In this document: positions 1-51,002 of the stretch, in pieces
How positions within the stretch are numbered: position 1 is the stretch's first letter
Layout: every line of letters starts with the position of its first letter
Source of the DNA: Candidatus Gastranaerophilales bacterium
GTDB taxonomy: Bacteria; Cyanobacteriota; Vampirovibrionia; Gastranaerophilales; Gastranaerophilaceae
DNA: 51,002 bases
Assembly: GCA_944324835.1 (NCBI GenBank)
Contig: CALUXV010000008.1
Location: 1 to 51,002 of the forward strand
Direction: 5' to 3'
Position numbers and translations under genes: made by a program
The notes under the pieces: model-generated
Told to the model about the DNA's origin: nothing
Seen by the model: the letters and a program-made list of their open reading frames with translations, nothing else
Database searches by the model: none

Positions 1-58
1 TATCAACTTTATTGGCAAACGACTTAAAATTGTCTATCTCCAGTTGTTTTATATACAT
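1..58 (-). CDS. smc: SMC chromosome-segregation ATPase, N-terminal fragment cut by window edge
   Basis: Only the first 19 codons are inside the window and the gene continues off the left edge. The visible protein begins MYIKQLEIDNFKSFANK, the typical start of SMC ATPases (a first beta strand followed by the FKSF motif that precedes the Walker A loop). The ATG at 58-56 has AGGGA five bases upstream, which supports the start. SMC proteins form the condensin ring that compacts and segregates the chromosome. The identification rests on a short stretch, but this N terminus is very characteristic. Confidence 0.8.
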   Translation of the reverse strand, partial: MYIKQLEIDNFKSFANKVD

Positions 59-145
59 ATAATTCCCTGTTGAGAAACTCTACTCCCAAATCTATCAACT
101 ACATATTAATTACACACTAAATCAACAGGCATGTCAAATTGTTAA

Positions 146-189
146 GGGGTAAATGTATTTGGTTAGAATTGTGCTTACACATTTAAAGT
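146..189 (-). repeat. Dispersed 46-base repeat, inverted third copy
   Basis: Read on the minus strand this starts ACTTTAAATGTGTAAG and ends ATTTACCCC, matching both ends of the two direct copies at 41223-41268 and 41275-41320 (ACTTTTAATGTGTAAG to TTTACCCC), with a similar length and a more divergent middle. Confidence 0.6.
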
Positions 190-239
190 TAAGAGGGAGG
201 GTAAATGTAAGGGGTAAATATAAGGGAGGGATATTAGTA

Positions 240-259
240 TGGTAGACTTTAGTCTACCA
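240..259. repeat. REP-like palindrome TGGTAGACT-TT-AGTCTACCA
   Basis: Perfect palindrome with 9-base arms and a 2-base centre. A related copy with AA at the centre lies at 1275-1292 and a half copy at 439-449, so copies bracket the two transposase genes. Confidence 0.75.
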
Positions 260-270
260 CTAGTATTAAA

Positions 271-303
271 ATTTAACGTTGATAAATTCCCGAAACGAAT
301 TCT
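271..303 (+). repeat. Dispersed ~31-base repeat, copy 1
   Basis: Sequence of the type TTTAACGTTGATAAATTC followed by CCGAAACGAATTC. A second copy in the same orientation at 23819-23850 differs at only a few positions. Both lie in non-coding, palindrome-rich DNA. Confidence 0.55.
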
Positions 304-469
304 GGATAACAGAAACAATTCACGATTCATTACTTAATAAAACCTACACCTCACCCTGTTTTCTCTTTAATGAGAGGGTTAATATTAAAATCGTGGTAAC
401 AGTAGATATTTTGCTTTATTAAGTAGTATGGTAGTATTGGTAGACTAAACCCTGCCTGTTATTTTACGG

Positions 470-1000
470 CTATTCAAAATCTAAATCTTTAATATTTTTA
501 ATGTCTTTTGTGTTTCCCCAGTCATTTTCATACAAGCCTTGTTTTACAAATTTATGAAAAGATGAATACTGCCAGTCACATATATTATTCACGAGTCCAT
601 GTTTAACTGGGTTGTAGTGAATGTAATCAATCTGGTTGTTTAATTCTTCTTCTGATGTAATTGTATGTTCAAAAAATCTTCTCTGAAATATCCCCTTTTC
701 TCCTTTATTAACATAACCGTAGGTTGGGGTTTCTACCCCAACATTATAATTTTTAGAAAAATAGTATTTGATTGATGTGATAATTTTAGGATATTCTTCA
801 ATATTTTTAGGGTTTAGTATTACATGTATATGGTCTGGCAAAACACAAATTGCAATAATTTCAAAACTAAAGAATTGTTTTGCATTTTTAAATGCGTGTC
901 TCAGTAATTCAATATTATCAATAAATATATTTTTTCTATTATATGAAACAATAATTAAATGCAGAAAACTGTTCTGAATAAATACACGCCTGTAATTCAT
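470..1000 (-). CDS. REP-associated tyrosine transposase (RAYT, Y1_Tnp family)
   Basis: A 176-residue Y1/IS200-like transposase of the RAYT group, which nicks single-stranded DNA at REP palindromes. The N terminus (NYRRVFIQNSFLHLIIVSYNR) and the HUH metal motif DHIHVI at about residues 57-62 are intact. The catalytic-tyrosine region is represented by NNQIDYIHYNPVKHGLV. An unusual stretch, NVGVETPTYG near residues 87-96, is encoded by a perfect REP-like palindrome (723-742) lying in frame, so the protein carries a translated copy of what is probably its own target. No Shine-Dalgarno sequence is seen. A truncated relative lies immediately upstream. RAYTs are usually single-copy domesticated genes, and this one appears complete. 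Confidence 0.85.
   Translation of the reverse strand: MNYRRVFIQNSFLHLIIVSYNRKNIFIDNIELLRHAFKNAKQFFSFEIIAICVLPDHIHVILNPKNIEEYPKIITSIKYYFSKNYNVGVETPTYGYVNKGEKGIFQRRFFEHTITSEEELNNQIDYIHYNPVKHGLVNNICDWQYSSFHKFVKQGLYENDWGNTKDIKNIKDLDFE
723..742. repeat. REP-like palindrome inside the transposase gene
   Basis: Arms GTTGGGGT and ACCCCAAC around TTCT, a perfect 8-base stem. The same element is at 1027-1046 in the opposite orientation and a half copy is at about 1336-1351. It is flanked by CCTAC, also shared by the copies. Here it is translated in frame. Confidence 0.85.
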
Positions 1001-1012
1001 TTTTCAATTTTA

Positions 1013-1255
1013 TTACAAATATTTTTGTTGGGGTAGAAACCCCAACCTACAAGCTTCTGCTTTATTTACTTGAATTAACAAATGTATATGATCTTCTAAC
1101 ACGACTTCAGCAATTATTTTATAATTATAATTGTGATTTATTAATGATTTTCTTAGTTTATCAATATTTTCAAGTAAATATGGGAATCTATTATATGTAA
1201 CTATTGTTACAAATACAACGTTATTATTTTGATAATATCTTTTAAAATTTGACAT
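1013..1255 (-). pseudogene. Truncated RAYT transposase, broken by a REP-like element
   Basis: The first ~65 residues are a RAYT N-terminal half with the metal motif DHIHLLI, related to the intact gene just downstream. After IQVNKAEA the reading frame runs straight into the REP-like palindrome (1027-1046), giving an unrelated tail (CRLGFLPQQKYL) and a stop. The half with the catalytic tyrosine is missing. It is therefore a remnant about 80 residues long, against ~170 for a complete family member. The simplest reading is insertion of, or deletion at, the palindrome that the family itself targets. Confidence 0.8.
1027..1046. repeat. REP-like palindrome at the breakpoint of the truncated RAYT
   Basis: Same 8-base arms as 723-742 with the loop reversed (AGAA). 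It is followed by CTACAAGCT, which is also found next to the half copy at 1336-1351. Confidence 0.85.
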
Positions 1256-1274
1256 ATTTGTATCATAAAGTATT

Positions 1275-1292
1275 GGTAGACTAAAGTCTACC
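1275..1292. repeat. REP-like palindrome GGTAGACT-AA-AGTCTACC
   Basis: Perfect 8-base arms; second member of the pair that brackets the RAYT zone (the other is at 240-259). It is preceded by TATT, as is the half copy at 439-449. Confidence 0.7.
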
Positions 1293-1318
1293 CTACCTAC
1301 TGATTGATTACGTTTTTA

Positions 1319-1351
1319 GGGGGACAATTCAAGAACCCCCAACCTACAAGC
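1319..1351. repeat. Degenerate REP-like element
   Basis: A GGGGG to CCCCC hairpin (1319-1323 with 1336-1340) followed by AACCTACAAGCT, which matches the right flank of the palindrome at 1027-1046. It is probably a decayed copy of the same element. Confidence 0.5.
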
Positions 1352-1353
1352 TA

Positions 1354-1387
1354 AAATGCTACCCTAGTCTAACATAAGGTAGCATTT
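1354..1387 (-). terminator. Possible terminator after the coiled-coil gene
   Basis: AAATGCTACC (1354-1363) pairs with GGTAGCATTT (1378-1387) around a 14-base loop. On the minus strand it lies about 30 bases after the stop of the 1416-2783 gene and ends in a short TTTT. The stem is good but the U tract is weak. Confidence 0.5.
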
Positions 1388-1415
1388 GTTTTCTCTTTAT
1401 TAATATTAGTTCAAA

Positions 1416-2783
1416 TTACTGAGTTTCTGGCTTAGGTTTGCCATCTTCCTGAATACCAAATTCTTCCATTGCATCTTTAATTGTTTTATCCGGATTTGCC
1501 ATAAAATATGCTGTAATTTTATTACTTAATGAATTAAGAGCTCTAGTTGCAGTTTCATCAGAACTAAATCGTTCAATTAAACTTTGTGTTTTTTGTTCTG
1601 CAGCTTCTTGGCGTTCTGCCTTTTGTATGGTTCTTTGAGAGAACTGACCCGGATCTGCTCCGAGAGTTTCTAATCTATCACCTGCTGCATTTTTCTGTTC
1701 ATGAGCTTGTTTCATTAATTGATACTCAGCACGCTCTGATTTATTAAATATACCTTTGGTTTTTTGCCAGGTTCTGGACAACCAGTTGCCATCTTTTTTA
1801 TCAGCAGCAGTATAGTCAGCACCTGCATCACTGATTTGTTGATTTCTCTTACCGTTAGCAACAACACTATCTGTTACCATTTTATCGTATACAGCTTGAG
1901 CGCCGGCACGTTCTTGTTCTAATTGTGCTCGCTTTGCGTAAAGAGTCTCAAGAGATTTTTTATTAGTGTTCATTGTTGCTTTCATTTCAGCTAATTCAGC
2001 TTTTTCTGATTCTATTTTATCTAATTTTGCATCAACTGATTTTTGCCAATCTAATTTCTCTGTTGTCATGTCTTCCTTTACAGTTACGTTGAGACCTATC
2101 ATCGCTTTTTTAGCTTCTTCAAATTGTTGTTGCGCTTTTGCTTCTTCTTCTTTTGCTGTAGCCAATTTTCTGTTTGCAGCATCTAATTCTTTTTGTTTTG
2201 TTTCTTTTGCAGTCTTAACTTCTTCTTCTGTTCCGCAAGACTCATCAATAGAATTTAACTCCTGTTGTAAAGCATCTCGTTGAGTCGTTGCGTTAGCAAC
2301 ATTAGTATTAGCAGTACCTAGATTTGTTTTAGCCGTTTCATATTTTTTACTTGCCTGTATATATTTATCTACTGTTTCTTTGTTTACAGGAGTTCCATCA
2401 CTTGTTGTTATTTTATTATTTACTTCTGCTTCTAAGTCTTTTATACTTTGTTCTTTAGCATCAATTTGAGCTTGTGATGTGCATTCACTCTCTAAATAAC
2501 TTATTTGTCCATTAACTTCTGCCAGTTGAATATCAATATTTTGAAGAGCTGCTTGTGCCGTTTGTTCTGCTGTTTGTAGAGGGGTAGCACCTGTTTTGTC
2601 ACCGCCATCAGCTGCTTTTCTACTTACAAGTCCAGCAATGAGCAGCCCACCGATACCTGTAGCCAAATTAATCCCGGCACTTAACATCTCATTCTTAGTA
2701 GAACTTGTTGAAGATGTTTGGTAGGTATTCAGTCCAATTAGATTAATTTCTCCAAGTTGACCAAATTTTGACGGTGTAACCAT
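1416..2783 (-). CDS. Coiled-coil protein of unknown function
   Basis: 455 residues not assigned to a named family. Residues ~1-60 contain a Ser/Thr-rich stretch and a short glycine-rich hydrophobic segment (GINLATGIGGLLIAGLV, about 38-54). The rest is almost entirely charged alpha-helix rich in Ala, Glu, Lys and Gln with heptad-like spacing, which indicates a long coiled coil, interrupted near 330-350 by a Trp-containing linker (KKDGNWLSRTWQKTKG). There is no classical signal peptide. The ATG has a good GGAGAG ribosome site. It is transcribed from a distinctive two-part promoter (2873-2936) shared with two other unknown genes and three candidate small RNAs in the window, so it probably belongs to one regulon with them. 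A structural or filament-like role is possible but unproven. Confidence 0.7.
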   Translation of the reverse strand: MVTPSKFGQLGEINLIGLNTYQTSSTSSTKNEMLSAGINLATGIGGLLIAGLVSRKAADGGDKTGATPLQTAEQTAQAALQNIDIQLAEVNGQISYLESECTSQAQIDAKEQSIKDLEAEVNNKITTSDGTPVNKETVDKYIQASKKYETAKTNLGTANTNVANATTQRDALQQELNSIDESCGTEEEVKTAKETKQKELDAANRKLATAKEEEAKAQQQFEEAKKAMIGLNVTVKEDMTTEKLDWQKSVDAKLDKIESEKAELAEMKATMNTNKKSLETLYAKRAQLEQERAGAQAVYDKMVTDSVVANGKRNQQISDAGADYTAADKKDGNWLSRTWQKTKGIFNKSERAEYQLMKQAHEQKNAAGDRLETLGADPGQFSQRTIQKAERQEAAEQKTQSLIERFSSDETATRALNSLSNKITAYFMANPDKTIKDAMEEFGIQEDGKPKPETQ

Positions 2784-2872
2784 TTTGCTCTCCGAAATTA
2801 ATTTTAGATAGTTTAATGTGAAACTCGACCAATTCTCACATTTTTACATGATATATGTTATTTGCTCTATCT

Positions 2873-2936
2873 CTTACAAACTAATAAAGTATTTCTAAAT
2901 ATCTAAATTTCAGGGATTACTTATTTTGTTACAAAA
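2873..2936 (-). promoter_or_regulatory. Two-part promoter signature (box N32 core) upstream of the coiled-coil gene
   Basis: On the minus strand TTTTGTAACAA (2936-2926) is followed after exactly 32 bases by AATACTTTATTAG...TTTGTAAG (2893-2873). The same pair with the same spacing occurs at 12754-12813, 28251-28313, 47909-47972 and 47988-48051. The leader to the ATG at 2783 is about 90 bases. Confidence 0.65.
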
Positions 2937-2968
2937 GTTCACATTCTTTAAAATTTTGTAAATATACC

Positions 2969-2997
2969 TGTTAAAAATAGCGCTTTTGTACTATAAT
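2969..2997 (+). promoter_or_regulatory. Sigma70-type promoter for prs
   Basis: A perfect -10 box TATAAT (2992-2997) lies 17 bases after TGTTAA (2969-2974). It gives a leader of about 30 bases to the prs ATG. Confidence 0.6.
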
Positions 2998-3033
2998 ATG
3001 CCAGTGGAATGTAATTGAAAGGGAATATTATAA

Positions 3034-4044
3034 ATGGTACTTGAAATGACTTACCCTGAACTTGCCAGAGCAGTTAATCCAACTCACGATATCAAACTTT
3101 TTGCCGGCAGATCCAATACCAAACTTGCACAAGAAATTGCAGATTATCTCGGTACTACTGTCGGACCTATGGTAATTAAGAATTTCGCAGACGGTGAAAT
3201 TTATGTTCAAGTTAAAGAAAGTGTCAGAGGTGATGATGTATTTATTGTTCAGCCTCTATGTAATCCTGTTAACGAAAATTTAATGGAACTTTTGATTATC
3301 ATTGATGCTTTCAAAAGAGCAAGTGCCAAAACAATAACAGCAGTCATTCCATACTACGGATATGCAAGACAAGATAGAAAAACTTCCGGCCGTGAAGCCA
3401 TTACAGCAAAACTTGTTGCAGATTTGTTAACAACAGCCGGAGCAAACAGAGTTCTTGCAATGGATTTACATACAGGTCAAATTCAAGGTTTCTTTAATAT
3501 ATTAGTTGACCATATATTTGCAACCCCTATACTTGTTGATTATATTAAAGAATTGAATATTCCAAGTGAAGAAATGGTTGTTGTATCTCCTGATACAGGC
3601 GGTGTACAACGCTCAAGGCATTTTGCAAAACAATTAGAATGCCCGCTTGCAATCATTGATAAAAGACGTGACAAACACAACGAAGCTATTGCTGCTCACG
3701 TAATAGGTGATGTTGAAGGCAAAATTTGTGTAATGTTTGATGATATTATTGATACTGCAGGTACTATTACCGAAGCTGCAAAACTTCTTAAAACCAAAGG
3801 TGCTAAGAAAATTTATATCGGCGCGGCACACGCTGTATTTTCTGGTCCTGCATTGGAAAGAATTGAAAATGCACCAATAGAAGAATGTATTGTTACAAAC
3901 ACAATACCTTGGGATGCTGATAAATTACCGGTTAAGGTTAAACAATTATCTGTTGCACCATTATTAGGTCAAGCAATTTCAAGAATCCACGATGATGAAT
4001 CAATTAGTTCTTTGTTTGGGTTCGAAAAAGAAATGAAAGTTTAA
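3034..4044 (+). CDS. prs: Ribose-phosphate pyrophosphokinase (PRPP synthase)
   Basis: Makes PRPP from ribose 5-phosphate and ATP in the cytosol, feeding purine, pyrimidine, NAD, His and Trp synthesis. The 336 residues are close to the usual ~315 with a short N-terminal extension. Visible hallmarks are the start of the first domain (DIKLFAGRSNTKLAQEIADYLG), FADGEIYVQVKESVRG, the ATP-binding region YYGYARQDRK with SGREAITAKLVADLL, the DLHTGQIQGFF helix, the catalytic loop DKRR and the PRPP-binding loop FDDIIDTAGT near residues 230-239. These are features of class I enzymes. The ATG at 3034 is preceded by AAAGGGA. The gene is alone on this strand and converges with the HAD phosphatase gene. Confidence 0.96.
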   Translation: MVLEMTYPELARAVNPTHDIKLFAGRSNTKLAQEIADYLGTTVGPMVIKNFADGEIYVQVKESVRGDDVFIVQPLCNPVNENLMELLIIIDAFKRASAKTITAVIPYYGYARQDRKTSGREAITAKLVADLLTTAGANRVLAMDLHTGQIQGFFNILVDHIFATPILVDYIKELNIPSEEMVVVSPDTGGVQRSRHFAKQLECPLAIIDKRRDKHNEAIAAHVIGDVEGKICVMFDDIIDTAGTITEAAKLLKTKGAKKIYIGAAHAVFSGPALERIENAPIEECIVTNTIPWDADKLPVKVKQLSVAPLLGQAISRIHDDESISSLFGFEKEMKV

Positions 4045-4088
4045 TCAAGTAATTAGTTACATTAAAAAAATTAATAGCTAATAACATT

Positions 4089-4736
4089 TTATAAATAATT
4101 AAGCAATTCAAACGGTGTATCAATAATAATTGATGCTCCGTTTTCTTCTAAAAAATCTTTTGTTTTATATCCCCAGCTTACACTAATACAATCCATGCCG
4201 GCATTTTTTGCGGTTTGGATATCAACTTCAGAATCTCCTATAAATACTGATTTTTCAGCAGTAGAATTTAATTCATCAAGAGCAATATATACAGTATCCG
4301 GAGCGGGTTTCTTCTTTGTATCTTTTTCTTGTCCAATAGCAACATCAATAAGTGTTTTAAAATACTTTTTGCAGAGTGGTTTTACTGCAGCATCAAATTT
4401 ATTGGAGACAACTGCAAGTTTGTAGCCTTTTGTTTTCAATGTTGCAAGTGTTTCCAGTATATGCGGGTATGGTTTTGTATTTACATCCATATGTTTGGCA
4501 TAATGTTCTTTAAAGATACTGAGACACACTTCAAAATTAGGATTATTTTTCCCGTCAGGAAGTGAGCGTTCGATTAGTTTTTCGACTCCGTTGCCGACAT
4601 TATTTCTGACCATTTCAAGTGTTTGTTTCGGGTATTTGAAACCGTATAGAGCATAATTCACACTAACTTTTAAATCCTCTAAGGAATTTAAAAGTGTTCC
4701 GTCTAAATCAAAAATAATTGTATCTTTTTTATTCAT
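4089..4736 (-). CDS. gph: HAD-superfamily phosphatase, phosphoglycolate phosphatase-like
   Basis: A 215-residue HAD hydrolase of the Gph/PGP type. Motif I FDLDGTLLNS (residues 9-18) has the nucleophile and acid/base Asp pair; motif II is AVVSNK; motif III Lys lies in KKPAPDT; motif IV is GDSEVDIQTAKNAG. The alpha-helical cap sits between motifs I and II. Enzymes of this group dephosphorylate 2-phosphoglycolate or small sugar phosphates, but exact substrates cannot be read from sequence. The gene starts five bases after the stop of the upstream gene without a clear ribosome site, so it is probably translationally coupled in the leftward 4089-7454 run. The specific gph assignment is less certain than the family. 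Confidence 0.8.
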   Translation of the reverse strand: MNKKDTIIFDLDGTLLNSLEDLKVSVNYALYGFKYPKQTLEMVRNNVGNGVEKLIERSLPDGKNNPNFEVCLSIFKEHYAKHMDVNTKPYPHILETLATLKTKGYKLAVVSNKFDAAVKPLCKKYFKTLIDVAIGQEKDTKKKPAPDTVYIALDELNSTAEKSVFIGDSEVDIQTAKNAGMDCISVSWGYKTKDFLEENGASIIIDTPFELLNYL

Positions 4737-4741
4737 TCTGA

Positions 4742-5524
4742 TTAATCCATTCTAACTAATGATGTAAATATTTGATATCCGTTATCTTTATCAATTTCAA
4801 TTATTTTATAGCATTTTTGAGTTAGAGAAGGTGTTACTATATAATAAATTCCATTTAAAGAAACTTCGTCATTTTTATTGAAATGCCCTGATACAACAGA
4901 GATTACATTGTCATATTTATTTATCATTTTTAAATATGCAAGTGCGTTTGATGTATAAAGCAAATCATTATTTGTTTTATTAGCAAGTGGAAAGTGTTGT
5001 AAAATAACAATTTTATTTTTTGGATACTGTTTAATTTGGTTTTCTATCCATTCCATTGTTTTATAATTGAAATACCCATTTGGCATTGTAATAAAATCTT
5101 TTGCGCCATCAGCAACTATAAATACAATATTTCCTTGTTTAAAAGTATAATTTAATTCTTTCGGAGATTTACTGCCAAGATATCTGTGTAGTTTTTTTGC
5201 ATAAACTTCTTTTTCAAGATGTTTTGCCTTAGAAACATCTTTATCACCGACGACAACATAAAATGGTTTGTTAAGATTTTTTGCTGCCTTTGTAAAATCT
5301 TTTAACAAGCCAATATTAGCCGTCGCAGTGTTATCTCCTGTAAAGACAACAAAATCTATATCTTTCATTTCATTAATATCGTTTATTGCCTTTTCAAGAA
5401 TATCTGCTGATTCTGCTTTGCCGTATAAAACATCTGTTATCTGTACAAATTTAACATTTTTAGCATATGCTGCATTACATAAAAGAGTAATTATAAATGT
5501 TAGTGTTAAAAATAATTTTTTCAT
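4742..5524 (-). CDS. Secreted metallophosphoesterase-fold protein with degraded metal site
   Basis: About 260 residues with a signal peptide (MKKLFLTLTFIITLLCNAAYA) followed by a calcineurin-like phosphoesterase fold. The expected motifs are recognisable but altered: D-x-H is TDVLYG, GDx2N is TGDN, GNH(D/E) is GDKD, the middle His remains in LQHFP, and GHxH is GHFN. Several metal-ligand histidines are therefore missing, and catalysis by the usual two-metal mechanism is doubtful. I place the start at the second possible ATG (5524): the first one overlaps the AAAAGG ribosome site itself, whereas the second has it at normal distance and leads directly into the signal peptide. It follows rph by four bases. 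Confidence 0.7.
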   Translation of the reverse strand: MKKLFLTLTFIITLLCNAAYAKNVKFVQITDVLYGKAESADILEKAINDINEMKDIDFVVFTGDNTATANIGLLKDFTKAAKNLNKPFYVVVGDKDVSKAKHLEKEVYAKKLHRYLGSKSPKELNYTFKQGNIVFIVADGAKDFITMPNGYFNYKTMEWIENQIKQYPKNKIVILQHFPLANKTNNDLLYTSNALAYLKMINKYDNVISVVSGHFNKNDEVSLNGIYYIVTPSLTQKCYKIIEIDKDNGYQIFTSLVRMD

Positions 5525-5528
5525 AATA

Positions 5529-6233
5529 TTATACCTTTTCATACATATCTATTATCTTATCAATTCCGGACTTTGCAATTTCAAAAATTTCCAGCATTTG
5601 AGATTTCTCATAAGGTTCTCCTTCTGCAGTTGTTTGAAAATCTACGATTTTCCCGCTTTTTGTCAGGATAACATTAGAATCGACTCTGGCATGTGAATCT
5701 TCTTCATAATCCAAATCAAGAAGAATTTCATCGTGGCATATGCCGGCAGAAATTGCAGCAATTGGTTCAATAATCGGGTTCTCGGTTAGTTTACCTTCTG
5801 CAATAAGTTTTTGTATAGCTTCTCTCATTGCAATAAATCCTCCGCAAATGCTTGCGGTTCTTGTTCCACCGTCTGCTTGAATAACATCTGCGTCAATTGT
5901 TATTGTGATTCCTGTCATTTTTTCTAAATTAACGCAGGCTCTTAAACTTCTGCCGATTAATCTTTGGATTTCGTGAGTTCTGCCTGATATTTTATTTCGT
6001 TCTCTTTGGCATCTTGTATTTGTTGATGCCGGTAAAAGAGAATATTCTGCAGTAACCCACCCTCTTTTATCGTCTTCTTCCATCCATTTCGGGCTTTTAT
6101 AATCAACAGAGGCTGTTGTTATAACTTTTGTATCACCAAACTCAACAAGTACTGAACCTAATGCGTGTTTAGTAAAATCTTTTGTAAATTTTATAGGTCT
6201 AAGTTCGTTATTCCCTCTGTTATCTTTTCTCAT
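5529..6233 (-). CDS. rph: Ribonuclease PH
   Basis: Phosphate-dependent 3'-5' exoribonuclease that trims the 3' ends of tRNA precursors, a ring-shaped hexamer. The 234 residues match the family length (~240). Seen: the N-terminal RxDNRGNNELRPIKF, the phosphate-binding region QRLIGRSLRACVNL, DADVIQADGGTRTASICGGFIAM, and DLDYEEDSHARVDSNVI near the C terminus. The start at 6233 is chosen because a clear AGAGGA precedes that ATG and because an upstream in-frame ATG would overlap the preceding gene. It sits inside a leftward run with a zinc-ribbon protein upstream and the phosphoesterase-like gene downstream. Confidence 0.95.
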   Translation of the reverse strand: MRKDNRGNNELRPIKFTKDFTKHALGSVLVEFGDTKVITTASVDYKSPKWMEEDDKRGWVTAEYSLLPASTNTRCQRERNKISGRTHEIQRLIGRSLRACVNLEKMTGITITIDADVIQADGGTRTASICGGFIAMREAIQKLIAEGKLTENPIIEPIAAISAGICHDEILLDLDYEEDSHARVDSNVILTKSGKIVDFQTTAEGEPYEKSQMLEIFEIAKSGIDKIIDMYEKV

Positions 6234-6252
6234 AATATCCTCTTTTCTTATT

Positions 6253-6483
6253 TTATTTTGAGCCTTTTGGTTCATAGTCCCACATATAAATTTGACCGCA
6301 ATAACGGCATACTGCGTGTTGATTCATAAACTGTAAATCAGGTATAAATGTATAGCCGTCAACAGATATTTCAATATCACCGTTTTTGTTGTATTTGTGC
6401 GTAAATTTTTTGCTGCCTTTATAATCTGCAGCAAACATAAGTTCAAATTTATCAATTGATTTACAGTTTTTACATATAAACAT
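6253..6483 (-). CDS. Small zinc-ribbon-like protein
   Basis: 76 residues with two CxxC knuckles, Cys4/Cys7 (CKNC) and Cys59/Cys62 (CRYC), which is the layout of a four-cysteine zinc ribbon with a long central insert. The middle is polar and predicted beta (GDIEISVDGYTFIPDL). There is no signal peptide. It lies tightly between the membrane protein (gap of 2 bases) and rph, so it is expressed with them. Its function is not recognised; nucleic-acid or protein binding is plausible for a zinc ribbon. Confidence 0.6.
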   Translation of the reverse strand: MFICKNCKSIDKFELMFAADYKGSKKFTHKYNKNGDIEISVDGYTFIPDLQFMNQHAVCRYCGQIYMWDYEPKGSK

Positions 6484-6485
6484 AG

Positions 6486-7454
6486 TTAATCTTTGTATCT
6501 GCTTTTTTTACGCTTTTTAACTTCCTGGTTTACTCTGTTCATAAACTTTTGATCTGCAATTTTTACAACATCATTATCATTGCAAAAGTTTTTGTACCAT
6601 AAACAAATGCATATTGTTCTTAGCGGTAATAACATTTGAATTACGATTTTGTATATTAATAGAGTTACAATAAGGCTTGCAATATTTGTCGGATTAACAG
6701 GAGAGTGATTTATCGCTGACAGCATTAAATTCAGGTTATATAATGAAGATGTTTGAATCCCTTCGGCTATAAACGATGTTAAAAATCCGTTTACTTTTAT
6801 TACATTCAAAAACGTATAAATAATTTGCGGAATTATACAGTAGGTCAGACCTCCGGCAAAAGTAATAAGCCAGAATAATTTCCAGAAATTTCCTTGTACG
6901 TATACAGTACTTTTTTTGAAACAATCTATCGGCGATAATTGTTCTTCAAATACAAATATCTGAAATACAAAGGTAAAATAGATAAGAAGTATTCCGCCAA
7001 TCAACCAGAATATAGGTATCCAGGTTAAAAACATGATACTTCCATAAAGAAACCATAAGCACAAATATTTGAACCAGCGTCTTGTAACAAGTTCATTATG
7101 TGCAGGAAAATCATAAACTCTATCAGATTTTAAAAGGTTTTCTGTCATAGAGTTTATTGAACTGTATGCAATTAAGTATTTCCAAAGTGAAGATAAATAA
7201 ACTATAAGGCCCGGAATTAATACAACGAATAAAATAAGATTTTTATAAAGCTGTGTATTAAGAACAGGATAGTTTACAATAAGTGCATCAAGGTTTTGGT
7301 TATAAAATATTATTGAATAAACGATAATTATTCCGCCTAAAACTCTGCCAAATACAGGATAAAACATGTATTGCAAAAATTTGTCGGCATTTGAAAAATA
7401 AAGCCCGATACCTTGTAAAAATATTTCAAAAAATGTTTTAATTTTTTTTGTCAC
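6486..7454 (-). CDS. Multi-pass membrane protein of unknown function
   Basis: 322 residues with about five or six hydrophobic segments (roughly 35-52, 70-92, 128-165, 192-215, 255-280) and a strongly basic tail (QEVKKRKKSRYKD), consistent with an inner-membrane protein with its C terminus in the cytoplasm. No catalytic motif is evident. It begins with GTG, preceded by AAGGA at good distance. It is the first gene of the leftward run to 4089 and is divergent from the PHP gene. I cannot assign a family with confidence. Confidence 0.6.
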   Translation of the reverse strand: MTKKIKTFFEIFLQGIGLYFSNADKFLQYMFYPVFGRVLGGIIIVYSIIFYNQNLDALIVNYPVLNTQLYKNLILFVVLIPGLIVYLSSLWKYLIAYSSINSMTENLLKSDRVYDFPAHNELVTRRWFKYLCLWFLYGSIMFLTWIPIFWLIGGILLIYFTFVFQIFVFEEQLSPIDCFKKSTVYVQGNFWKLFWLITFAGGLTYCIIPQIIYTFLNVIKVNGFLTSFIAEGIQTSSLYNLNLMLSAINHSPVNPTNIASLIVTLLIYKIVIQMLLPLRTICICLWYKNFCNDNDVVKIADQKFMNRVNQEVKKRKKSRYKD

Positions 7455-7527
7455 AATTATCCTTCTTATTATATAATAATAAAGCAGTATATTTTATACA
7501 ACCAATTATAAATAAAAGCAAACAAAT

Positions 7528-8298
7528 ATGAAAGATATCGAAGAAATTATAGAAACAGATTACGAAGAAAAAAATCTAGAACAAACTGATGAGCAGGACG
7601 AAGAAGATACTTCTGATGAAAATATTACAACTGATAATATTCCAGAAGAGCAAACGGAAGATATCAAACCTGATATAAAAGAATTAATCAAAAGTTTCCA
7701 GCCATTAGATTATTTTGATTATGTTAATCTTCACATTCATTCAAAATATTCAGACGGCAAAGCAGAGTTTGAAGATATTATAAAACAAGCCAAAGAGATG
7801 GGTTATCATAAAATAGCTATATGTGACCATAATACTGTTGAAGGACATAAGCTTTTTAAAGATGATGTTTTGATTCCTGCAGTTGAATTTGATTGCTGGT
7901 GCGGATATGTATTTTTACACCTTCTTGCGTATGGAATAGATGTTGATAATCCTGTACTGGATGAATTTTATGCAAAAACGAAAAAAGAAACAGAAGCTGA
8001 TATTGTAAGAATATTTGCAAAACGTGATATTAAAAAGCTAATTAATGCAATTCATGAAGCAGGAGGTATTGCTGTTCTTGCGCATCCGGCATGTTGCTGG
8101 GCTTTAAATCTGGATAAATTTGTAGGGAAATTGGTTTCCTATGGGCTTGATGGGATTGAAGTTTATTATCCGTATCGCAGGCATCGAGCTATAATCCGTT
8201 TTGCTACATTAAGACAAATAAAAGAGATTGCTGCAAAATATAATCTTATTATAACCGGTGGAACAGATTGCCATACAAGAAATATTATGGCATATTAA
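7528..8298 (+). CDS. PHP-domain metal-dependent phosphoesterase
   Basis: 256 residues. After an acidic, disordered N-terminal ~65 residues, a PHP domain carries the metal ligands HIHSKYSDG, CDHNT, PAVEFD, AHPACCW and GGTDCH in the right order. Proteins of this type include the TrpH/RNase AM 5'-3' exonuclease and small-molecule phosphoesterases (for example histidinol-phosphatase-like). The domain ends soon after GGTDCH, so it is a compact version. The ATG has no ribosome site, and an A/T-rich -10-like TATAAA lies about 15 bases upstream. It converges on the O-antigen ligase-like gene with a 3-base gap. Substrate unknown. Confidence 0.8.
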   Translation: MKDIEEIIETDYEEKNLEQTDEQDEEDTSDENITTDNIPEEQTEDIKPDIKELIKSFQPLDYFDYVNLHIHSKYSDGKAEFEDIIKQAKEMGYHKIAICDHNTVEGHKLFKDDVLIPAVEFDCWCGYVFLHLLAYGIDVDNPVLDEFYAKTKKETEADIVRIFAKRDIKKLINAIHEAGGIAVLAHPACCWALNLDKFVGKLVSYGLDGIEVYYPYRRHRAIIRFATLRQIKEIAAKYNLIITGGTDCHTRNIMAY

Positions 8299-8301
8299 TT
8301 A

Positions 8302-9621
8302 TTATTTGTTTTCTGACGGTATAAATGATGCTAAAATCGCAACCATACTCCAGAATATAATTTGGATTTGAGGTCTAAAAAATACTGTATCAACCATTCC
8401 GTGAATCATTACACCGCATATTGAAACAAGCGCAATGGATGCAAATATAACTTGTTTGGTGTTTGTAGATTTATAAATAAATTTTGCACCATCAATTAGT
8501 AATGTAATTAAGAAACCAAGAAATGCCAATAATGCAAAAATTCCGCTTTCCACTGCTGTTTCAAGATAGATATTATATGCACTTAAGGCATCAAATCCGG
8601 TTTTCATATAAAGACCATAAATTTCTCGAAAATTCTGGTTTCCCATTCCAATCCCTAATAACCAGTTATCTTTAAACATTTGAACAGCGGCCTGATAAAC
8701 ATTAAATCTGAAAGAATTTGAACTATCAGAACGCATTGCAAAAATAGAAAATACTCTTGCTCTTAATGAAGATACAGTAAGTATTGCAAATGTTGCTAAT
8801 CCTACAATTGCTGATATAGCAGAAAAATATATTTTCTTATAAGTCGGCCAGAAAAATTTTAGACTTATCACAAAAATCAATGAAGTGATTAAAAATAATC
8901 CGATATAAGAACCTCTGCATCCGGTTAAAAATAATGTAATAGATGCAAGAATTGACAATAAAAGAAAGCTTATTCCTCTTTTATAATTAAGTTCTGAAAG
9001 ATAATATGCACATAATCCGTATATTGCCGGAATTCCTGCAACTAAATATCCTCCGAGAAGGTTCGGATTTAGTGGTTGTAAAGTTCCATAAACCCTGGTC
9101 ATAACTTCTTCCGGATTTAATCTTGATGTATCTTGCCAGCCGGATATCTCTCCCACATGAACAAAATTTTGACTCAAACCAACTAATGATTCAAACGTTA
9201 CACATCCTGCAATACATAATAATATTGGTAATATATGCTTTTTATTATATTTAAGATGGTGTACGACTGATAAATAAAAACTTAAATAAATAAATGTTTT
9301 AAAAAATCCTTTTAAACTCAATGCTAATAATGTTGAACCGGCAACACTTACAATAGAAAGCATAAAGTAAATAAGTAAAAATATTTCAAATTTTTCACAT
9401 TTAAACCTATCACCGGGTTTTGTTACTATCCGGACAATTGTTAATAAAAACGTGATAAAACATAGATATCCTGCGACATCTGAACTTAGAAACGTGGATA
9501 AAATATATGTACTTAGTATTGATATAAGAATAAGTTTATCTAAGCTCTTAAGAATAAAACTGGATTCATATATATTAATGAATGGTTTTTGAACAATATC
9601 TAATAATCTATTTATTATCAT
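8302..9621 (-). CDS. O-antigen ligase / polymerase family membrane protein (IctB-like)
   Basis: 439 residues with about ten to twelve membrane segments. The Wzy_C/WaaL signature region is visible: RVYGTLQPLNPNLLGGYL, TGCRGSYIGL, then a periplasmic part with NWLLGIGMGNQNFREIYG and ETAVESGIFALLAFLG. Such proteins join or polymerise lipid-linked sugars on the outer face of the inner membrane. The NPNLLGGYL segment resembles the cyanobacterial IctB subgroup. AAGGA stands before the ATG. Its partners, a DUF4330 protein and a heptose-phosphate kinase, are directly upstream on the same strand, which favours a role in surface polysaccharide assembly. Confidence 0.8.
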   Translation of the reverse strand: MIINRLLDIVQKPFINIYESSFILKSLDKLILISILSTYILSTFLSSDVAGYLCFITFLLTIVRIVTKPGDRFKCEKFEIFLLIYFMLSIVSVAGSTLLALSLKGFFKTFIYLSFYLSVVHHLKYNKKHILPILLCIAGCVTFESLVGLSQNFVHVGEISGWQDTSRLNPEEVMTRVYGTLQPLNPNLLGGYLVAGIPAIYGLCAYYLSELNYKRGISFLLLSILASITLFLTGCRGSYIGLFLITSLIFVISLKFFWPTYKKIYFSAISAIVGLATFAILTVSSLRARVFSIFAMRSDSSNSFRFNVYQAAVQMFKDNWLLGIGMGNQNFREIYGLYMKTGFDALSAYNIYLETAVESGIFALLAFLGFLITLLIDGAKFIYKSTNTKQVIFASIALVSICGVMIHGMVDTVFFRPQIQIIFWSMVAILASFIPSENK

Positions 9622-9622
9622 A

Positions 9623-10114
9623 CTATCCTTCTACATTAATATCTGATACAGTACCGGTTAATTTATAAGTTTTACCTTCTAATGTTATTGGTAACCCTAT
9701 TTTTATTTTATTTCCGCCGACAACAGCGCCGTCTTTTGTAATTTTTGCCGTATCTGTAACTGTTACTGCAATATCATAGGTATGCGGCTGCGATGCATCA
9801 GGAACAATTCTATAGCCCTTTGAATTATTAGCAGATATTGCTGTCATTTTAGGAGAATATACAACATCTACAACATCTAAATCCGTATAAGGAACATTAC
9901 GAATACTAATAAATGTTGTATCATCTTTTTTTACAGGAATTTCACTATTTGTTAATGTAACTCCTTTTAAATAAACAACAAAATTAATCTTAGAAGTTGA
10001 TTCAATTTGTTTTGATGCGGTTTCTCTATAATGTTTTATAGTTACAACCCCAACAAAAATTGCTAATAATAAACCCAATATAATAATAATATCAACTAAT
10101 TTGTTATATTTCAT
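9623..10114 (-). CDS. DUF4330-type membrane-anchored protein
   Basis: 163 residues: one N-terminal membrane segment (KLVDIIIILGLLLAIFVGVV) followed by a predicted all-beta extracytoplasmic domain. The LVDIIIIL start and beta-rich remainder fit DUF4330, found in cyanobacteria and some Firmicutes. It sits one base before the O-antigen ligase-like gene and nine bases after the heptose kinase gene on the same strand, with an AGGAGA ribosome site, so the three are probably one transcript. Function unknown; a helper of the ligase is an inference from position. Confidence 0.65.
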   Translation of the reverse strand: MKYNKLVDIIIILGLLLAIFVGVVTIKHYRETASKQIESTSKINFVVYLKGVTLTNSEIPVKKDDTTFISIRNVPYTDLDVVDVVYSPKMTAISANNSKGYRIVPDASQPHTYDIAVTVTDTAKITKDGAVVGGNKIKIGLPITLEGKTYKLTGTVSDINVEG

Positions 10115-10123
10115 AAATTTCTC

Positions 10124-11140
10124 CTAATTTTTATTTATTCTTTGTTCAATAACTTCTTTTATTTCTTCAATTTTAGTTGTAGCGCAGCCAAATTGCTTGA
10201 TAACAATGCTTGCAGCGATATTCCCAATAATTGCTGCATAAACAGGTTCTGCTCCGCTTGCTAAGGCTAAAGTATAAACCGCAGTAACAGTATCTCCTGC
10301 ACCTGTTACATCAAATACTTCTGATTTATTAAATACAGGTATTTTGGTAAATTTATCTCCTTTTTCAAATACAGCCATGCCTTCAGAACCGCAAGTTACT
10401 AAAACAAATTCAGCATTTGTATCATTTAAGAGTTTCTGTCCGGCACGTTTTAAATCATCAGTAGATTTAACTTCAAAACCAACATATTTTTGTGTATCCG
10501 GAAGGTTTGGAGTCATTGATGTAACATACTGATATTTATTCAAATCTTTTTGAGCATCTACAACAACAATTTTATTGTATTTCTTACAAAGTTCAATAGA
10601 TTTTTTTATTATTTCATCTGTTAGAGTTCCAATATGATAATTGGATAAAATAACAGCATCATGTTCTGGTATTGCTTTTTCAAGGTTCTCAATAATTTTA
10701 TTTTCAGTTTCTTTAGATAATGGTAAATCAGTTTGTCTATCAATTCTTACAATTTGTTGTGTAATTGATTGAAAACATGAACCTGAAATTCTTGTTTTAG
10801 TAACAGTTTTTCGAGTTTTATCCGTCACTAAATATTCACAATTTACATTTGCATCTTGAAAAGCTTTAAGTAAATCTGATGCCTGGTAATCATCTCCAAT
10901 AACACCTAGCACACTAACTTTTCCATGATTTATAGCTGAAACATTATGAGCGGCATTTGAAGCTGCACCAAGAATTAAATTTGTATGAGTATGTTTTAGT
11001 ATTAAAACAGGTGCTTCTCTGGAAATTCTTTCTGTATCACCATAAACCATTTCATCAAGAGCTAAATCTCCGACAACCAAAATCTTTGGATTTTTAAGAT
11101 TTTCAACCAGCTCCAATAGTTTAATTTTATCTATTTTCAT
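10124..11140 (-). CDS. rfaE1: D-glycero-beta-D-manno-heptose-7-phosphate kinase (RfaE1 type)
   Basis: 338-residue PfkB/ribokinase-fold enzyme that adds a second phosphate to heptose 7-phosphate on the way to ADP-heptose for LPS inner core. Visible: VGDLALDEMVYGDTERISREAPVLI, where the ERIS.EAPV motif is diagnostic, GAASNAAHNVSAI, and the catalytic anion hole DVTGAGDTVTAVY near residues 280-292. The adenylyltransferase domain present in fused HldE proteins is absent, so the partner must be encoded elsewhere. GAGGGAAA precedes the ATG. It heads the leftward polysaccharide operon and suggests an LPS-bearing outer membrane. Confidence 0.9.
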   Translation of the reverse strand: MKIDKIKLLELVENLKNPKILVVGDLALDEMVYGDTERISREAPVLILKHTHTNLILGAASNAAHNVSAINHGKVSVLGVIGDDYQASDLLKAFQDANVNCEYLVTDKTRKTVTKTRISGSCFQSITQQIVRIDRQTDLPLSKETENKIIENLEKAIPEHDAVILSNYHIGTLTDEIIKKSIELCKKYNKIVVVDAQKDLNKYQYVTSMTPNLPDTQKYVGFEVKSTDDLKRAGQKLLNDTNAEFVLVTCGSEGMAVFEKGDKFTKIPVFNKSEVFDVTGAGDTVTAVYTLALASGAEPVYAAIIGNIAASIVIKQFGCATTKIEEIKEVIEQRINKN

Positions 11141-11154
11141 TTTCCCTCAACTCA

Positions 11155-11183
11155 TTGAATAATTTGAAATTACATTGTATAAT
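11155..11183 (+). promoter_or_regulatory. Sigma70-type promoter for the 11217 gene
   Basis: TTGAAT (11155-11160), a 17-base spacer and TATAAT (11178-11183). Transcription would begin near 11190, which excludes the earlier in-frame TTG at 11175 and supports the start at 11217. Confidence 0.65.
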
Positions 11184-11216
11184 TTAATTATAATACAAAC
11201 AGAGAGAGTTGAAGAT

Positions 11217-12014
11217 TTGGATAACGAAAAAGATACAGATACGTCTAAAACGATAAATAATATGGTAAATTCTGATTCCCCGCAGTTACCTCCACCACAG
11301 CCAATGAAACCTATGACATTTAATGAAAATGATTCAATTGAGGTAAATAATCTTCTTACGCTTGCTAATTCTGATATAACCCCGGATTTGTTAGCACAAT
11401 TGGAAAGTCGTGCAAGAGAAGAACAAAAAAAGATGGAAATGTCGGATGCAAAATCTGAAATTCATGACACGCAAGAAGATATTCAAATGCAAGAAGGATT
11501 GCCGGCAGAAAATGGTGCAGTAAACATTACTGCAGATATTTTGGAACGTCCAAAAGAAGAAAAAAAACAGATAGAACCTCCAAAACCTGCAGAACCAGCT
11601 TTGATGCCTTTACCTAAAACTCAAGAGGAGGATATACCTGAACCTGCTCCGGCAGAAACTTTATCTCCACTTGAAGAAGCCAAAATGAACGCTGTTTATA
11701 AAAAGTATGTTATTTATATTAATAAAGAGAACGAACCGTTTTTGGATTCTCTTTCGCTTGCAGAACGCAAAAAATTAATTAATGATGTTTTGCAAGAACA
11801 AAACAAATTGTCTGAAGAACAAAAAGCAGAAAAAAAACGTATTGAAAGAACAACAAAAACTATAATAAGTCTTGTTACATTTATTATTACTGTTCCTCTG
11901 ATATATTTATTATTTAATGTTGCTTTGGAGGCAACAATTCAAAACTATAGACATTCAAAAACAAATTTTGAAGTACTTTATAAAGAAACAGGTAAAATAA
12001 AAATTAACCAATAA
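11217..12014 (+). CDS. Acidic proline-rich protein with a C-terminal membrane anchor
   Basis: About 265 residues, not recognised. The long N-terminal part is acidic, rich in Pro, Glu and Gln, with low complexity (for example PQLPPPQPMKPM), then a charged helix (KKLINDVLQEQNKLSEEQKAEKKR), and near the C terminus one membrane segment (IISLVTFIITVPLIYLLF) followed by ~30 residues. This looks like a tail-anchored or type II protein with a disordered cytoplasmic arm. The start is a TTG at 11217, supported by AGAGAG upstream and a promoter that would begin transcription at ~11190. Its end overlaps the end of the convergent 12004 gene by 11 bases. Confidence 0.6.
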   Translation: MDNEKDTDTSKTINNMVNSDSPQLPPPQPMKPMTFNENDSIEVNNLLTLANSDITPDLLAQLESRAREEQKKMEMSDAKSEIHDTQEDIQMQEGLPAENGAVNITADILERPKEEKKQIEPPKPAEPALMPLPKTQEEDIPEPAPAETLSPLEEAKMNAVYKKYVIYINKENEPFLDSLSLAERKKLINDVLQEQNKLSEEQKAEKKRIERTTKTIISLVTFIITVPLIYLLFNVALEATIQNYRHSKTNFEVLYKETGKIKINQ

Positions 12015-12726
12015 TGTCCTTGTTTTGACCTAAATTTGAAGTATTTAATTCTTTTATTTTAGCTTGTTCTGCTAACATTTTTTTCATTTGAAAGTCTTTT
12101 GCTGTTGTATTATCTGCAATAGTCTTGCCTAATTTCCCGCCAAGAGCAAATCCGGTACAAGAGCCGATTACAAAAATTGCTGCTTTTAATATACCTGTAA
12201 GTCTATTTGTTGGTATATGCTTTAAGAATTTGTTAGTTGCGGCAAATGTTTTAATTCCTTTTGCTATTCCATTTAATGTTTTGTTATTAACATACGCTGC
12301 AGCTTTACCGTTTAAACCTAAATTATGTTTTATTAAGCCTTCTATAGCGAACATGCCGCCCATTGCTCCAACTTCTTGAAGTAATGCTGATTTTTTATCT
12401 TCTGCAGCTAATACTCTTGCTCCGGATGCTACACATAATATTGGATTAACTGCTTTTGATGCATAGTTTGCACCTTTGCCTGCCCACTCTAAAAGTTTAC
12501 TTGTTGATTTAGAAGCATTTAATGTATTAGTTAGTGCATTAACGTATTGAGAACCTTTTGTAGTTTCTTTTACGACTTTAATAGCCTCATCTGTAGCAGC
12601 TATATCTTGGCAATAAGAAGTTATTTTTCTTTCCAAACGGTCAGCACGGGTATAATTATTCCCTTTTTCATTGTTTGTATAAGCAAACCAACCTTTTCTT
12701 AATGCATTTGCAAGAGCTACAGTCAT
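12004..12726 (-). CDS. Glycine-zipper protein of unknown function
   Basis: 240 residues without a recognised family. The N-terminal ~90 residues are helical and polar; from ~90 on come Ala/Gly-rich amphipathic or hydrophobic stretches, the clearest being AAIFVIGSCTGFALGGKLGK, a glycine-zipper-like membrane segment; the tail is a charged helix (KMLAEQAKIKELN). There is no signal peptide. The ribosome site is AGTAGG. The gene is driven by the two-part promoter at 12754-12813. Its layout (polar N part, Gly-rich hydrophobic middle, charged helical tail) is like that of the 28337 gene, which has the same promoter. Confidence 0.65.
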   Translation of the reverse strand: MTVALANALRKGWFAYTNNEKGNNYTRADRLERKITSYCQDIAATDEAIKVVKETTKGSQYVNALTNTLNASKSTSKLLEWAGKGANYASKAVNPILCVASGARVLAAEDKKSALLQEVGAMGGMFAIEGLIKHNLGLNGKAAAYVNNKTLNGIAKGIKTFAATNKFLKHIPTNRLTGILKAAIFVIGSCTGFALGGKLGKTIADNTTAKDFQMKKMLAEQAKIKELNTSNLGQNKDIIG

Positions 12727-12753
12727 TTTTACCTACTACAATTAATTAACACA

Positions 12754-12813
12754 CACTTATATAAAGTATTTTTTTTTGAACTTTTTGCTATACTTAAGAA
12801 AATTGTTACAAAA
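12754..12813 (-). promoter_or_regulatory. Two-part promoter signature upstream of the glycine-zipper gene
   Basis: On the minus strand TTTTGTAACAA (12813-12803), exactly 32 bases, then AATACTTTATATAAGTG (12770-12754). The leader to the ATG at 12726 is about 25 bases. Confidence 0.7.
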
Positions 12814-12822
12814 ATATATATA

Positions 12823-13722
12823 TTAATGTAATGAAGTTGTAAAACCGGTTGTAATTATTACTTTTTCATACTTATCTGCTAATTTAATTATTTCTTGCGT
12901 TACTCCAGGAAGAATAAACATGGAAACTCTATTTTGAATTGCGGCATTGAAATCTGCAACAGTAATTGGTAAATCTGATGCCATAACAGCTTCTTTAGCG
13001 GTATCGCAAGCATAATTCATTGCAAATTCTGCTGCTTGACTTTGAAGCCCTTGCGCAATGGCAAGAGTTTTAAAATCTTTAGCAACAACAATTGCATTAC
13101 TTTTAATATATTTAGCAACCTTCCAGGCAAAAATACTGTCCTCAACTTGTTCAACAGTTGGTTTTAATTTTGTTACAACTTTAAAATCATCTTTATTTAA
13201 TTCTGATTTATTACTTTCTTGTACTAAAGTGCCAAAAGGTGTAATAATGATTTCTTCTTCTACGAAATTTTTAAAGTCTTTTAGAGGTGTTTTTAATTTT
13301 ACGTACCTGATAGAATTTTTATTTAATATTTCCAGACTTTCATCATCAAATTCCGGAGCAATAATTAAATGCCCTTTATTTAATTGCATTGCTGTTTTTT
13401 TATCCAATTTTTGTGTAAAAGCTGCAACACCTGATAGGGCATCGACAGGATTGCAATCAATAGCTTTTACAAGAGCATCAGATAAATCAGAGCCTAAAGC
13501 AGCACCCGTTACCTGTGATGATTTTGTTAGGACTGCGCAATTTACATCAAAAAATTCTGATGCAATTTCTACCGCTTTAGTCATTCCAATATAATCATTA
13601 TATGTTAGTTCAAATTCGGTTTCATAATCAACAATATCTTGCGTTTTATTTAGTGATGCAACCTGTTGTCTATTTGCGCCATATTCTAATTGTTTTATAA
13701 ATTCAAAATTTAAATTATCCAT
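12823..13722 (-). CDS. Stand-alone AICAR transformylase-like protein (PurH C-terminal domain homologue)
   Basis: 299 residues aligning with the AICAR formyltransferase half of PurH; the IMP cyclohydrolase half is absent. Conserved landmarks: ELTYNDYIGMTKAVEIASEF, DALSGVAAF (SAFGG in PurH), HLIIAPEFDDESLEIL, FGTLVQESNKSEL, KVVTKLKPT and FAWKVAKYIKSNAIVVAKD. The catalytic signature KHxNPCG is replaced by KSSQVTG, so the Lys is kept but the key His and the NPCG loop are lost; the SDAFFPF region is also changed. It is therefore either a degenerate paralogue or an enzyme with another role. It follows the PBP gene's reverse partner arrangement closely and has AAGGA before its ATG. Confidence 0.7.
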   Translation of the reverse strand: MDNLNFEFIKQLEYGANRQQVASLNKTQDIVDYETEFELTYNDYIGMTKAVEIASEFFDVNCAVLTKSSQVTGAALGSDLSDALVKAIDCNPVDALSGVAAFTQKLDKKTAMQLNKGHLIIAPEFDDESLEILNKNSIRYVKLKTPLKDFKNFVEEEIIITPFGTLVQESNKSELNKDDFKVVTKLKPTVEQVEDSIFAWKVAKYIKSNAIVVAKDFKTLAIAQGLQSQAAEFAMNYACDTAKEAVMASDLPITVADFNAAIQNRVSMFILPGVTQEIIKLADKYEKVIITTGFTTSLH

Positions 13723-13734
13723 TTGTAATTCCTT

Positions 13735-15888
13735 TTAGTTCATACTTGGTGCGGGTACTGGAGCTTGTTGTTGTGTTGTTGCCGGTACTGGTGTTTGTAC
13801 CGGTGCAGTTGCAGGTGTTGTTTTTTGTTGTACCGGTTGTTGTGTTGTTTGTACTGCCGGAACTTCAACAGGATGATGGTTTACCGGATTTACAACTGTC
13901 ATTGGAACTTCCGCAGATTCTTCGTCTTCTATTCTTGATTCATTAGATTGTATATTTTTATCAGAAGATGTAAGTTTTGGATTGCTTGTTTTTGGTGCAC
14001 CTTCTAAAACAACTTCCGGATATTGAAAATCATCACTACCAATACTTTCAACTGCAACTTTCATAATATCACGCCATATTAGTGCTGGAACAGTACCACC
14101 AGTTAATCCACCCATTTTTGTATTATCGTCATTTCCAACCCATACACCTGTTACGATTGTAGGTGTGTAACCTACAAACCAGGCATCTTTATAATCATCT
14201 GTTGTTCCGGTTTTACCTGCTGCAGGTTTCCCTATTCTTGCTGCTGCACCTGTGCCTCTTTCAATTACAGTTCTAAGCATTGCAGTCATAATTGCTGCAG
14301 TATCTGTACTTAAAACTTTCGTAATTCTCGGACGGGATGCGGAATACAATACTTTCCCTCTTGAAGATTCAATTCTTTCAATACCGTATGGTTCAACTTT
14401 GAATCCGCCATTTGCAAAAATACCATATGCTCTTGTTAATTCGTATAATTTTACCCCGTTTGAACCAAGTGCAATTGTATAATCATACTCTAGCGGAGTT
14501 GTTATACCCATTATACGGGCCATTTGAATAACAGCACGTACTCCTACGTATTGAATTAATCTTGCGGCACAGACATTTGAAGATATCATTAAAGCTTTAT
14601 ATACCGGAATTTGGCCTCTATATCTGTTTCCATAATTATGCGGAGTCCAGGTTCCAGCTTTAAATGGTTTATCATCAATTAAATCATTTGGAGATACCCC
14701 CTTTTCTACAGCTGCGGTATAAATAAACGGTTTGAAGGCTGATCCTGGCGGTCTTACTGCTTGAGTAACACGGTCATATTGGCTTTTTGCATAATCTTTA
14801 CCGCCTGCATAAGCTAAAATTTTACCATCTATAGGGGAGAATGAAAATACTGCAGCTTGATTTTTATCCCCTCTTAAGCCATAGGCATTTAATTCATTTA
14901 CAATTGCTTCATTAGTTTTTATTTGTGTCTTGTAATCAAGCGTTGTAATAATTTTATAACCGCCCTGACTTATTTCTTGTTCCGTAAAACCAAGTTTTTC
15001 TAGTTCATTCATTATCATATCGCAGAAATAAGGTGCCTTATTTAGAAGATATGATGTTGGCATTGATGTCAGATGAATTTTTTCTGCTTGGGCTTTTTCC
15101 ATAGTTGCTTTATCTATGTATTTCATCTTATACATTCTTTGTAATACCTGATTTCTCCGTTTAATAGCTAATTCAGGATTATTAAATGGAGAATATACTG
15201 ATGGTGCCTGAGGTAAACCTGCAATAAGAGCCATTTCCGCTAAAGTTAATTGATCTAAATGTTTAGCAAAATAGATTTGGGCAGCACCTTCTACGCCATA
15301 AGCCCCGGAGCCTAAATAAACATTATTAAGATACATAGTAAGTATCTGGTCTTTTGTTATTGATTTTTCTATTTGTGCAGCGATTATGATTTCTTTTATT
15401 TTTCTTGAGTAAGATTGTTCATTTGATAAAAACAGCATCCTTGATAATTGTTGGGTAATAGTACTGCCACCTTGTACAACACGTCCTGCGATAGCATTTT
15501 CAACTGCAGAACGTGCAACCCCGCATAAATCATATCCCGGATGGTTATAAAAGTTTTTATCTTCGGTTGCTACAATGGCTTCTTTTAATTCTTTAGGTAT
15601 TTGGTTTGCTTCAACTTTTGAAAAGGTACATGCATTGAATGTTTTAATTACTTCTCCGTCTGCGGATAAAAATTTAGTTACCATATTCGGTTTAAAATCT
15701 GATAAATTTGCAATCGGCGGAAGTATTGCAAGATATAATTTTAATGCAACAAACCCCGCAAGTACACAGGCTGTACCAACTATAAATAATCTTTTTATTG
15801 TATCGAACATTGAATCATCATTAGATACAGAATTAGATACTTTTGTATTATATTTTTTCATTCGTTTAGGAACGACATATTTTGACAT
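13735..15888 (-). CDS. Class A penicillin-binding protein (PBP1A type)
   Basis: 717-residue bifunctional peptidoglycan synthase. One N-terminal membrane anchor (~30-52) is followed by a GT51 glycosyltransferase domain (EDKNFYNHPGYD with the catalytic Glu, then GGSTITQQLSR and EKSITKDQILTMYLNNVYLG) and a transpeptidase domain with the active-site SAFK (RPPGSAFKPF), SSN and KTGT motifs. The last ~90 residues are Pro/Gln/Thr-rich low complexity (TTQQPVQQKTTPATAPVQ), probably a flexible periplasmic tail. AGAAGG precedes the ATG. It is divergent from a YkgJ gene; the AICAR transformylase-like gene lies 12 bases downstream on the same strand, so the two are probably co-transcribed. Confidence 0.95.
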   Translation of the reverse strand: MSKYVVPKRMKKYNTKVSNSVSNDDSMFDTIKRLFIVGTACVLAGFVALKLYLAILPPIANLSDFKPNMVTKFLSADGEVIKTFNACTFSKVEANQIPKELKEAIVATEDKNFYNHPGYDLCGVARSAVENAIAGRVVQGGSTITQQLSRMLFLSNEQSYSRKIKEIIIAAQIEKSITKDQILTMYLNNVYLGSGAYGVEGAAQIYFAKHLDQLTLAEMALIAGLPQAPSVYSPFNNPELAIKRRNQVLQRMYKMKYIDKATMEKAQAEKIHLTSMPTSYLLNKAPYFCDMIMNELEKLGFTEQEISQGGYKIITTLDYKTQIKTNEAIVNELNAYGLRGDKNQAAVFSFSPIDGKILAYAGGKDYAKSQYDRVTQAVRPPGSAFKPFIYTAAVEKGVSPNDLIDDKPFKAGTWTPHNYGNRYRGQIPVYKALMISSNVCAARLIQYVGVRAVIQMARIMGITTPLEYDYTIALGSNGVKLYELTRAYGIFANGGFKVEPYGIERIESSRGKVLYSASRPRITKVLSTDTAAIMTAMLRTVIERGTGAAARIGKPAAGKTGTTDDYKDAWFVGYTPTIVTGVWVGNDDNTKMGGLTGGTVPALIWRDIMKVAVESIGSDDFQYPEVVLEGAPKTSNPKLTSSDKNIQSNESRIEDEESAEVPMTVVNPVNHHPVEVPAVQTTQQPVQQKTTPATAPVQTPVPATTQQQAPVPAPSMN

Positions 15889-15952
15889 AAAGCTTACCTT
15901 CTAAATACTCCTAACTAATAATTCATATTGTACCAAAAAAATTATCTGAGAG

Positions 15953-15958
15953 TATAAT
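15953..15958 (+). promoter_or_regulatory. -10 box placed for a leaderless transcript
   Basis: TATAAT ends 7 bases before the ATG at 15966, so transcription would begin at or next to the A of the start codon. No ribosome site is present. A possible -35, TTGTAC (15928-15933), is at a long 19-base spacing. Confidence 0.55.
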
Positions 15959-15965
15959 ATTAAGC

Positions 15966-16358
15966 ATGCTTGATTTTTTAGAAGTTATAAAAAATGAATT
16001 TCTTTCGTATTTTGTACCTGAAAAAGTGGAATACAAAATAGAAGGAGAGTGCAAAAAATGTGGCAAGTGCTGCAGATATATGTATAGTTTTGATACATAT
16101 ACAGAAAAAGAATTTAAATTTATGCAATTTCTTTTCCCTTCTTATAGAAGATTTTATATAAGAGGCAAAGATGAAAGTGGAAATTTAATTTTTGCTTGTA
16201 AATATGTAACAGAAGAAGGTTTATGTTCTGTATATGAAAAACGTCTCCCTATGTGTAAAAGATATCCTGCAAAAAAAATATATTATCCCGGAAAACTTCA
16301 TGAAGGATGCGGGTATAAAATAGTAAAAAAGACATTTGAGGAATATTTAAAAAAATAA
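15966..16358 (+). CDS. YkgJ-family cysteine-cluster protein
   Basis: 130 residues with the metal-binding cysteine pattern of the YkgJ/UPF0153 group: CKKCGKCCR near residues 23-31, CKYVTEEGLCSVYEKRLPMCKRYP at ~77-100, and a final Cys in EGCGY. Such proteins are thought to chelate Zn or an Fe-S cluster, but their biochemical role is not established. The ATG is 7 bases after TATAAT with no ribosome site, so it is probably a leaderless message. Two further members of the broad family lie convergent, directly downstream. Confidence 0.8.
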   Translation: MLDFLEVIKNEFLSYFVPEKVEYKIEGECKKCGKCCRYMYSFDTYTEKEFKFMQFLFPSYRRFYIRGKDESGNLIFACKYVTEEGLCSVYEKRLPMCKRYPAKKIYYPGKLHEGCGYKIVKKTFEEYLKK

Positions 16359-16359
16359 C

Positions 16360-16938
16360 TTAATTACTAAAATACTCTTCTAACCAGTCATAAAGAGATT
16401 TTTGTATTCCAAATTCAATTCCTAACTCTTTTACTAATTCAAGTGTTCTTATATTATCTATATTCAAATTAAAAACCCTTGGCAGATTTTTATAATGGTT
16501 CTTTTCAATTACATCCATCAGGAGACGTTTTGTTTCTTTATCGTATACATTTGAATAATTTAAACCTAATTTTCCGCAAAAAGGGCCATTTACAGTTCCA
16601 TCAGATTCTTTATTTAAAAGTCCAAAAGTCCTGCACACCAGAGCACGATTTGAGTAGACTGAACATTTTTTATTTATTAAAAACGGACACACGTAATATC
16701 CATCCTTATCTTTTACAGTTGATTTGAAATTTTCTTTTATTTTATTTTTTGTATCAGGTGTAAGCTTTTTATATCCTTCAATTAAGTACAAAAATTCTAT
16801 TTCAGTGAATGGATACTCTCCATATTCACAACAATGTGAACATCCTTCTTTACAATAGATGTAGTCCTTTTGATGCTCAAACATTGCTTGAATATCTTGA
16901 GTAAATATATCTAAGAATTTTTCATAATTATCTAACAT
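16360..16938 (-). CDS. YkgJ-family cysteine-cluster protein, tandem paralogue A
   Basis: 192 residues. Cysteines are arranged as CKEGCSHCCEYGEYPFTEIE near 29-48, then CPFLINKKCSVYSNRALVCR at ~83-102 and GPFCGKLGLNY. It shares the same layout, length and many residues with the next gene (16938-17528), for example the FTEIEFLYLIEGY / FSKLEFEYLIEGY segments and CRTFGLL in both, which shows a tandem duplication. The start codon touches the stop region of the upstream copy, so the two are translated together. Probable metal binding; function unknown. Confidence 0.8.
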   Translation of the reverse strand: MLDNYEKFLDIFTQDIQAMFEHQKDYIYCKEGCSHCCEYGEYPFTEIEFLYLIEGYKKLTPDTKNKIKENFKSTVKDKDGYYVCPFLINKKCSVYSNRALVCRTFGLLNKESDGTVNGPFCGKLGLNYSNVYDKETKRLLMDVIEKNHYKNLPRVFNLNIDNIRTLELVKELGIEFGIQKSLYDWLEEYFSN

Positions 16939-17528
16939 TAATTTTTCTCACTAAATTCTTTTAGCCAATCAATTAGTCGTTTAGATTCTCCAAAATCGAG
17001 TCCTAAATCTTTTACAAGTTTTAGATTAAATAATAAAGAGCGGTCTAAGGCGTAAAATTTAGGCTCTTCGCTATACCCTAATTCCTTAACTCGTTCTTCG
17101 GATATTTTATTCATTTCTGAATTATATACATTTGCGTAATTCAATCCTTTATGTGCACAAAATGGAATATTATATTCTTCTTTGCCATTATCATTTGAAA
17201 AAGTTAACAGTCCAAATGTACGACAGATTATTCCTCTGTATTTATATACACTGCAAATATTATTAATTAAAAAAGGACATTCTTTTTCAATCTCATTATT
17301 TATTAATTTTTTTATTTTATTATTAACAATATTTTTTGTTGTATCATCTAGTCGGTTATAACCTTCTATTAAATACTCAAATTCTAATTTTGAAAACGGT
17401 ATACCAATGGTTTTGCAGCATAATGCACATCCTTTAGAACAACAAATATATTCTTTTTGGTTTTCAAATTTTTGGTTGATATAGTCCATTATAAAATCCA
17501 AAAATTTTTCATAATTTGATATATTCAT
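16938..17528 (-). CDS. YkgJ-family cysteine-cluster protein, tandem paralogue B
   Basis: 196 residues, the upstream copy of the tandem pair. Cysteine pattern CCSKGCALCCKTIGIPFSKL, then CPFLINNICSVYKYRGIICR and IPFCAHKGLNY. No ribosome site is visible before the ATG at 17528; a TTGATT-18-TAAAAT promoter (-10 at 17539-17544 on the minus strand) would place transcription only a few bases ahead of it, so this gene may also have almost no leader. Function unknown. Confidence 0.8.
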   Translation of the reverse strand: MNISNYEKFLDFIMDYINQKFENQKEYICCSKGCALCCKTIGIPFSKLEFEYLIEGYNRLDDTTKNIVNNKIKKLINNEIEKECPFLINNICSVYKYRGIICRTFGLLTFSNDNGKEEYNIPFCAHKGLNYANVYNSEMNKISEERVKELGYSEEPKFYALDRSLLFNLKLVKDLGLDFGESKRLIDWLKEFSEKN

Positions 17529-17646
17529 AGCAACTTAAATTTTAGCATTAATTGGTTAATGAAATCAAATGTTAAGCGATAATTTTAATTAGTAATTACA
17601 AATAAATATATTCATTAGGCATAAGCGTATATGCTGTATTATAAAA

Positions 17647-17663
17647 CGGAGAAGGCGGGATTC
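17647..17663 (-). repeat. Partial copy 1 of the tRNA-Ser 3' end
   Basis: CGGAGAAGGCGGGATTC is identical to the first 17 plus-strand bases of tRNA-Ser (18063-18079), that is, discriminator, acceptor 3' strand and part of the T arm. The rest of the tRNA is absent. Confidence 0.8.
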
Positions 17664-17872
17664 TCTTGGATTATTGGCAGTTCACAAGCTTTGTATTCCG
17701 TTACGATTTTGCATTTGCAAAATCTACACTCCATCAGCTTGTTCACAGGGACGTGGCTAGACCTCACTACGTTTGGTCGTCGCACTTGCCAAAATCCGCT
17801 CGAACCTGACCAAGCTCCGCTTGGTGGTTCTCATCCCTAACACCATATTATTTAAACTTTGTAAAAAAAAAA

Positions 17873-17890
17873 CGGAGAAGGCGGGATTCG
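17873..17890 (-). repeat. Partial copy 2 of the tRNA-Ser 3' end
   Basis: CGGAGAAGGCGGGATTCG, 18 bases identical to 18063-18080. It is followed by TGTCTTGTTC, a string also found at 24105-24114 in another palindrome-rich region. Confidence 0.8.
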
Positions 17891-18026
17891 TGTCTTGTTC
17901 GGTCGCGTTTAACGGGTCTCCGGTTGTCGCCTGCAATGGTTAACACCATTTTGCCGACAAGCCTTCGCCCTCAGCTCCCTCACGTAACCCGCGAAATAAG
18001 TGGCTTCTCATCATTACCTTTTAAAT

Positions 18027-18059
18027 AAAAAAGGCTAAGCAAAAAGCTTAACCTTTTTT
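18027..18059 (-). terminator. Terminator of tRNA-Ser
   Basis: On the minus strand AAAAAAGGTTAAGC, a TTTTT loop, then GCTTAGCCTTTTTT, with one mismatch in the stem and a strong U tract, right after the tRNA 3' end. Confidence 0.8.
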
Positions 18060-18062
18060 ATT

Positions 18063-18149
18063 CGGAGAAGGCGGGATTCGAACCCGCGGAGGAATCTCTC
18101 CCTCACAAATTTTCGAGATTTGCACCTTAAACCGCTCGGACACTTCTCC
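18063..18149 (-). tRNA. tRNA-Ser (anticodon CGA)
   Basis: 87 bases on the minus strand. Acceptor GGAGAAG/CTTCTCC with U8 and discriminator G; D arm GTCCGAGCGGTTTAAGG; anticodon arm CAAAT-CTCGAAA-ATTTG with anticodon CGA; long class II variable arm (TGAGG...CCTCC); T arm GCGGG-TTCGAAT-CCCGC. CCA is not encoded. It reads codon UCG. Two partial copies of its 3' end lie downstream. Confidence 0.95.
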
Positions 18150-18151
18150 AT

Positions 18152-18622
18152 CTATTTCATTTTACAAACATCTACCCACTTCAAACTTTTGGATATCTCA
18201 AATAATTCTTCACATGTTAATTCTATCGCTGAATTACTGCTTCCGCAAGCAGGAAATACTGTTCTAAATCGTTTCATTGATTCGTCACAATAAACTCTTA
18301 TATCAGGATTCTTCAGCCCAAAAGGGCAAACCCCGCCAACCTCATGCCCTGTTATATCCTTTACTTCATCTGCCGATAACATTTTTGCCTTAATAGAAAA
18401 CTCATCTCGGAACTTTTTGTTATCAATCTTCATATCACCCGCCGTAATTATAAGAATACAGGACGTTTCACTTTTAAATGCCAAACTCTTTGCAATTCTT
18501 GCAGGGATAACACCCAATGTTTCTGCCGCAAGTTCAACAGTAGCACTGGATGTAGAAAATTCCATAATATCTTTATCTTTATTATATTGTTTTAAATATG
18601 CTATTACACTATCTATAGTCAT
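18152..18622 (-). CDS. YbaK/EbsC-family aminoacyl-tRNA deacylase
   Basis: 156 residues of the YbaK/ProX editing-domain fold, which hydrolyses mischarged tRNAs (for YbaK, Cys-tRNAPro) in trans. Family landmarks: the STSSATVELAAETLGV N-terminal helix, AKSLAFKSE with the functional Lys, and the diagnostic GHEVGGVCPFGL near residues 91-102. GGAGTAAT gives the ribosome site. It ends 2 bases from tRNA-Ser and may be co-transcribed with the tRNA and with the upstream 18626 gene (3-base gap). Which aminoacyl-tRNA it edits cannot be told. Confidence 0.9.
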   Translation of the reverse strand: MTIDSVIAYLKQYNKDKDIMEFSTSSATVELAAETLGVIPARIAKSLAFKSETSCILIITAGDMKIDNKKFRDEFSIKAKMLSADEVKDITGHEVGGVCPFGLKNPDIRVYCDESMKRFRTVFPACGSSNSAIELTCEELFEISKSLKWVDVCKMK

Positions 18623-18625
18623 TAA

Positions 18626-19240
18626 TTACTCCAACAACGCATCTATAATTTTGATATGCTTATCTCTGTCTTTTTTATCAAGTTTAAAATATACCAGTTT
18701 ATCAGAATATTTGAACTGATGTTCCTTAAACTCTTTCAAGCATTCTTTGTTACAGTAACAAACTTTTTCTGTGTGCAATCCTTCGATATCTCTAACAATA
18801 TTAAAAATATCCGCTCCGCCAATTTTAATACTACGATTTGGTTGTATTTCCGGTAAATAAATTTCTTGAATTGTACTCATAAATAGAAAACGATAATTCA
18901 AATTCTCATTCAATAATCTTTTATCTATAATATCAGTATTTAAAACAAATGCTCTTCTTACACCTTCTGCAACTAAATCCTCAATCTTAAACATTGCAGA
19001 TTTAATACAAGTTTCATCATATCTGAAAACAGTACCAAATTTTAACAATGCCCTGTCACGCTCTGAATCAAATATGTACAAATCATAGTTTAAATCTTTA
19101 GATAATACCTTTAAAACTCGATTGATTACACCACGCCATTTTTTTACTTCTTTTTTCTTTCCGCCGGTGAATATAATTAATTTTTCTTTGGTATATTTTT
19201 TTCTTAAATATTTTATTGGATTATCGCCCTCAAAAAACAT
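18626..19240 (-). CDS. Conserved-looking protein of unknown function
   Basis: 204 residues, cytoplasmic by composition, with alternating helix and strand. It contains KEKLIIFTGGKKKEVKKW near the N terminus, an AFVLNTDIIDK segment in the middle, a GGADIFNIVRDIEGL stretch and a cysteine cluster CYCNKEC at about 165-171 that could bind metal. A distant resemblance to small nucleotide-sugar transferase folds (VLNTD in the middle) was considered but is too weak to claim. GGAG lies before the ATG. It is probably in an operon with the deacylase gene. Confidence 0.6.
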   Translation of the reverse strand: MFFEGDNPIKYLRKKYTKEKLIIFTGGKKKEVKKWRGVINRVLKVLSKDLNYDLYIFDSERDRALLKFGTVFRYDETCIKSAMFKIEDLVAEGVRRAFVLNTDIIDKRLLNENLNYRFLFMSTIQEIYLPEIQPNRSIKIGGADIFNIVRDIEGLHTEKVCYCNKECLKEFKEHQFKYSDKLVYFKLDKKDRDKHIKIIDALLE

Positions 19241-19304
19241 TTATTATCTCTCCATTATTTTTAACCATTATATTATAATTTTTTGTTTATGTTAATATTT
19301 AACT

Positions 19305-20546
19305 ATGATTAAACCTGAATTATTAATGCCGGCAGGCAATTTAGAGAAGTTGGAATATGCCATAAGATACGGTGCTGATGCTGTCTATCTGGGTGTAGTT
19401 GATTTTAGCCTTAGAGCGATGAGAAAAGGTGAATTAATCACAATGGACAACCTTAAACAAGCCATTGACCTTGCTCATTCTCTTGGTAAAAAAGCATACC
19501 TTACCCTTAACATATTTGCATTCAATAAAGATATAAAACTCTTAGAATCCTGCATGGATAGAATAAAAGATGCAAATCCGGATGCACTAATAATTAGTGA
19601 TATGGGGATAATACGTCTGGCACAACGATACATGCCGGATACCCCGATTCACGTAAGTACACAAACAAACACTCTAAACCATGAGGCTGTTAAATTCTGG
19701 CAAGATTTAGGTGCGACCCGCTCTATTCTTGCACGTGAACTCCCAATAAAAGATGTTGCAGAAATAAAAAAACATGTTCCGGATATGGAACTAGAAGTGT
19801 TCGTTCACGGGGCACAATGTGTTTCCTTCTCAGGCAGATGTTTGTTGAGCGATTATATGACTGATGGCGAACGACTTGCAAATCAAGGAAACTGCTGCCA
19901 GCCTTGCCGGTGGAGCTACAAACTCGTAGAAGAAACTCGTCCCGGACAATACTATGAAATAGAACAAAATGACAGAGGAACTCATATTATGAGTACCAAA
20001 GACCTTTGCCTTGTAAAACATTTAGGGAAACTTATTGATGCAGGTGTCGATTCATTGAAAGTTGAAGGCAGAACCAAAAGCCTTTACTATGTATCTGCCG
20101 TAGCCAAAGCCTATAGAGAAGCCCTCGATACCGTCTGGGAAAACAGAGATGCTGATTTAACTCCATATTACGAAGAACTTCTCAAAGTTGGCAACAGGGG
20201 ATATACAACAGGATTCTACCTTGGTGACGGTGAGTATCCGTCAGACGGCTACAGCTACAATATATCAAAAGGCCTTGCAGGCGCAGATTTCTTATGCGAA
20301 GTATGGGATAAATGCGAAGATTACTACAAGGTAAAAGTAAAAAATAAGTTCTATACAAATACTGATATTGAAGTTATTTCACCATCAGAAAAATTTATAA
20401 CCCAAGCGGTTGAAATAATCAAAGATGATACTGCTCAGGAATTTGCAAATACAAATGACGAACTACTTATCAAATTCCGTGATGAAATTAAAGATTACAA
20501 GTATGCAATAATCAGAACTGTCGGGATAAAAAACAATGATAATTAA
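19305..20546 (+). CDS. U32 peptidase-family protein, TrhP-like tRNA hydroxylation enzyme
   Basis: 413 residues. N-terminal TIM-barrel features ELLMPAGNLEKLEYAIRYGADAVYLG and the U32 signature ELEVFVHGAQCVSFSGRCLLS near 163-183, followed by GNCCQPCRW; these cysteines can hold an Fe-S cluster. Then STKDLCLVKHLGKLIDAGVDSLKVEGR. In E. coli the short U32 proteins are TrhP (formerly YegQ), which with prephenate makes the first step of 5-hydroxyuridine at tRNA position 34; older records call them collagenase-like proteases. The length and motifs suit TrhP better than RlhA. Codon use is less A/T-biased than in neighbours. It overlaps the next gene by 11 bases. Confidence 0.85.
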   Translation: MIKPELLMPAGNLEKLEYAIRYGADAVYLGVVDFSLRAMRKGELITMDNLKQAIDLAHSLGKKAYLTLNIFAFNKDIKLLESCMDRIKDANPDALIISDMGIIRLAQRYMPDTPIHVSTQTNTLNHEAVKFWQDLGATRSILARELPIKDVAEIKKHVPDMELEVFVHGAQCVSFSGRCLLSDYMTDGERLANQGNCCQPCRWSYKLVEETRPGQYYEIEQNDRGTHIMSTKDLCLVKHLGKLIDAGVDSLKVEGRTKSLYYVSAVAKAYREALDTVWENRDADLTPYYEELLKVGNRGYTTGFYLGDGEYPSDGYSYNISKGLAGADFLCEVWDKCEDYYKVKVKNKFYTNTDIEVISPSEKFITQAVEIIKDDTAQEFANTNDELLIKFRDEIKDYKYAIIRTVGIKNNDN

Positions 20547-21012
20547 GCCGGATTATAATCTTAAATGTGTATACGATATAAACTTTGATGACCTGGAAAA
20601 TCAAGGAATAAAGGTTATTATGTTTGATTTGGACAGCACTATCATGATTTCTAAATCCGGCTGCTACCGCCCTGAAACAGAAGAATGGCTTAAAGAAGTG
20701 AATGAAAAATTTACTGTTGCCGTTATTTCTAACAACAAAAGCGAAGAATATATCGAAAAGGTTCAAAAAATATCTAATTTTACGGTAATCGGACACGCCT
20801 CTAAACCTAATCCTAAAAAAATGAAACAATATCTGGATAGCTTAGGTGTTACCCCACAAGAGGCTGTAATGGTGGGAGATAGACCGCTAACTGATATTGT
20901 TGCGGGAAAACTTCTGGGCTGCAAAACAATTCTGGTGGATTCAATTAATGCAGAGAATGAAAACATCCCGACACGCCTTGTCCGTTGGCTGGAAAGAAGA
21001 GTAATACGTTAA
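20536..21012 (+). CDS. YqeG-family HAD IIIA phosphatase
   Basis: 158-residue compact HAD phosphatase without cap, of the YqeG/GEP4 group. Motif I is MFDLDSTIM (DxDST instead of DxDGT, usual in this group), motif II VISNNKSE, motif III Lys in GHASKPNPKKM, motif IV VGDRPLTDIVAGKLLG. The eukaryotic relative GEP4 is phosphatidylglycerophosphate phosphatase; the bacterial role is not settled. The start overlaps the end of the U32 gene, so the two are co-translated. Confidence 0.88.
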   Translation: MIIKPDYNLKCVYDINFDDLENQGIKVIMFDLDSTIMISKSGCYRPETEEWLKEVNEKFTVAVISNNKSEEYIEKVQKISNFTVIGHASKPNPKKMKQYLDSLGVTPQEAVMVGDRPLTDIVAGKLLGCKTILVDSINAENENIPTRLVRWLERRVIR

Positions 21013-21015
21013 TTT

Positions 21016-21954
21016 TTATTTGTAACACAAAAACTTATGTGTCGGCGATATATGTTCATAATCGGGTTTTTTATTTGAACATTTATCTTGCGGGGTTTTA
21101 CATCTTGAATAAAATTTGCAGCCTGATGGAATTTCTGTTGGTATTTCTGTCAAATCAACTTTTTCTGGCGTTTTATTAATATTGGGTATAGAGTCTAAAA
21201 GCAGTTTTGTATAAGGATGTTGCGGCTGGTTGAATATTTCTTCTTTTGTTCCTATTTCAACCAGTTCACCTAAATACATAATCCCGACTCTATCAGCGAT
21301 ATATTTAATTACATTCAAATCATGAGATATAAATAAAATTGTTATCTGATATTTTTGCTGTAAATCCTTGATAAGATTCAATATCTGAGCTTGAATACTT
21401 GCATCCAAAGCACTAACAGGTTCATCTGCAATTACAAATTCAGGATTTAATACTAGTGCTCTTGCAATTGCTATTCTCTGGCGCTGGCCTCCTGAAAATT
21501 CATGCGGATACAATGATAAGTGGTATTCTGTTAAGCCTACCTGTTCTATTTTTTCTTTGACAATATTGTTTATTTCTTTTGATGATAATTTTTTATTTAT
21601 CTTTAATGGCTCAGATAATATTTCTTTTATTGTCATTTTAGGATTTAAACTAGCATAAGGATTTTGAAATATCATTTGTGCTTGTTGACGAAAATTTTTT
21701 AAATTACACTTATCAAAGTGTAAAATATCTTCATCCTTATATAAAATTTTACCTGACTTGGAGTCAATTAAACGCATGATTGCTTTTGATAAAGATGATT
21801 TCCCGCATCCTGATTCACCGGCAATTGCTAAAATTTCTCCTTTATATATATCAATTGAAAAGTTATCAACAGCTTTTACTGTAGTTTTCTTTTCCAGTTT
21901 AGAAGATACATATTCAACGTTTAAATTTTTTATTTCTAAAAGTTTATCGGACAT
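21016..21954 (-). CDS. Oligopeptide/dipeptide ABC transporter ATP-binding protein (OppF/DppF type)
   Basis: 312 residues. Walker A GESGCGKSS, Q loop, signature SGGQRQRIAIARAL, Walker B FVIADEPVSALD and switch His in ISHDLNVIKYI are all present. The C-terminal oligo_HPY extension contains the cysteine-bearing SGCKFYSRCKTPQDKC, which in this family can carry an Fe-S cluster. It would energise peptide or nickel import together with a second ATPase and two permeases, but none of these is adjacent; the neighbour is recR, 12 bases upstream on the same strand. It may serve a transporter encoded elsewhere. No clear ribosome site. Confidence 0.9.
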   Translation of the reverse strand: MSDKLLEIKNLNVEYVSSKLEKKTTVKAVDNFSIDIYKGEILAIAGESGCGKSSLSKAIMRLIDSKSGKILYKDEDILHFDKCNLKNFRQQAQMIFQNPYASLNPKMTIKEILSEPLKINKKLSSKEINNIVKEKIEQVGLTEYHLSLYPHEFSGGQRQRIAIARALVLNPEFVIADEPVSALDASIQAQILNLIKDLQQKYQITILFISHDLNVIKYIADRVGIMYLGELVEIGTKEEIFNQPQHPYTKLLLDSIPNINKTPEKVDLTEIPTEIPSGCKFYSRCKTPQDKCSNKKPDYEHISPTHKFLCYK

Positions 21955-21966
21955 ATTAATATTAAA

Positions 21967-22563
21967 TTATAATTCTCTTCTGCCTTCAATTGCCTTGGCA
22001 AGTGTAACCTCATCGGCATATTCTAAATCTGCCCCTACTGGTAATCCAAATGCAATTCTTGAAATTTTTATTCCAAATGGTTTGATTAATTTGGTTAAAT
22101 ATAGGCTTGTTGCTTCTCCTTCAACAGATGGAGAGAGAGCAAGAATAACTTCCTGTACATTATCATCTGTTAATCTTGTTAAAAGTTCTTTTATACGGAT
22201 ATCATCAGCACCAATGCCATCCATAGGAGATATTAGACCTTGTAATACATGATACAAACCGTGATATTCATTAGTCTTTTCAATCGCAATTAAATCTTTT
22301 GTTTCTGCAACAACACAAATTACTGAACGATTTCTATTGTTTGATGAACAAATTTCACATGGACTTGTTGTTGAAAGATTAAAACAAATTTCACAAGCTT
22401 TGGTTTGTTCTTTGGCAACAACAAGAGCTTCCGCAAATTTTTGAACCTCAGTCATAGGCATTTTAAGAATATGAAATGCCATTCTTTGTGCTGATTTTGG
22501 TCCTATTGACGGAAGCTTTTGAAACTGTTCTATTAATGCTGCGATTGCCTTCGGATAAATCAT
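21967..22563 (-). CDS. recR: Recombination protein RecR
   Basis: 198 residues, the normal length. N-terminal helix-hairpin-helix region [24 protein letters not shown], four-cysteine zinc finger [16 protein letters not shown], then the Toprim domain [15 protein letters not shown] and [16 protein letters not shown], and the C-terminal [25 protein letters not shown]. It works with RecO/RecF to load RecA at gaps. It follows ebfC by one base, an arrangement conserved in many bacteria (dnaX-ybaB-recR). It has no ribosome site of its own and is probably coupled to ebfC. Confidence 0.96.
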
Positions 22564-22564
22564 A

Positions 22565-22897
22565 CTAGCAAAGACCCGGAATACTGATTCCGCCTGTTAC
22601 AGCTTTTAATTTTGTTTCCATTTCTTTAGAAGCTTTTTCACTTGTTTGCAATATTGCAGTTGTAATCAAATCTTCTAATGTTTCTAATGTATCATCATCA
22701 ACCGCATCAGGATTTTCAGGGTTCAATAAATCTTTTGACAATTTGATTGATTTAAATTTCCCTTGACCGTCACAAACAACCTGTACGGAACCTCCGCCTG
22801 CTTCCCCTGTTATTTCTGCAGATGCAAGTTCTTCTTGTACATTCTTTAATCTCTTTTGAATATTTTGTGCTTGCTGCATCATTTGCATCATGTTCAT
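22565..22897 (-). CDS. ebfC: YbaB/EbfC nucleoid-associated protein
   Basis: 110 residues. The typical pattern [19 protein letters not shown], then [21 protein letters not shown], then [17 protein letters not shown] and the GGISIPGL C terminus. EbfC dimers bind DNA as a nucleoid-associated protein. AGGAGG lies upstream of the ATG. It is divergent from the protease gene. Confidence 0.95.
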
Positions 22898-22927
22898 AAT
22901 AAATTACCTCCTGAGTATTTTTTATTA

Positions 22928-22933
22928 TACAAT
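22928..22933 (+). promoter_or_regulatory. -10 box placed for a leaderless transcript
   Basis: TACAAT ends 7 bases before the ATG at 22941 and no ribosome site follows. The -35 region is poor. Confidence 0.4.
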
Positions 22934-22940
22934 AAATATT

Positions 22941-23723
22941 ATGAAACTCAAAACTTATCTGAATGAAAGTGTTAAAAACGGGTATCTCTTAAAATGGCAT
23001 AGAATGCCAATCAATGTCTATATTGCACCTATGAAATTTTATTCAAAGCAAGGGCAGGATTTGGTTTATAGAAAAATGGTTGTTCAAGCGCTTGAAGAAT
23101 GGGAAAATGCAAGTGACGGACTTGTACAGTTTCATCTTGTGAATACACTTCTGGAATCCCAGATTAATGTTGACTGGAAACGTGTAGATAGAAGTGCATT
23201 AGGACACTGCACTTATAATTACGATAATTATAAAAGATTATACGGAGCCGAAGTTTCAATAGGATTAACAGACGGACTCATTCACCAGCAATATAATTCT
23301 GAAGATGAAGTATATCACACAATTTTGCATGAAATAGGCCATTCCATCGGTCTGGGACACAGTCCTTATGATACTGATATTATGTATACGCCGCATAAGT
23401 ATGGGGTGGTTTCATTGTCAGACAATGATTCTTACTCTGTTCAATGGCTGTATAAATTACCTGCAGGAACAGAAATACGTGCTATCGGGCAGCAGTTTTC
23501 AATCATGACAGATTATGATATTGATATGATAATATCAAAACTTGATGGCTCTGCAAAACAAGAAGATATTCCGCAGTATGAAACAACAAACAACAGAGAT
23601 TTGTTACATGAAACTACAAATATTGCCAATGTTAAAAGATACAATATGATGCTGCAAAATGTGGGCATATCGGAAGATATGCGCCGGTTTTTTATCAATA
23701 AAGGCAGGGGTAAGAAATCGTGA
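22941..23723 (+). CDS. Matrixin-type zinc metalloprotease
   Basis: About 260 residues. The zinc-binding consensus HEIGHSIGLGH (HExxHxxGxxH) is complete and is followed by DIMY, the Met turn, as in metzincins of the M10/matrixin kind. Upstream, VQALEEWENASDGLVQFHLV is the usual matrixin strand-helix. From the start at 22941 there is no signal peptide; a longer frame from 22890 would overlap the ebfC start and add a poor hydrophobic leader. A C-terminal ~80 residues lie outside the catalytic domain. It may act inside the cell or leave by a non-classical route. The start lies 7 bases after a -10 box. Confidence 0.8.
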   Translation: MKLKTYLNESVKNGYLLKWHRMPINVYIAPMKFYSKQGQDLVYRKMVVQALEEWENASDGLVQFHLVNTLLESQINVDWKRVDRSALGHCTYNYDNYKRLYGAEVSIGLTDGLIHQQYNSEDEVYHTILHEIGHSIGLGHSPYDTDIMYTPHKYGVVSLSDNDSYSVQWLYKLPAGTEIRAIGQQFSIMTDYDIDMIISKLDGSAKQEDIPQYETTNNRDLLHETTNIANVKRYNMMLQNVGISEDMRRFFINKGRGKKS

Positions 23724-23818
23724 TTAATGAATCACTAATCACTTGAAACAGATTACTTCACTTCGTTCGTAATGACGAAAACACATTCCCCCCTTCAGAC
23801 CGGTGTTATAGACTGAAA

Positions 23819-23850
23819 TTCAACGTTGGTAAAATTCCGAAACGAGTTCC
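23819..23850 (+). repeat. Dispersed ~31-base repeat, copy 2
   Basis: TTCAACGTTGGTAAAATTC followed by CGAAACGAGTTC, matching 271-303 in the same orientation. Confidence 0.55.
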
Positions 23851-23944
23851 TCAACTGTCTATAATAATTTTATTAAAATTTTATAGAAATGTATAATTAC
23901 TTATTTTTATCACCATTATCAAAAGTCTAGACATTAATTTAATA

Positions 23945-23965
23945 GTGGGGCTAATGCCGCCCCAC
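23945..23965. repeat. Hairpin GTGGGGC-N7-GCCCCAC
   Basis: Perfect 7-base arms (23945-23951, 23959-23965), markedly GC-rich against the local background. Confidence 0.7.
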
Positions 23966-23973
23966 ACCCGGCA

Positions 23974-24020
23974 CATTATTTCTTTCTTTTTAATTGCGAC
24001 GTAAAAAGAAAGAAATAATG
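23974..24020. repeat. Perfect 19-base inverted repeat
   Basis: CATTATTTCTTTCTTTTTA (23974-23992) and its exact reverse complement (24002-24020) are separated by 9 bases. It is too long and too perfect to be chance, and without a U tract it is not a typical terminator. Confidence 0.8.
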
Positions 24021-24049
24021 GAAAGAAAGAAAAACACGCCGACTTAATA

Positions 24050-24132
24050 CAGCCACTAGGATTCAACCCCAGACACGTTAACTCGCTACGCTCAAACAAA
24101 ACGTGTCTTGTTCCTGTTTCATCAAGTGGCTG
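24050..24132. repeat. Nested two-level inverted repeat
   Basis: Outer arms CAGCCACT (24050-24057) and AGTGGCTG (24125-24132) enclose inner arms ACACGTT (24073-24079) and AACGTGT (24100-24106). The inner right arm is followed by CTTGTTC, shared with 17890-17900. Confidence 0.65.
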
Positions 24133-24256
24133 TAATCGAAATTTCACAATTCGTTTGTTGAAAAAAATATCATGGACAGCAGTGGAAACGAGTTCGGGAT
24201 GACATATAAAAAACGATTCTCAGTTCAAGATTCACCTGCTTAATCCCTTGTTATCC

Positions 24257-26254
24257 TTATTTCCCCCCGCCTTTAGCCATTTCTCGGAGTTTTTTTAATT
24301 GGTCACGAATTTCTGCGGCACGTTCAAAATCAAGTATTTTGGCGGCTTTATGCATATCTTTTTCCAGTTTATCAATAAGTTTTGGCAAATCCTTCTTATC
24401 GATATTCATATCAACCATTTCTTCCGCAATAATATCTTCCAAATCCCTATAGCTTGCAACAAGTGAAAGCAGATTATTTTCAATAGGTTTTTTGATAGTT
24501 TTCGGAATAATTCCGTATTTTTTATTATATGCAAGCTGTACTTCACGGCGGCGGTTGGTTTCATCAATAGCTCTCTGCATAGAGCCTGTAATTTTATCTG
24601 CGTACATGATAACTTCACCGCAGGCATTTCTTGCTGCACGTCCGATTGTCTGAATCAAACTTGTATCAGAACGTAAGAATCCTTCTTTATCCGCATCCAT
24701 TATTGCAACAAGTGAAACTTCCGGGATATCAAGACCTTCTCTTAAAAGGTTAACACCGATTAGTACATCAAATTCTCCAAGTCTTAAATCTCTTAAAATT
24801 TCTACCCTTTCAATTGATTTGATATCGCTATGCAGGTATCGAACTTTTATATCTTGCTGCAAAAAATAATCGCATAATTCTTCCGCCATTTTCTTTGTAA
24901 GTGTTGTAATAAGAACTCTTTCATGGCGTTCGACACGAATATTTATTTCTTTTATCAAATCATTTATCTGTGTATCAATTGGTCTTACGCTGATTTTCGG
25001 GTCAACAAGACCTGTCGGCCTGATAATTTGTTCTACAAGCTGCTGTGATGTGTTCATTTCAAATTCTGCAGGAGTTGCTGAAATATAAATCTTTTGATGA
25101 ACTTTTGCAAAAAATTCCTCATCCGTTAAAGGTCGGTTATCTTTTGCACAAGGAAGTCTGAAACCGTAATCGACAAGCACATTTTTTCTGGCTCTGTCAC
25201 CATGAAACATACCTCTGAGCTGCGGCAGTGTGACATGAGATTCATCTACAACAGTTAAAAAATCGCCTTGAAAATAATCAAGTAATGTTGCCGGCGGTGA
25301 ACCGACAGGACGGCGTTCTATAATTCTGGAATAATTCTCAATTCCGGAACAATACCCCATTTCTTTTATCATTTCAATATCATATTTAACACGTTGCTGT
25401 AGTCTTTGTGATTCTAGTATTTTATTTTCGTTTTCAAGTTCTGCAACTCTGTTTTTTAATTCTTGTCTGATAATAGAAATTGTTTCATCGACATTATCAT
25501 CATCTGATAAATAATGTACCGCAGGATAAATAATTACTTTATCCGGAGTTTCAAGGATTTCGCCGGATACCGGATCTATTCTTACAATTTTTTCTACCTC
25601 ATCACCAAAGAAACAGATTCTATTAATAATCTTTTCGTATGCCGGCATGATTTCAACAACATCACCTCTGACTCTAAACATTGCTCTATCCAATGCGACG
25701 TCGTTTCTGGAGTACTGTGTACTGACAAGGTGCTTGATTAAATCATCACGTTCTATTTCATCTCCGACATTTATTTCAACAGAACCTTTAAAATAGTTTT
25801 CAGGGAGGCCTAAACCATAAATACAGCTTACTGATGCAACAACAATTACATCATTTCTTTCATACAAACTTCTTGTTGTGTTATGGCGGAGTTTATCAAT
25901 CTCATCATTTATACTTGCAGACTTTTCTATATATGTGTCGGTTCTTGGGATATATGCTTCCGGCTGATAATAATCATAATAACTTATAAAATATTCAACT
26001 GCATTATCCGGAAAAAGTTCCTTAAGTTCGCTATACAATTGAGCCGCAAGAGTCTTGTTATGAGCAATTACAAGTGTCGGCTTTTGAATTTGTTCTATAA
26101 CATTTGCTATAGTAAATGTTTTTCCGGAACCTGTTATCCCGAGTAAGGTCTGAGAATCATATCCTTTATTTACCCCGTCTACTAATTGTTCAATAGCCTT
26201 AGGCTGGTCTCCTGCAGGTTTATATTTTGAATGTATTACAAACTTTCTATCCAT
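24257..26254 (-). CDS. uvrB: Excinuclease ABC subunit B
   Basis: About 665 residues, the damage-recognition helicase-like subunit of nucleotide excision repair. Seen: [16 protein letters not shown], Walker A GITGSGKT, the beta-hairpin [12 protein letters not shown], the motif [15 protein letters not shown], helicase motifs [26 protein letters not shown] and QTIGRAARN, and a C-terminal UVR motif ([24 protein letters not shown]) that contacts UvrC. I set the start at the ATG at 26254: an upstream in-frame GTG would overlap the -10 box of a good promoter whose start point falls on this ATG. No ribosome site is present, so the mRNA appears leaderless. Confidence 0.96.
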
Positions 26255-26260
26255 AAAAGT

Positions 26261-26289
26261 ATTATACACTTGTAAATTTTTTTTACCAA
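26261..26289 (-). promoter_or_regulatory. uvrB promoter, positioned for a leaderless mRNA
   Basis: On the minus strand TTGGTA (26289-26284), a 17-base spacer, TATAAT (26266-26261), then 6 bases to the ATG at 26254. No LexA-like site was recognised. Confidence 0.65.
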
Positions 26290-26356
26290 AAATAGCAAAT
26301 TATTTTTTGTTCATGTTTATATCTAAATTAGCAGGACAAATAAGGAGATTAGATAA

Positions 26357-27364
26357 TTGTTAGGAGTAAGTAAATCATTCCGTAGTGTGGAGAACTTTAA
26401 AAGTAATAACAAAATTGTTGATAATAATTCAACTAAAGAAAAACAGGCTAAAGAAGATATTTATATGAAATGGCCGCTAAGGGGTCTTGCTTATTCCAAC
26501 GAACTGGGAGAAATTGTTCGTCCGATGAGCGGTTTGGTAGCAAATCTTTTGTGGATTCCGGCAATAGGATATATTGCAGCCGATGTAGGAGATAAGTATA
26601 AACATAACCGGTACGGAGAAGTTGAACCGAGTAAAAAAAGAGCAGGGAAACAACTTTCATTCCAAATGCTTGCAAGTGTAATACTGCCGACAGCAGCGGT
26701 AAAAGCAGGTCAAAAAATAACAAACATAATTTCATCAAAAGGTAAAACAAAACTTTCTATTAATGATAGAGAAAAATATATCAGAATGATTACGCAATCG
26801 ATGAATAAAGGTTCTCACGAAAAATTTATTAATGAAGCAACAGGATTCGTTGATAGAGAAAAATATACTCAGCATATTATGGAAAACATTGCAGAAATGG
26901 ATAAACATAAAAAGACCAGAAATAAAATGTTTTCACCAATTGCAGGTATTATTGATTTTATCAAAAAACCATTTGAATCAAAACCAAAAACAGAGAATAT
27001 TCAAAAATATGTATCATCTACAATTAGCGATATAATGTATACCAGAGATTTTCTTATTCAAGGTCATAAACCTAAAAATATATCGGATAAATTGTATAAA
27101 GCATTTGAAAAAGAAGCCAAAAATGGGACTTTAGAACAGAAAAAAAGTGCAGCCTATACTGTGGTTAGAAAAATGCAAGGTAAAAAACTATTTAAAAATA
27201 ATGCTATAAAATCTCTAGGCGGGTTAATTTCACTTGCAGTAATGATGAAACCTATTGATAATTTTGTAGAAAATGTTCTTATTCATAAATATATAGGCCC
27301 TACAATTGATAAAATGCAAAAACCTTGGAAATCTTTGCAGGAAGTAGCAAAAGAGTCATCATAA
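26357..27364 (+). CDS. Protein of unknown function with Gly/Ala-rich hydrophobic segments
   Basis: 335 residues, not recognised. A polar N terminus (SKSFRSVENFKSNNK) is followed by SGLVANLLWIPAIGYIAADVGDKY and MLASVILPTAAVKAGQ, moderately hydrophobic stretches that may touch a membrane, then a long lysine-rich helical part and a last hydrophobic stretch SLGGLISLAVMMKPI. The start is TTG at 26357 with a strong AAGGAG nine bases upstream; no ATG fits. It stands alone, ended by a bidirectional terminator. Its layout is like that of the other unknown proteins nearby (12004, 28337), though the two-part promoter is not seen upstream. Confidence 0.6.
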   Translation: MLGVSKSFRSVENFKSNNKIVDNNSTKEKQAKEDIYMKWPLRGLAYSNELGEIVRPMSGLVANLLWIPAIGYIAADVGDKYKHNRYGEVEPSKKRAGKQLSFQMLASVILPTAAVKAGQKITNIISSKGKTKLSINDREKYIRMITQSMNKGSHEKFINEATGFVDREKYTQHIMENIAEMDKHKKTRNKMFSPIAGIIDFIKKPFESKPKTENIQKYVSSTISDIMYTRDFLIQGHKPKNISDKLYKAFEKEAKNGTLEQKKSAAYTVVRKMQGKKLFKNNAIKSLGGLISLAVMMKPIDNFVENVLIHKYIGPTIDKMQKPWKSLQEVAKESS

Positions 27365-27401
27365 TTGGTTATAATTAATCAAAATATTTTTTATAAAAAC
27401 T

Positions 27402-27430
27402 AAAAGCTCCGATAATATATCGGAGCTTTT
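27402..27430. terminator. Bidirectional intrinsic terminator
   Basis: AAAAGCTCCGA-taatata-TCGGAGCTTTT, a perfect 11-base stem with A and T tracts on both sides, between the convergent genes ending at 27364 and 27457. Confidence 0.92.
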
Positions 27431-27456
27431 ATGTATGCTAGTGCGAATCTTAACTA

Positions 27457-28116
27457 TTATGAGAACAACTTGAATGTTCTGTCTACGTTGTCTTTCGCTA
27501 CTGTTTTTAATGTATCGATTTCTGTCTTGATTGCATTCCTTTCTTGTTCTAGTGCTGCTAAGTCCGTATCGAACTTTTTATCTTTAGCATCGATTTTTCT
27601 CATATCAGCTTCGTATTTTGCTTCCGCTTTTTTGAGTTCTGTTTCGTCTTGTACTTCTTGCAAGCTTGTATCCGTTGCGATGTTTACTTCTGTAAATGTA
27701 TCATTACCATTTGCGTCTTTCGTCGGTTTCTTGAATACAATGAAACCTGCTTCAACCATGTTTCTCAAGGTTTCTACTTTACCCAGTGCATCAGCTTGTA
27801 TACCCGTTGCAGCTGTAATCTCTCCAGCATCCGTACATTCTGTCCAACCGCCTTGATTATCTTGTACAATTACTTGGTATCCTGCTGCTAAAATAGAATT
27901 TAGCGTTGCGTCTTGGTACTCTGCTGAACCATCCGGTCCGATGTGTTTTAATTGAACTTTTTGTTTGTTTAGAGCATTTTCATACTCTTTGTACACGTGA
28001 GTTGATTCGTTAGCCATTTGCAGCTTTTGAGCTTCTAGGTTTTGAGCCTTGTACTCAATATCGTGCATTCTAGCTGTTAAATTCAACAACCGTGCTTGTG
28101 ATGCCGATAAACCCAT
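27457..28116 (-). CDS. Coiled-coil protein with GLSASQARLL N terminus, function unknown
   Basis: 219 residues. The N terminus GLSASQARLLNLTARMHDIEYKAQNLEAQKLQ is striking and looks like a conserved family signature, followed by a central globular part (GPDGSAEYQDATLNSILAAGYQVIVQDNQGG) and a C-terminal coiled coil rich in Lys, Asp, Glu (KKAEAKYEADMRKIDAKDKKFDTDL in two pieces). Helical ends around a small central domain recall flagellin- or secretion-filament-like proteins, but I do not claim that. Codon choice is less A/T-biased than in neighbours, suggesting high expression. GGAG precedes the ATG; the ~150-220-base upstream region contains a CAGGC-N7-GCCTG hairpin. Confidence 0.65.
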   Translation of the reverse strand: MGLSASQARLLNLTARMHDIEYKAQNLEAQKLQMANESTHVYKEYENALNKQKVQLKHIGPDGSAEYQDATLNSILAAGYQVIVQDNQGGWTECTDAGEITAATGIQADALGKVETLRNMVEAGFIVFKKPTKDANGNDTFTEVNIATDTSLQEVQDETELKKAEAKYEADMRKIDAKDKKFDTDLAALEQERNAIKTEIDTLKTVAKDNVDRTFKLFS

Positions 28117-28156
28117 TTTCCTGTACTCCTTTTTCTTTTCTGCGGAATGCTAATCT

Positions 28157-28173
28157 CAGGCACACTTTGCCTG
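28157..28173 (-). other. Hairpin in the leader of the 27457 gene
   Basis: CAGGC (28157-28161) and GCCTG (28169-28173) around a 7-base loop, about 40 bases before the ATG. It could act as a leader structure or stabiliser; nothing further shows its role. Confidence 0.4.
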
Positions 28174-28250
28174 TCGACGAACATCCCAATATCTAATTCT
28201 ATACTTTGTACTACGGCATACTTTTTATATAACTTTAATTTTTTTAAGCA

Positions 28251-28313
28251 GTTTGTTACAATTCGTTACAAAAAAACAATTTTTATCGATGATTTAACTT
28301 TATATATATAAGG
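28251..28313 (+). promoter_or_regulatory. Two-part promoter signature upstream of the 28337 gene
   Basis: GTTTGTTACAA (28251-28261), exactly 32 bases, then TTAACTTTATATATATAAGG (28294-28313). A second overlapping box, TTCGTTACAAA, follows directly. The leader to the ATG is ~23 bases. Confidence 0.6.
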
Positions 28314-28336
28314 TTAGTTATAAATTTAGGTTAAAA

Positions 28337-29098
28337 ATGACAAGTATAGGTAAAATCGGCAGTGCATACTGTGACTTCTTGTTTGGCAGCAGCGCAGATG
28401 CAATGGTAAGCAGAGTAATTGATTCCTGCAAAAACTATAAATATTATAAATATGGATTGCCTGAAAGTATTTATCATGGGATAAAACAGGGATGCAAAGA
28501 TTCATACAATCATACCCGGAAAAATGGCGGCTTCTTTACTTCCATGTGGGGAAATATTAAAGATATAAAGACCGAATGGAATAAAGCTAAAATCCCAAAT
28601 GCATCTTTGTTTAAAAATATGAAAACTTGTTTCCCAAAAATTATTAAACCTCTTGGGAAAGCTGCGCCGGCTGTTCTTGCAATCATCGGACTTGCAACAG
28701 AACTCCCTAATATATGGCGTGCTACAAAAGAAGATGGTATTTTGAGCGGATTAAAAGAAACAGGAAAAACAGCAATCAAGCTTACATTTGGTGCTCTTTG
28801 CGGCGGTTTTGGTACAAAGCTTGTTCCGGTTATCGGTAGTACATATGGTTTCATGCTCGGGAATGTAATTGGTGATCAGGTCGGCAGCTTTTTAGGTAGT
28901 AACGCCGGAGAATTTGTCTCCCTTAAAGCTATGGGAGATTCTTATACTGCCAAACACAAAAAACTTGAAAAACTAAAACAAAAACAAGAAGAACTTGAAA
29001 AACAAAGACAAGAACAAGAACAGCTTAAGCAGAAACAACTGGAGTATGAAAAATACAGACAATTAGCCATCCTTCAAAATATAAATAAATCGGCTTGA
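28337..29098 (+). CDS. Glycine-rich membrane-interacting protein with coiled-coil tail, function unknown
   Basis: 253 residues, not recognised. The polar, aromatic N-terminal half contains KNYKYYKYGLPESIYHGIKQ. The middle has hydrophobic Gly/Ala segments: AAPAVLAIIGLATELP (about 109-124), LTFGALCGGFGTKLVPVIG and YGFMLGNVIGDQVGSFLGS, which together resemble a glycine-zipper membrane hairpin. The last ~45 residues are a highly charged repeat of KLKQKQEELEKQRQEQEQ type, a coiled coil. AGG lies 7 bases before the ATG. Shared promoter and layout tie it to the 12004 gene. Confidence 0.65.
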   Translation: MTSIGKIGSAYCDFLFGSSADAMVSRVIDSCKNYKYYKYGLPESIYHGIKQGCKDSYNHTRKNGGFFTSMWGNIKDIKTEWNKAKIPNASLFKNMKTCFPKIIKPLGKAAPAVLAIIGLATELPNIWRATKEDGILSGLKETGKTAIKLTFGALCGGFGTKLVPVIGSTYGFMLGNVIGDQVGSFLGSNAGEFVSLKAMGDSYTAKHKKLEKLKQKQEELEKQRQEQEQLKQKQLEYEKYRQLAILQNINKSA

Positions 29099-29125
29099 TA
29101 TATAAATAGTATATATGATTTTAGC

Positions 29126-29190
29126 AATTGTTAATATTTTGATTTAAAAAAGCAATTCTTAAAAAATAAAATACTTTATATAAATGTAAG
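29126..29190 (+). promoter_or_regulatory. Two-part promoter signature upstream of a candidate small RNA
   Basis: The core AATACTTTATATA...ATGTAAG is well preserved (29170-29190). The upstream box is weak (AATTGTTAATA, 29126-29136) and at 33 instead of 32 bases. Confidence 0.55.
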
Positions 29191-29366
29191 TAATCAGTAA
29201 GTTGGATTTAAAAAGATAGAAAAATATTTGGGGAATTAAGTAAAATAACAAAACAGTTTAGCAATTATTAAACACGTTTTGAACAATAGATTTCTTTTTA
29301 TACTCTCTCTTAATATCCTCGTGTTTATTTAATGTTTGCCACGTTTCTTTGGCAAACTTTTTTTTA
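29191..29366 (+). ncRNA. Candidate small RNA (about 175 bases)
   Basis: No open frame with a ribosome site is present. The unit begins just after a two-part promoter core and ends in a perfect intrinsic terminator. The region is A/T-rich with a CCTCGTGTTT stretch complementary to ACACGAGG in the candidate RNA at 48052-48160. The start point is approximate. Confidence 0.5.
29334..29366 (+). terminator. Intrinsic terminator of the candidate small RNA
   Basis: GTTTGCC (29334-29340), a 10-base loop, GGCAAAC (29351-29357) and then eight or nine T. It faces away from the coding genes on either side, so it must end a separate rightward transcript (or read-through from 28337-29098). Confidence 0.9.
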
Positions 29367-29404
29367 TTACGGTACATCTGCAGTACAAAACATCCGGATA
29401 AAAA

Positions 29405-30553
29405 TTACTCAAATATCCATCCGTTAGTTAAATCAACCTTAATCGTATCAAGGAGTTTTACGTAAACAGTTCCATCCGGAAGAACTATAATTTTTTCACC
29501 TTTAAATATTTTACGTATCCAGGTCATAAATTTGCTTTTTTGAACGGTTACTTCTGCTGTACCATGCTCAACTACTGCTTGATCATTAGGTGTTACAATT
29601 GTATCGGTTGATAAAGTTAGAACACCGTTTCTTATAAATAATCTACCTGGTTTTGCTTGGCAAACTTGTCCTTTTACATCAGTTCCTTTGTATAAAAGAA
29701 TATATTTATCTTTTGTAATGAAGTGTTCCGGTGTCTTGGCAATAAATTGATCTCCGTTTTTAGAAATTTGAGAGCCCATAACATTAGCAACTTTGATTGG
29801 AACAACAGAACCTGCAGGAATTGTACCTACTGCACCTTGTACGAAAGCATTTTCTATTACATAACCATCTCCGGTTTTTTTGCGCATTGCTTCTGCAAGC
29901 TTAGCATTAGGATTAAGTTTCGCTTGTTCCATCATGTTGTATAGTATTGCTGTAACTTCTGCTCTTGTTGCAGGTCTGTCTGCTTCCATTACACCCATTT
30001 TTTGAGGCGGGCAAACAATCATACCCAGTATTTCAGCTTTTCCTGCCGGTACAATAAACCAGTTTGGTATATCATTTGAATCTTTATATACTTTGGATAA
30101 GACATATTTTGCTTTTTGTTCACTTATTTGTTCTGTTGTTAATGCATTAACCGCTATTGCAAGTGCTTCTGCTCGAGATACAGAATCGTAAGGCCTAAAT
30201 TTCCCATTTTTATCCGGATCTGATATCAAATCAAAATAAATAGCTTTTTGAATTGCATCATATGCCCAGAAATTTTTATTTACATCTGTAAATTTAACAG
30301 GTTGGGCAACTGTTGCATGCTCTTGCCCAAGAGCCTTGATTGCCATTGATGCAAATTCTGCTCTTGTTACATCTTCATCAGGCTTGAATGAACCATCCGG
30401 ATATCCCACAACAACGCTTTGTTCTGAGAGTTGTTTGATTTGTTTATGTGCCCAATGATTGGAAGTCATATCTGAATAAAATGCAAAAGCAGGAACAGAT
30501 GATGTTACAAGAACTGCAATTACTATCATAAAGCTATTAATTATATTTTTCAT
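29405..30553 (-). CDS. SLH-domain envelope protein
   Basis: 382 residues. A signal peptide (IINSFMIVIAVLVTSSVPAFA) is followed by three S-layer homology domains over about residues 24-215: SDMTSNHWAHKQIKQLSEQSVVVGYPDGSFKP in parts with VTRAEFA, then FTDVNKNFWAYDAIQKA...VSRAEAL, then VYKDSNDIPNWF...ATRAEVTAIL. The TRAE motifs bind pyruvylated cell-wall polysaccharide. The C-terminal ~165 residues are beta-rich and unassigned; a porin barrel is not apparent. csaB, which makes the pyruvylated ligand, lies 6 kb away. It is divergent from the small secreted-protein gene. Confidence 0.9.
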   Translation of the reverse strand: MKNIINSFMIVIAVLVTSSVPAFAFYSDMTSNHWAHKQIKQLSEQSVVVGYPDGSFKPDEDVTRAEFASMAIKALGQEHATVAQPVKFTDVNKNFWAYDAIQKAIYFDLISDPDKNGKFRPYDSVSRAEALAIAVNALTTEQISEQKAKYVLSKVYKDSNDIPNWFIVPAGKAEILGMIVCPPQKMGVMEADRPATRAEVTAILYNMMEQAKLNPNAKLAEAMRKKTGDGYVIENAFVQGAVGTIPAGSVVPIKVANVMGSQISKNGDQFIAKTPEHFITKDKYILLYKGTDVKGQVCQAKPGRLFIRNGVLTLSTDTIVTPNDQAVVEHGTAEVTVQKSKFMTWIRKIFKGEKIIVLPDGTVYVKLLDTIKVDLTNGWIFE

Positions 30554-30688
30554 CGAATGGCTCCTTAATTTATTAATATAATATAGATATAGTACATAAA
30601 ATCACAAATTAAAACAATTAATTGATACAAAAATTAAACATTGATTGTAAAATAATATGTAATCATTAAAAATACAGTAGAGGTTTCT

Positions 30689-30985
30689 ATGAAAAAGTTT
30701 GTTATATTGTTGTTGTGTCTATTTATTTCTTCTATATATAATTCCTCAATGGCTTTTTCGCTGCCGGAAGCTAATCCTGCAGCGGTAAATATGATGCGTT
30801 ATTATCCGCAAAGAAGTCCATATGGCGCCAGAAGATATAATCAAAATAGACTTCCTTATGTATATTCGCCGCAACAAGCAAGATATTATGGTATAAATGT
30901 AGCGAATCCAAATAATCAATACCGTCAGTACGGTCTTTATCAACAAAATTACTCCAGAACAAATGATGGGTATGGCATGTGGTAA
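30689..30985 (+). CDS. Small secreted Tyr/Asn/Gln-rich protein
   Basis: 98 residues: a clear signal peptide (KKFVILLLCLFISSIYNSSMAF) and a mature chain of ~75 residues rich in Tyr, Asn, Gln, Arg and Pro (for example RRYNQNRLPYVYSPQQARYY), with no Cys. This low-complexity composition suits a disordered envelope or matrix peptide. AGAGG precedes the ATG. Being divergent from the SLH gene, it may share its control region. No family recognised. Confidence 0.65.
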   Translation: MKKFVILLLCLFISSIYNSSMAFSLPEANPAAVNMMRYYPQRSPYGARRYNQNRLPYVYSPQQARYYGINVANPNNQYRQYGLYQQNYSRTNDGYGMW

Positions 30986-30995
30986 ATAAAATATA

Positions 30996-33371
30996 TCAGC
31001 AGCCAAGCATTAATGTTCCGTCAAGAGATAATGTCGTGGTTTCTTTTAACTGCGGATAACTGTCAATTTTCTTTTCGGCTACAAACTCGATAGCTGCACT
31101 TCTTGCAAGTTCAAGAATCTTTGAATCTTTAACAATATCAGAAATGATTAAATCCGGCAACCCGCTCTGTCTTACTCCGAGAAATTCTCCAGGACCTCTT
31201 ATCTGCAAGTCTTTTTCTGCAATTACAAATCCGTCGTTTGTTTCTGTCATAATAGAAAGCCGATTCCTTGTTTCCTGAGATTTAGATGAAGTGGAGATAA
31301 TACAATAAGATTGCAGCGAACATCTTCCGACACGCCCTCTTAGCTGGTGTAATTGAGGGAGTCCGAAACGTTCAGCGTTTTCTATAACTATAACAGTCGC
31401 ATTTGGAACATCAACCCCGACTTCAACAACTGTCGTAGAAACAAGAATATCGTATTCTTTGTTTTTGAATTTTGCCATAACCTCATCTTTTTCAGAGTTT
31501 TTCATTTTTCCATGCAATAAACCGATTCTAAGATGCGGGAATACCGTTTTTTGAAGTTTTTCAGCCTCAATGGTTGCAGCTTTTGCAGCCAGAGTTTCAC
31601 TCTCATCTATCAACGGGTAAACAACGTACGCCTGATGACCGGCATCAACTTCAGACTGTATAAGGTTATAAATCTGTTTTTTAGGGACTCCCATTTTCGT
31701 TATAATCGGTTTTCTTCCTTTTGGAAGTTCATCAATAATTGTTAAATCCAAATCCCCGTTCATTGTAATCGCAAGAGTTCTTGGAATCGGCGTTGCTGTC
31801 ATTGTTAGTATTTGCGGATTATTGGCTTTTTTTCTTAGTGTCAGCCTTTGTTTTACACCAAACCTGTGCTGTTCATCGATAACGACAGCCCCGAGATTTG
31901 CAAACTCAATATTATCCTGAATAAGAGCCTGCGTGCCGACGGCTATATTAATCTGCCCGTTTCTTAAACCAACCTCAGATATTTGCCGCTGCTTTTTACC
32001 GATACTACCGATAAATAGTCCTACACTTATCCCCATAGGTGTAAGCCAATTAACAAAATTGTTGTAGTGCTGCTGTGCAAGAATTTCGGTTGGAGCCATA
32101 ATTGCTGCTTGATAACCGTTTTCGATTGCAGCAAGAAGCATTATACAAGCTACAACCGTTTTACCGGAGCCGACATCTCCTTGAAGAAGCCGCTGCATAG
32201 GCTCTTCTGAATTCATATCTGTCAAGATATCATTAACAGCTCGTTTTTGCGCCTTTGTAAGTTCAAACGGAAGCTGCTTGATGAATGTATTTACAAGACC
32301 GTCTTCTTTAATTTTTAGAGGAACAGATTTTATATCATGCCGGTTCTTTTCACGGATTAAGGCAAGTTTCAACTGGATAAGGAAAAACTCCTCAAATATG
32401 AGTGTAAATCTTGCCTGTTGAAGAAGCTCCATACTGTCAGGGAAATGAATTTGTTCTATCGCAACTTTTTTATCCAGCAAATTATATTTTTCCCGCAGGT
32501 AATCAGGAACAACGTTTACAATAGAATCTTTATAAAGTTGAATAGCATTATAAATCGCCTTGCGGAGAGTTTTGACATTTAGATTTTCACAAAGCGGGTA
32601 AATAGGTACAATTCGACCAATATTAAGATTAGTTTTGGTCAAAAAATCCTCTGACATGATAGAATAACTGATATTATCAAGAGTTTTTGAATAATCGTAT
32701 TTGTTAATCTTTACTGTTCCGGATACGATTATTCCGGCACCTTTCGGGAACTGGGATTTTGTTCTTTCAAGAGTATATTTACTGCTTTTTGCAGAAAAGA
32801 AATTAAGTATAAAACTTCCTGTTTCGTCCTGAATTTTTACTTTTACAACTCCCAGCCCTTTAGGAGTAGTAAATGCTTCAACCGCTTTGATATACCCGAA
32901 AACGGTTGTATCCTCTCCCTCTTGCAGATTCCTTATGAGTGTTCTTTTTGAATAATCAATATGTTTTCTTGGCAGGTAAAATAACAAATCACTTGCAGTA
33001 AAAATCCCGAGTTTGTTTAAGATTGCCGCAACTTTTGGGCCTACACCTTTAACATAGGTGACGGAAGAAAACGGATTTAATCTTGCATCCTGCTGTTTTT
33101 TATCTTCTTCTTTCTGCAAAAGTTCAGATTTTATTGCATTTATCAGGTATTCAATAGATTTTTTTCTATTCGGCATCGTATCCATTGAATACTGTTCAAA
33201 ATGCGCCAGAACAAATTTCCAGCGCTCAGGAATAGAGGACGTTTTTATAAATTTTCTGATTTCACTTCTTATAAATGCAGAAAAACTTTTGGTTCGACCT
33301 CTTATATCTATATATTTATACTTAGCCTCTATTTCGATGGCTTTTTTTATTTGTTCAATCGTATTATCCAA
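30996..33371 (-). CDS. recG: ATP-dependent DNA helicase RecG
   Basis: 791 residues, the branch-migration helicase for stalled forks and Holliday junctions. An N-terminal ~90-residue extension precedes the wedge/OB domain (VTYVKGVGPKVAAILNKLGI, then DLLFYLPRKHIDYSKR). Helicase motifs: LLQGDVGSGKTVVA (Walker A), APTEILAQQHY, VIDEQHRFG (the RecG-type DEQH box), TMTATPIPRTLA, VVEVGVDVPNATVIVIENAERFGLPQLHQLRGRVGR, and the TRG-like QIRGPGEFLGVRQSG. The start is a TTG that overlaps the stop region of the upstream cyclase gene, with GAGG upstream, so the two are coupled. Confidence 0.96.
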   Translation of the reverse strand: MDNTIEQIKKAIEIEAKYKYIDIRGRTKSFSAFIRSEIRKFIKTSSIPERWKFVLAHFEQYSMDTMPNRKKSIEYLINAIKSELLQKEEDKKQQDARLNPFSSVTYVKGVGPKVAAILNKLGIFTASDLLFYLPRKHIDYSKRTLIRNLQEGEDTTVFGYIKAVEAFTTPKGLGVVKVKIQDETGSFILNFFSAKSSKYTLERTKSQFPKGAGIIVSGTVKINKYDYSKTLDNISYSIMSEDFLTKTNLNIGRIVPIYPLCENLNVKTLRKAIYNAIQLYKDSIVNVVPDYLREKYNLLDKKVAIEQIHFPDSMELLQQARFTLIFEEFFLIQLKLALIREKNRHDIKSVPLKIKEDGLVNTFIKQLPFELTKAQKRAVNDILTDMNSEEPMQRLLQGDVGSGKTVVACIMLLAAIENGYQAAIMAPTEILAQQHYNNFVNWLTPMGISVGLFIGSIGKKQRQISEVGLRNGQINIAVGTQALIQDNIEFANLGAVVIDEQHRFGVKQRLTLRKKANNPQILTMTATPIPRTLAITMNGDLDLTIIDELPKGRKPIITKMGVPKKQIYNLIQSEVDAGHQAYVVYPLIDESETLAAKAATIEAEKLQKTVFPHLRIGLLHGKMKNSEKDEVMAKFKNKEYDILVSTTVVEVGVDVPNATVIVIENAERFGLPQLHQLRGRVGRCSLQSYCIISTSSKSQETRNRLSIMTETNDGFVIAEKDLQIRGPGEFLGVRQSGLPDLIISDIVKDSKILELARSAAIEFVAEKKIDSYPQLKETTTLSLDGTLMLGC

Positions 33372-35295
33372 TTAAACTGATAACCTCATACAAGTCCATT
33401 TTCTTGGATTTGCCCCTGATTGTTACGTTTGATATTTTTATTACATCCACGATATTTTTTACGCAGGCGTATGTAGAACTGCTTATCAAAAAGTTTGTTT
33501 TATAAACCTTGTTATAACTTTCAATTCTGCTTGCAAGGTTTACGGTATCACCGATAACTGTATATTCCATTCTTTTTTCGGAACCTATATTTCCGACAAA
33601 AACTTCGCCTGTGTTTATTCCGATACCGATTTCTATTTTGGGTTTGCCTTCACTCAACCATTTTTTCTGAAGTTCGTCAACCTTCTGCAGCATTTCATAA
33701 GCACATCTTATTGCGTTTACCGGATGGTGCTCGTCATGAATAGGTTCACCGAATATAACCATAACAGCATCTCCGATAAACTTATTTATTACTCCGTGAT
33801 GTTTTGTTACAATGGGTTCCATTTCGGTAAAATACTCATTTAGAATAACAGATACTTCGTCCGCAGAAAGTTTTTCACTCATGGAGGTAAATCCTCTGAT
33901 ATCTGAAAATAAAACAGTAACATTAGCTTTTTTCCCGCCGAGTTTTAATTCGTCAATATTTTTGACAACACTTTTCATAATATCTTCTGATATGTATTTA
34001 CCCATTGCTGTTTTAATTTTTTCTTTGTTTTTTCCCTCAAGAATAAATCTGTGAGAATATGCAAATATCATTGTAATCAATACTAGAGATATTGGTGTAA
34101 TAACGTTGATTGCAATTCCATTATAAAATAGGTATCCACAAAGTATTAAATATGACATTGTAAGAACAAAAAGTATTGTTGCGGATACAAATAATGAAAA
34201 GTTTCGTATCAATAAATATGTAATTAACATCAATACTGCGGTAATCAAAAGATTGTGCGAAGGTTTAACCGGATACATAAAATCATTTGATATTAGATTG
34301 TCCAGAGCAGTTGCTTGAATATCTACTCCTGAATGTTCGTTGCTGACAGGAGTTCTTTGCACGTCAGAAAGTCCTGTTGCGGCTGCTTTTACATTTGCCC
34401 CAAAGAATACTATTTTCCCGTTAAAAATTGCAGGATTGATTGTTGGGGTTTCTCCTGATTTTAGCTGGTCGTAAGATTCCATGATATCAAGAGCGGAATA
34501 AGTTTTGTGGGTGTAACCGGTATTTCCGTAACGTTTATAAAACTTGATTAAAGTATAGAATCCGCCTAAATCATTATTTCTAGGAATTTTTATGCCGGAC
34601 TTTTCTCCTGCAATCATATCTTCATATACGTTATATCCTTCGTTACCGTTCAAATAAGAGAATGTCCTTAAAGAGAGGGCTGGATAAAGTTTGTCATTAT
34701 ATTGAATTACGTAAGGGATACTTCTCAAGAAACTGTCACGGCTGACTGGAGTTTTAACCGAGCCTGCCATTTTGATGGCATTAAAATAAGGTCCCGGAAA
34801 CGGTATCAAACTTTCATAGTCAGATTCAGGGATAAATGTTCGTTTATCATTAATCGGAATACCGAATTTTTTATCAAATTTAGAATTATACGATGCTGAC
34901 AGATTCTCATCTTTATTCAGAAGCAAATCAAATCCGACAACCAGATTGTCTAACCGGCTGATTGATTTGAAATATTTTCTGTCAGATTCCGGATTTTCGG
35001 TATCCGGTGTCGCAAAAATTGAATCATTTACAACAACCGCAGGTTTTGCATAGTACTTGAAATAGTCAAAAATTTTGCAGTAGAGTTCTCTTTTCCAAGG
35101 CCAGCGGTATTTTCCGATGGATTTATCATCAATTACAATAATAACTATGTTATCACTGCCGTAATGAGATGCTGTAAAATTCTTCACCATGAAGTTGAAT
35201 GCTTTGGGTTCAAAAAAGTTATTAGAAAAAGAATATGCAATTAACATAAAGAATACGATTGATATAAATATTAAAAGCCCTTTTAAAAATTTCAT
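33364..35295 (-). CDS. CHASE2-domain class III adenylate cyclase
   Basis: 643 residues. An N-terminal membrane segment (LLIFISIVFFMLIAYSF), an extracytoplasmic CHASE2 sensor (~25-335, with IVIIVIDDKSIGKYRWPWKR), a cluster of about three membrane segments (~342-420) and a cytoplasmic cyclase domain. Catalytic features: metal-binding Asp in LFSDIRGFTSMSE and in FIGDAVMVIFGEP, adenine-selecting Lys in INKFIGDAV with YTVIGDTVNLASRIE, which argues for ATP (cAMP) over GTP. Cyanobacterial CHASE2 cyclases have the same architecture. What CHASE2 senses is unknown. It is divergent from the aldolase operon and overlaps recG by 8 bases. Confidence 0.93.
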   Translation of the reverse strand: MKFLKGLLIFISIVFFMLIAYSFSNNFFEPKAFNFMVKNFTASHYGSDNIVIIVIDDKSIGKYRWPWKRELYCKIFDYFKYYAKPAVVVNDSIFATPDTENPESDRKYFKSISRLDNLVVGFDLLLNKDENLSASYNSKFDKKFGIPINDKRTFIPESDYESLIPFPGPYFNAIKMAGSVKTPVSRDSFLRSIPYVIQYNDKLYPALSLRTFSYLNGNEGYNVYEDMIAGEKSGIKIPRNNDLGGFYTLIKFYKRYGNTGYTHKTYSALDIMESYDQLKSGETPTINPAIFNGKIVFFGANVKAAATGLSDVQRTPVSNEHSGVDIQATALDNLISNDFMYPVKPSHNLLITAVLMLITYLLIRNFSLFVSATILFVLTMSYLILCGYLFYNGIAINVITPISLVLITMIFAYSHRFILEGKNKEKIKTAMGKYISEDIMKSVVKNIDELKLGGKKANVTVLFSDIRGFTSMSEKLSADEVSVILNEYFTEMEPIVTKHHGVINKFIGDAVMVIFGEPIHDEHHPVNAIRCAYEMLQKVDELQKKWLSEGKPKIEIGIGINTGEVFVGNIGSEKRMEYTVIGDTVNLASRIESYNKVYKTNFLISSSTYACVKNIVDVIKISNVTIRGKSKKMDLYEVISLIG

Positions 35296-35319
35296 ATTCC
35301 AAACCTTTTTCTTTTTTTA

Positions 35320-35328
35320 TGATATAAT
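35320..35328 (+). promoter_or_regulatory. Extended -10 promoter of the aldolase-kinase-csaB operon
   Basis: TGATATAAT, a TGn extended -10 box with a perfect TATAAT (35323-35328), 23 bases before the ATG. The leader contains AAAGGG as ribosome site. Confidence 0.55.
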
Positions 35329-35351
35329 AATTTTAACAAAAAGGGTAGATT

Positions 35352-35966
35352 ATGAGCAAAAATTTAATAAATTTAATAACAGAAGAGAAAATATATCCGA
35401 TAATCAGATGTAACGATACATCCAAAGCGGAAGATATTGCAAATGCACTTATTGAAGGCGGAATAAAAGTTCTTGAAATAAACATTGAGAATGCCGGATT
35501 GTATGGTGTAATCGAAAAAGTATCTAAAAAAGCAGTTGTATGTGCGGGAAGTATTATTACTAATCTACAAGCGAATCAAGCTTTTAAATCCGGAGCAAAA
35601 CTGTTTTCATCACCGATATTTCAAATGAACATGGTAAAAATTTCTAAAAATATAGGCGTTCCGTTTATCGCAGGAACTTCTACTGCAAACGAAGCTTATA
35701 CAGCCTGGAAAGCAAGAATTCCTTTGATTAAATTATTCCCTGTAACAGCAATGGGCGGAGTCCAATATTTTGAAGAACTAATCAGACAAATGCCATTTTT
35801 AAACCTTATGCCTATGGGAAATATTAAACTTAATGAAGTAAGTGAATATATCAAAAACGGTGCTGCGGCAGTAGGTGTTGGCAGAGATTTTTATGAAAAT
35901 CTTTCTTTAACAGAAATTACAACCAGAGCCAAAAATATAATAGAAGAAATCAGGGAATTAGCTTAA
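35352..35966 (+). CDS. KDPG-aldolase-family protein with altered substrate site
   Basis: 204 residues with the class I aldolase barrel of Eda (2-keto-3-deoxy-6-phosphogluconate aldolase). Landmarks: YPIIRCNDTSKAEDIANALIEGG, VLEIN with the catalytic Glu, VVCAGSI, SPIFQMN, and the Schiff-base Lys in IKLFPVTAMGG. However TLRT of Eda is INIEN (the Arg that holds the substrate is lost) and PTGG is PMGN, so the substrate may differ from KDPG. AAAGGG gives the ribosome site. Its stop overlaps the kinase start (TAATG). Kinase then aldolase would yield pyruvate and an aldehyde from a ketodeoxy sugar acid. Confidence 0.8.
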   Translation: MSKNLINLITEEKIYPIIRCNDTSKAEDIANALIEGGIKVLEINIENAGLYGVIEKVSKKAVVCAGSIITNLQANQAFKSGAKLFSSPIFQMNMVKISKNIGVPFIAGTSTANEAYTAWKARIPLIKLFPVTAMGGVQYFEELIRQMPFLNLMPMGNIKLNEVSEYIKNGAAAVGVGRDFYENLSLTEITTRAKNIIEEIRELA

Positions 35967-36889
35967 TGGAAAAAACTCTTGATATAATTGCAATTGGAGA
36001 ATGTTTGTTAGAATTATCAACAAACGAATATTTTGAGAATGCAAAATCTTTTAATTTATCCTTTGGCGGTGATGTGGTTGCATCCGCAGTTGCAGCCAAA
36101 AGGTTTGGCTCAAGAGTTGGTATAATAACATCAATCGGCGATGATTATTTTAAGAATGTAATAATAAATAAACTTAATGAACAGGGATTTGATATCTCTA
36201 ATATTAAAATTTGCGCAGAGAAAAATGGACTTTACCTGTGCGGCCATACTGAAAAAAATGAATTAATAACTTATCGCAGGAGAGTTGCAAGTAATTACCT
36301 GACAGAAGAGGATTTTAATGAGAGTTATATTAAAGCTTCCCGGGCAATATATTCTACAGGTATAACACAATCTCTTTCAATTGGTTCTAATCAGCTTCTG
36401 AAAAAAATATATCAAACGGCTAGAGAAAATGATATTATAACAGCGTATGACCCGAATTATACATCATCGTTTATGACGACATATGATACCAAAGAGTATC
36501 TGGAGGATATTATAGAAAATATTGATGTATTATTTATGAGTTTAAAAAATGACGTTGAAGCATTGTATAATCTTATATCTGTAGAAAAAATTGTTAATTA
36601 TTTTACTGATTACGGAGTAAAAGTTATTGTTGTAAAATCTCATTTGGATAATGGCTATTATGTGTATAACAATGGAAAAACTGAATTTTGTCCATTTTAT
36701 AACACTGAAAAAATAGATTATACAATGGGTGCCGGAGATGTATTTAACGGCGGTTTCTTATCTGCTCTTACAAATGGGTATACGGCATTTGAGGCTGCCC
36801 AGATTGCAGCAAAACAAGCCGGTCTTTTTATAGATAGATTAGGCGTAATAGAAAATATTCCTACTTCTGAAGAATTATTGAGGGTGTAA
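35966..36889 (+). CDS. PfkB-family sugar kinase, 2-keto-3-deoxygluconate kinase-like
   Basis: 307 residues. The ribokinase fold is clear: IIAIGECLLELS, FGGDVVASAVAAKRFGSRVGIITSIGDD, YDPNYTSSF and the catalytic GAGDVFNGGFLSAL near 254-267. The FGGDVVASAVA and YDPNYR-like segments are typical of KdgK. Being between an Eda-like aldolase and csaB by 1-base overlaps on both sides, it very likely phosphorylates the substrate of that aldolase. Exact substrate unproven because the aldolase site is altered. Confidence 0.85.
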   Translation: MEKTLDIIAIGECLLELSTNEYFENAKSFNLSFGGDVVASAVAAKRFGSRVGIITSIGDDYFKNVIINKLNEQGFDISNIKICAEKNGLYLCGHTEKNELITYRRRVASNYLTEEDFNESYIKASRAIYSTGITQSLSIGSNQLLKKIYQTARENDIITAYDPNYTSSFMTTYDTKEYLEDIIENIDVLFMSLKNDVEALYNLISVEKIVNYFTDYGVKVIVVKSHLDNGYYVYNNGKTEFCPFYNTEKIDYTMGAGDVFNGGFLSALTNGYTAFEAAQIAAKQAGLFIDRLGVIENIPTSEELLRV

Positions 36890-37908
36890 TGAAAAAAGTT
36901 TTAATATCAGGATACTATGGATTTGATAATTTTGGTGATGATGCTATTTTGGGTGTATTACTTAACCACCTAAAAGGACAGGATGTTACCGTGTTATCTG
37001 CTGATCCAGAAAAGACTGGAAAAATGTATAACGTTAATTCGGTTAATTCATTTAATACTGAATTAATAATGAAACGTTTACAAAATTTTGATGTTTTAAT
37101 TTCCGGTGGCGGAAGTCTTTTACAGAATGTTACAAGCAACAGAAGTCTGTTTTATTACTGCGGTTTAATTTATATGGTTGCAGCTTTAAAAAAAGATGTT
37201 GTTATTTTTGCGCAAGGGATTGGTCCAATAAACGGATTTTTAGGTAAATTTATTGCAAAAACAGCACTAAAAAAATGCAAATACATATCAGTTAGAGATG
37301 AAAAAAGTCATGAACTTTTAAAAAGCTGGGGAATAGAATCAAATCTTGTATGCGACCCAATATTTGAAATGAAACTTCCGCAGCCAAATAGAACAAGAAA
37401 AGTAGGAATACAACTTAGAAAGTTTCATACGTTAACAGATAAATTATTTGATGAAATAATAAAACAAATTGCTTTAAAATTCTCGGATAGAGAGATTGAA
37501 TTAATTGCGTTTCAGGATTCTGAAGATGTAGGAATTTCTCAGGTATTTTTAAACAAACTAAAAAATAAAAATCCTACAATTAATGCAAAAATTGTTCAGC
37601 ATTTATCAAATGAACAAATTATAAATAGGGTTTCAGAGTACGATTATTTAATTGCTATGCGTTTTCATGCCTGTCTTTTAGGGCTTAAATACGGAATAAA
37701 AACGTTAGCTATATCATATGACCCTAAAGTAGAAAATCTTGCAAAAAACGCAGAAATTCCGTATTTGGTAATGGATTCCGATAAAAATGATTATAAAAAA
37801 GCTTTTGAGGATTTAGATAATTTGACACCATTTAAATTATTAAATTATGCAAATTCTCAAGAATTTGACTGGAGCAAAACAGGAATTGATAAATTATTAA
37901 ACGAATAA
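36889..37908 (+). CDS. csaB: Polysaccharide pyruvyl transferase CsaB
   Basis: 339 residues. Landmarks: ISGYYGFDNFGDDAILGVLL at the N terminus, LISGGGSLLQNVTSNRSLFYY, VIFAQGIGPINGFLGK, ISVRDEKSHELL, and AMRFHACLLGLKYGIKTLAISYDPKV near the C terminus. CsaB transfers a pyruvyl ketal from PEP to cell-wall polysaccharide, creating the ligand for SLH domains; an SLH protein is encoded at 29405-30553. The start overlaps the kinase stop by one base. Why a sugar-acid kinase and aldolase share its operon is not clear; supply of three-carbon units is one idea. Confidence 0.92.
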   Translation: MKKVLISGYYGFDNFGDDAILGVLLNHLKGQDVTVLSADPEKTGKMYNVNSVNSFNTELIMKRLQNFDVLISGGGSLLQNVTSNRSLFYYCGLIYMVAALKKDVVIFAQGIGPINGFLGKFIAKTALKKCKYISVRDEKSHELLKSWGIESNLVCDPIFEMKLPQPNRTRKVGIQLRKFHTLTDKLFDEIIKQIALKFSDREIELIAFQDSEDVGISQVFLNKLKNKNPTINAKIVQHLSNEQIINRVSEYDYLIAMRFHACLLGLKYGIKTLAISYDPKVENLAKNAEIPYLVMDSDKNDYKKAFEDLDNLTPFKLLNYANSQEFDWSKTGIDKLLNE

Positions 37909-37930
37909 AATATCTAAGATTCAATTTAAA

Positions 37931-38500
37931 TTATTTATTCGTTGATTTTAAAAATTTTGCAGGGTTTCCGCATACAATTGTGTTTGCATCAACATCTTTG
38001 GTAACGACAGAACCGGCGCCAATAACTGCACCATCGCCTACTGTTACCCCAGGTAGAATTGTTGAATCAGAACCGACCCAAACATTTTTTCCGAGAACTA
38101 CCGGTTTAGGAAACATTGCAGCCCTATTAGCAGGGTTGGGGTCATGGTTAAGTGTTGCGATTGTTACGTTATGTCCTATGAAACAGCCGTCGCCGAGAGT
38201 TATTCCGCCTTGATCCTGAAATCTGCAGCAGGCATTGATAAATACGTTTTTGCCGACTGTAATATTTATTCCGCATTCGGAGTAAAACGGAGGAAACATT
38301 CTAAAGGACGGGTCAACTTTTTTATGTGTTAATTTAGAAAACAGTTCAACTATTTCTTCCGGTGTATGGTATTTGTAATTCATTTCAGAAGTTATTTTAA
38401 GAGCTTCTTGTGCAAGTTCATGAAATGTTTCATACAATCCGGATTCTGCATCAACCTTTTTTTGATTATCAACGTAGTCAAAGAATTTTTCTAAATTCAT
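37931..38500 (-). CDS. Left-handed beta-helix sugar O-acetyltransferase
   Basis: About 189 residues of the maltose/galactoside acetyltransferase type. An N-terminal helical cap (LEKFFDYVDNQKKVDAESGLY) leads to hexapeptide repeats with NITVGKNVFINACCRFQDQGGI in part, the catalytic His in IATLNHDPNPANR, and IGAGSVVTKDVDANTIVCGNPAK. It would acetylate a sugar or similar hydroxyl acceptor with acetyl-CoA. The start at 38500 has a strong GGGAGA; a longer frame from 38527 adds nine unlikely residues. It converges on csaB; a surface-sugar role is possible but only by position. Confidence 0.88.
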   Translation of the reverse strand: MNLEKFFDYVDNQKKVDAESGLYETFHELAQEALKITSEMNYKYHTPEEIVELFSKLTHKKVDPSFRMFPPFYSECGINITVGKNVFINACCRFQDQGGITLGDGCFIGHNVTIATLNHDPNPANRAAMFPKPVVLGKNVWVGSDSTILPGVTVGDGAVIGAGSVVTKDVDANTIVCGNPAKFLKSTNK

Positions 38501-38534
38501 ATAAATTCTCCCTATATTAAAACACACACATTTT

Positions 38535-38640
38535 TATGATTACCCAGCCGCTGTCTGGCTTTATGAGAGTTGTAAGCTCGAATAAATAAAGCCCACATTT
38601 CTGTGAGCCTTTTTTATAACTGCCCTTGGCCAGACTTGAA
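38535..38640 (-). repeat. Duplicated tRNA-Leu 3' end plus flank, partial copy
   Basis: 106 bases nearly identical to 38726-38830 (only a few substitutions and one indel). It includes the last 20 bases of tRNA-Leu and its terminator hairpin, but the rest of the tRNA is replaced by ~85 unrelated GC-rich bases (38641-38725). Confidence 0.9.
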
Positions 38641-38725
38641 TAGCGAATGCTCGGAGTGAAGGACGAATTTGGCGGCGGGAGCCGGCAAACTGAGTCCGAA
38701 ACTCAACGTCTGCGGCGTAGTAATC

Positions 38726-38830
38726 TATGATTACCCAGCCGCTGTCTGGCTTTATGAGAGCTGTAAGCTCGAATAAATAAAGCCCACATTCCTGTGAGCT
38801 TTTTTATAACTGCCCTTGGCCAGACTTGAA
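38726..38830 (-). repeat. Duplicated tRNA-Leu 3' end plus flank, copy attached to the intact tRNA
   Basis: Second copy of the repeat at 38535-38640, 190 bases away. It continues into the complete tRNA-Leu gene. Confidence 0.9.
38774..38803 (-). terminator. Terminator of tRNA-Leu
   Basis: On the minus strand GCTCACA-ggaa-TGTGGGC (one GU pair) followed by TTTATTTATT. A copy exists in the duplicated flank at about 38584-38613. Confidence 0.75.
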
Positions 38831-38897
38831 CTGGCACCGAGGGATAACCCCGATTGGATTTTAAGTCCAACGCGTCTACCGATTCCGCCACAAGGGC
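38811..38897 (-). tRNA. tRNA-Leu (anticodon TAA)
   Basis: 87 bases on the minus strand. Acceptor GCCCTTG/CAAGGGC with U8 and discriminator A; D arm GGCGGAATCGGTAGACGC; anticodon arm TTGGA-CTTAAAA-TCCAA with anticodon TAA; long variable arm (TCGGGGTTATCCCTCGG area); T arm CCAGT..ACTGG-like CCAGTTCAAGTCTGG. CCA is not encoded. It reads UUA, the most used Leu codon in such A/T-rich DNA. Confidence 0.95.
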
Positions 38898-38966
38898 AAG
38901 CAGTCATTTGACATTGTTTATAATAATACAGACAAACTAAATTGTCTAGTAACTTTTTTTTCAATA

Positions 38967-38975
38967 TGATATAAT
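38967..38975 (+). promoter_or_regulatory. Extended -10 box placed for a leaderless kinase mRNA
   Basis: TGATATAAT, with TATAAT ending 6 bases before the ATG at 38982. No ribosome site. Confidence 0.6.
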
Positions 38976-38981
38976 CTCTGT

Positions 38982-39689
38982 ATGACAAATCAGGATGACT
39001 TTATATCAACGGTTTCACACGAATTAAGAACCCCTTTAACAAGTATTAGAGGTTTTGCTCAAACCATGCTTTCATCATGGGATAAGCTTGATGATGAGAG
39101 TAAAAAAAAGTTTTTGATGATTATAGAACAACAGTCAAACAGATTGATTAATCTGGTAGAAAATATTCTTTCTGTCACAAAATTACCGAAAGAAACGCTT
39201 ATACTAAAAAGTATTGATATAAATATAGCAATATTACCTGTAATACAAATTGTACAGCAGCAGTATAAGACTCATAAAATAGTGAGAGATTTTGATTCTG
39301 CTAATCCAGTGGTATCACTGGATTTAGAAAAATTCCAGCAAATAATGATTAATCTTGTTGAAAATGCAGCAAAATATTCTGATGAAGGTTCTACAATAAA
39401 GATTATTACCTCTCATAATGACAAGTATGTATTAATTAAAGTTCAAGATGAGGGGATTGGCATTAATGAAGAATTTGCAGAAAAAATCTTTGAAAAATTT
39501 TCAAGGATAGATAACCCTTTGACACGCAAAATACAAGGCAGCGGCTTAGGATTATATATTACAAAGACACTTGTTGAAAAGATGCATGGGGATATTTCTT
39601 TTAAGAATTTGAGTAAAGGTACAGAGTTTCAGGTGAAATTTCCTGTATATAATATAGAGGAACATGTTAAATGCTCAGTAACGCAATAA
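38982..39689 (+). CDS. Cytoplasmic histidine kinase without sensor domain
   Basis: 235 residues made only of the kinase core. The phosphorylated His is at residue 13 (FISTVSHELRTPLTSIRGFAQ), so nothing precedes the DHp helices. The ATPase domain has an N box NLVENAAKYSDEG, G1 VQDEGIGI, F box EKFSRID and G2 GSGLGLYITK. There is no membrane segment; signal input must come from another protein. The ATG 6 bases after a TATAAT box makes a leaderless message likely; an upstream sensor exon is excluded by tRNA-Leu. It overlaps the response-regulator gene by 19 bases and so is paired with it. Confidence 0.9.
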   Translation: MTNQDDFISTVSHELRTPLTSIRGFAQTMLSSWDKLDDESKKKFLMIIEQQSNRLINLVENILSVTKLPKETLILKSIDINIAILPVIQIVQQQYKTHKIVRDFDSANPVVSLDLEKFQQIMINLVENAAKYSDEGSTIKIITSHNDKYVLIKVQDEGIGINEEFAEKIFEKFSRIDNPLTRKIQGSGLGLYITKTLVEKMHGDISFKNLSKGTEFQVKFPVYNIEEHVKCSVTQ

Positions 39690-40957
39690 TTATTGATACA
39701 AGAAAAGAATTATCTACCAAGTATAAAAAGGCTCTTGAGTCTTCTGATACTTCAGTTTCTATTGTTAATAATTTAATGGATGCGTTCAAATATATTCAAG
39801 AATTTGAACCTGATTTGATAATTATATCAGACAGTATTCCTGAGTCGCTGGCAGATTTTTGTAACAAGATAAGGGTTTTGACTTATAACATGCGCCCTAT
39901 TATTGTTGCCATGTCAAAATCTGCGGAACTTGAGGATAAGATAAAAGTATTGGAAAGCGGTGCTGATGATTTTATCAGTGAACCGGTTAATATAGAAGAA
40001 TTTAAAACCAGAATCAGGGCACATTTAAGACGCGAGATTGAATCAAATCTTGACAATAAAACACTTTTGCCGAATAAAAAATATTCGATGAGAGCATTAA
40101 AGCGTATTTTGGCAAGAAAGAACGATTGGGCGGTTTTGTTAATCGGGATAGATAATTTTCTTCCGTATAAAGAAGTATATACTGAACTTGCAGCAGATAG
40201 GGTTGTTCAGGCGTTTATTGCGCTTATGAAATCGACACTTTCAGAGAAAGATTTTTTGAGCCAGATAAGTGATAACGAGTTTTTGATAATAACACATCCT
40301 GCATCTGCGGAAAAGATTGCAACATTTTTATCATTTGCATTTGATACTGTTGCTCCGAAGTTTTATTCAAATGAGGATTCCAAGCGTGGTTATATGCTTC
40401 TACAGGGTGATGATACTGCCGGAATAAGGGTACAGTTTCTATCTGTAAGTATAGGTGTTATATCAAGCGAATTTGATACTTATAATGACCCTGAAAAATT
40501 ATTCACTAAATTGTACCAGTTAAAATCTATGGCAAAATTGCCTTCAAAATCCAATTATGTTGTGGACAGACCAAAATTATCAGGAGAAAATTCTATTCAG
40601 AATGAAAAATTTAATAATAAAATTGCAGTTTTTGAAAAAGATGAGGCACTATCTTTATTATTAAAAACAACATTAGAGTTACAGGGGTATGATGTTATCT
40701 CAACGCTTGAAGAAATTGAAGATATCCATCCTTCAATTTTGTTAATTGATTCCGGCGATGATATGAAGGGATTGGAACTATGCAGACAATTAAAGAATAC
40801 AAGAGAATTTTATAACGCAAAAATAATTGCAACATCAGTACAGCATGATAAAACGTTGGTTTTAAATTCCGGAGCCGATTTATATATCCCGAAACCTTAC
40901 GAAATATCTACAATTATTAAATGGGTTGAATACTTTGTTAATCAAATAAAGTATTAG
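39671..40957 (+). CDS. Response regulator with REC, degenerate GGDEF and second REC domain
   Basis: 428 residues. The N-terminal REC (1-~125) keeps the phosphate-accepting Asp at about 54 (IIISDSIPES) but has one instead of two acidic residues at the metal site (IIIDTRKE). A middle domain (~140-300) has the GGDEF-cyclase fold, LLPNKKYSMRAL and WAVLLIGIDNF, but the signature is SDNEF, so it should not make c-di-GMP. The C-terminal REC (~318-428) has Asp in LLIDSGDD and the KP motif in YIPKPYE. It has AGAGGA before its start and no DNA-binding domain. Probably a scaffold or output by protein contact for the upstream kinase. Confidence 0.85.
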   Translation: MLSNAIIIDTRKELSTKYKKALESSDTSVSIVNNLMDAFKYIQEFEPDLIIISDSIPESLADFCNKIRVLTYNMRPIIVAMSKSAELEDKIKVLESGADDFISEPVNIEEFKTRIRAHLRREIESNLDNKTLLPNKKYSMRALKRILARKNDWAVLLIGIDNFLPYKEVYTELAADRVVQAFIALMKSTLSEKDFLSQISDNEFLIITHPASAEKIATFLSFAFDTVAPKFYSNEDSKRGYMLLQGDDTAGIRVQFLSVSIGVISSEFDTYNDPEKLFTKLYQLKSMAKLPSKSNYVVDRPKLSGENSIQNEKFNNKIAVFEKDEALSLLLKTTLELQGYDVISTLEEIEDIHPSILLIDSGDDMKGLELCRQLKNTREFYNAKIIATSVQHDKTLVLNSGADLYIPKPYEISTIIKWVEYFVNQIKY

Positions 40958-41142
40958 TTTAAGAGGTCATCAAGTATTTCAGCATTGTATGATGCTTTTG
41001 CGGTATTTTGGTGTTTATTTTTACGCAGATAATGTCTTAGAGCTTCTCTTATAAATTCACTTCTGCTTCTTTGTTCTGCATCGGCTAATGAATCAATTTC
41101 TTCTAAAAATTCAGGACTTAGTGATACTAATACTCTTGCCAT
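40954..41142 (-). CDS. Ribbon-helix-helix (CopG/Arc) DNA-binding protein
   Basis: 62 residues. ARVLVSLSPEFLEEIDSLA is the beta strand and first helix; RSRSEFIREALRHYLRK is the second helix with the classic SRSEFIREAL pattern. Such dimers bind operator DNA as repressors, often as antitoxins, but no toxin gene is adjacent: the neighbour is the convergent response regulator (4-base overlap). GAGGAGAG is a strong ribosome site. It may regulate itself through the repeats just upstream (41159-41320). Confidence 0.85.
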   Translation of the reverse strand: MARVLVSLSPEFLEEIDSLADAEQRSRSEFIREALRHYLRKNKHQNTAKASYNAEILDDLLN

Positions 41143-41158
41143 AATCTCTCCTCTTTCT

Positions 41159-41217
41159 TAGTGAATAGTGACTAGTGAAAAGTGAAAAGACGTTATACAT
41201 AACTATCTTTTCACTTT
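41159..41217. repeat. Small AGTGA-heptamer inverted-repeat element
   Basis: TAGTGAATAGTGACTAGTGA leads into AAAGTGAAAAG (41179-41189), which pairs perfectly with CTTTTCACTTT (41207-41217). The same heptamer arrays occur at 47597-47770 and around the S23 gene (50061-50497). Confidence 0.7.
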
Positions 41218-41222
41218 CATTA

Positions 41223-41268
41223 TACTTTTAATGTGTAAGCGGAGATAAATCTAAATTACCTTTACCCC
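41223..41268 (+). repeat. 46-base direct repeat, copy 1
   Basis: Begins TACTTTTAATGTGTAAG and ends CTTTACCCC. It lies 6 bases before copy 2. Confidence 0.8.
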
Positions 41269-41274
41269 TTATTC

Positions 41275-41320
41275 TACTTTTAATGTGTAGACAGAGATAA
41301 ATCTAAATTATATTTACCCC
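41275..41320 (+). repeat. 46-base direct repeat, copy 2
   Basis: Begins TACTTTTAATGTGTAG, includes GAGATAAATCTAAATTA like copy 1, and ends TTTACCCC. It abuts the 3' end of speD. An inverted relative is at 146-189. Confidence 0.8.
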
Positions 41321-41322
41321 CA

Positions 41323-41760
41323 CTAGCTTTCGATTTGCTGCGCAAGTTCAAAAGTTTTGTGTGTTAACTGCATTGTTTCGTGGTTAAGGATTCCACGGTT
41401 CAATTCAGTAAAGAAAGCTTTTTTAGAATTCAGTTTATTTTTCAAGAATTCATAAGCCACTTTAGGGTCGCATTTTGTACCGCAAGTAAATAAATCTACT
41501 GCAGCGTAGCCCAATTCAGGCCATGTATGTATTGATAAATGACTTTCGGCAATGATAACAACTCCACTAACTCCGAATGGTGAAAACATGTGGAAACATT
41601 TTTGTACAACTGTTGCACCACATTCAATTGCCGCATCTACCATATTATTTTCAATTCTGTCTTTGTTGTTTAAAATATTAGGGTCGCAGTCAAAGAATTC
41701 TGCTAATACGTGTCTTCCCAAGTGTTCGTCTGTTCCGTTAAAGTTATTAGTTATTTCCAA
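41323..41760 (-). CDS. speD: S-adenosylmethionine decarboxylase proenzyme
   Basis: About 145 residues. The proenzyme cleaves itself between Glu and Ser in [11 protein letters not shown] to make a pyruvoyl cofactor and then decarboxylates SAM for spermidine synthesis. Also seen: [27 protein letters not shown] and the catalytic Cys in [11 protein letters not shown]. This is the short prokaryotic type (class 1B). I choose a TTG start at 41760 because AAAGGAG is 9 bases upstream of it; a GTG at 41793 also in frame would lie before that ribosome site. A TGATATAAA-like -10 lies upstream. No spermidine synthase gene is nearby. Confidence 0.93.
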
Positions 41761-41833
41761 TTCATTGGGCTCCTTTCTATATATGTAAGTCACAATTTAT
41801 ATCATATAATAAAAACGAAAAATTATAAATTTG

Positions 41834-42664
41834 CTAGTTAATAACGTTAAGATTGTTTAACTCTTTATGTGCTCTCTCAACAATTTCAATTGGTGGAATA
41901 TAGCTTTCTTCTTGGTTTTTGGTTGAGAAATAAATAAGATATTCTATATTTCCTGCGGGACCTTTTATTGATGAAAATGTCAGACCAAGAATTGTATAAC
42001 CAAGGTTATGTACACAATTGATAACATTTTCAATAACCATTATATGTGTTTTGGGATTTTTTACAACCCCGCCTTTTTCTATAAATTCTTTTCCTGCTTC
42101 AAATTGAGGTTTAATAAGGCAAATCATTTCATGAAATTCAGGATTTAAGAGTGTTTTAAGATTTGGCAGAGTCCTTTCCAGTGATATAAATGATAAATCT
42201 GACACGAGTAAATCAGCCATTGGCTCATTTTTAGAATAAATATCATCAGGTGAACAAATTTTAAGATTGGTTTTTTCAATTGTTTTTACTCGTTTATCAT
42301 TTCTTATTTTCCAGGCCAGTTGTCCGTAGCCTACATCTGCGGCATATACAAATTTTGCCCCTCTTTGTAACAGACAATCAGTAAAACCGCCTGTTGAAGC
42401 TCCTGCATCAAGGCAGATACGATCTTGAGGTGAAAACTCAAAAGCATCAAGAGCTTTTTGGAGTTTAAATCCCCCTCTGGATACGTATGGCATTGTTTTT
42501 ACCATAAACTCATACTCTTTTGTCGGATCAAGCTGGTATCCTGCTTTGGTGATTATTTCGTCACCAATTCTGACATCCCCTGCAATTATTGCAGCCGATG
42601 CTTTGCTTTTGTTCTCAAAATAACCTAAATCTACAAGTAATTTATCTAACCGTTCTTTTTTCAA
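41834..42664 (-). CDS. tlyA: TlyA-family rRNA 2'-O-methyltransferase
   Basis: 276 residues. N-terminal S4 RNA-binding domain (KKERLDKLLVDLGYFENKSKA) and an FtsJ-like methyltransferase domain: SAM-binding LDAGASTGGFTDCLLQ, AADVGYGQLAW, catalytic-region SDLSFISL, LIKPQFEAG and KGPAGNIEYL. TlyA methylates cytidine 2'-OH in 23S and sometimes 16S rRNA; the historic name hemolysin is not supported by the motifs. It overlaps tatD by four bases (ATGA), as last gene of the leftward run from 46300. Confidence 0.93.
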   Translation of the reverse strand: MKKERLDKLLVDLGYFENKSKASAAIIAGDVRIGDEIITKAGYQLDPTKEYEFMVKTMPYVSRGGFKLQKALDAFEFSPQDRICLDAGASTGGFTDCLLQRGAKFVYAADVGYGQLAWKIRNDKRVKTIEKTNLKICSPDDIYSKNEPMADLLVSDLSFISLERTLPNLKTLLNPEFHEMICLIKPQFEAGKEFIEKGGVVKNPKTHIMVIENVINCVHNLGYTILGLTFSSIKGPAGNIEYLIYFSTKNQEESYIPPIEIVERAHKELNNLNVIN

Positions 42665-43425
42665 ATTTTGAATACTCTTTCTGCATTTTGCGATGTTTTT
42701 ATCATTATATCGTCAACATTTTCATTTCTCAATTTCGCAATTTCTTCCGCTACAAACTTCACGTATGCCGGCTGATTTTCTTTTCCTCTATACGGAACAG
42801 GGGTAAGGTACGGTGAGTCTGTTTCAAGCATAAGATAATCAAGAGGTATCTCTTTTGCAACATCTTTCATTTTCTTCGCATTTTTAAATGTTACAACACC
42901 GCCAAGTGCTATGTACCATCCGCTTTTTACACATTCTCTCATCATTTCTACACTTCCCGAGAAACAATGAAATATAACATCTGATGTTTTATTAAATTCT
43001 TTTATAATATCTATGGAATCTTTGTGGGCTTCTCTATCGTGGACTACAATTGGCAGATTAAGTTCATTTGCTAATAGTATTTGTTTTTTGAATATTTCTT
43101 TTTGTTCTTCAACAAATGACTTATCCCAGTAATAATCAAGTCCTATTTCTCCTATTGCAACGACCTTAGAATTTTGCGCAAGTTCTTTTATTTTGTATTC
43201 TGTTTTATCATTCCAGGATTTGGCTTCTGAGGGGAAAATCCCTAACTGGCAATATATATTTTCATAAGATTCTGCAATTTTTATTATTTTTTCAAAATAT
43301 TTTTCTTCAACTGACGGAATAATAATCTTTTTTACTCCGTAAGCCAATGCATTTTGGATTATTTCATCAGGATTTTCTGCCATATCAATATGGGCATGAG
43401 TATCAATTAAATACGGTGTTTCCAT
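42661..43425 (-). CDS. TatD-family metal-dependent deoxyribonuclease
   Basis: 254 residues of the amidohydrolase fold. Ligands: DTHAHID at the N terminus, GEIGLDYYWD, VVHDREAHKDS, FHCFSGS and LETDSPYLTP. TatD enzymes are 3'-5' exonucleases or repair nucleases; the YabD/YcfH subgroup is found in most bacteria. Placed one base after the SPOR gene's stop, without its own clear ribosome site, and overlapping tlyA, it appears co-translated with both. Confidence 0.93.
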   Translation of the reverse strand: METPYLIDTHAHIDMAENPDEIIQNALAYGVKKIIIPSVEEKYFEKIIKIAESYENIYCQLGIFPSEAKSWNDKTEYKIKELAQNSKVVAIGEIGLDYYWDKSFVEEQKEIFKKQILLANELNLPIVVHDREAHKDSIDIIKEFNKTSDVIFHCFSGSVEMMRECVKSGWYIALGGVVTFKNAKKMKDVAKEIPLDYLMLETDSPYLTPVPYRGKENQPAYVKFVAEEIAKLRNENVDDIMIKTSQNAERVFKI

Positions 43426-43426
43426 T

Positions 43427-44137
43427 TTATTCTTGTACCATTCTTGCAGGGAAGTGATTTCTTCTTAGTTCATTTGTAAGGTTTTGTGCTTTTGTTACAT
43501 CGCTATATGAACCTACTTGAATAGTGTATGCTCCATTGCTTCCTGTTTTTACAAATGATGTAACACCAAGATTTGCATCTTGAATAATGCTTTGTGCAAC
43601 GCGGGCTTGTTCAAGTGTACTATAAGAACCGATATAAACCTTATAAACTGTTGTATGAACGGTTGCAGGAGCTTGTGATTTTACACCTTCAGGATGTTTG
43701 ATAGTATTTTGTTGCTCTGTTTGTGTCGGGAATGTAGTTTCTGAAGATGTAAATGAATTGTTTTCTCCATAAGGGTGAGAATAATCCTGGCCTCCAAATG
43801 TTTGTGTTTGAACTTCAGCATCATTATTATTTTGTGCTGCAAGTTCTTCTTCTTTTGTTTGAATAATATTTGGTGCTTGAGTTGAAGGAAGTTTATTATT
43901 ATCTTCCATTTGTATAAATTTAAGCCTGTTGTCTATGAGGTGTTTTACTCCAAGTCCTGATTCTTTGATATCTCCTTCATCATTTTCACCAATTGCTGTA
44001 TCAACACTGGAGAAAAGATGAACAGCAATTACGACAAACAAAATCAGCATCATGAAAAATGCGCCGAAAAATAGTTTTATATAGCTAGGTTTTTCTTCTA
44101 TTTGTTTAGAATTCTTTTTATAGTATTGATTTCCCAT
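43427..44137 (-). CDS. Membrane-anchored SPOR-domain protein
   Basis: About 236 residues: short cytoplasmic N terminus (GNQYYKKNSKQ), one membrane segment (LFFGAFFMMLILFVVIAVHLF, split over ~24-44), a Gln/Thr/Asn-rich periplasmic linker, and a C-terminal SPOR domain (VYKVYIGSYSTLEQARVAQ with TIQVGSYSDVTKAQNL). SPOR domains bind glycan strands stripped of stem peptides at division septa, so a role in division or wall remodelling is likely. The start at 44137 has GGGGAG just upstream; a longer frame from 44200 would overlap the DUF366 gene. Confidence 0.85.
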   Translation of the reverse strand: MGNQYYKKNSKQIEEKPSYIKLFFGAFFMMLILFVVIAVHLFSSVDTAIGENDEGDIKESGLGVKHLIDNRLKFIQMEDNNKLPSTQAPNIIQTKEEELAAQNNNDAEVQTQTFGGQDYSHPYGENNSFTSSETTFPTQTEQQNTIKHPEGVKSQAPATVHTTVYKVYIGSYSTLEQARVAQSIIQDANLGVTSFVKTGSNGAYTIQVGSYSDVTKAQNLTNELRRNHFPARMVQE

Positions 44138-44138
44138 T

Positions 44139-44699
44139 TTATACTCCCCGAACTTTAGTACTAGCCAGTTCAATATCTTTGAGTTCTTCTGCATAAGCAT
44201 TCATAACTTCTTGCGCAAACTCTTTTATATCTGTAATTCCTAGTTCGCTGGTTAGACCTGAAGCTTTAACAGGTGCACCATCTGAAATAATATTTAACCC
44301 TGTATGAATAAGAATTGATGTTGTGGATTTTGTTGCAATAGAAACAGATAATTTCTTATCTTCTATCATCAAATCATCACCATTTCTAACAACAAAAATT
44401 CCACGCTTTTCTAATAATTCTTTTATTATACAGATAAGTAATCTTTGTCTAAATACTCCTTCTACAAGATTAATATTAAATTGTTCAGTGATAAAGCTGA
44501 GCATTAATTTACTGTATATTGGTTCATTATTTATAACATCTTCTATATCAACCATTTCAGTAAGCTTAACTTCGCATTCACCGACAAAGGCAACAATTGC
44601 GTCACCTTGCATTTTAAAATTTTTATAAATCCAATGAGGTTGCAGTTGTGAGCCTATATATTTAATCTCCTCGTCAATAAACTTAGTTAACATCATCAA
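44139..44699 (-). CDS. DUF366-family protein
   Basis: 186 residues matching the DUF366 pattern: HWIYKNFKMQGDAIVAFVG, CEVKLTEMVDIEDV, FRQRLLICIIKELL, RNGDDLMI, KLSVSIATKSTTSILIHTGLN and a final ASTKVRG. The family is soluble and its reaction is not established. It overlaps queC by 17 bases; this neighbourhood suggests a link to 7-deazaguanine (preQ0/queuosine) metabolism. The start has three ATG codons in a row; AAAGG upstream fits the first. Confidence 0.8.
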   Translation of the reverse strand: MMMLTKFIDEEIKYIGSQLQPHWIYKNFKMQGDAIVAFVGECEVKLTEMVDIEDVINNEPIYSKLMLSFITEQFNINLVEGVFRQRLLICIIKELLEKRGIFVVRNGDDLMIEDKKLSVSIATKSTTSILIHTGLNIISDGAPVKASGLTSELGITDIKEFAQEVMNAYAEELKDIELASTKVRGV

Positions 44700-45357
44700 A
44701 TAAAACCTTTATATATTTCGTATCCCCATTTGCTAGCAATGCTTCTTTTAAATGTTTACAGGATTCACACTTCCCGCAATTTTTTTTACTTTTATTGTAG
44801 CAGCTTCTTGTTAATTCAAGAGGCATCTCCTTTTCTAACGCTAACTTTACTATATCATTTTTGTCCATGCTTATCAATGGGGCTACAACTTTAGGATTGC
44901 ATAATGTAGAATATTTAAAACAATCGGTCAAATTATCTGCAAATTCCTTGGTATTATCCGGAAATGTAATCCCTTCTTCTTTATTTGCCCCAAATATTAT
45001 GTGAGTAAAATTGTATGTATCTGCATATGATGCTGCGATATTTAAGAAAAGTCCGTTACGATTCGGAACCCACACTGCTTTGGCGCTGTATTCCGTATAG
45101 AGTTCATTTTCCGGAATATCTTTATTATCAACAAGAGCTGTTTTAGTAATAGCTTTTAAAAACGGAAGCTCTATAATTTCATGATTTATATTATAATATT
45201 TTGCAAGCTTCTTAGATGCGTTTATTTCTTGTTTTGCGGATTTCTGTCCGTAGTCAAATGTGAGTGCCAGAGTTATGTTGTATTCTTCCTTTACGGCTCC
45301 GAGACAAACAAGTGAATCCAGTCCTCCGGATAAAAGTATTATAGATTTCTTATTCAT
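44683..45357 (-). CDS. queC: 7-cyano-7-deazaguanine synthase
   Basis: About 224 residues. QueC turns 7-carboxy-7-deazaguanine into preQ0 using ATP and ammonia, on the route to queuosine in tRNA. Seen: the PP-loop LLSGGLDSLVCLG, TFDYGQKS, VPNRNGLFLNIAASYA, FGANKEE and the C-terminal zinc site (SCYNKSKKNCGKCESCK). The start at 45357 has GAGG and overlaps the HEAT gene by 8 bases. queD, queE and queF are not in the window. Confidence 0.95.
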   Translation of the reverse strand: MNKKSIILLSGGLDSLVCLGAVKEEYNITLALTFDYGQKSAKQEINASKKLAKYYNINHEIIELPFLKAITKTALVDNKDIPENELYTEYSAKAVWVPNRNGLFLNIAASYADTYNFTHIIFGANKEEGITFPDNTKEFADNLTDCFKYSTLCNPKVVAPLISMDKNDIVKLALEKEMPLELTRSCYNKSKKNCGKCESCKHLKEALLANGDTKYIKVLFDDVN

Positions 45358-46300
45358 CTTCTTCCTCGTATTCATCAATTAGATTTTGGGCTTCTTCCTT
45401 CAAATATTCGGAGTACTCTTCCGATTGTATAACTTCATCCAGTATATCTCTGCCTTCAAGATTATACATAGCAATTAGTGCATTTTTTTGAACTTCTTTA
45501 TCTTCATCTTTAAGGCTGTCTTTAATGATTTCAGATGCGTTTTCTGTGTCTGAATTCATAATCGCTTCGATTGCATTTATTCTTACCATTGGTGAGGAAT
45601 CAAGTAAGGACTTTTTTAAAGCTTTTTGAACTTTTTTATTATCAAGATTGAGTTTCCCGAGTGCTTCTATGACACGTTCTTTCAGAAAAGAAAATTTATC
45701 CAGAAAACCTTGTTTTGATTCTAAAATTGAAACAAGAGGATCTACAGCTCTCAAATCTCCGATTGCACCAAGTGCAGAAGCAGCAGATTCTTTCAAATAA
45801 ACAGATTTCTCATCTTCATCTTGTACCAAATCAATTAAAGGCGCAACTGCATATTTATCTCCGATTTTGCCTAATGCGTCTGCGCAGGCAAGCCTCACCT
45901 TGTAGTGTTCATCTTTATTATTAAGGCAGTATAACAAAGCTCCTACAACAGATGTATCTTTGTAGTTTGATATTGCTTTAGCGCATAAAACTCGTACATT
46001 AATAAGATCGTCTATTTCAATTTTTTGGCTTGCTTGATTTTTAGTTAATAATAAATCAACTAATGGACCTAATGTAGATTCATCTCTCAATTTATCTGCA
46101 CAGGCAATAACTATTGTTAATATCTTTGGATTATGAGCAATTGTTAAAATGTGATTATATATTTGAATTAATTCATACTTTTCATAGGAATTTTCAAGAT
46201 TTATAATATTTTGCACCACTTTATCTTGGTCGACATTCGTATCATCAATACCACAATCTTTTACAACTAAATCCACATCAATAAATCTCTTATCACTCAC
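45350..46300 (-). CDS. HEAT-repeat protein
   Basis: About 316 residues built of repeated helix pairs of the PBS-lyase HEAT type: VRLACADALGKIGDKYAVAP, KESAASALGAIGDLRAVDP, KERVIEALGKLN and VRINAIEAIMNSD. The repeats cover roughly residues 70-300 and the C terminus is very acidic (LIDEYEEEDE). It is a protein-binding scaffold; no lyase site is claimed. The start is probably the GTG at 46300, six bases after the -10 box of a good promoter, so the message would be leaderless; an in-frame TTG at 46315 lies upstream of the predicted transcription start and partly outside the mRNA. Confidence 0.8.
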   Translation of the reverse strand: MSDKRFIDVDLVVKDCGIDDTNVDQDKVVQNIINLENSYEKYELIQIYNHILTIAHNPKILTIVIACADKLRDESTLGPLVDLLLTKNQASQKIEIDDLINVRVLCAKAISNYKDTSVVGALLYCLNNKDEHYKVRLACADALGKIGDKYAVAPLIDLVQDEDEKSVYLKESAASALGAIGDLRAVDPLVSILESKQGFLDKFSFLKERVIEALGKLNLDNKKVQKALKKSLLDSSPMVRINAIEAIMNSDTENASEIIKDSLKDEDKEVQKNALIAMYNLEGRDILDEVIQSEEYSEYLKEEAQNLIDEYEEEDE

Positions 46301-46306
46301 ACCATA

Positions 46307-46335
46307 AAGATACAATAAACGAATGTTTTTATCAA
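46307..46335 (-). promoter_or_regulatory. Promoter of the HEAT-queC-DUF366 run
   Basis: On the minus strand TTGATA (46335-46330), 17 bases, TATCTT (46312-46307), then 6 bases to the GTG at 46300. Confidence 0.55.
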
Positions 46336-46347
46336 GATTTTTTGCAC

Positions 46348-46384
46348 AAAAAAACGGGAAATCGTGAGTAATTTCCCGCTTTTT
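46348..46384 (-). terminator. Terminator of the aminotransferase gene
   Basis: On the minus strand GCGGGAAAT, an 8-base loop, ATTTCCCG and then TTTTTTT, just after the stop at 46398. It separates this gene from the HEAT run. Confidence 0.9.
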
Positions 46385-46397
46385 ATATTTGATAATT

Positions 46398-47516
46398 TTA
46401 TGCTAATGTTTTAGCTTCTTCAACCAATTTAATTAATGTATTAGCTATTGTTTCTTGTTCTTCTCTTGTAAGTTCAGGGAACATTGGAAGTGACATAACA
46501 ATTTCTGTATTCTTTTCAGTAATCGGAAGAGAACCTTTACTCATGCCTAAATAAGCATTAACTTTTTGCAAGTGTAATGGGATTGGATAGTAAAGCATTG
46601 TACCAATACCTGCTTCATGCATTTTTTCAAAAATTTCATCTCTGTTAGGAATTTTAACAGTATATTGGTGATAGATACAATAAGTATCATCAAGTTCTTT
46701 TGGTGTTATTATATCTTCGCATTTTGAGAAAAGTTCATTATATATTGCTGCTTTTTCTCTGCGTTTTTTGTTCCATGAATCAAGATGCGGAAGTTTTACT
46801 CTTAAAATTGCGGATTGAATTTCGTCGAGTCTTGAGTTAACCCCGATTTCATCATGGTGATATCTAACTGCTCCTCCATGGTTTCTTAGTGCAATTACGC
46901 GGTCTTTTAGATGTTCAGCATTTGTAGTAATTAAACCGCCGTCTCCCATTGTTCCAAGATTTTTTGTCGGATAGAAACTAAAGCATCCGAAATCTCCGAA
47001 TGTTCCAACTTTTTTACCTTTATATTCAGCACCCATAGCCTGACATGCATCTTCAATAACATATAAATCATAACGTTTTGCAATATCCATAATTGCATCC
47101 ATATCACAAGGCTGCCCGTATAAGTGAACAGGAATAATTGCTTTTGTTTTTGGAGTAATTGCTGCTTCAATTTTCTTAGGATCAATATTGAATGTATCAG
47201 GATCAATATCAACAAATACAGGTTTTGCATTTACAATACCTATTGCTTCTGCAGTTGCAACGAAGGTAAATGCTGTTGTAATAACTTCATCTCCTGCTCC
47301 TATATCTAATGCTCTTAGTGCTAAATGCAATGCATCCGTACCGGAATTCAATCCGATTGCGTATTTAGCGCCTGTATATTCGGCTAACTCTTTTTCTAAT
47401 GATTTTGTGTTGTTTCCTAAAATATAAGATCCAGATCTTAATACTTCGCAAACAGCTTTTTCTATGTCAGTACCAATTTCTTGGTATTGGCGTTTTGAAT
47501 CAAAAATAGGTATCAT
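46398..47516 (-). CDS. DegT/DnrJ/EryC1/StrS-family sugar aminotransferase
   Basis: 372 residues, PLP-dependent enzyme that aminates nucleotide-linked keto sugars for surface polysaccharide. Landmarks: PIFDSKRQYQEIG, LNSGTDALHLALRALDIG, VITTAFTFVATAEAI, PVHLYGQPCDMD, VIEDACQAMGAEYKG, and the PLP Lys in FSFYPTKNLGTMGDGG, then NSRLDEIQSAILR. Length and motifs are standard for the family; the particular sugar cannot be told. GGGGAAG precedes the ATG. It is a single-gene unit with its own terminator. Confidence 0.92.
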   Translation of the reverse strand: MIPIFDSKRQYQEIGTDIEKAVCEVLRSGSYILGNNTKSLEKELAEYTGAKYAIGLNSGTDALHLALRALDIGAGDEVITTAFTFVATAEAIGIVNAKPVFVDIDPDTFNIDPKKIEAAITPKTKAIIPVHLYGQPCDMDAIMDIAKRYDLYVIEDACQAMGAEYKGKKVGTFGDFGCFSFYPTKNLGTMGDGGLITTNAEHLKDRVIALRNHGGAVRYHHDEIGVNSRLDEIQSAILRVKLPHLDSWNKKRREKAAIYNELFSKCEDIITPKELDDTYCIYHQYTVKIPNRDEIFEKMHEAGIGTMLYYPIPLHLQKVNAYLGMSKGSLPITEKNTEIVMSLPMFPELTREEQETIANTLIKLVEEAKTLA

Positions 47517-47596
47517 AAAACTTCCCCTTTTCTTAAACTAACCTTACTATTCTAGTTTATCACATGATATCTAGTTCTTTATATAACTTTAATATT

Positions 47597-47770
47597 TAGT
47601 GAATAGTGAAAAGTGAGGAGTGAATAGCTTCTGTTTTCTAGAATTTTTTCTATCAAACGGGAGTTTGGTGCAAAACTATTCCCCACTTTCAGGTTTTGTA
47701 AAACGAATATTTTTAAATATTCTTAATTTAAACGTCTACTTACTACTCACTATTCACTAATCACTTTTTA
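47597..47770. repeat. MITE-like element with AGTGA-heptamer inverted ends
   Basis: Left end TAGTGAATAGTGAAAAGTGA and on to 47627; right end (complement) AAAAAGTGATTAGTGAATAG over 47737-47770. Both are arrays of NNAGTGA units in opposite orientation around ~110 bases without an open frame. Confidence 0.65.
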
Positions 47771-47791
47771 TAACGTAACATGATTAAAAAC

Positions 47792-47821
47792 AAAAAAAAC
47801 TCCTCGTTGTTCGCAAGGAGT
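47792..47821 (-). terminator. Terminator of the leftward candidate small RNA
   Basis: On the minus strand ACTCCT, loop, AGGAGT and TTTTTTTG. It stands isolated from any gene stop on this strand. Confidence 0.85.
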
Positions 47822-47908
47822 AAAATTTGGAATTAGGAAGGGAATTAGGGTTTTGTCTCTCATTATTTAAACGTAATTCTTTTGTCTACTTAACGTTTAA
47901 ATTTACAT
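47792..47908 (-). ncRNA. Candidate small RNA, leftward (about 115 bases)
   Basis: Starts after the promoter core at 47909 and ends in an intrinsic terminator. It has a hairpin of arms TTTAAACGT (47866-47874) and ACGTTTAAA (47893-47901), a repeated AATTAGG(AAG)GG stretch, and no open frame with a ribosome site. The start is approximate. Confidence 0.6.
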
Positions 47909-47972
47909 CTTACATATATATAAAGTATATACTTTTATCCTAATTTCACTTGTTGTTTATATTGTTACAAAA
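47909..47972 (-). promoter_or_regulatory. Two-part promoter signature, leftward
   Basis: On the minus strand TTTTGTAACAA (47972-47962), exactly 32 bases, then TATACTTTATATATATGTAAG in two parts (47929-47909). Confidence 0.75.
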
Positions 47973-47987
47973 CTTAATATTATAAAA

Positions 47988-48051
47988 ATATGTAACAATA
48001 TATTTAATTTATGCAATTTATATATAACAAAATACTTTATATATATGTAAG
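47988..48051 (+). promoter_or_regulatory. Two-part promoter signature, rightward
   Basis: ATATGTAACAA (47988-47998), exactly 32 bases, then AATACTTTATATATATGTAA and G (48031-48051). It is divergent from the previous site with the two boxes only 15 bases apart. Confidence 0.75.
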
Positions 48052-48160
48052 CGTTGAGCTTAGAAAAAAGATTTCATACATAACCTACACACACTAACCT
48101 TCTACACACGAGGAATTACACAAAAAATTCCAGCCTTCCTTTTTCGGAAGGTTTTTTTTG
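48052..48160 (+). ncRNA. Candidate small RNA, rightward (about 110 bases)
   Basis: Bounded by the promoter core and a perfect intrinsic terminator (CCTTCC 48134-48139, GGAAGG 48146-48151, eight T). Contains C/A-rich repeats (CTACACACACTAAC, CTACACACGAGG) that are unusual for this genome and look single-stranded. No open frame with a ribosome site. Confidence 0.6.
48134..48160 (+). terminator. Terminator of the rightward candidate small RNA
   Basis: CCTTCC-tttttc-GGAAGG followed by TTTTTTTT. No gene on the plus strand ends nearby, so it belongs to a separate transcript. Confidence 0.9.
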
Positions 48161-48324
48161 TGCTACGCACGTAGACAGGTTTCGTTTTGTTTCTAGATTC
48201 CAAGTTATATTTTTTTATCTTGTTACGTTGAAAGTTCGGTTTTGCGTTTTTACAAATGATTAAGTTATTAAGCCGTTTTTAGAGTACTATCTCCTTGAGA
48301 AGAGGGATAGGTGAGGTGTAAAAC

Positions 48325-48356
48325 AAACCGGCTCGAAAACAAAATCGAGCCGGTTG
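48325..48356 (-). terminator. Terminator of groEL
   Basis: AACCGGCTCG (48326-48335) and CGAGCCGGTT (48346-48355), a perfect 10-base stem, 33 bases after the groEL stop on the minus strand, followed by TGTTTTA. Confidence 0.85.
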
Positions 48357-48388
48357 TTATTTTTATTTAGAATGAGTCAGTTTGATTA

Positions 48389-50092
<1,704 letters not shown>

Positions 50093-50449
50093 CTATTCAC
50101 TCTTTTTTGTTTTTAAATATCTTTTTAATCCACTGAGTAGTTTAAATAAATCATTTATATCTTCAAATAAATTATCTAAGTTCGTGATATAACCTAATTG
50201 TTCGGATATGATTAACTGTGTTTCAAGTTCTGCAAGAGAACCATATGCAATATCAAAAAATCTTATACTGTCTTTATCTGAATTTCTTGCACAACCTTCT
50301 GCAATATTTGATGGAATGGAAACTGCAGCTCTGCGCATTTGGCTGGATAATCCAAATTTTTCATCTACAGGAAAAGTTTGAGTGATTTTGTAAATCTTAG
50401 ACACAAATTCAATAGATTTTTTCCAAACATCAAGTCTTTTATGGTTCAT
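50093..50449 (-). CDS. Four-helix-bundle protein (S23 / IVS-encoded type) inserted between groES and groEL
   Basis: 118 residues of the S23 four-helix-bundle family, first known from intervening sequences in 23S rRNA genes. Landmarks: HKRLDVWKKSIEFVSKIY, FGLSSQMRRAAVSIPSNIAEG and the Gly-Ser-Leu-x-Glu motif YGSLAELETQL. Biochemical role unknown; an RNA- or nucleic-acid-related role is assumed from the rRNA cases. It is flanked on both sides by inverted AGTGA-heptamer arrays like those of the MITE-like elements at 41159 and 47597, which indicates arrival as a mobile unit. The ribosome site GGTGAGA is usable, so it would be expressed with the chaperonins. Confidence 0.88.
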   Translation of the reverse strand: MNHKRLDVWKKSIEFVSKIYKITQTFPVDEKFGLSSQMRRAAVSIPSNIAEGCARNSDKDSIRFFDIAYGSLAELETQLIISEQLGYITNLDNLFEDINDLFKLLSGLKRYLKTKKSE

Positions 50450-50468
50450 ATTTTCTCACCATATAGGT

Positions 50469-50497
50469 CTAATCACTATTCACTACTCACACGTCAC
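50469..50497. repeat. AGTGA-heptamer array, groES side of the S23 gene
   Basis: On the minus strand TGACGTGTGAGTAGTGAATA and on to GTGATTAG, beginning in the groES stop codon (CAG TGA). It is opposite in orientation to the array at 50061-50092. Confidence 0.75.
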
Positions 50498-50781
50498 TGA
50501 ATAACAGCCAATGCGTCTTTGATTGATAAGATTTTATATTCAACACCGTCCATTTTGATATCAGTTCCGGCATATTTAGCATAAAGAATTACATCACCTA
50601 CTTTTACATCCATAGGTTCTCTTTCACCGTTGTCATTAAATTTACCTTCTCCTACTGCAACAACTTCACCTTTTTGAGGTTTTTCTTTAGCACTGTCAGG
50701 AATAAAAATTCCGCCTGAAGTTTGCTCTGTATCTTCTATAACTTTAATAACTATTCTGTCCATTAACGGTTTAATGCTCAT
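50494..50781 (-). CDS. groES: Co-chaperonin GroES (10 kDa)
   Basis: 95 residues, full length. [20 protein letters not shown], the mobile loop [25 protein letters not shown], and [15 protein letters not shown] are all typical. It caps the GroEL ring. AGGAGG stands before the ATG. No CIRCE (HrcA) inverted repeat was found in the 220 bases upstream, so heat-shock control is not by the standard site, or acts further away. Confidence 0.98.
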
Positions 50782-50880
50782 AATATCCTCCTTTTTAATA
50801 TAACAATATAAATGTATACCAAAATCCTTAAAATCTTAATTATCTTAATGAAAAATTAATTATTAATACCTAATGTTAAG

Positions 50881-50946
50881 TTTTGTAAACAAACATAAAT
50901 CAAAAAGTCAATTTTATAAAATAAAAATACTTTATATACATGTAAA
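50881..50946 (+). promoter_or_regulatory. Two-part promoter signature near the right edge
   Basis: TTTTGTAAACAA (50881-50892, one inserted base) and AATACTTTATATACATGTAA (50926-50945), 33 bases apart. It points right, away from groES, into sequence cut by the window edge. Confidence 0.5.
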
Positions 50947-51002
50947 AGGTTATTTAAAAAGTTTTAATTAGGTTAGTAAAGATTATAAAATTACTTATAG
51001 GT

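Follow-up and report, generated by a model that had tools for sequence, protein, structure and literature searches.

Two candidate families of small RNAs with HLR1-type promoters in Gastranaerophilales

What is encoded by two short units that diverge from one intergenic region, bounded by groEL (50041-48389, minus) and by a gene for a DegT-type aminotransferase (47516-46398, minus), and what might control them? The locus lies on contig 8 of the 1.98-Mb draft genome of a Gastranaerophilales bacterium, within the stretch of 51,002 nucleotides that was analysed here (the window). Gastranaerophilales is an order of common gut bacteria and belongs to the Melainabacteria, the sister group of cyanobacteria that does not photosynthesise. 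Working from the letters alone, an initial annotation had proposed that the left unit (L) and the right unit (R) are small RNAs transcribed away from a shared control region. When the two units were compared across related genomes, this proposal was supported by a near-invariant core, by terminators in which the stem is preserved, by independent copies in many genera, and by the use of the same promoter.

Layout of the locus and occurrence of R and L in related genomes

As shown in Table 1, both terminators lie where the initial annotation had placed them. Each of the two hairpins is followed by 8 T, and 5 terminator-like sites were counted in 3 kb, compared with 1.6 ± 1.1 in shuffled sequence. 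The hairpin noted earlier in the left unit proved to be real and recurs in other copies of the same paralog; moreover, the fold predicted for the R unit (z = -4.2) leaves the C/A-rich stretch mostly unpaired, in line with the first description. Judged from the minus-10 positions, the RNAs likely begin ∼7 nt upstream of the starts first given (47908 and 48052), near 47915 (L) and 48045 (R). The shared control region was found to hold one promoter twice, back to back, with ATACTTTATATATATGTAAG on either strand; the two HLR1 boxes are likewise back to back and overlap by 3 bp.

Table 1. Features of the divergent locus (window positions)
Feature	Position	Strand	Basis
L, candidate small RNA gene, ∼124 nt	47915..47792	minus	conserved with promoter in 8/8 genus genomes and in further genera
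L 5' hairpin, 10-bp stem 47902-47893/47874-47865	47865..47902	minus	predicted fold; arms kept in other copies of paralog
L single-stranded putative seed ACCCUAAUUCCCUUCCUAAUUC	47830..47851	minus	identical in both genus paralogs and genus g51; near-identical in g45, g25
L intrinsic terminator, stem 47821-47799, U tract to 47792	47792..47821	minus	stem kept, sequence changed in other copies
L core promoter: GTGAAA (47949-47944), 16-nt spacer, TACTTT (47927-47922)	47922..47949	minus	motif scan and copy comparison
L HLR1 box, 14/16 specified positions	47964..47981	minus	consensus match
R HLR1 box, 15/16 specified positions; minus-strand reading GTTACATATTTTTATAAT	47979..47996	plus	consensus match
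R core promoter: TATGCA (48010-48015), 17-nt spacer, TACTTT (48033-48038)	48010..48038	plus	98 R promoters compared
R, candidate small RNA gene, ∼115 nt	48045..48159	plus	model matches in 47/60 genomes of the family (E <= 1e-4); two copies in this genome
R single-stranded C/A-rich core ACCUACACACACUAACCUUCUACACAC, putative seed CUAACCUU (48094-48101)	48083..48109	plus	near-invariant across genera
R small hairpin GGAAUU...AAUUCC	48112..48131	plus	111/111 copies
R intrinsic terminator, stem 48132-48153, T tract to 48159	48132..48159	plus	111/111 copies, 56 different stem sequences

Two further features were noted nearby. Beside the L terminator, GTGAATAGTGAAAAGTGAGGAGTGAATAG (47603-47636) and its inverted counterpart (47737-47766) bound a stretch of ∼100 bases, a small mobile-element-like or repeat structure. 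On the groEL side, the operon formed with groES (50781-50494) is interrupted by the gene of a four-helix-bundle protein (50093-50449, minus), which we take to resemble the 23S rRNA intervening-sequence proteins.

By using BLAST with positions 48050-48163 as the query, R was found in 33 of 58 relatives, and the second copy in this genome was located on contig C2 (C2:104391-104499). The sequence-only core model that gave the count in Table 1 often revealed 2 copies per genome, sometimes in tandem. The exact core pattern was also present in at least 114 matching stretches of GTDB genomes, many of them in named Gastranaerophilales assemblies. The single-stranded core CACACUAACCUUCUAC...GAGGAAUU is near-invariant, and the cross-genus stretch CUACCUACUACACACUAACCUUCUACACACGAGGAAUUAC is nearly so, while the leader varies in both length and sequence and 2-nt indels are common in the CA repeats. 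When a MAFFT alignment of R was analysed with RNAalifold, few pairs were obtained and the hairpin arms were misplaced; the structure was therefore counted sequence by sequence over 111 copies. The small hairpin was formed in every copy, its 3' arm reading AAUUCC in 77 and GAUUCC in 34, and the terminator stem was likewise always formed, although its sequence differs between genera. A constrained single-stranded seed and a constrained structure, combined with the lack of a constrained frame, constitute the pattern of an RNA gene. Among the 195 flanks examined, no general conserved neighbour of R was found; recurring neighbours were a glutamine-synthetase-like gene (24/195) and an alpha-mannosidase-like gene (20/195). 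The glutamine-synthetase-like gene stands beside R in many species, often divergently, a placement that may point to a link between R and nitrogen metabolism in these species.

L is carried in two copies by this genome and, with the seed CCCUAAUUCCCUUCCUAAUU, occurs in at least four genera; g1, g51, g45, and g25 contain copies in which both promoter and terminator could be read. A pattern search that allowed up to 3 mismatches in the seed gave matches in 22 of 191 family genomes, representing 7 genera, but several of the 3-mismatch matches may be due to chance. The two paralogs found in genomes of the genus share only the seed and the terminator, with one carrying the 5' hairpin and the other a short leader. 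In genome G022 (L055:1400-1640), a diverged L-like RNA was found to combine repeated CUACCC modules (CCCCCUACACCUACCCUACCUACCCUACUUCCCUUCCUAA) with a GGGGAGU terminator, and this relative suggests a broader class of C-rich repeat RNAs, of which L would be one member. The search of related genomes that had been proposed at the outset thus came out positive, both R and L recurring with promoter and terminator across genera.

The divergent arrangement itself was observed only in this genome (G000), G004, and G007; in G002 and G005, L and R are located on different contigs. Because of this restriction, the pairing of the two genes would not be part of their function. On the sequences compared, the arrangement is lineage-specific, and the shared link is the HLR1/RpaB-type promoter rather than the intergenic region.

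Known families were also searched. At gathering thresholds, Rfam yielded only two tRNAs in the window and matched neither R nor L; at a relaxed threshold, only chance matches were returned, and nothing credible for either unit. Phage records gave no match, and in the literature searched no sRNA was reported for the Gastranaerophilales lineage. The marks of a small RNA are present in both units, namely a promoter of its own, an intrinsic terminator, and no conserved frame. Taken together, these comparisons indicate that R and L are two undescribed families of predicted small RNAs.

The common promoter and its candidate regulator

R and L have one type of promoter, TACTTTATATATATG, with an 18-bp HLR1 box at a fixed distance. 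In nearly all copies with readable upstream sequence, we found TACTTTATATATATGTAAG, an element reading GCAATT, TGAAATT, or GTCAATT ∼15 nt upstream, and the direct repeat TGTWAA-N4-TGTAAC; across 98 R promoters, TACTTT was invariant and GCAATT near-invariant. On the opposite strand the repeat reads KTTACAWW-N2-KTTACAWW, which is the HLR1 box, known from the cyanobacterial consensus (PMC11633204, PMC13421787), of RpaB, a light/redox regulator of photosynthetic cyanobacteria. Agreement with this consensus was complete (16/16) in 36 of the 98 R promoters and reached 15/16 in a further 28. When the same promoters were subjected to dinucleotide-preserving shuffles, 16/16 was never obtained and 15/16 was obtained in 0.5 of 98. 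In 83 of the 98 promoters, moreover, the best HLR1 site had its start at -55 or -54 relative to TACTTT. With transcription assumed to start 12 nt past the first T of TACTTT, the box would extend from about -67 to about -50. The HLR1 of cyanobacteria activates when located at about -45 to -66 and represses when located over the start site (PMC13421787); with the start site so placed, the position in R and L is close to the activating one.

Four OmpR-type DNA-binding regulators are encoded in this genome. When three of them were tested against the NCBIfam RpaB equivalog model (NF045944), one (G000:C79:3869-4564) passed with 360.9 bits (cut-off, 330), whereas the other two were far below. RpaB was present above the cut-off in 53 of 58 relatives, compared with 1 of 14 control genomes, and most of the 5 relatives in which it was missing are incomplete genomes. 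The RpaB ortholog of this genome is devoid of cysteine. Thiol-based redox sensing has been discussed for cyanobacterial RpaB, which has a single conserved Cys59 (PMC13421787); such sensing therefore cannot work in the same way here.

To gauge the promoter class, TACTTTA[TA] sites were examined over 1.12 Mb (∼57% of the genome). Upstream of seventeen sites lay an HLR1 box matching 14 or more of the 16 positions, compared with 3 sites that had one downstream and 0-2 obtained with scrambled motifs. The products of the genes served by these promoters are for the most part small or medium-sized proteins that have no assigned function; a CopG-like regulator is among the remaining ones. Within the window, further promoters of the HLR1/TACTTTATA type were noted at 2891 (minus), 12768 (minus), 28297 (plus), 29152-29190 (plus), and 50928 (plus); the promoter at 28297 is followed by a leader with AAGGTTAG ahead of an ORF at 28337 (MTSIGKIGSAYCDFLF...). 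Positions 50871-51002 repeat the end of contig 16 (G000:C16:35763-35839), including an HLR1-type promoter and the identical leader ATGTAAAAGGTTATTTAAAAAGTTTTAATTAGGTTAGTAAAG...; because both copies of this leader stop at contig ends, the continuation may be a repeated gene or a third family of RNAs.

Predicted pairing with mRNA leaders and alternative explanations

The 8-mer AAGGUUAG, which is complementary to CUAACCUU of R, was present in many mRNA leaders of HLR1 promoters. Within 90 nt upstream of genes, it was found 9 times in the sense direction and 0 times on the other strand, where coding density would predict 1.1. AAGGUUAG also followed ACTTTATA within 30 nt, 54 times altogether and in 28 of 60 genomes; the reversed 8-mer did so 8 times, and the entire pattern read in reverse was found 10 times. 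Since a ribosome-binding site might by itself account for AAGG, the variants of AAGGWWAG were searched as well; the TT form gave 54 matches, versus 29 for AAGGAAAG, AAGGATAG, and AAGGTAAG together. The ratio of AAGGUUAG to the other variants was 50:22 in genomes with a strong R and 4:7 in those without it (Fisher p = 0.038, relatedness ignored). In some leaders AAGGUUAG is placed as the likely ribosome-binding site (2-10 nt before the start codon), in others 20-40 nt upstream, and the promoter class may simply favour it as a leader or ribosome-binding sequence.

Enrichment of 7-mers and 8-mers was more informative than genome-wide duplex energies. In duplex energy against HLR1-regulon leaders, R beat 37 of 40 shuffled seeds (3/40 were as good), and the L seed was no better than shuffled seeds. 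Over all translation starts, L showed no excess over shuffled seeds, and no usable target list was obtained. Given that duplex energies carried little signal, we rate the pairing of R with mRNAs of its own HLR1 regulon as likely and leave the targets of L aside. A direct interaction between UAAUUCC of L and GGAAUUA of R was also considered; this candidate was set aside because the R hairpin is kept in genera where L was not found.

Computation establishes the two genes and how they are conserved, the presence and placement of HLR1, an ortholog of RpaB, and the association of AAGGUUAG with the promoter; from these we infer expression, RpaB binding, activation, and pairing, together with the sign and consequence of regulation. 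R and L are probably Hfq-independent, trans-acting regulatory RNAs that form two multi-copy families and are activated by RpaB through HLR1. RpaB, an OmpR-type regulator, would bind HLR1 near -58 and switch on a sigma-70-like promoter with TACTTT as its minus-10. Each RNA would begin with a short leader, expose an unpaired, C-rich stretch for recognition, end in the terminator, and act without Hfq; Hfq (PF17209) was detected in 0 of 58 genomes, compared with 5 of 14 control genomes, in a search that could miss a very divergent Hfq. Through CUAACCUU and the neighbouring CUAC and CACACA modules, R would pair with mRNA 5' leaders of the AGGUUAG and GUGUGUAG types, often over or beside the ribosome-binding site and often in genes that share the HLR1 promoter, and would thereby adjust the regulon of RpaB itself by feed-forward control. 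L would probably do the same via UAAUUCCC, which is complementary to ribosome-binding sites of the GGGAAUUA type.

A different role for real RNAs would be that the C/A-rich stretch binds a protein (for example, of the KH or S1 type) or acts as a sponge, with no pairing to mRNA. The repeats ACCUAC, CUAACC, and CACAC are as in protein-titrating RNAs, and both the unremarkable genome-wide pairing energies and the failure to find Hfq speak for such a role; however, the enrichment of AAGGUUAG in leaders behind the same promoter is not predicted by a pure protein-binding model, and we regard this explanation as unlikely. The identity of the regulator may be doubted as well. In cyanobacteria, RpaA has sites in common with RpaB (PMC13421787), and with four OmpR-type regulators in the genome, the TGTAAC repeats of an otherwise real promoter class might be bound by RpaA or another such protein. 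Exact 16/16 agreement with HLR1 at a fixed position, combined with the single pass among the three regulators tested against the RpaB model, renders this quite improbable.

The initial annotation had reported no open frame with a ribosome site in either unit. The left unit does have an ATG frame in this genome, reading leftwards from ∼47863, and this frame might be taken to mean that the units encode conserved small proteins. Its ATG is absent, however, in the close relative G004, so that no conserved small protein is indicated there, and an ATG frame of at least 10 codons was present in only 15 of 111 R copies. No conserved frame emerged; the CA repeats tolerate 2-nt indels, and conservation falls on unpaired sequence and terminator stems. 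We consider a protein-coding role highly implausible. The presence of genes on both sides could likewise suggest that the terminators are merely read-through ends of the aminotransferase gene or groEL, with a non-functional region between them. Against this, groEL has a separate terminator of its own (48355-48326), and both units recur with promoter and terminator in many unrelated neighbourhoods; the original statement that no annotated gene explains the terminators is upheld, and the read-through explanation is scarcely credible. RpaB-activated regulatory RNAs that act without Hfq are the interpretation that we carry forward.

Comparison with known regulatory RNAs

The Gastranaerophilales lineage is without photosynthesis genes; homologs of RpaA, RpaB, and NblS were nevertheless noted in Melainabacteria in 2013, where they may have another function (PMC3787301). 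The promoters of R and L suggest what RpaB may do in bacteria that lost photosynthesis, and the role of these three proteins is now directly testable via the HLR1 promoter set, which includes two sRNA families.

Among the sRNAs of photosynthetic cyanobacteria, Yfr1 is found throughout; it is 54-69 nt long and has an ultraconserved unpaired motif, ACUCCUCACAC, between two stem-loops (PMC2190773). R and L resemble Yfr1 in being short RNAs with a conserved unpaired CU/CA-rich motif and a terminator, but the Yfr1 11-mer is absent from both: R (∼115 nt) has CUUCUACACAC and L has CCCUAAUUCCCUUCC. In wiring and layout, by description, R and L also resemble the csRNAs of the CiaRH system of Streptococcus. 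Several similar csRNAs of ∼100 nt are encoded per genome. Their promoters are the strongest under the control of an OmpR-type regulator whose box is a direct repeat, and each csRNA has an unpaired stretch between structured ends that is complementary to ribosome-binding sites (PMC3091779). Unlike R and L, the csRNAs have a TTTAAG-N5-TTTAAG repeat close to the minus-10 and anti-SD/anti-AUG sequence, and they belong to a different phylum; kinship in sequence would not be expected.

With respect to RpaB, the likeness by description is to PsrR1 of Synechocystis PCC 6803, a trans-acting sRNA of the RpaB regulon that pairs with RpaB-controlled mRNAs in a feed-forward loop (PMC13421787, PMC12850537). 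High light induces PsrR1 along with RpaB-repressed genes, whereas HLR1 in R and L appears to lie at an activating position; moreover, the targets of PsrR1 are photosynthesis genes, and the candidate targets of R and L are not. We tentatively propose, as a possibility that we would put at somewhat below even, that Gastranaerophilales kept the cyanobacterial RpaB/HLR1 light-redox circuit, turned it over to a regulon in which most proteins are uncharacterised, and supplemented it with R and L, which would read leaders of the AGGUUAG and GGGAAUUA types in that regulon. The resulting RpaB-sRNA feed-forward network would be older than, or parallel to, that of RpaB and PsrR1, and the comparison bears on whether this design predates photosynthesis in the phylum.
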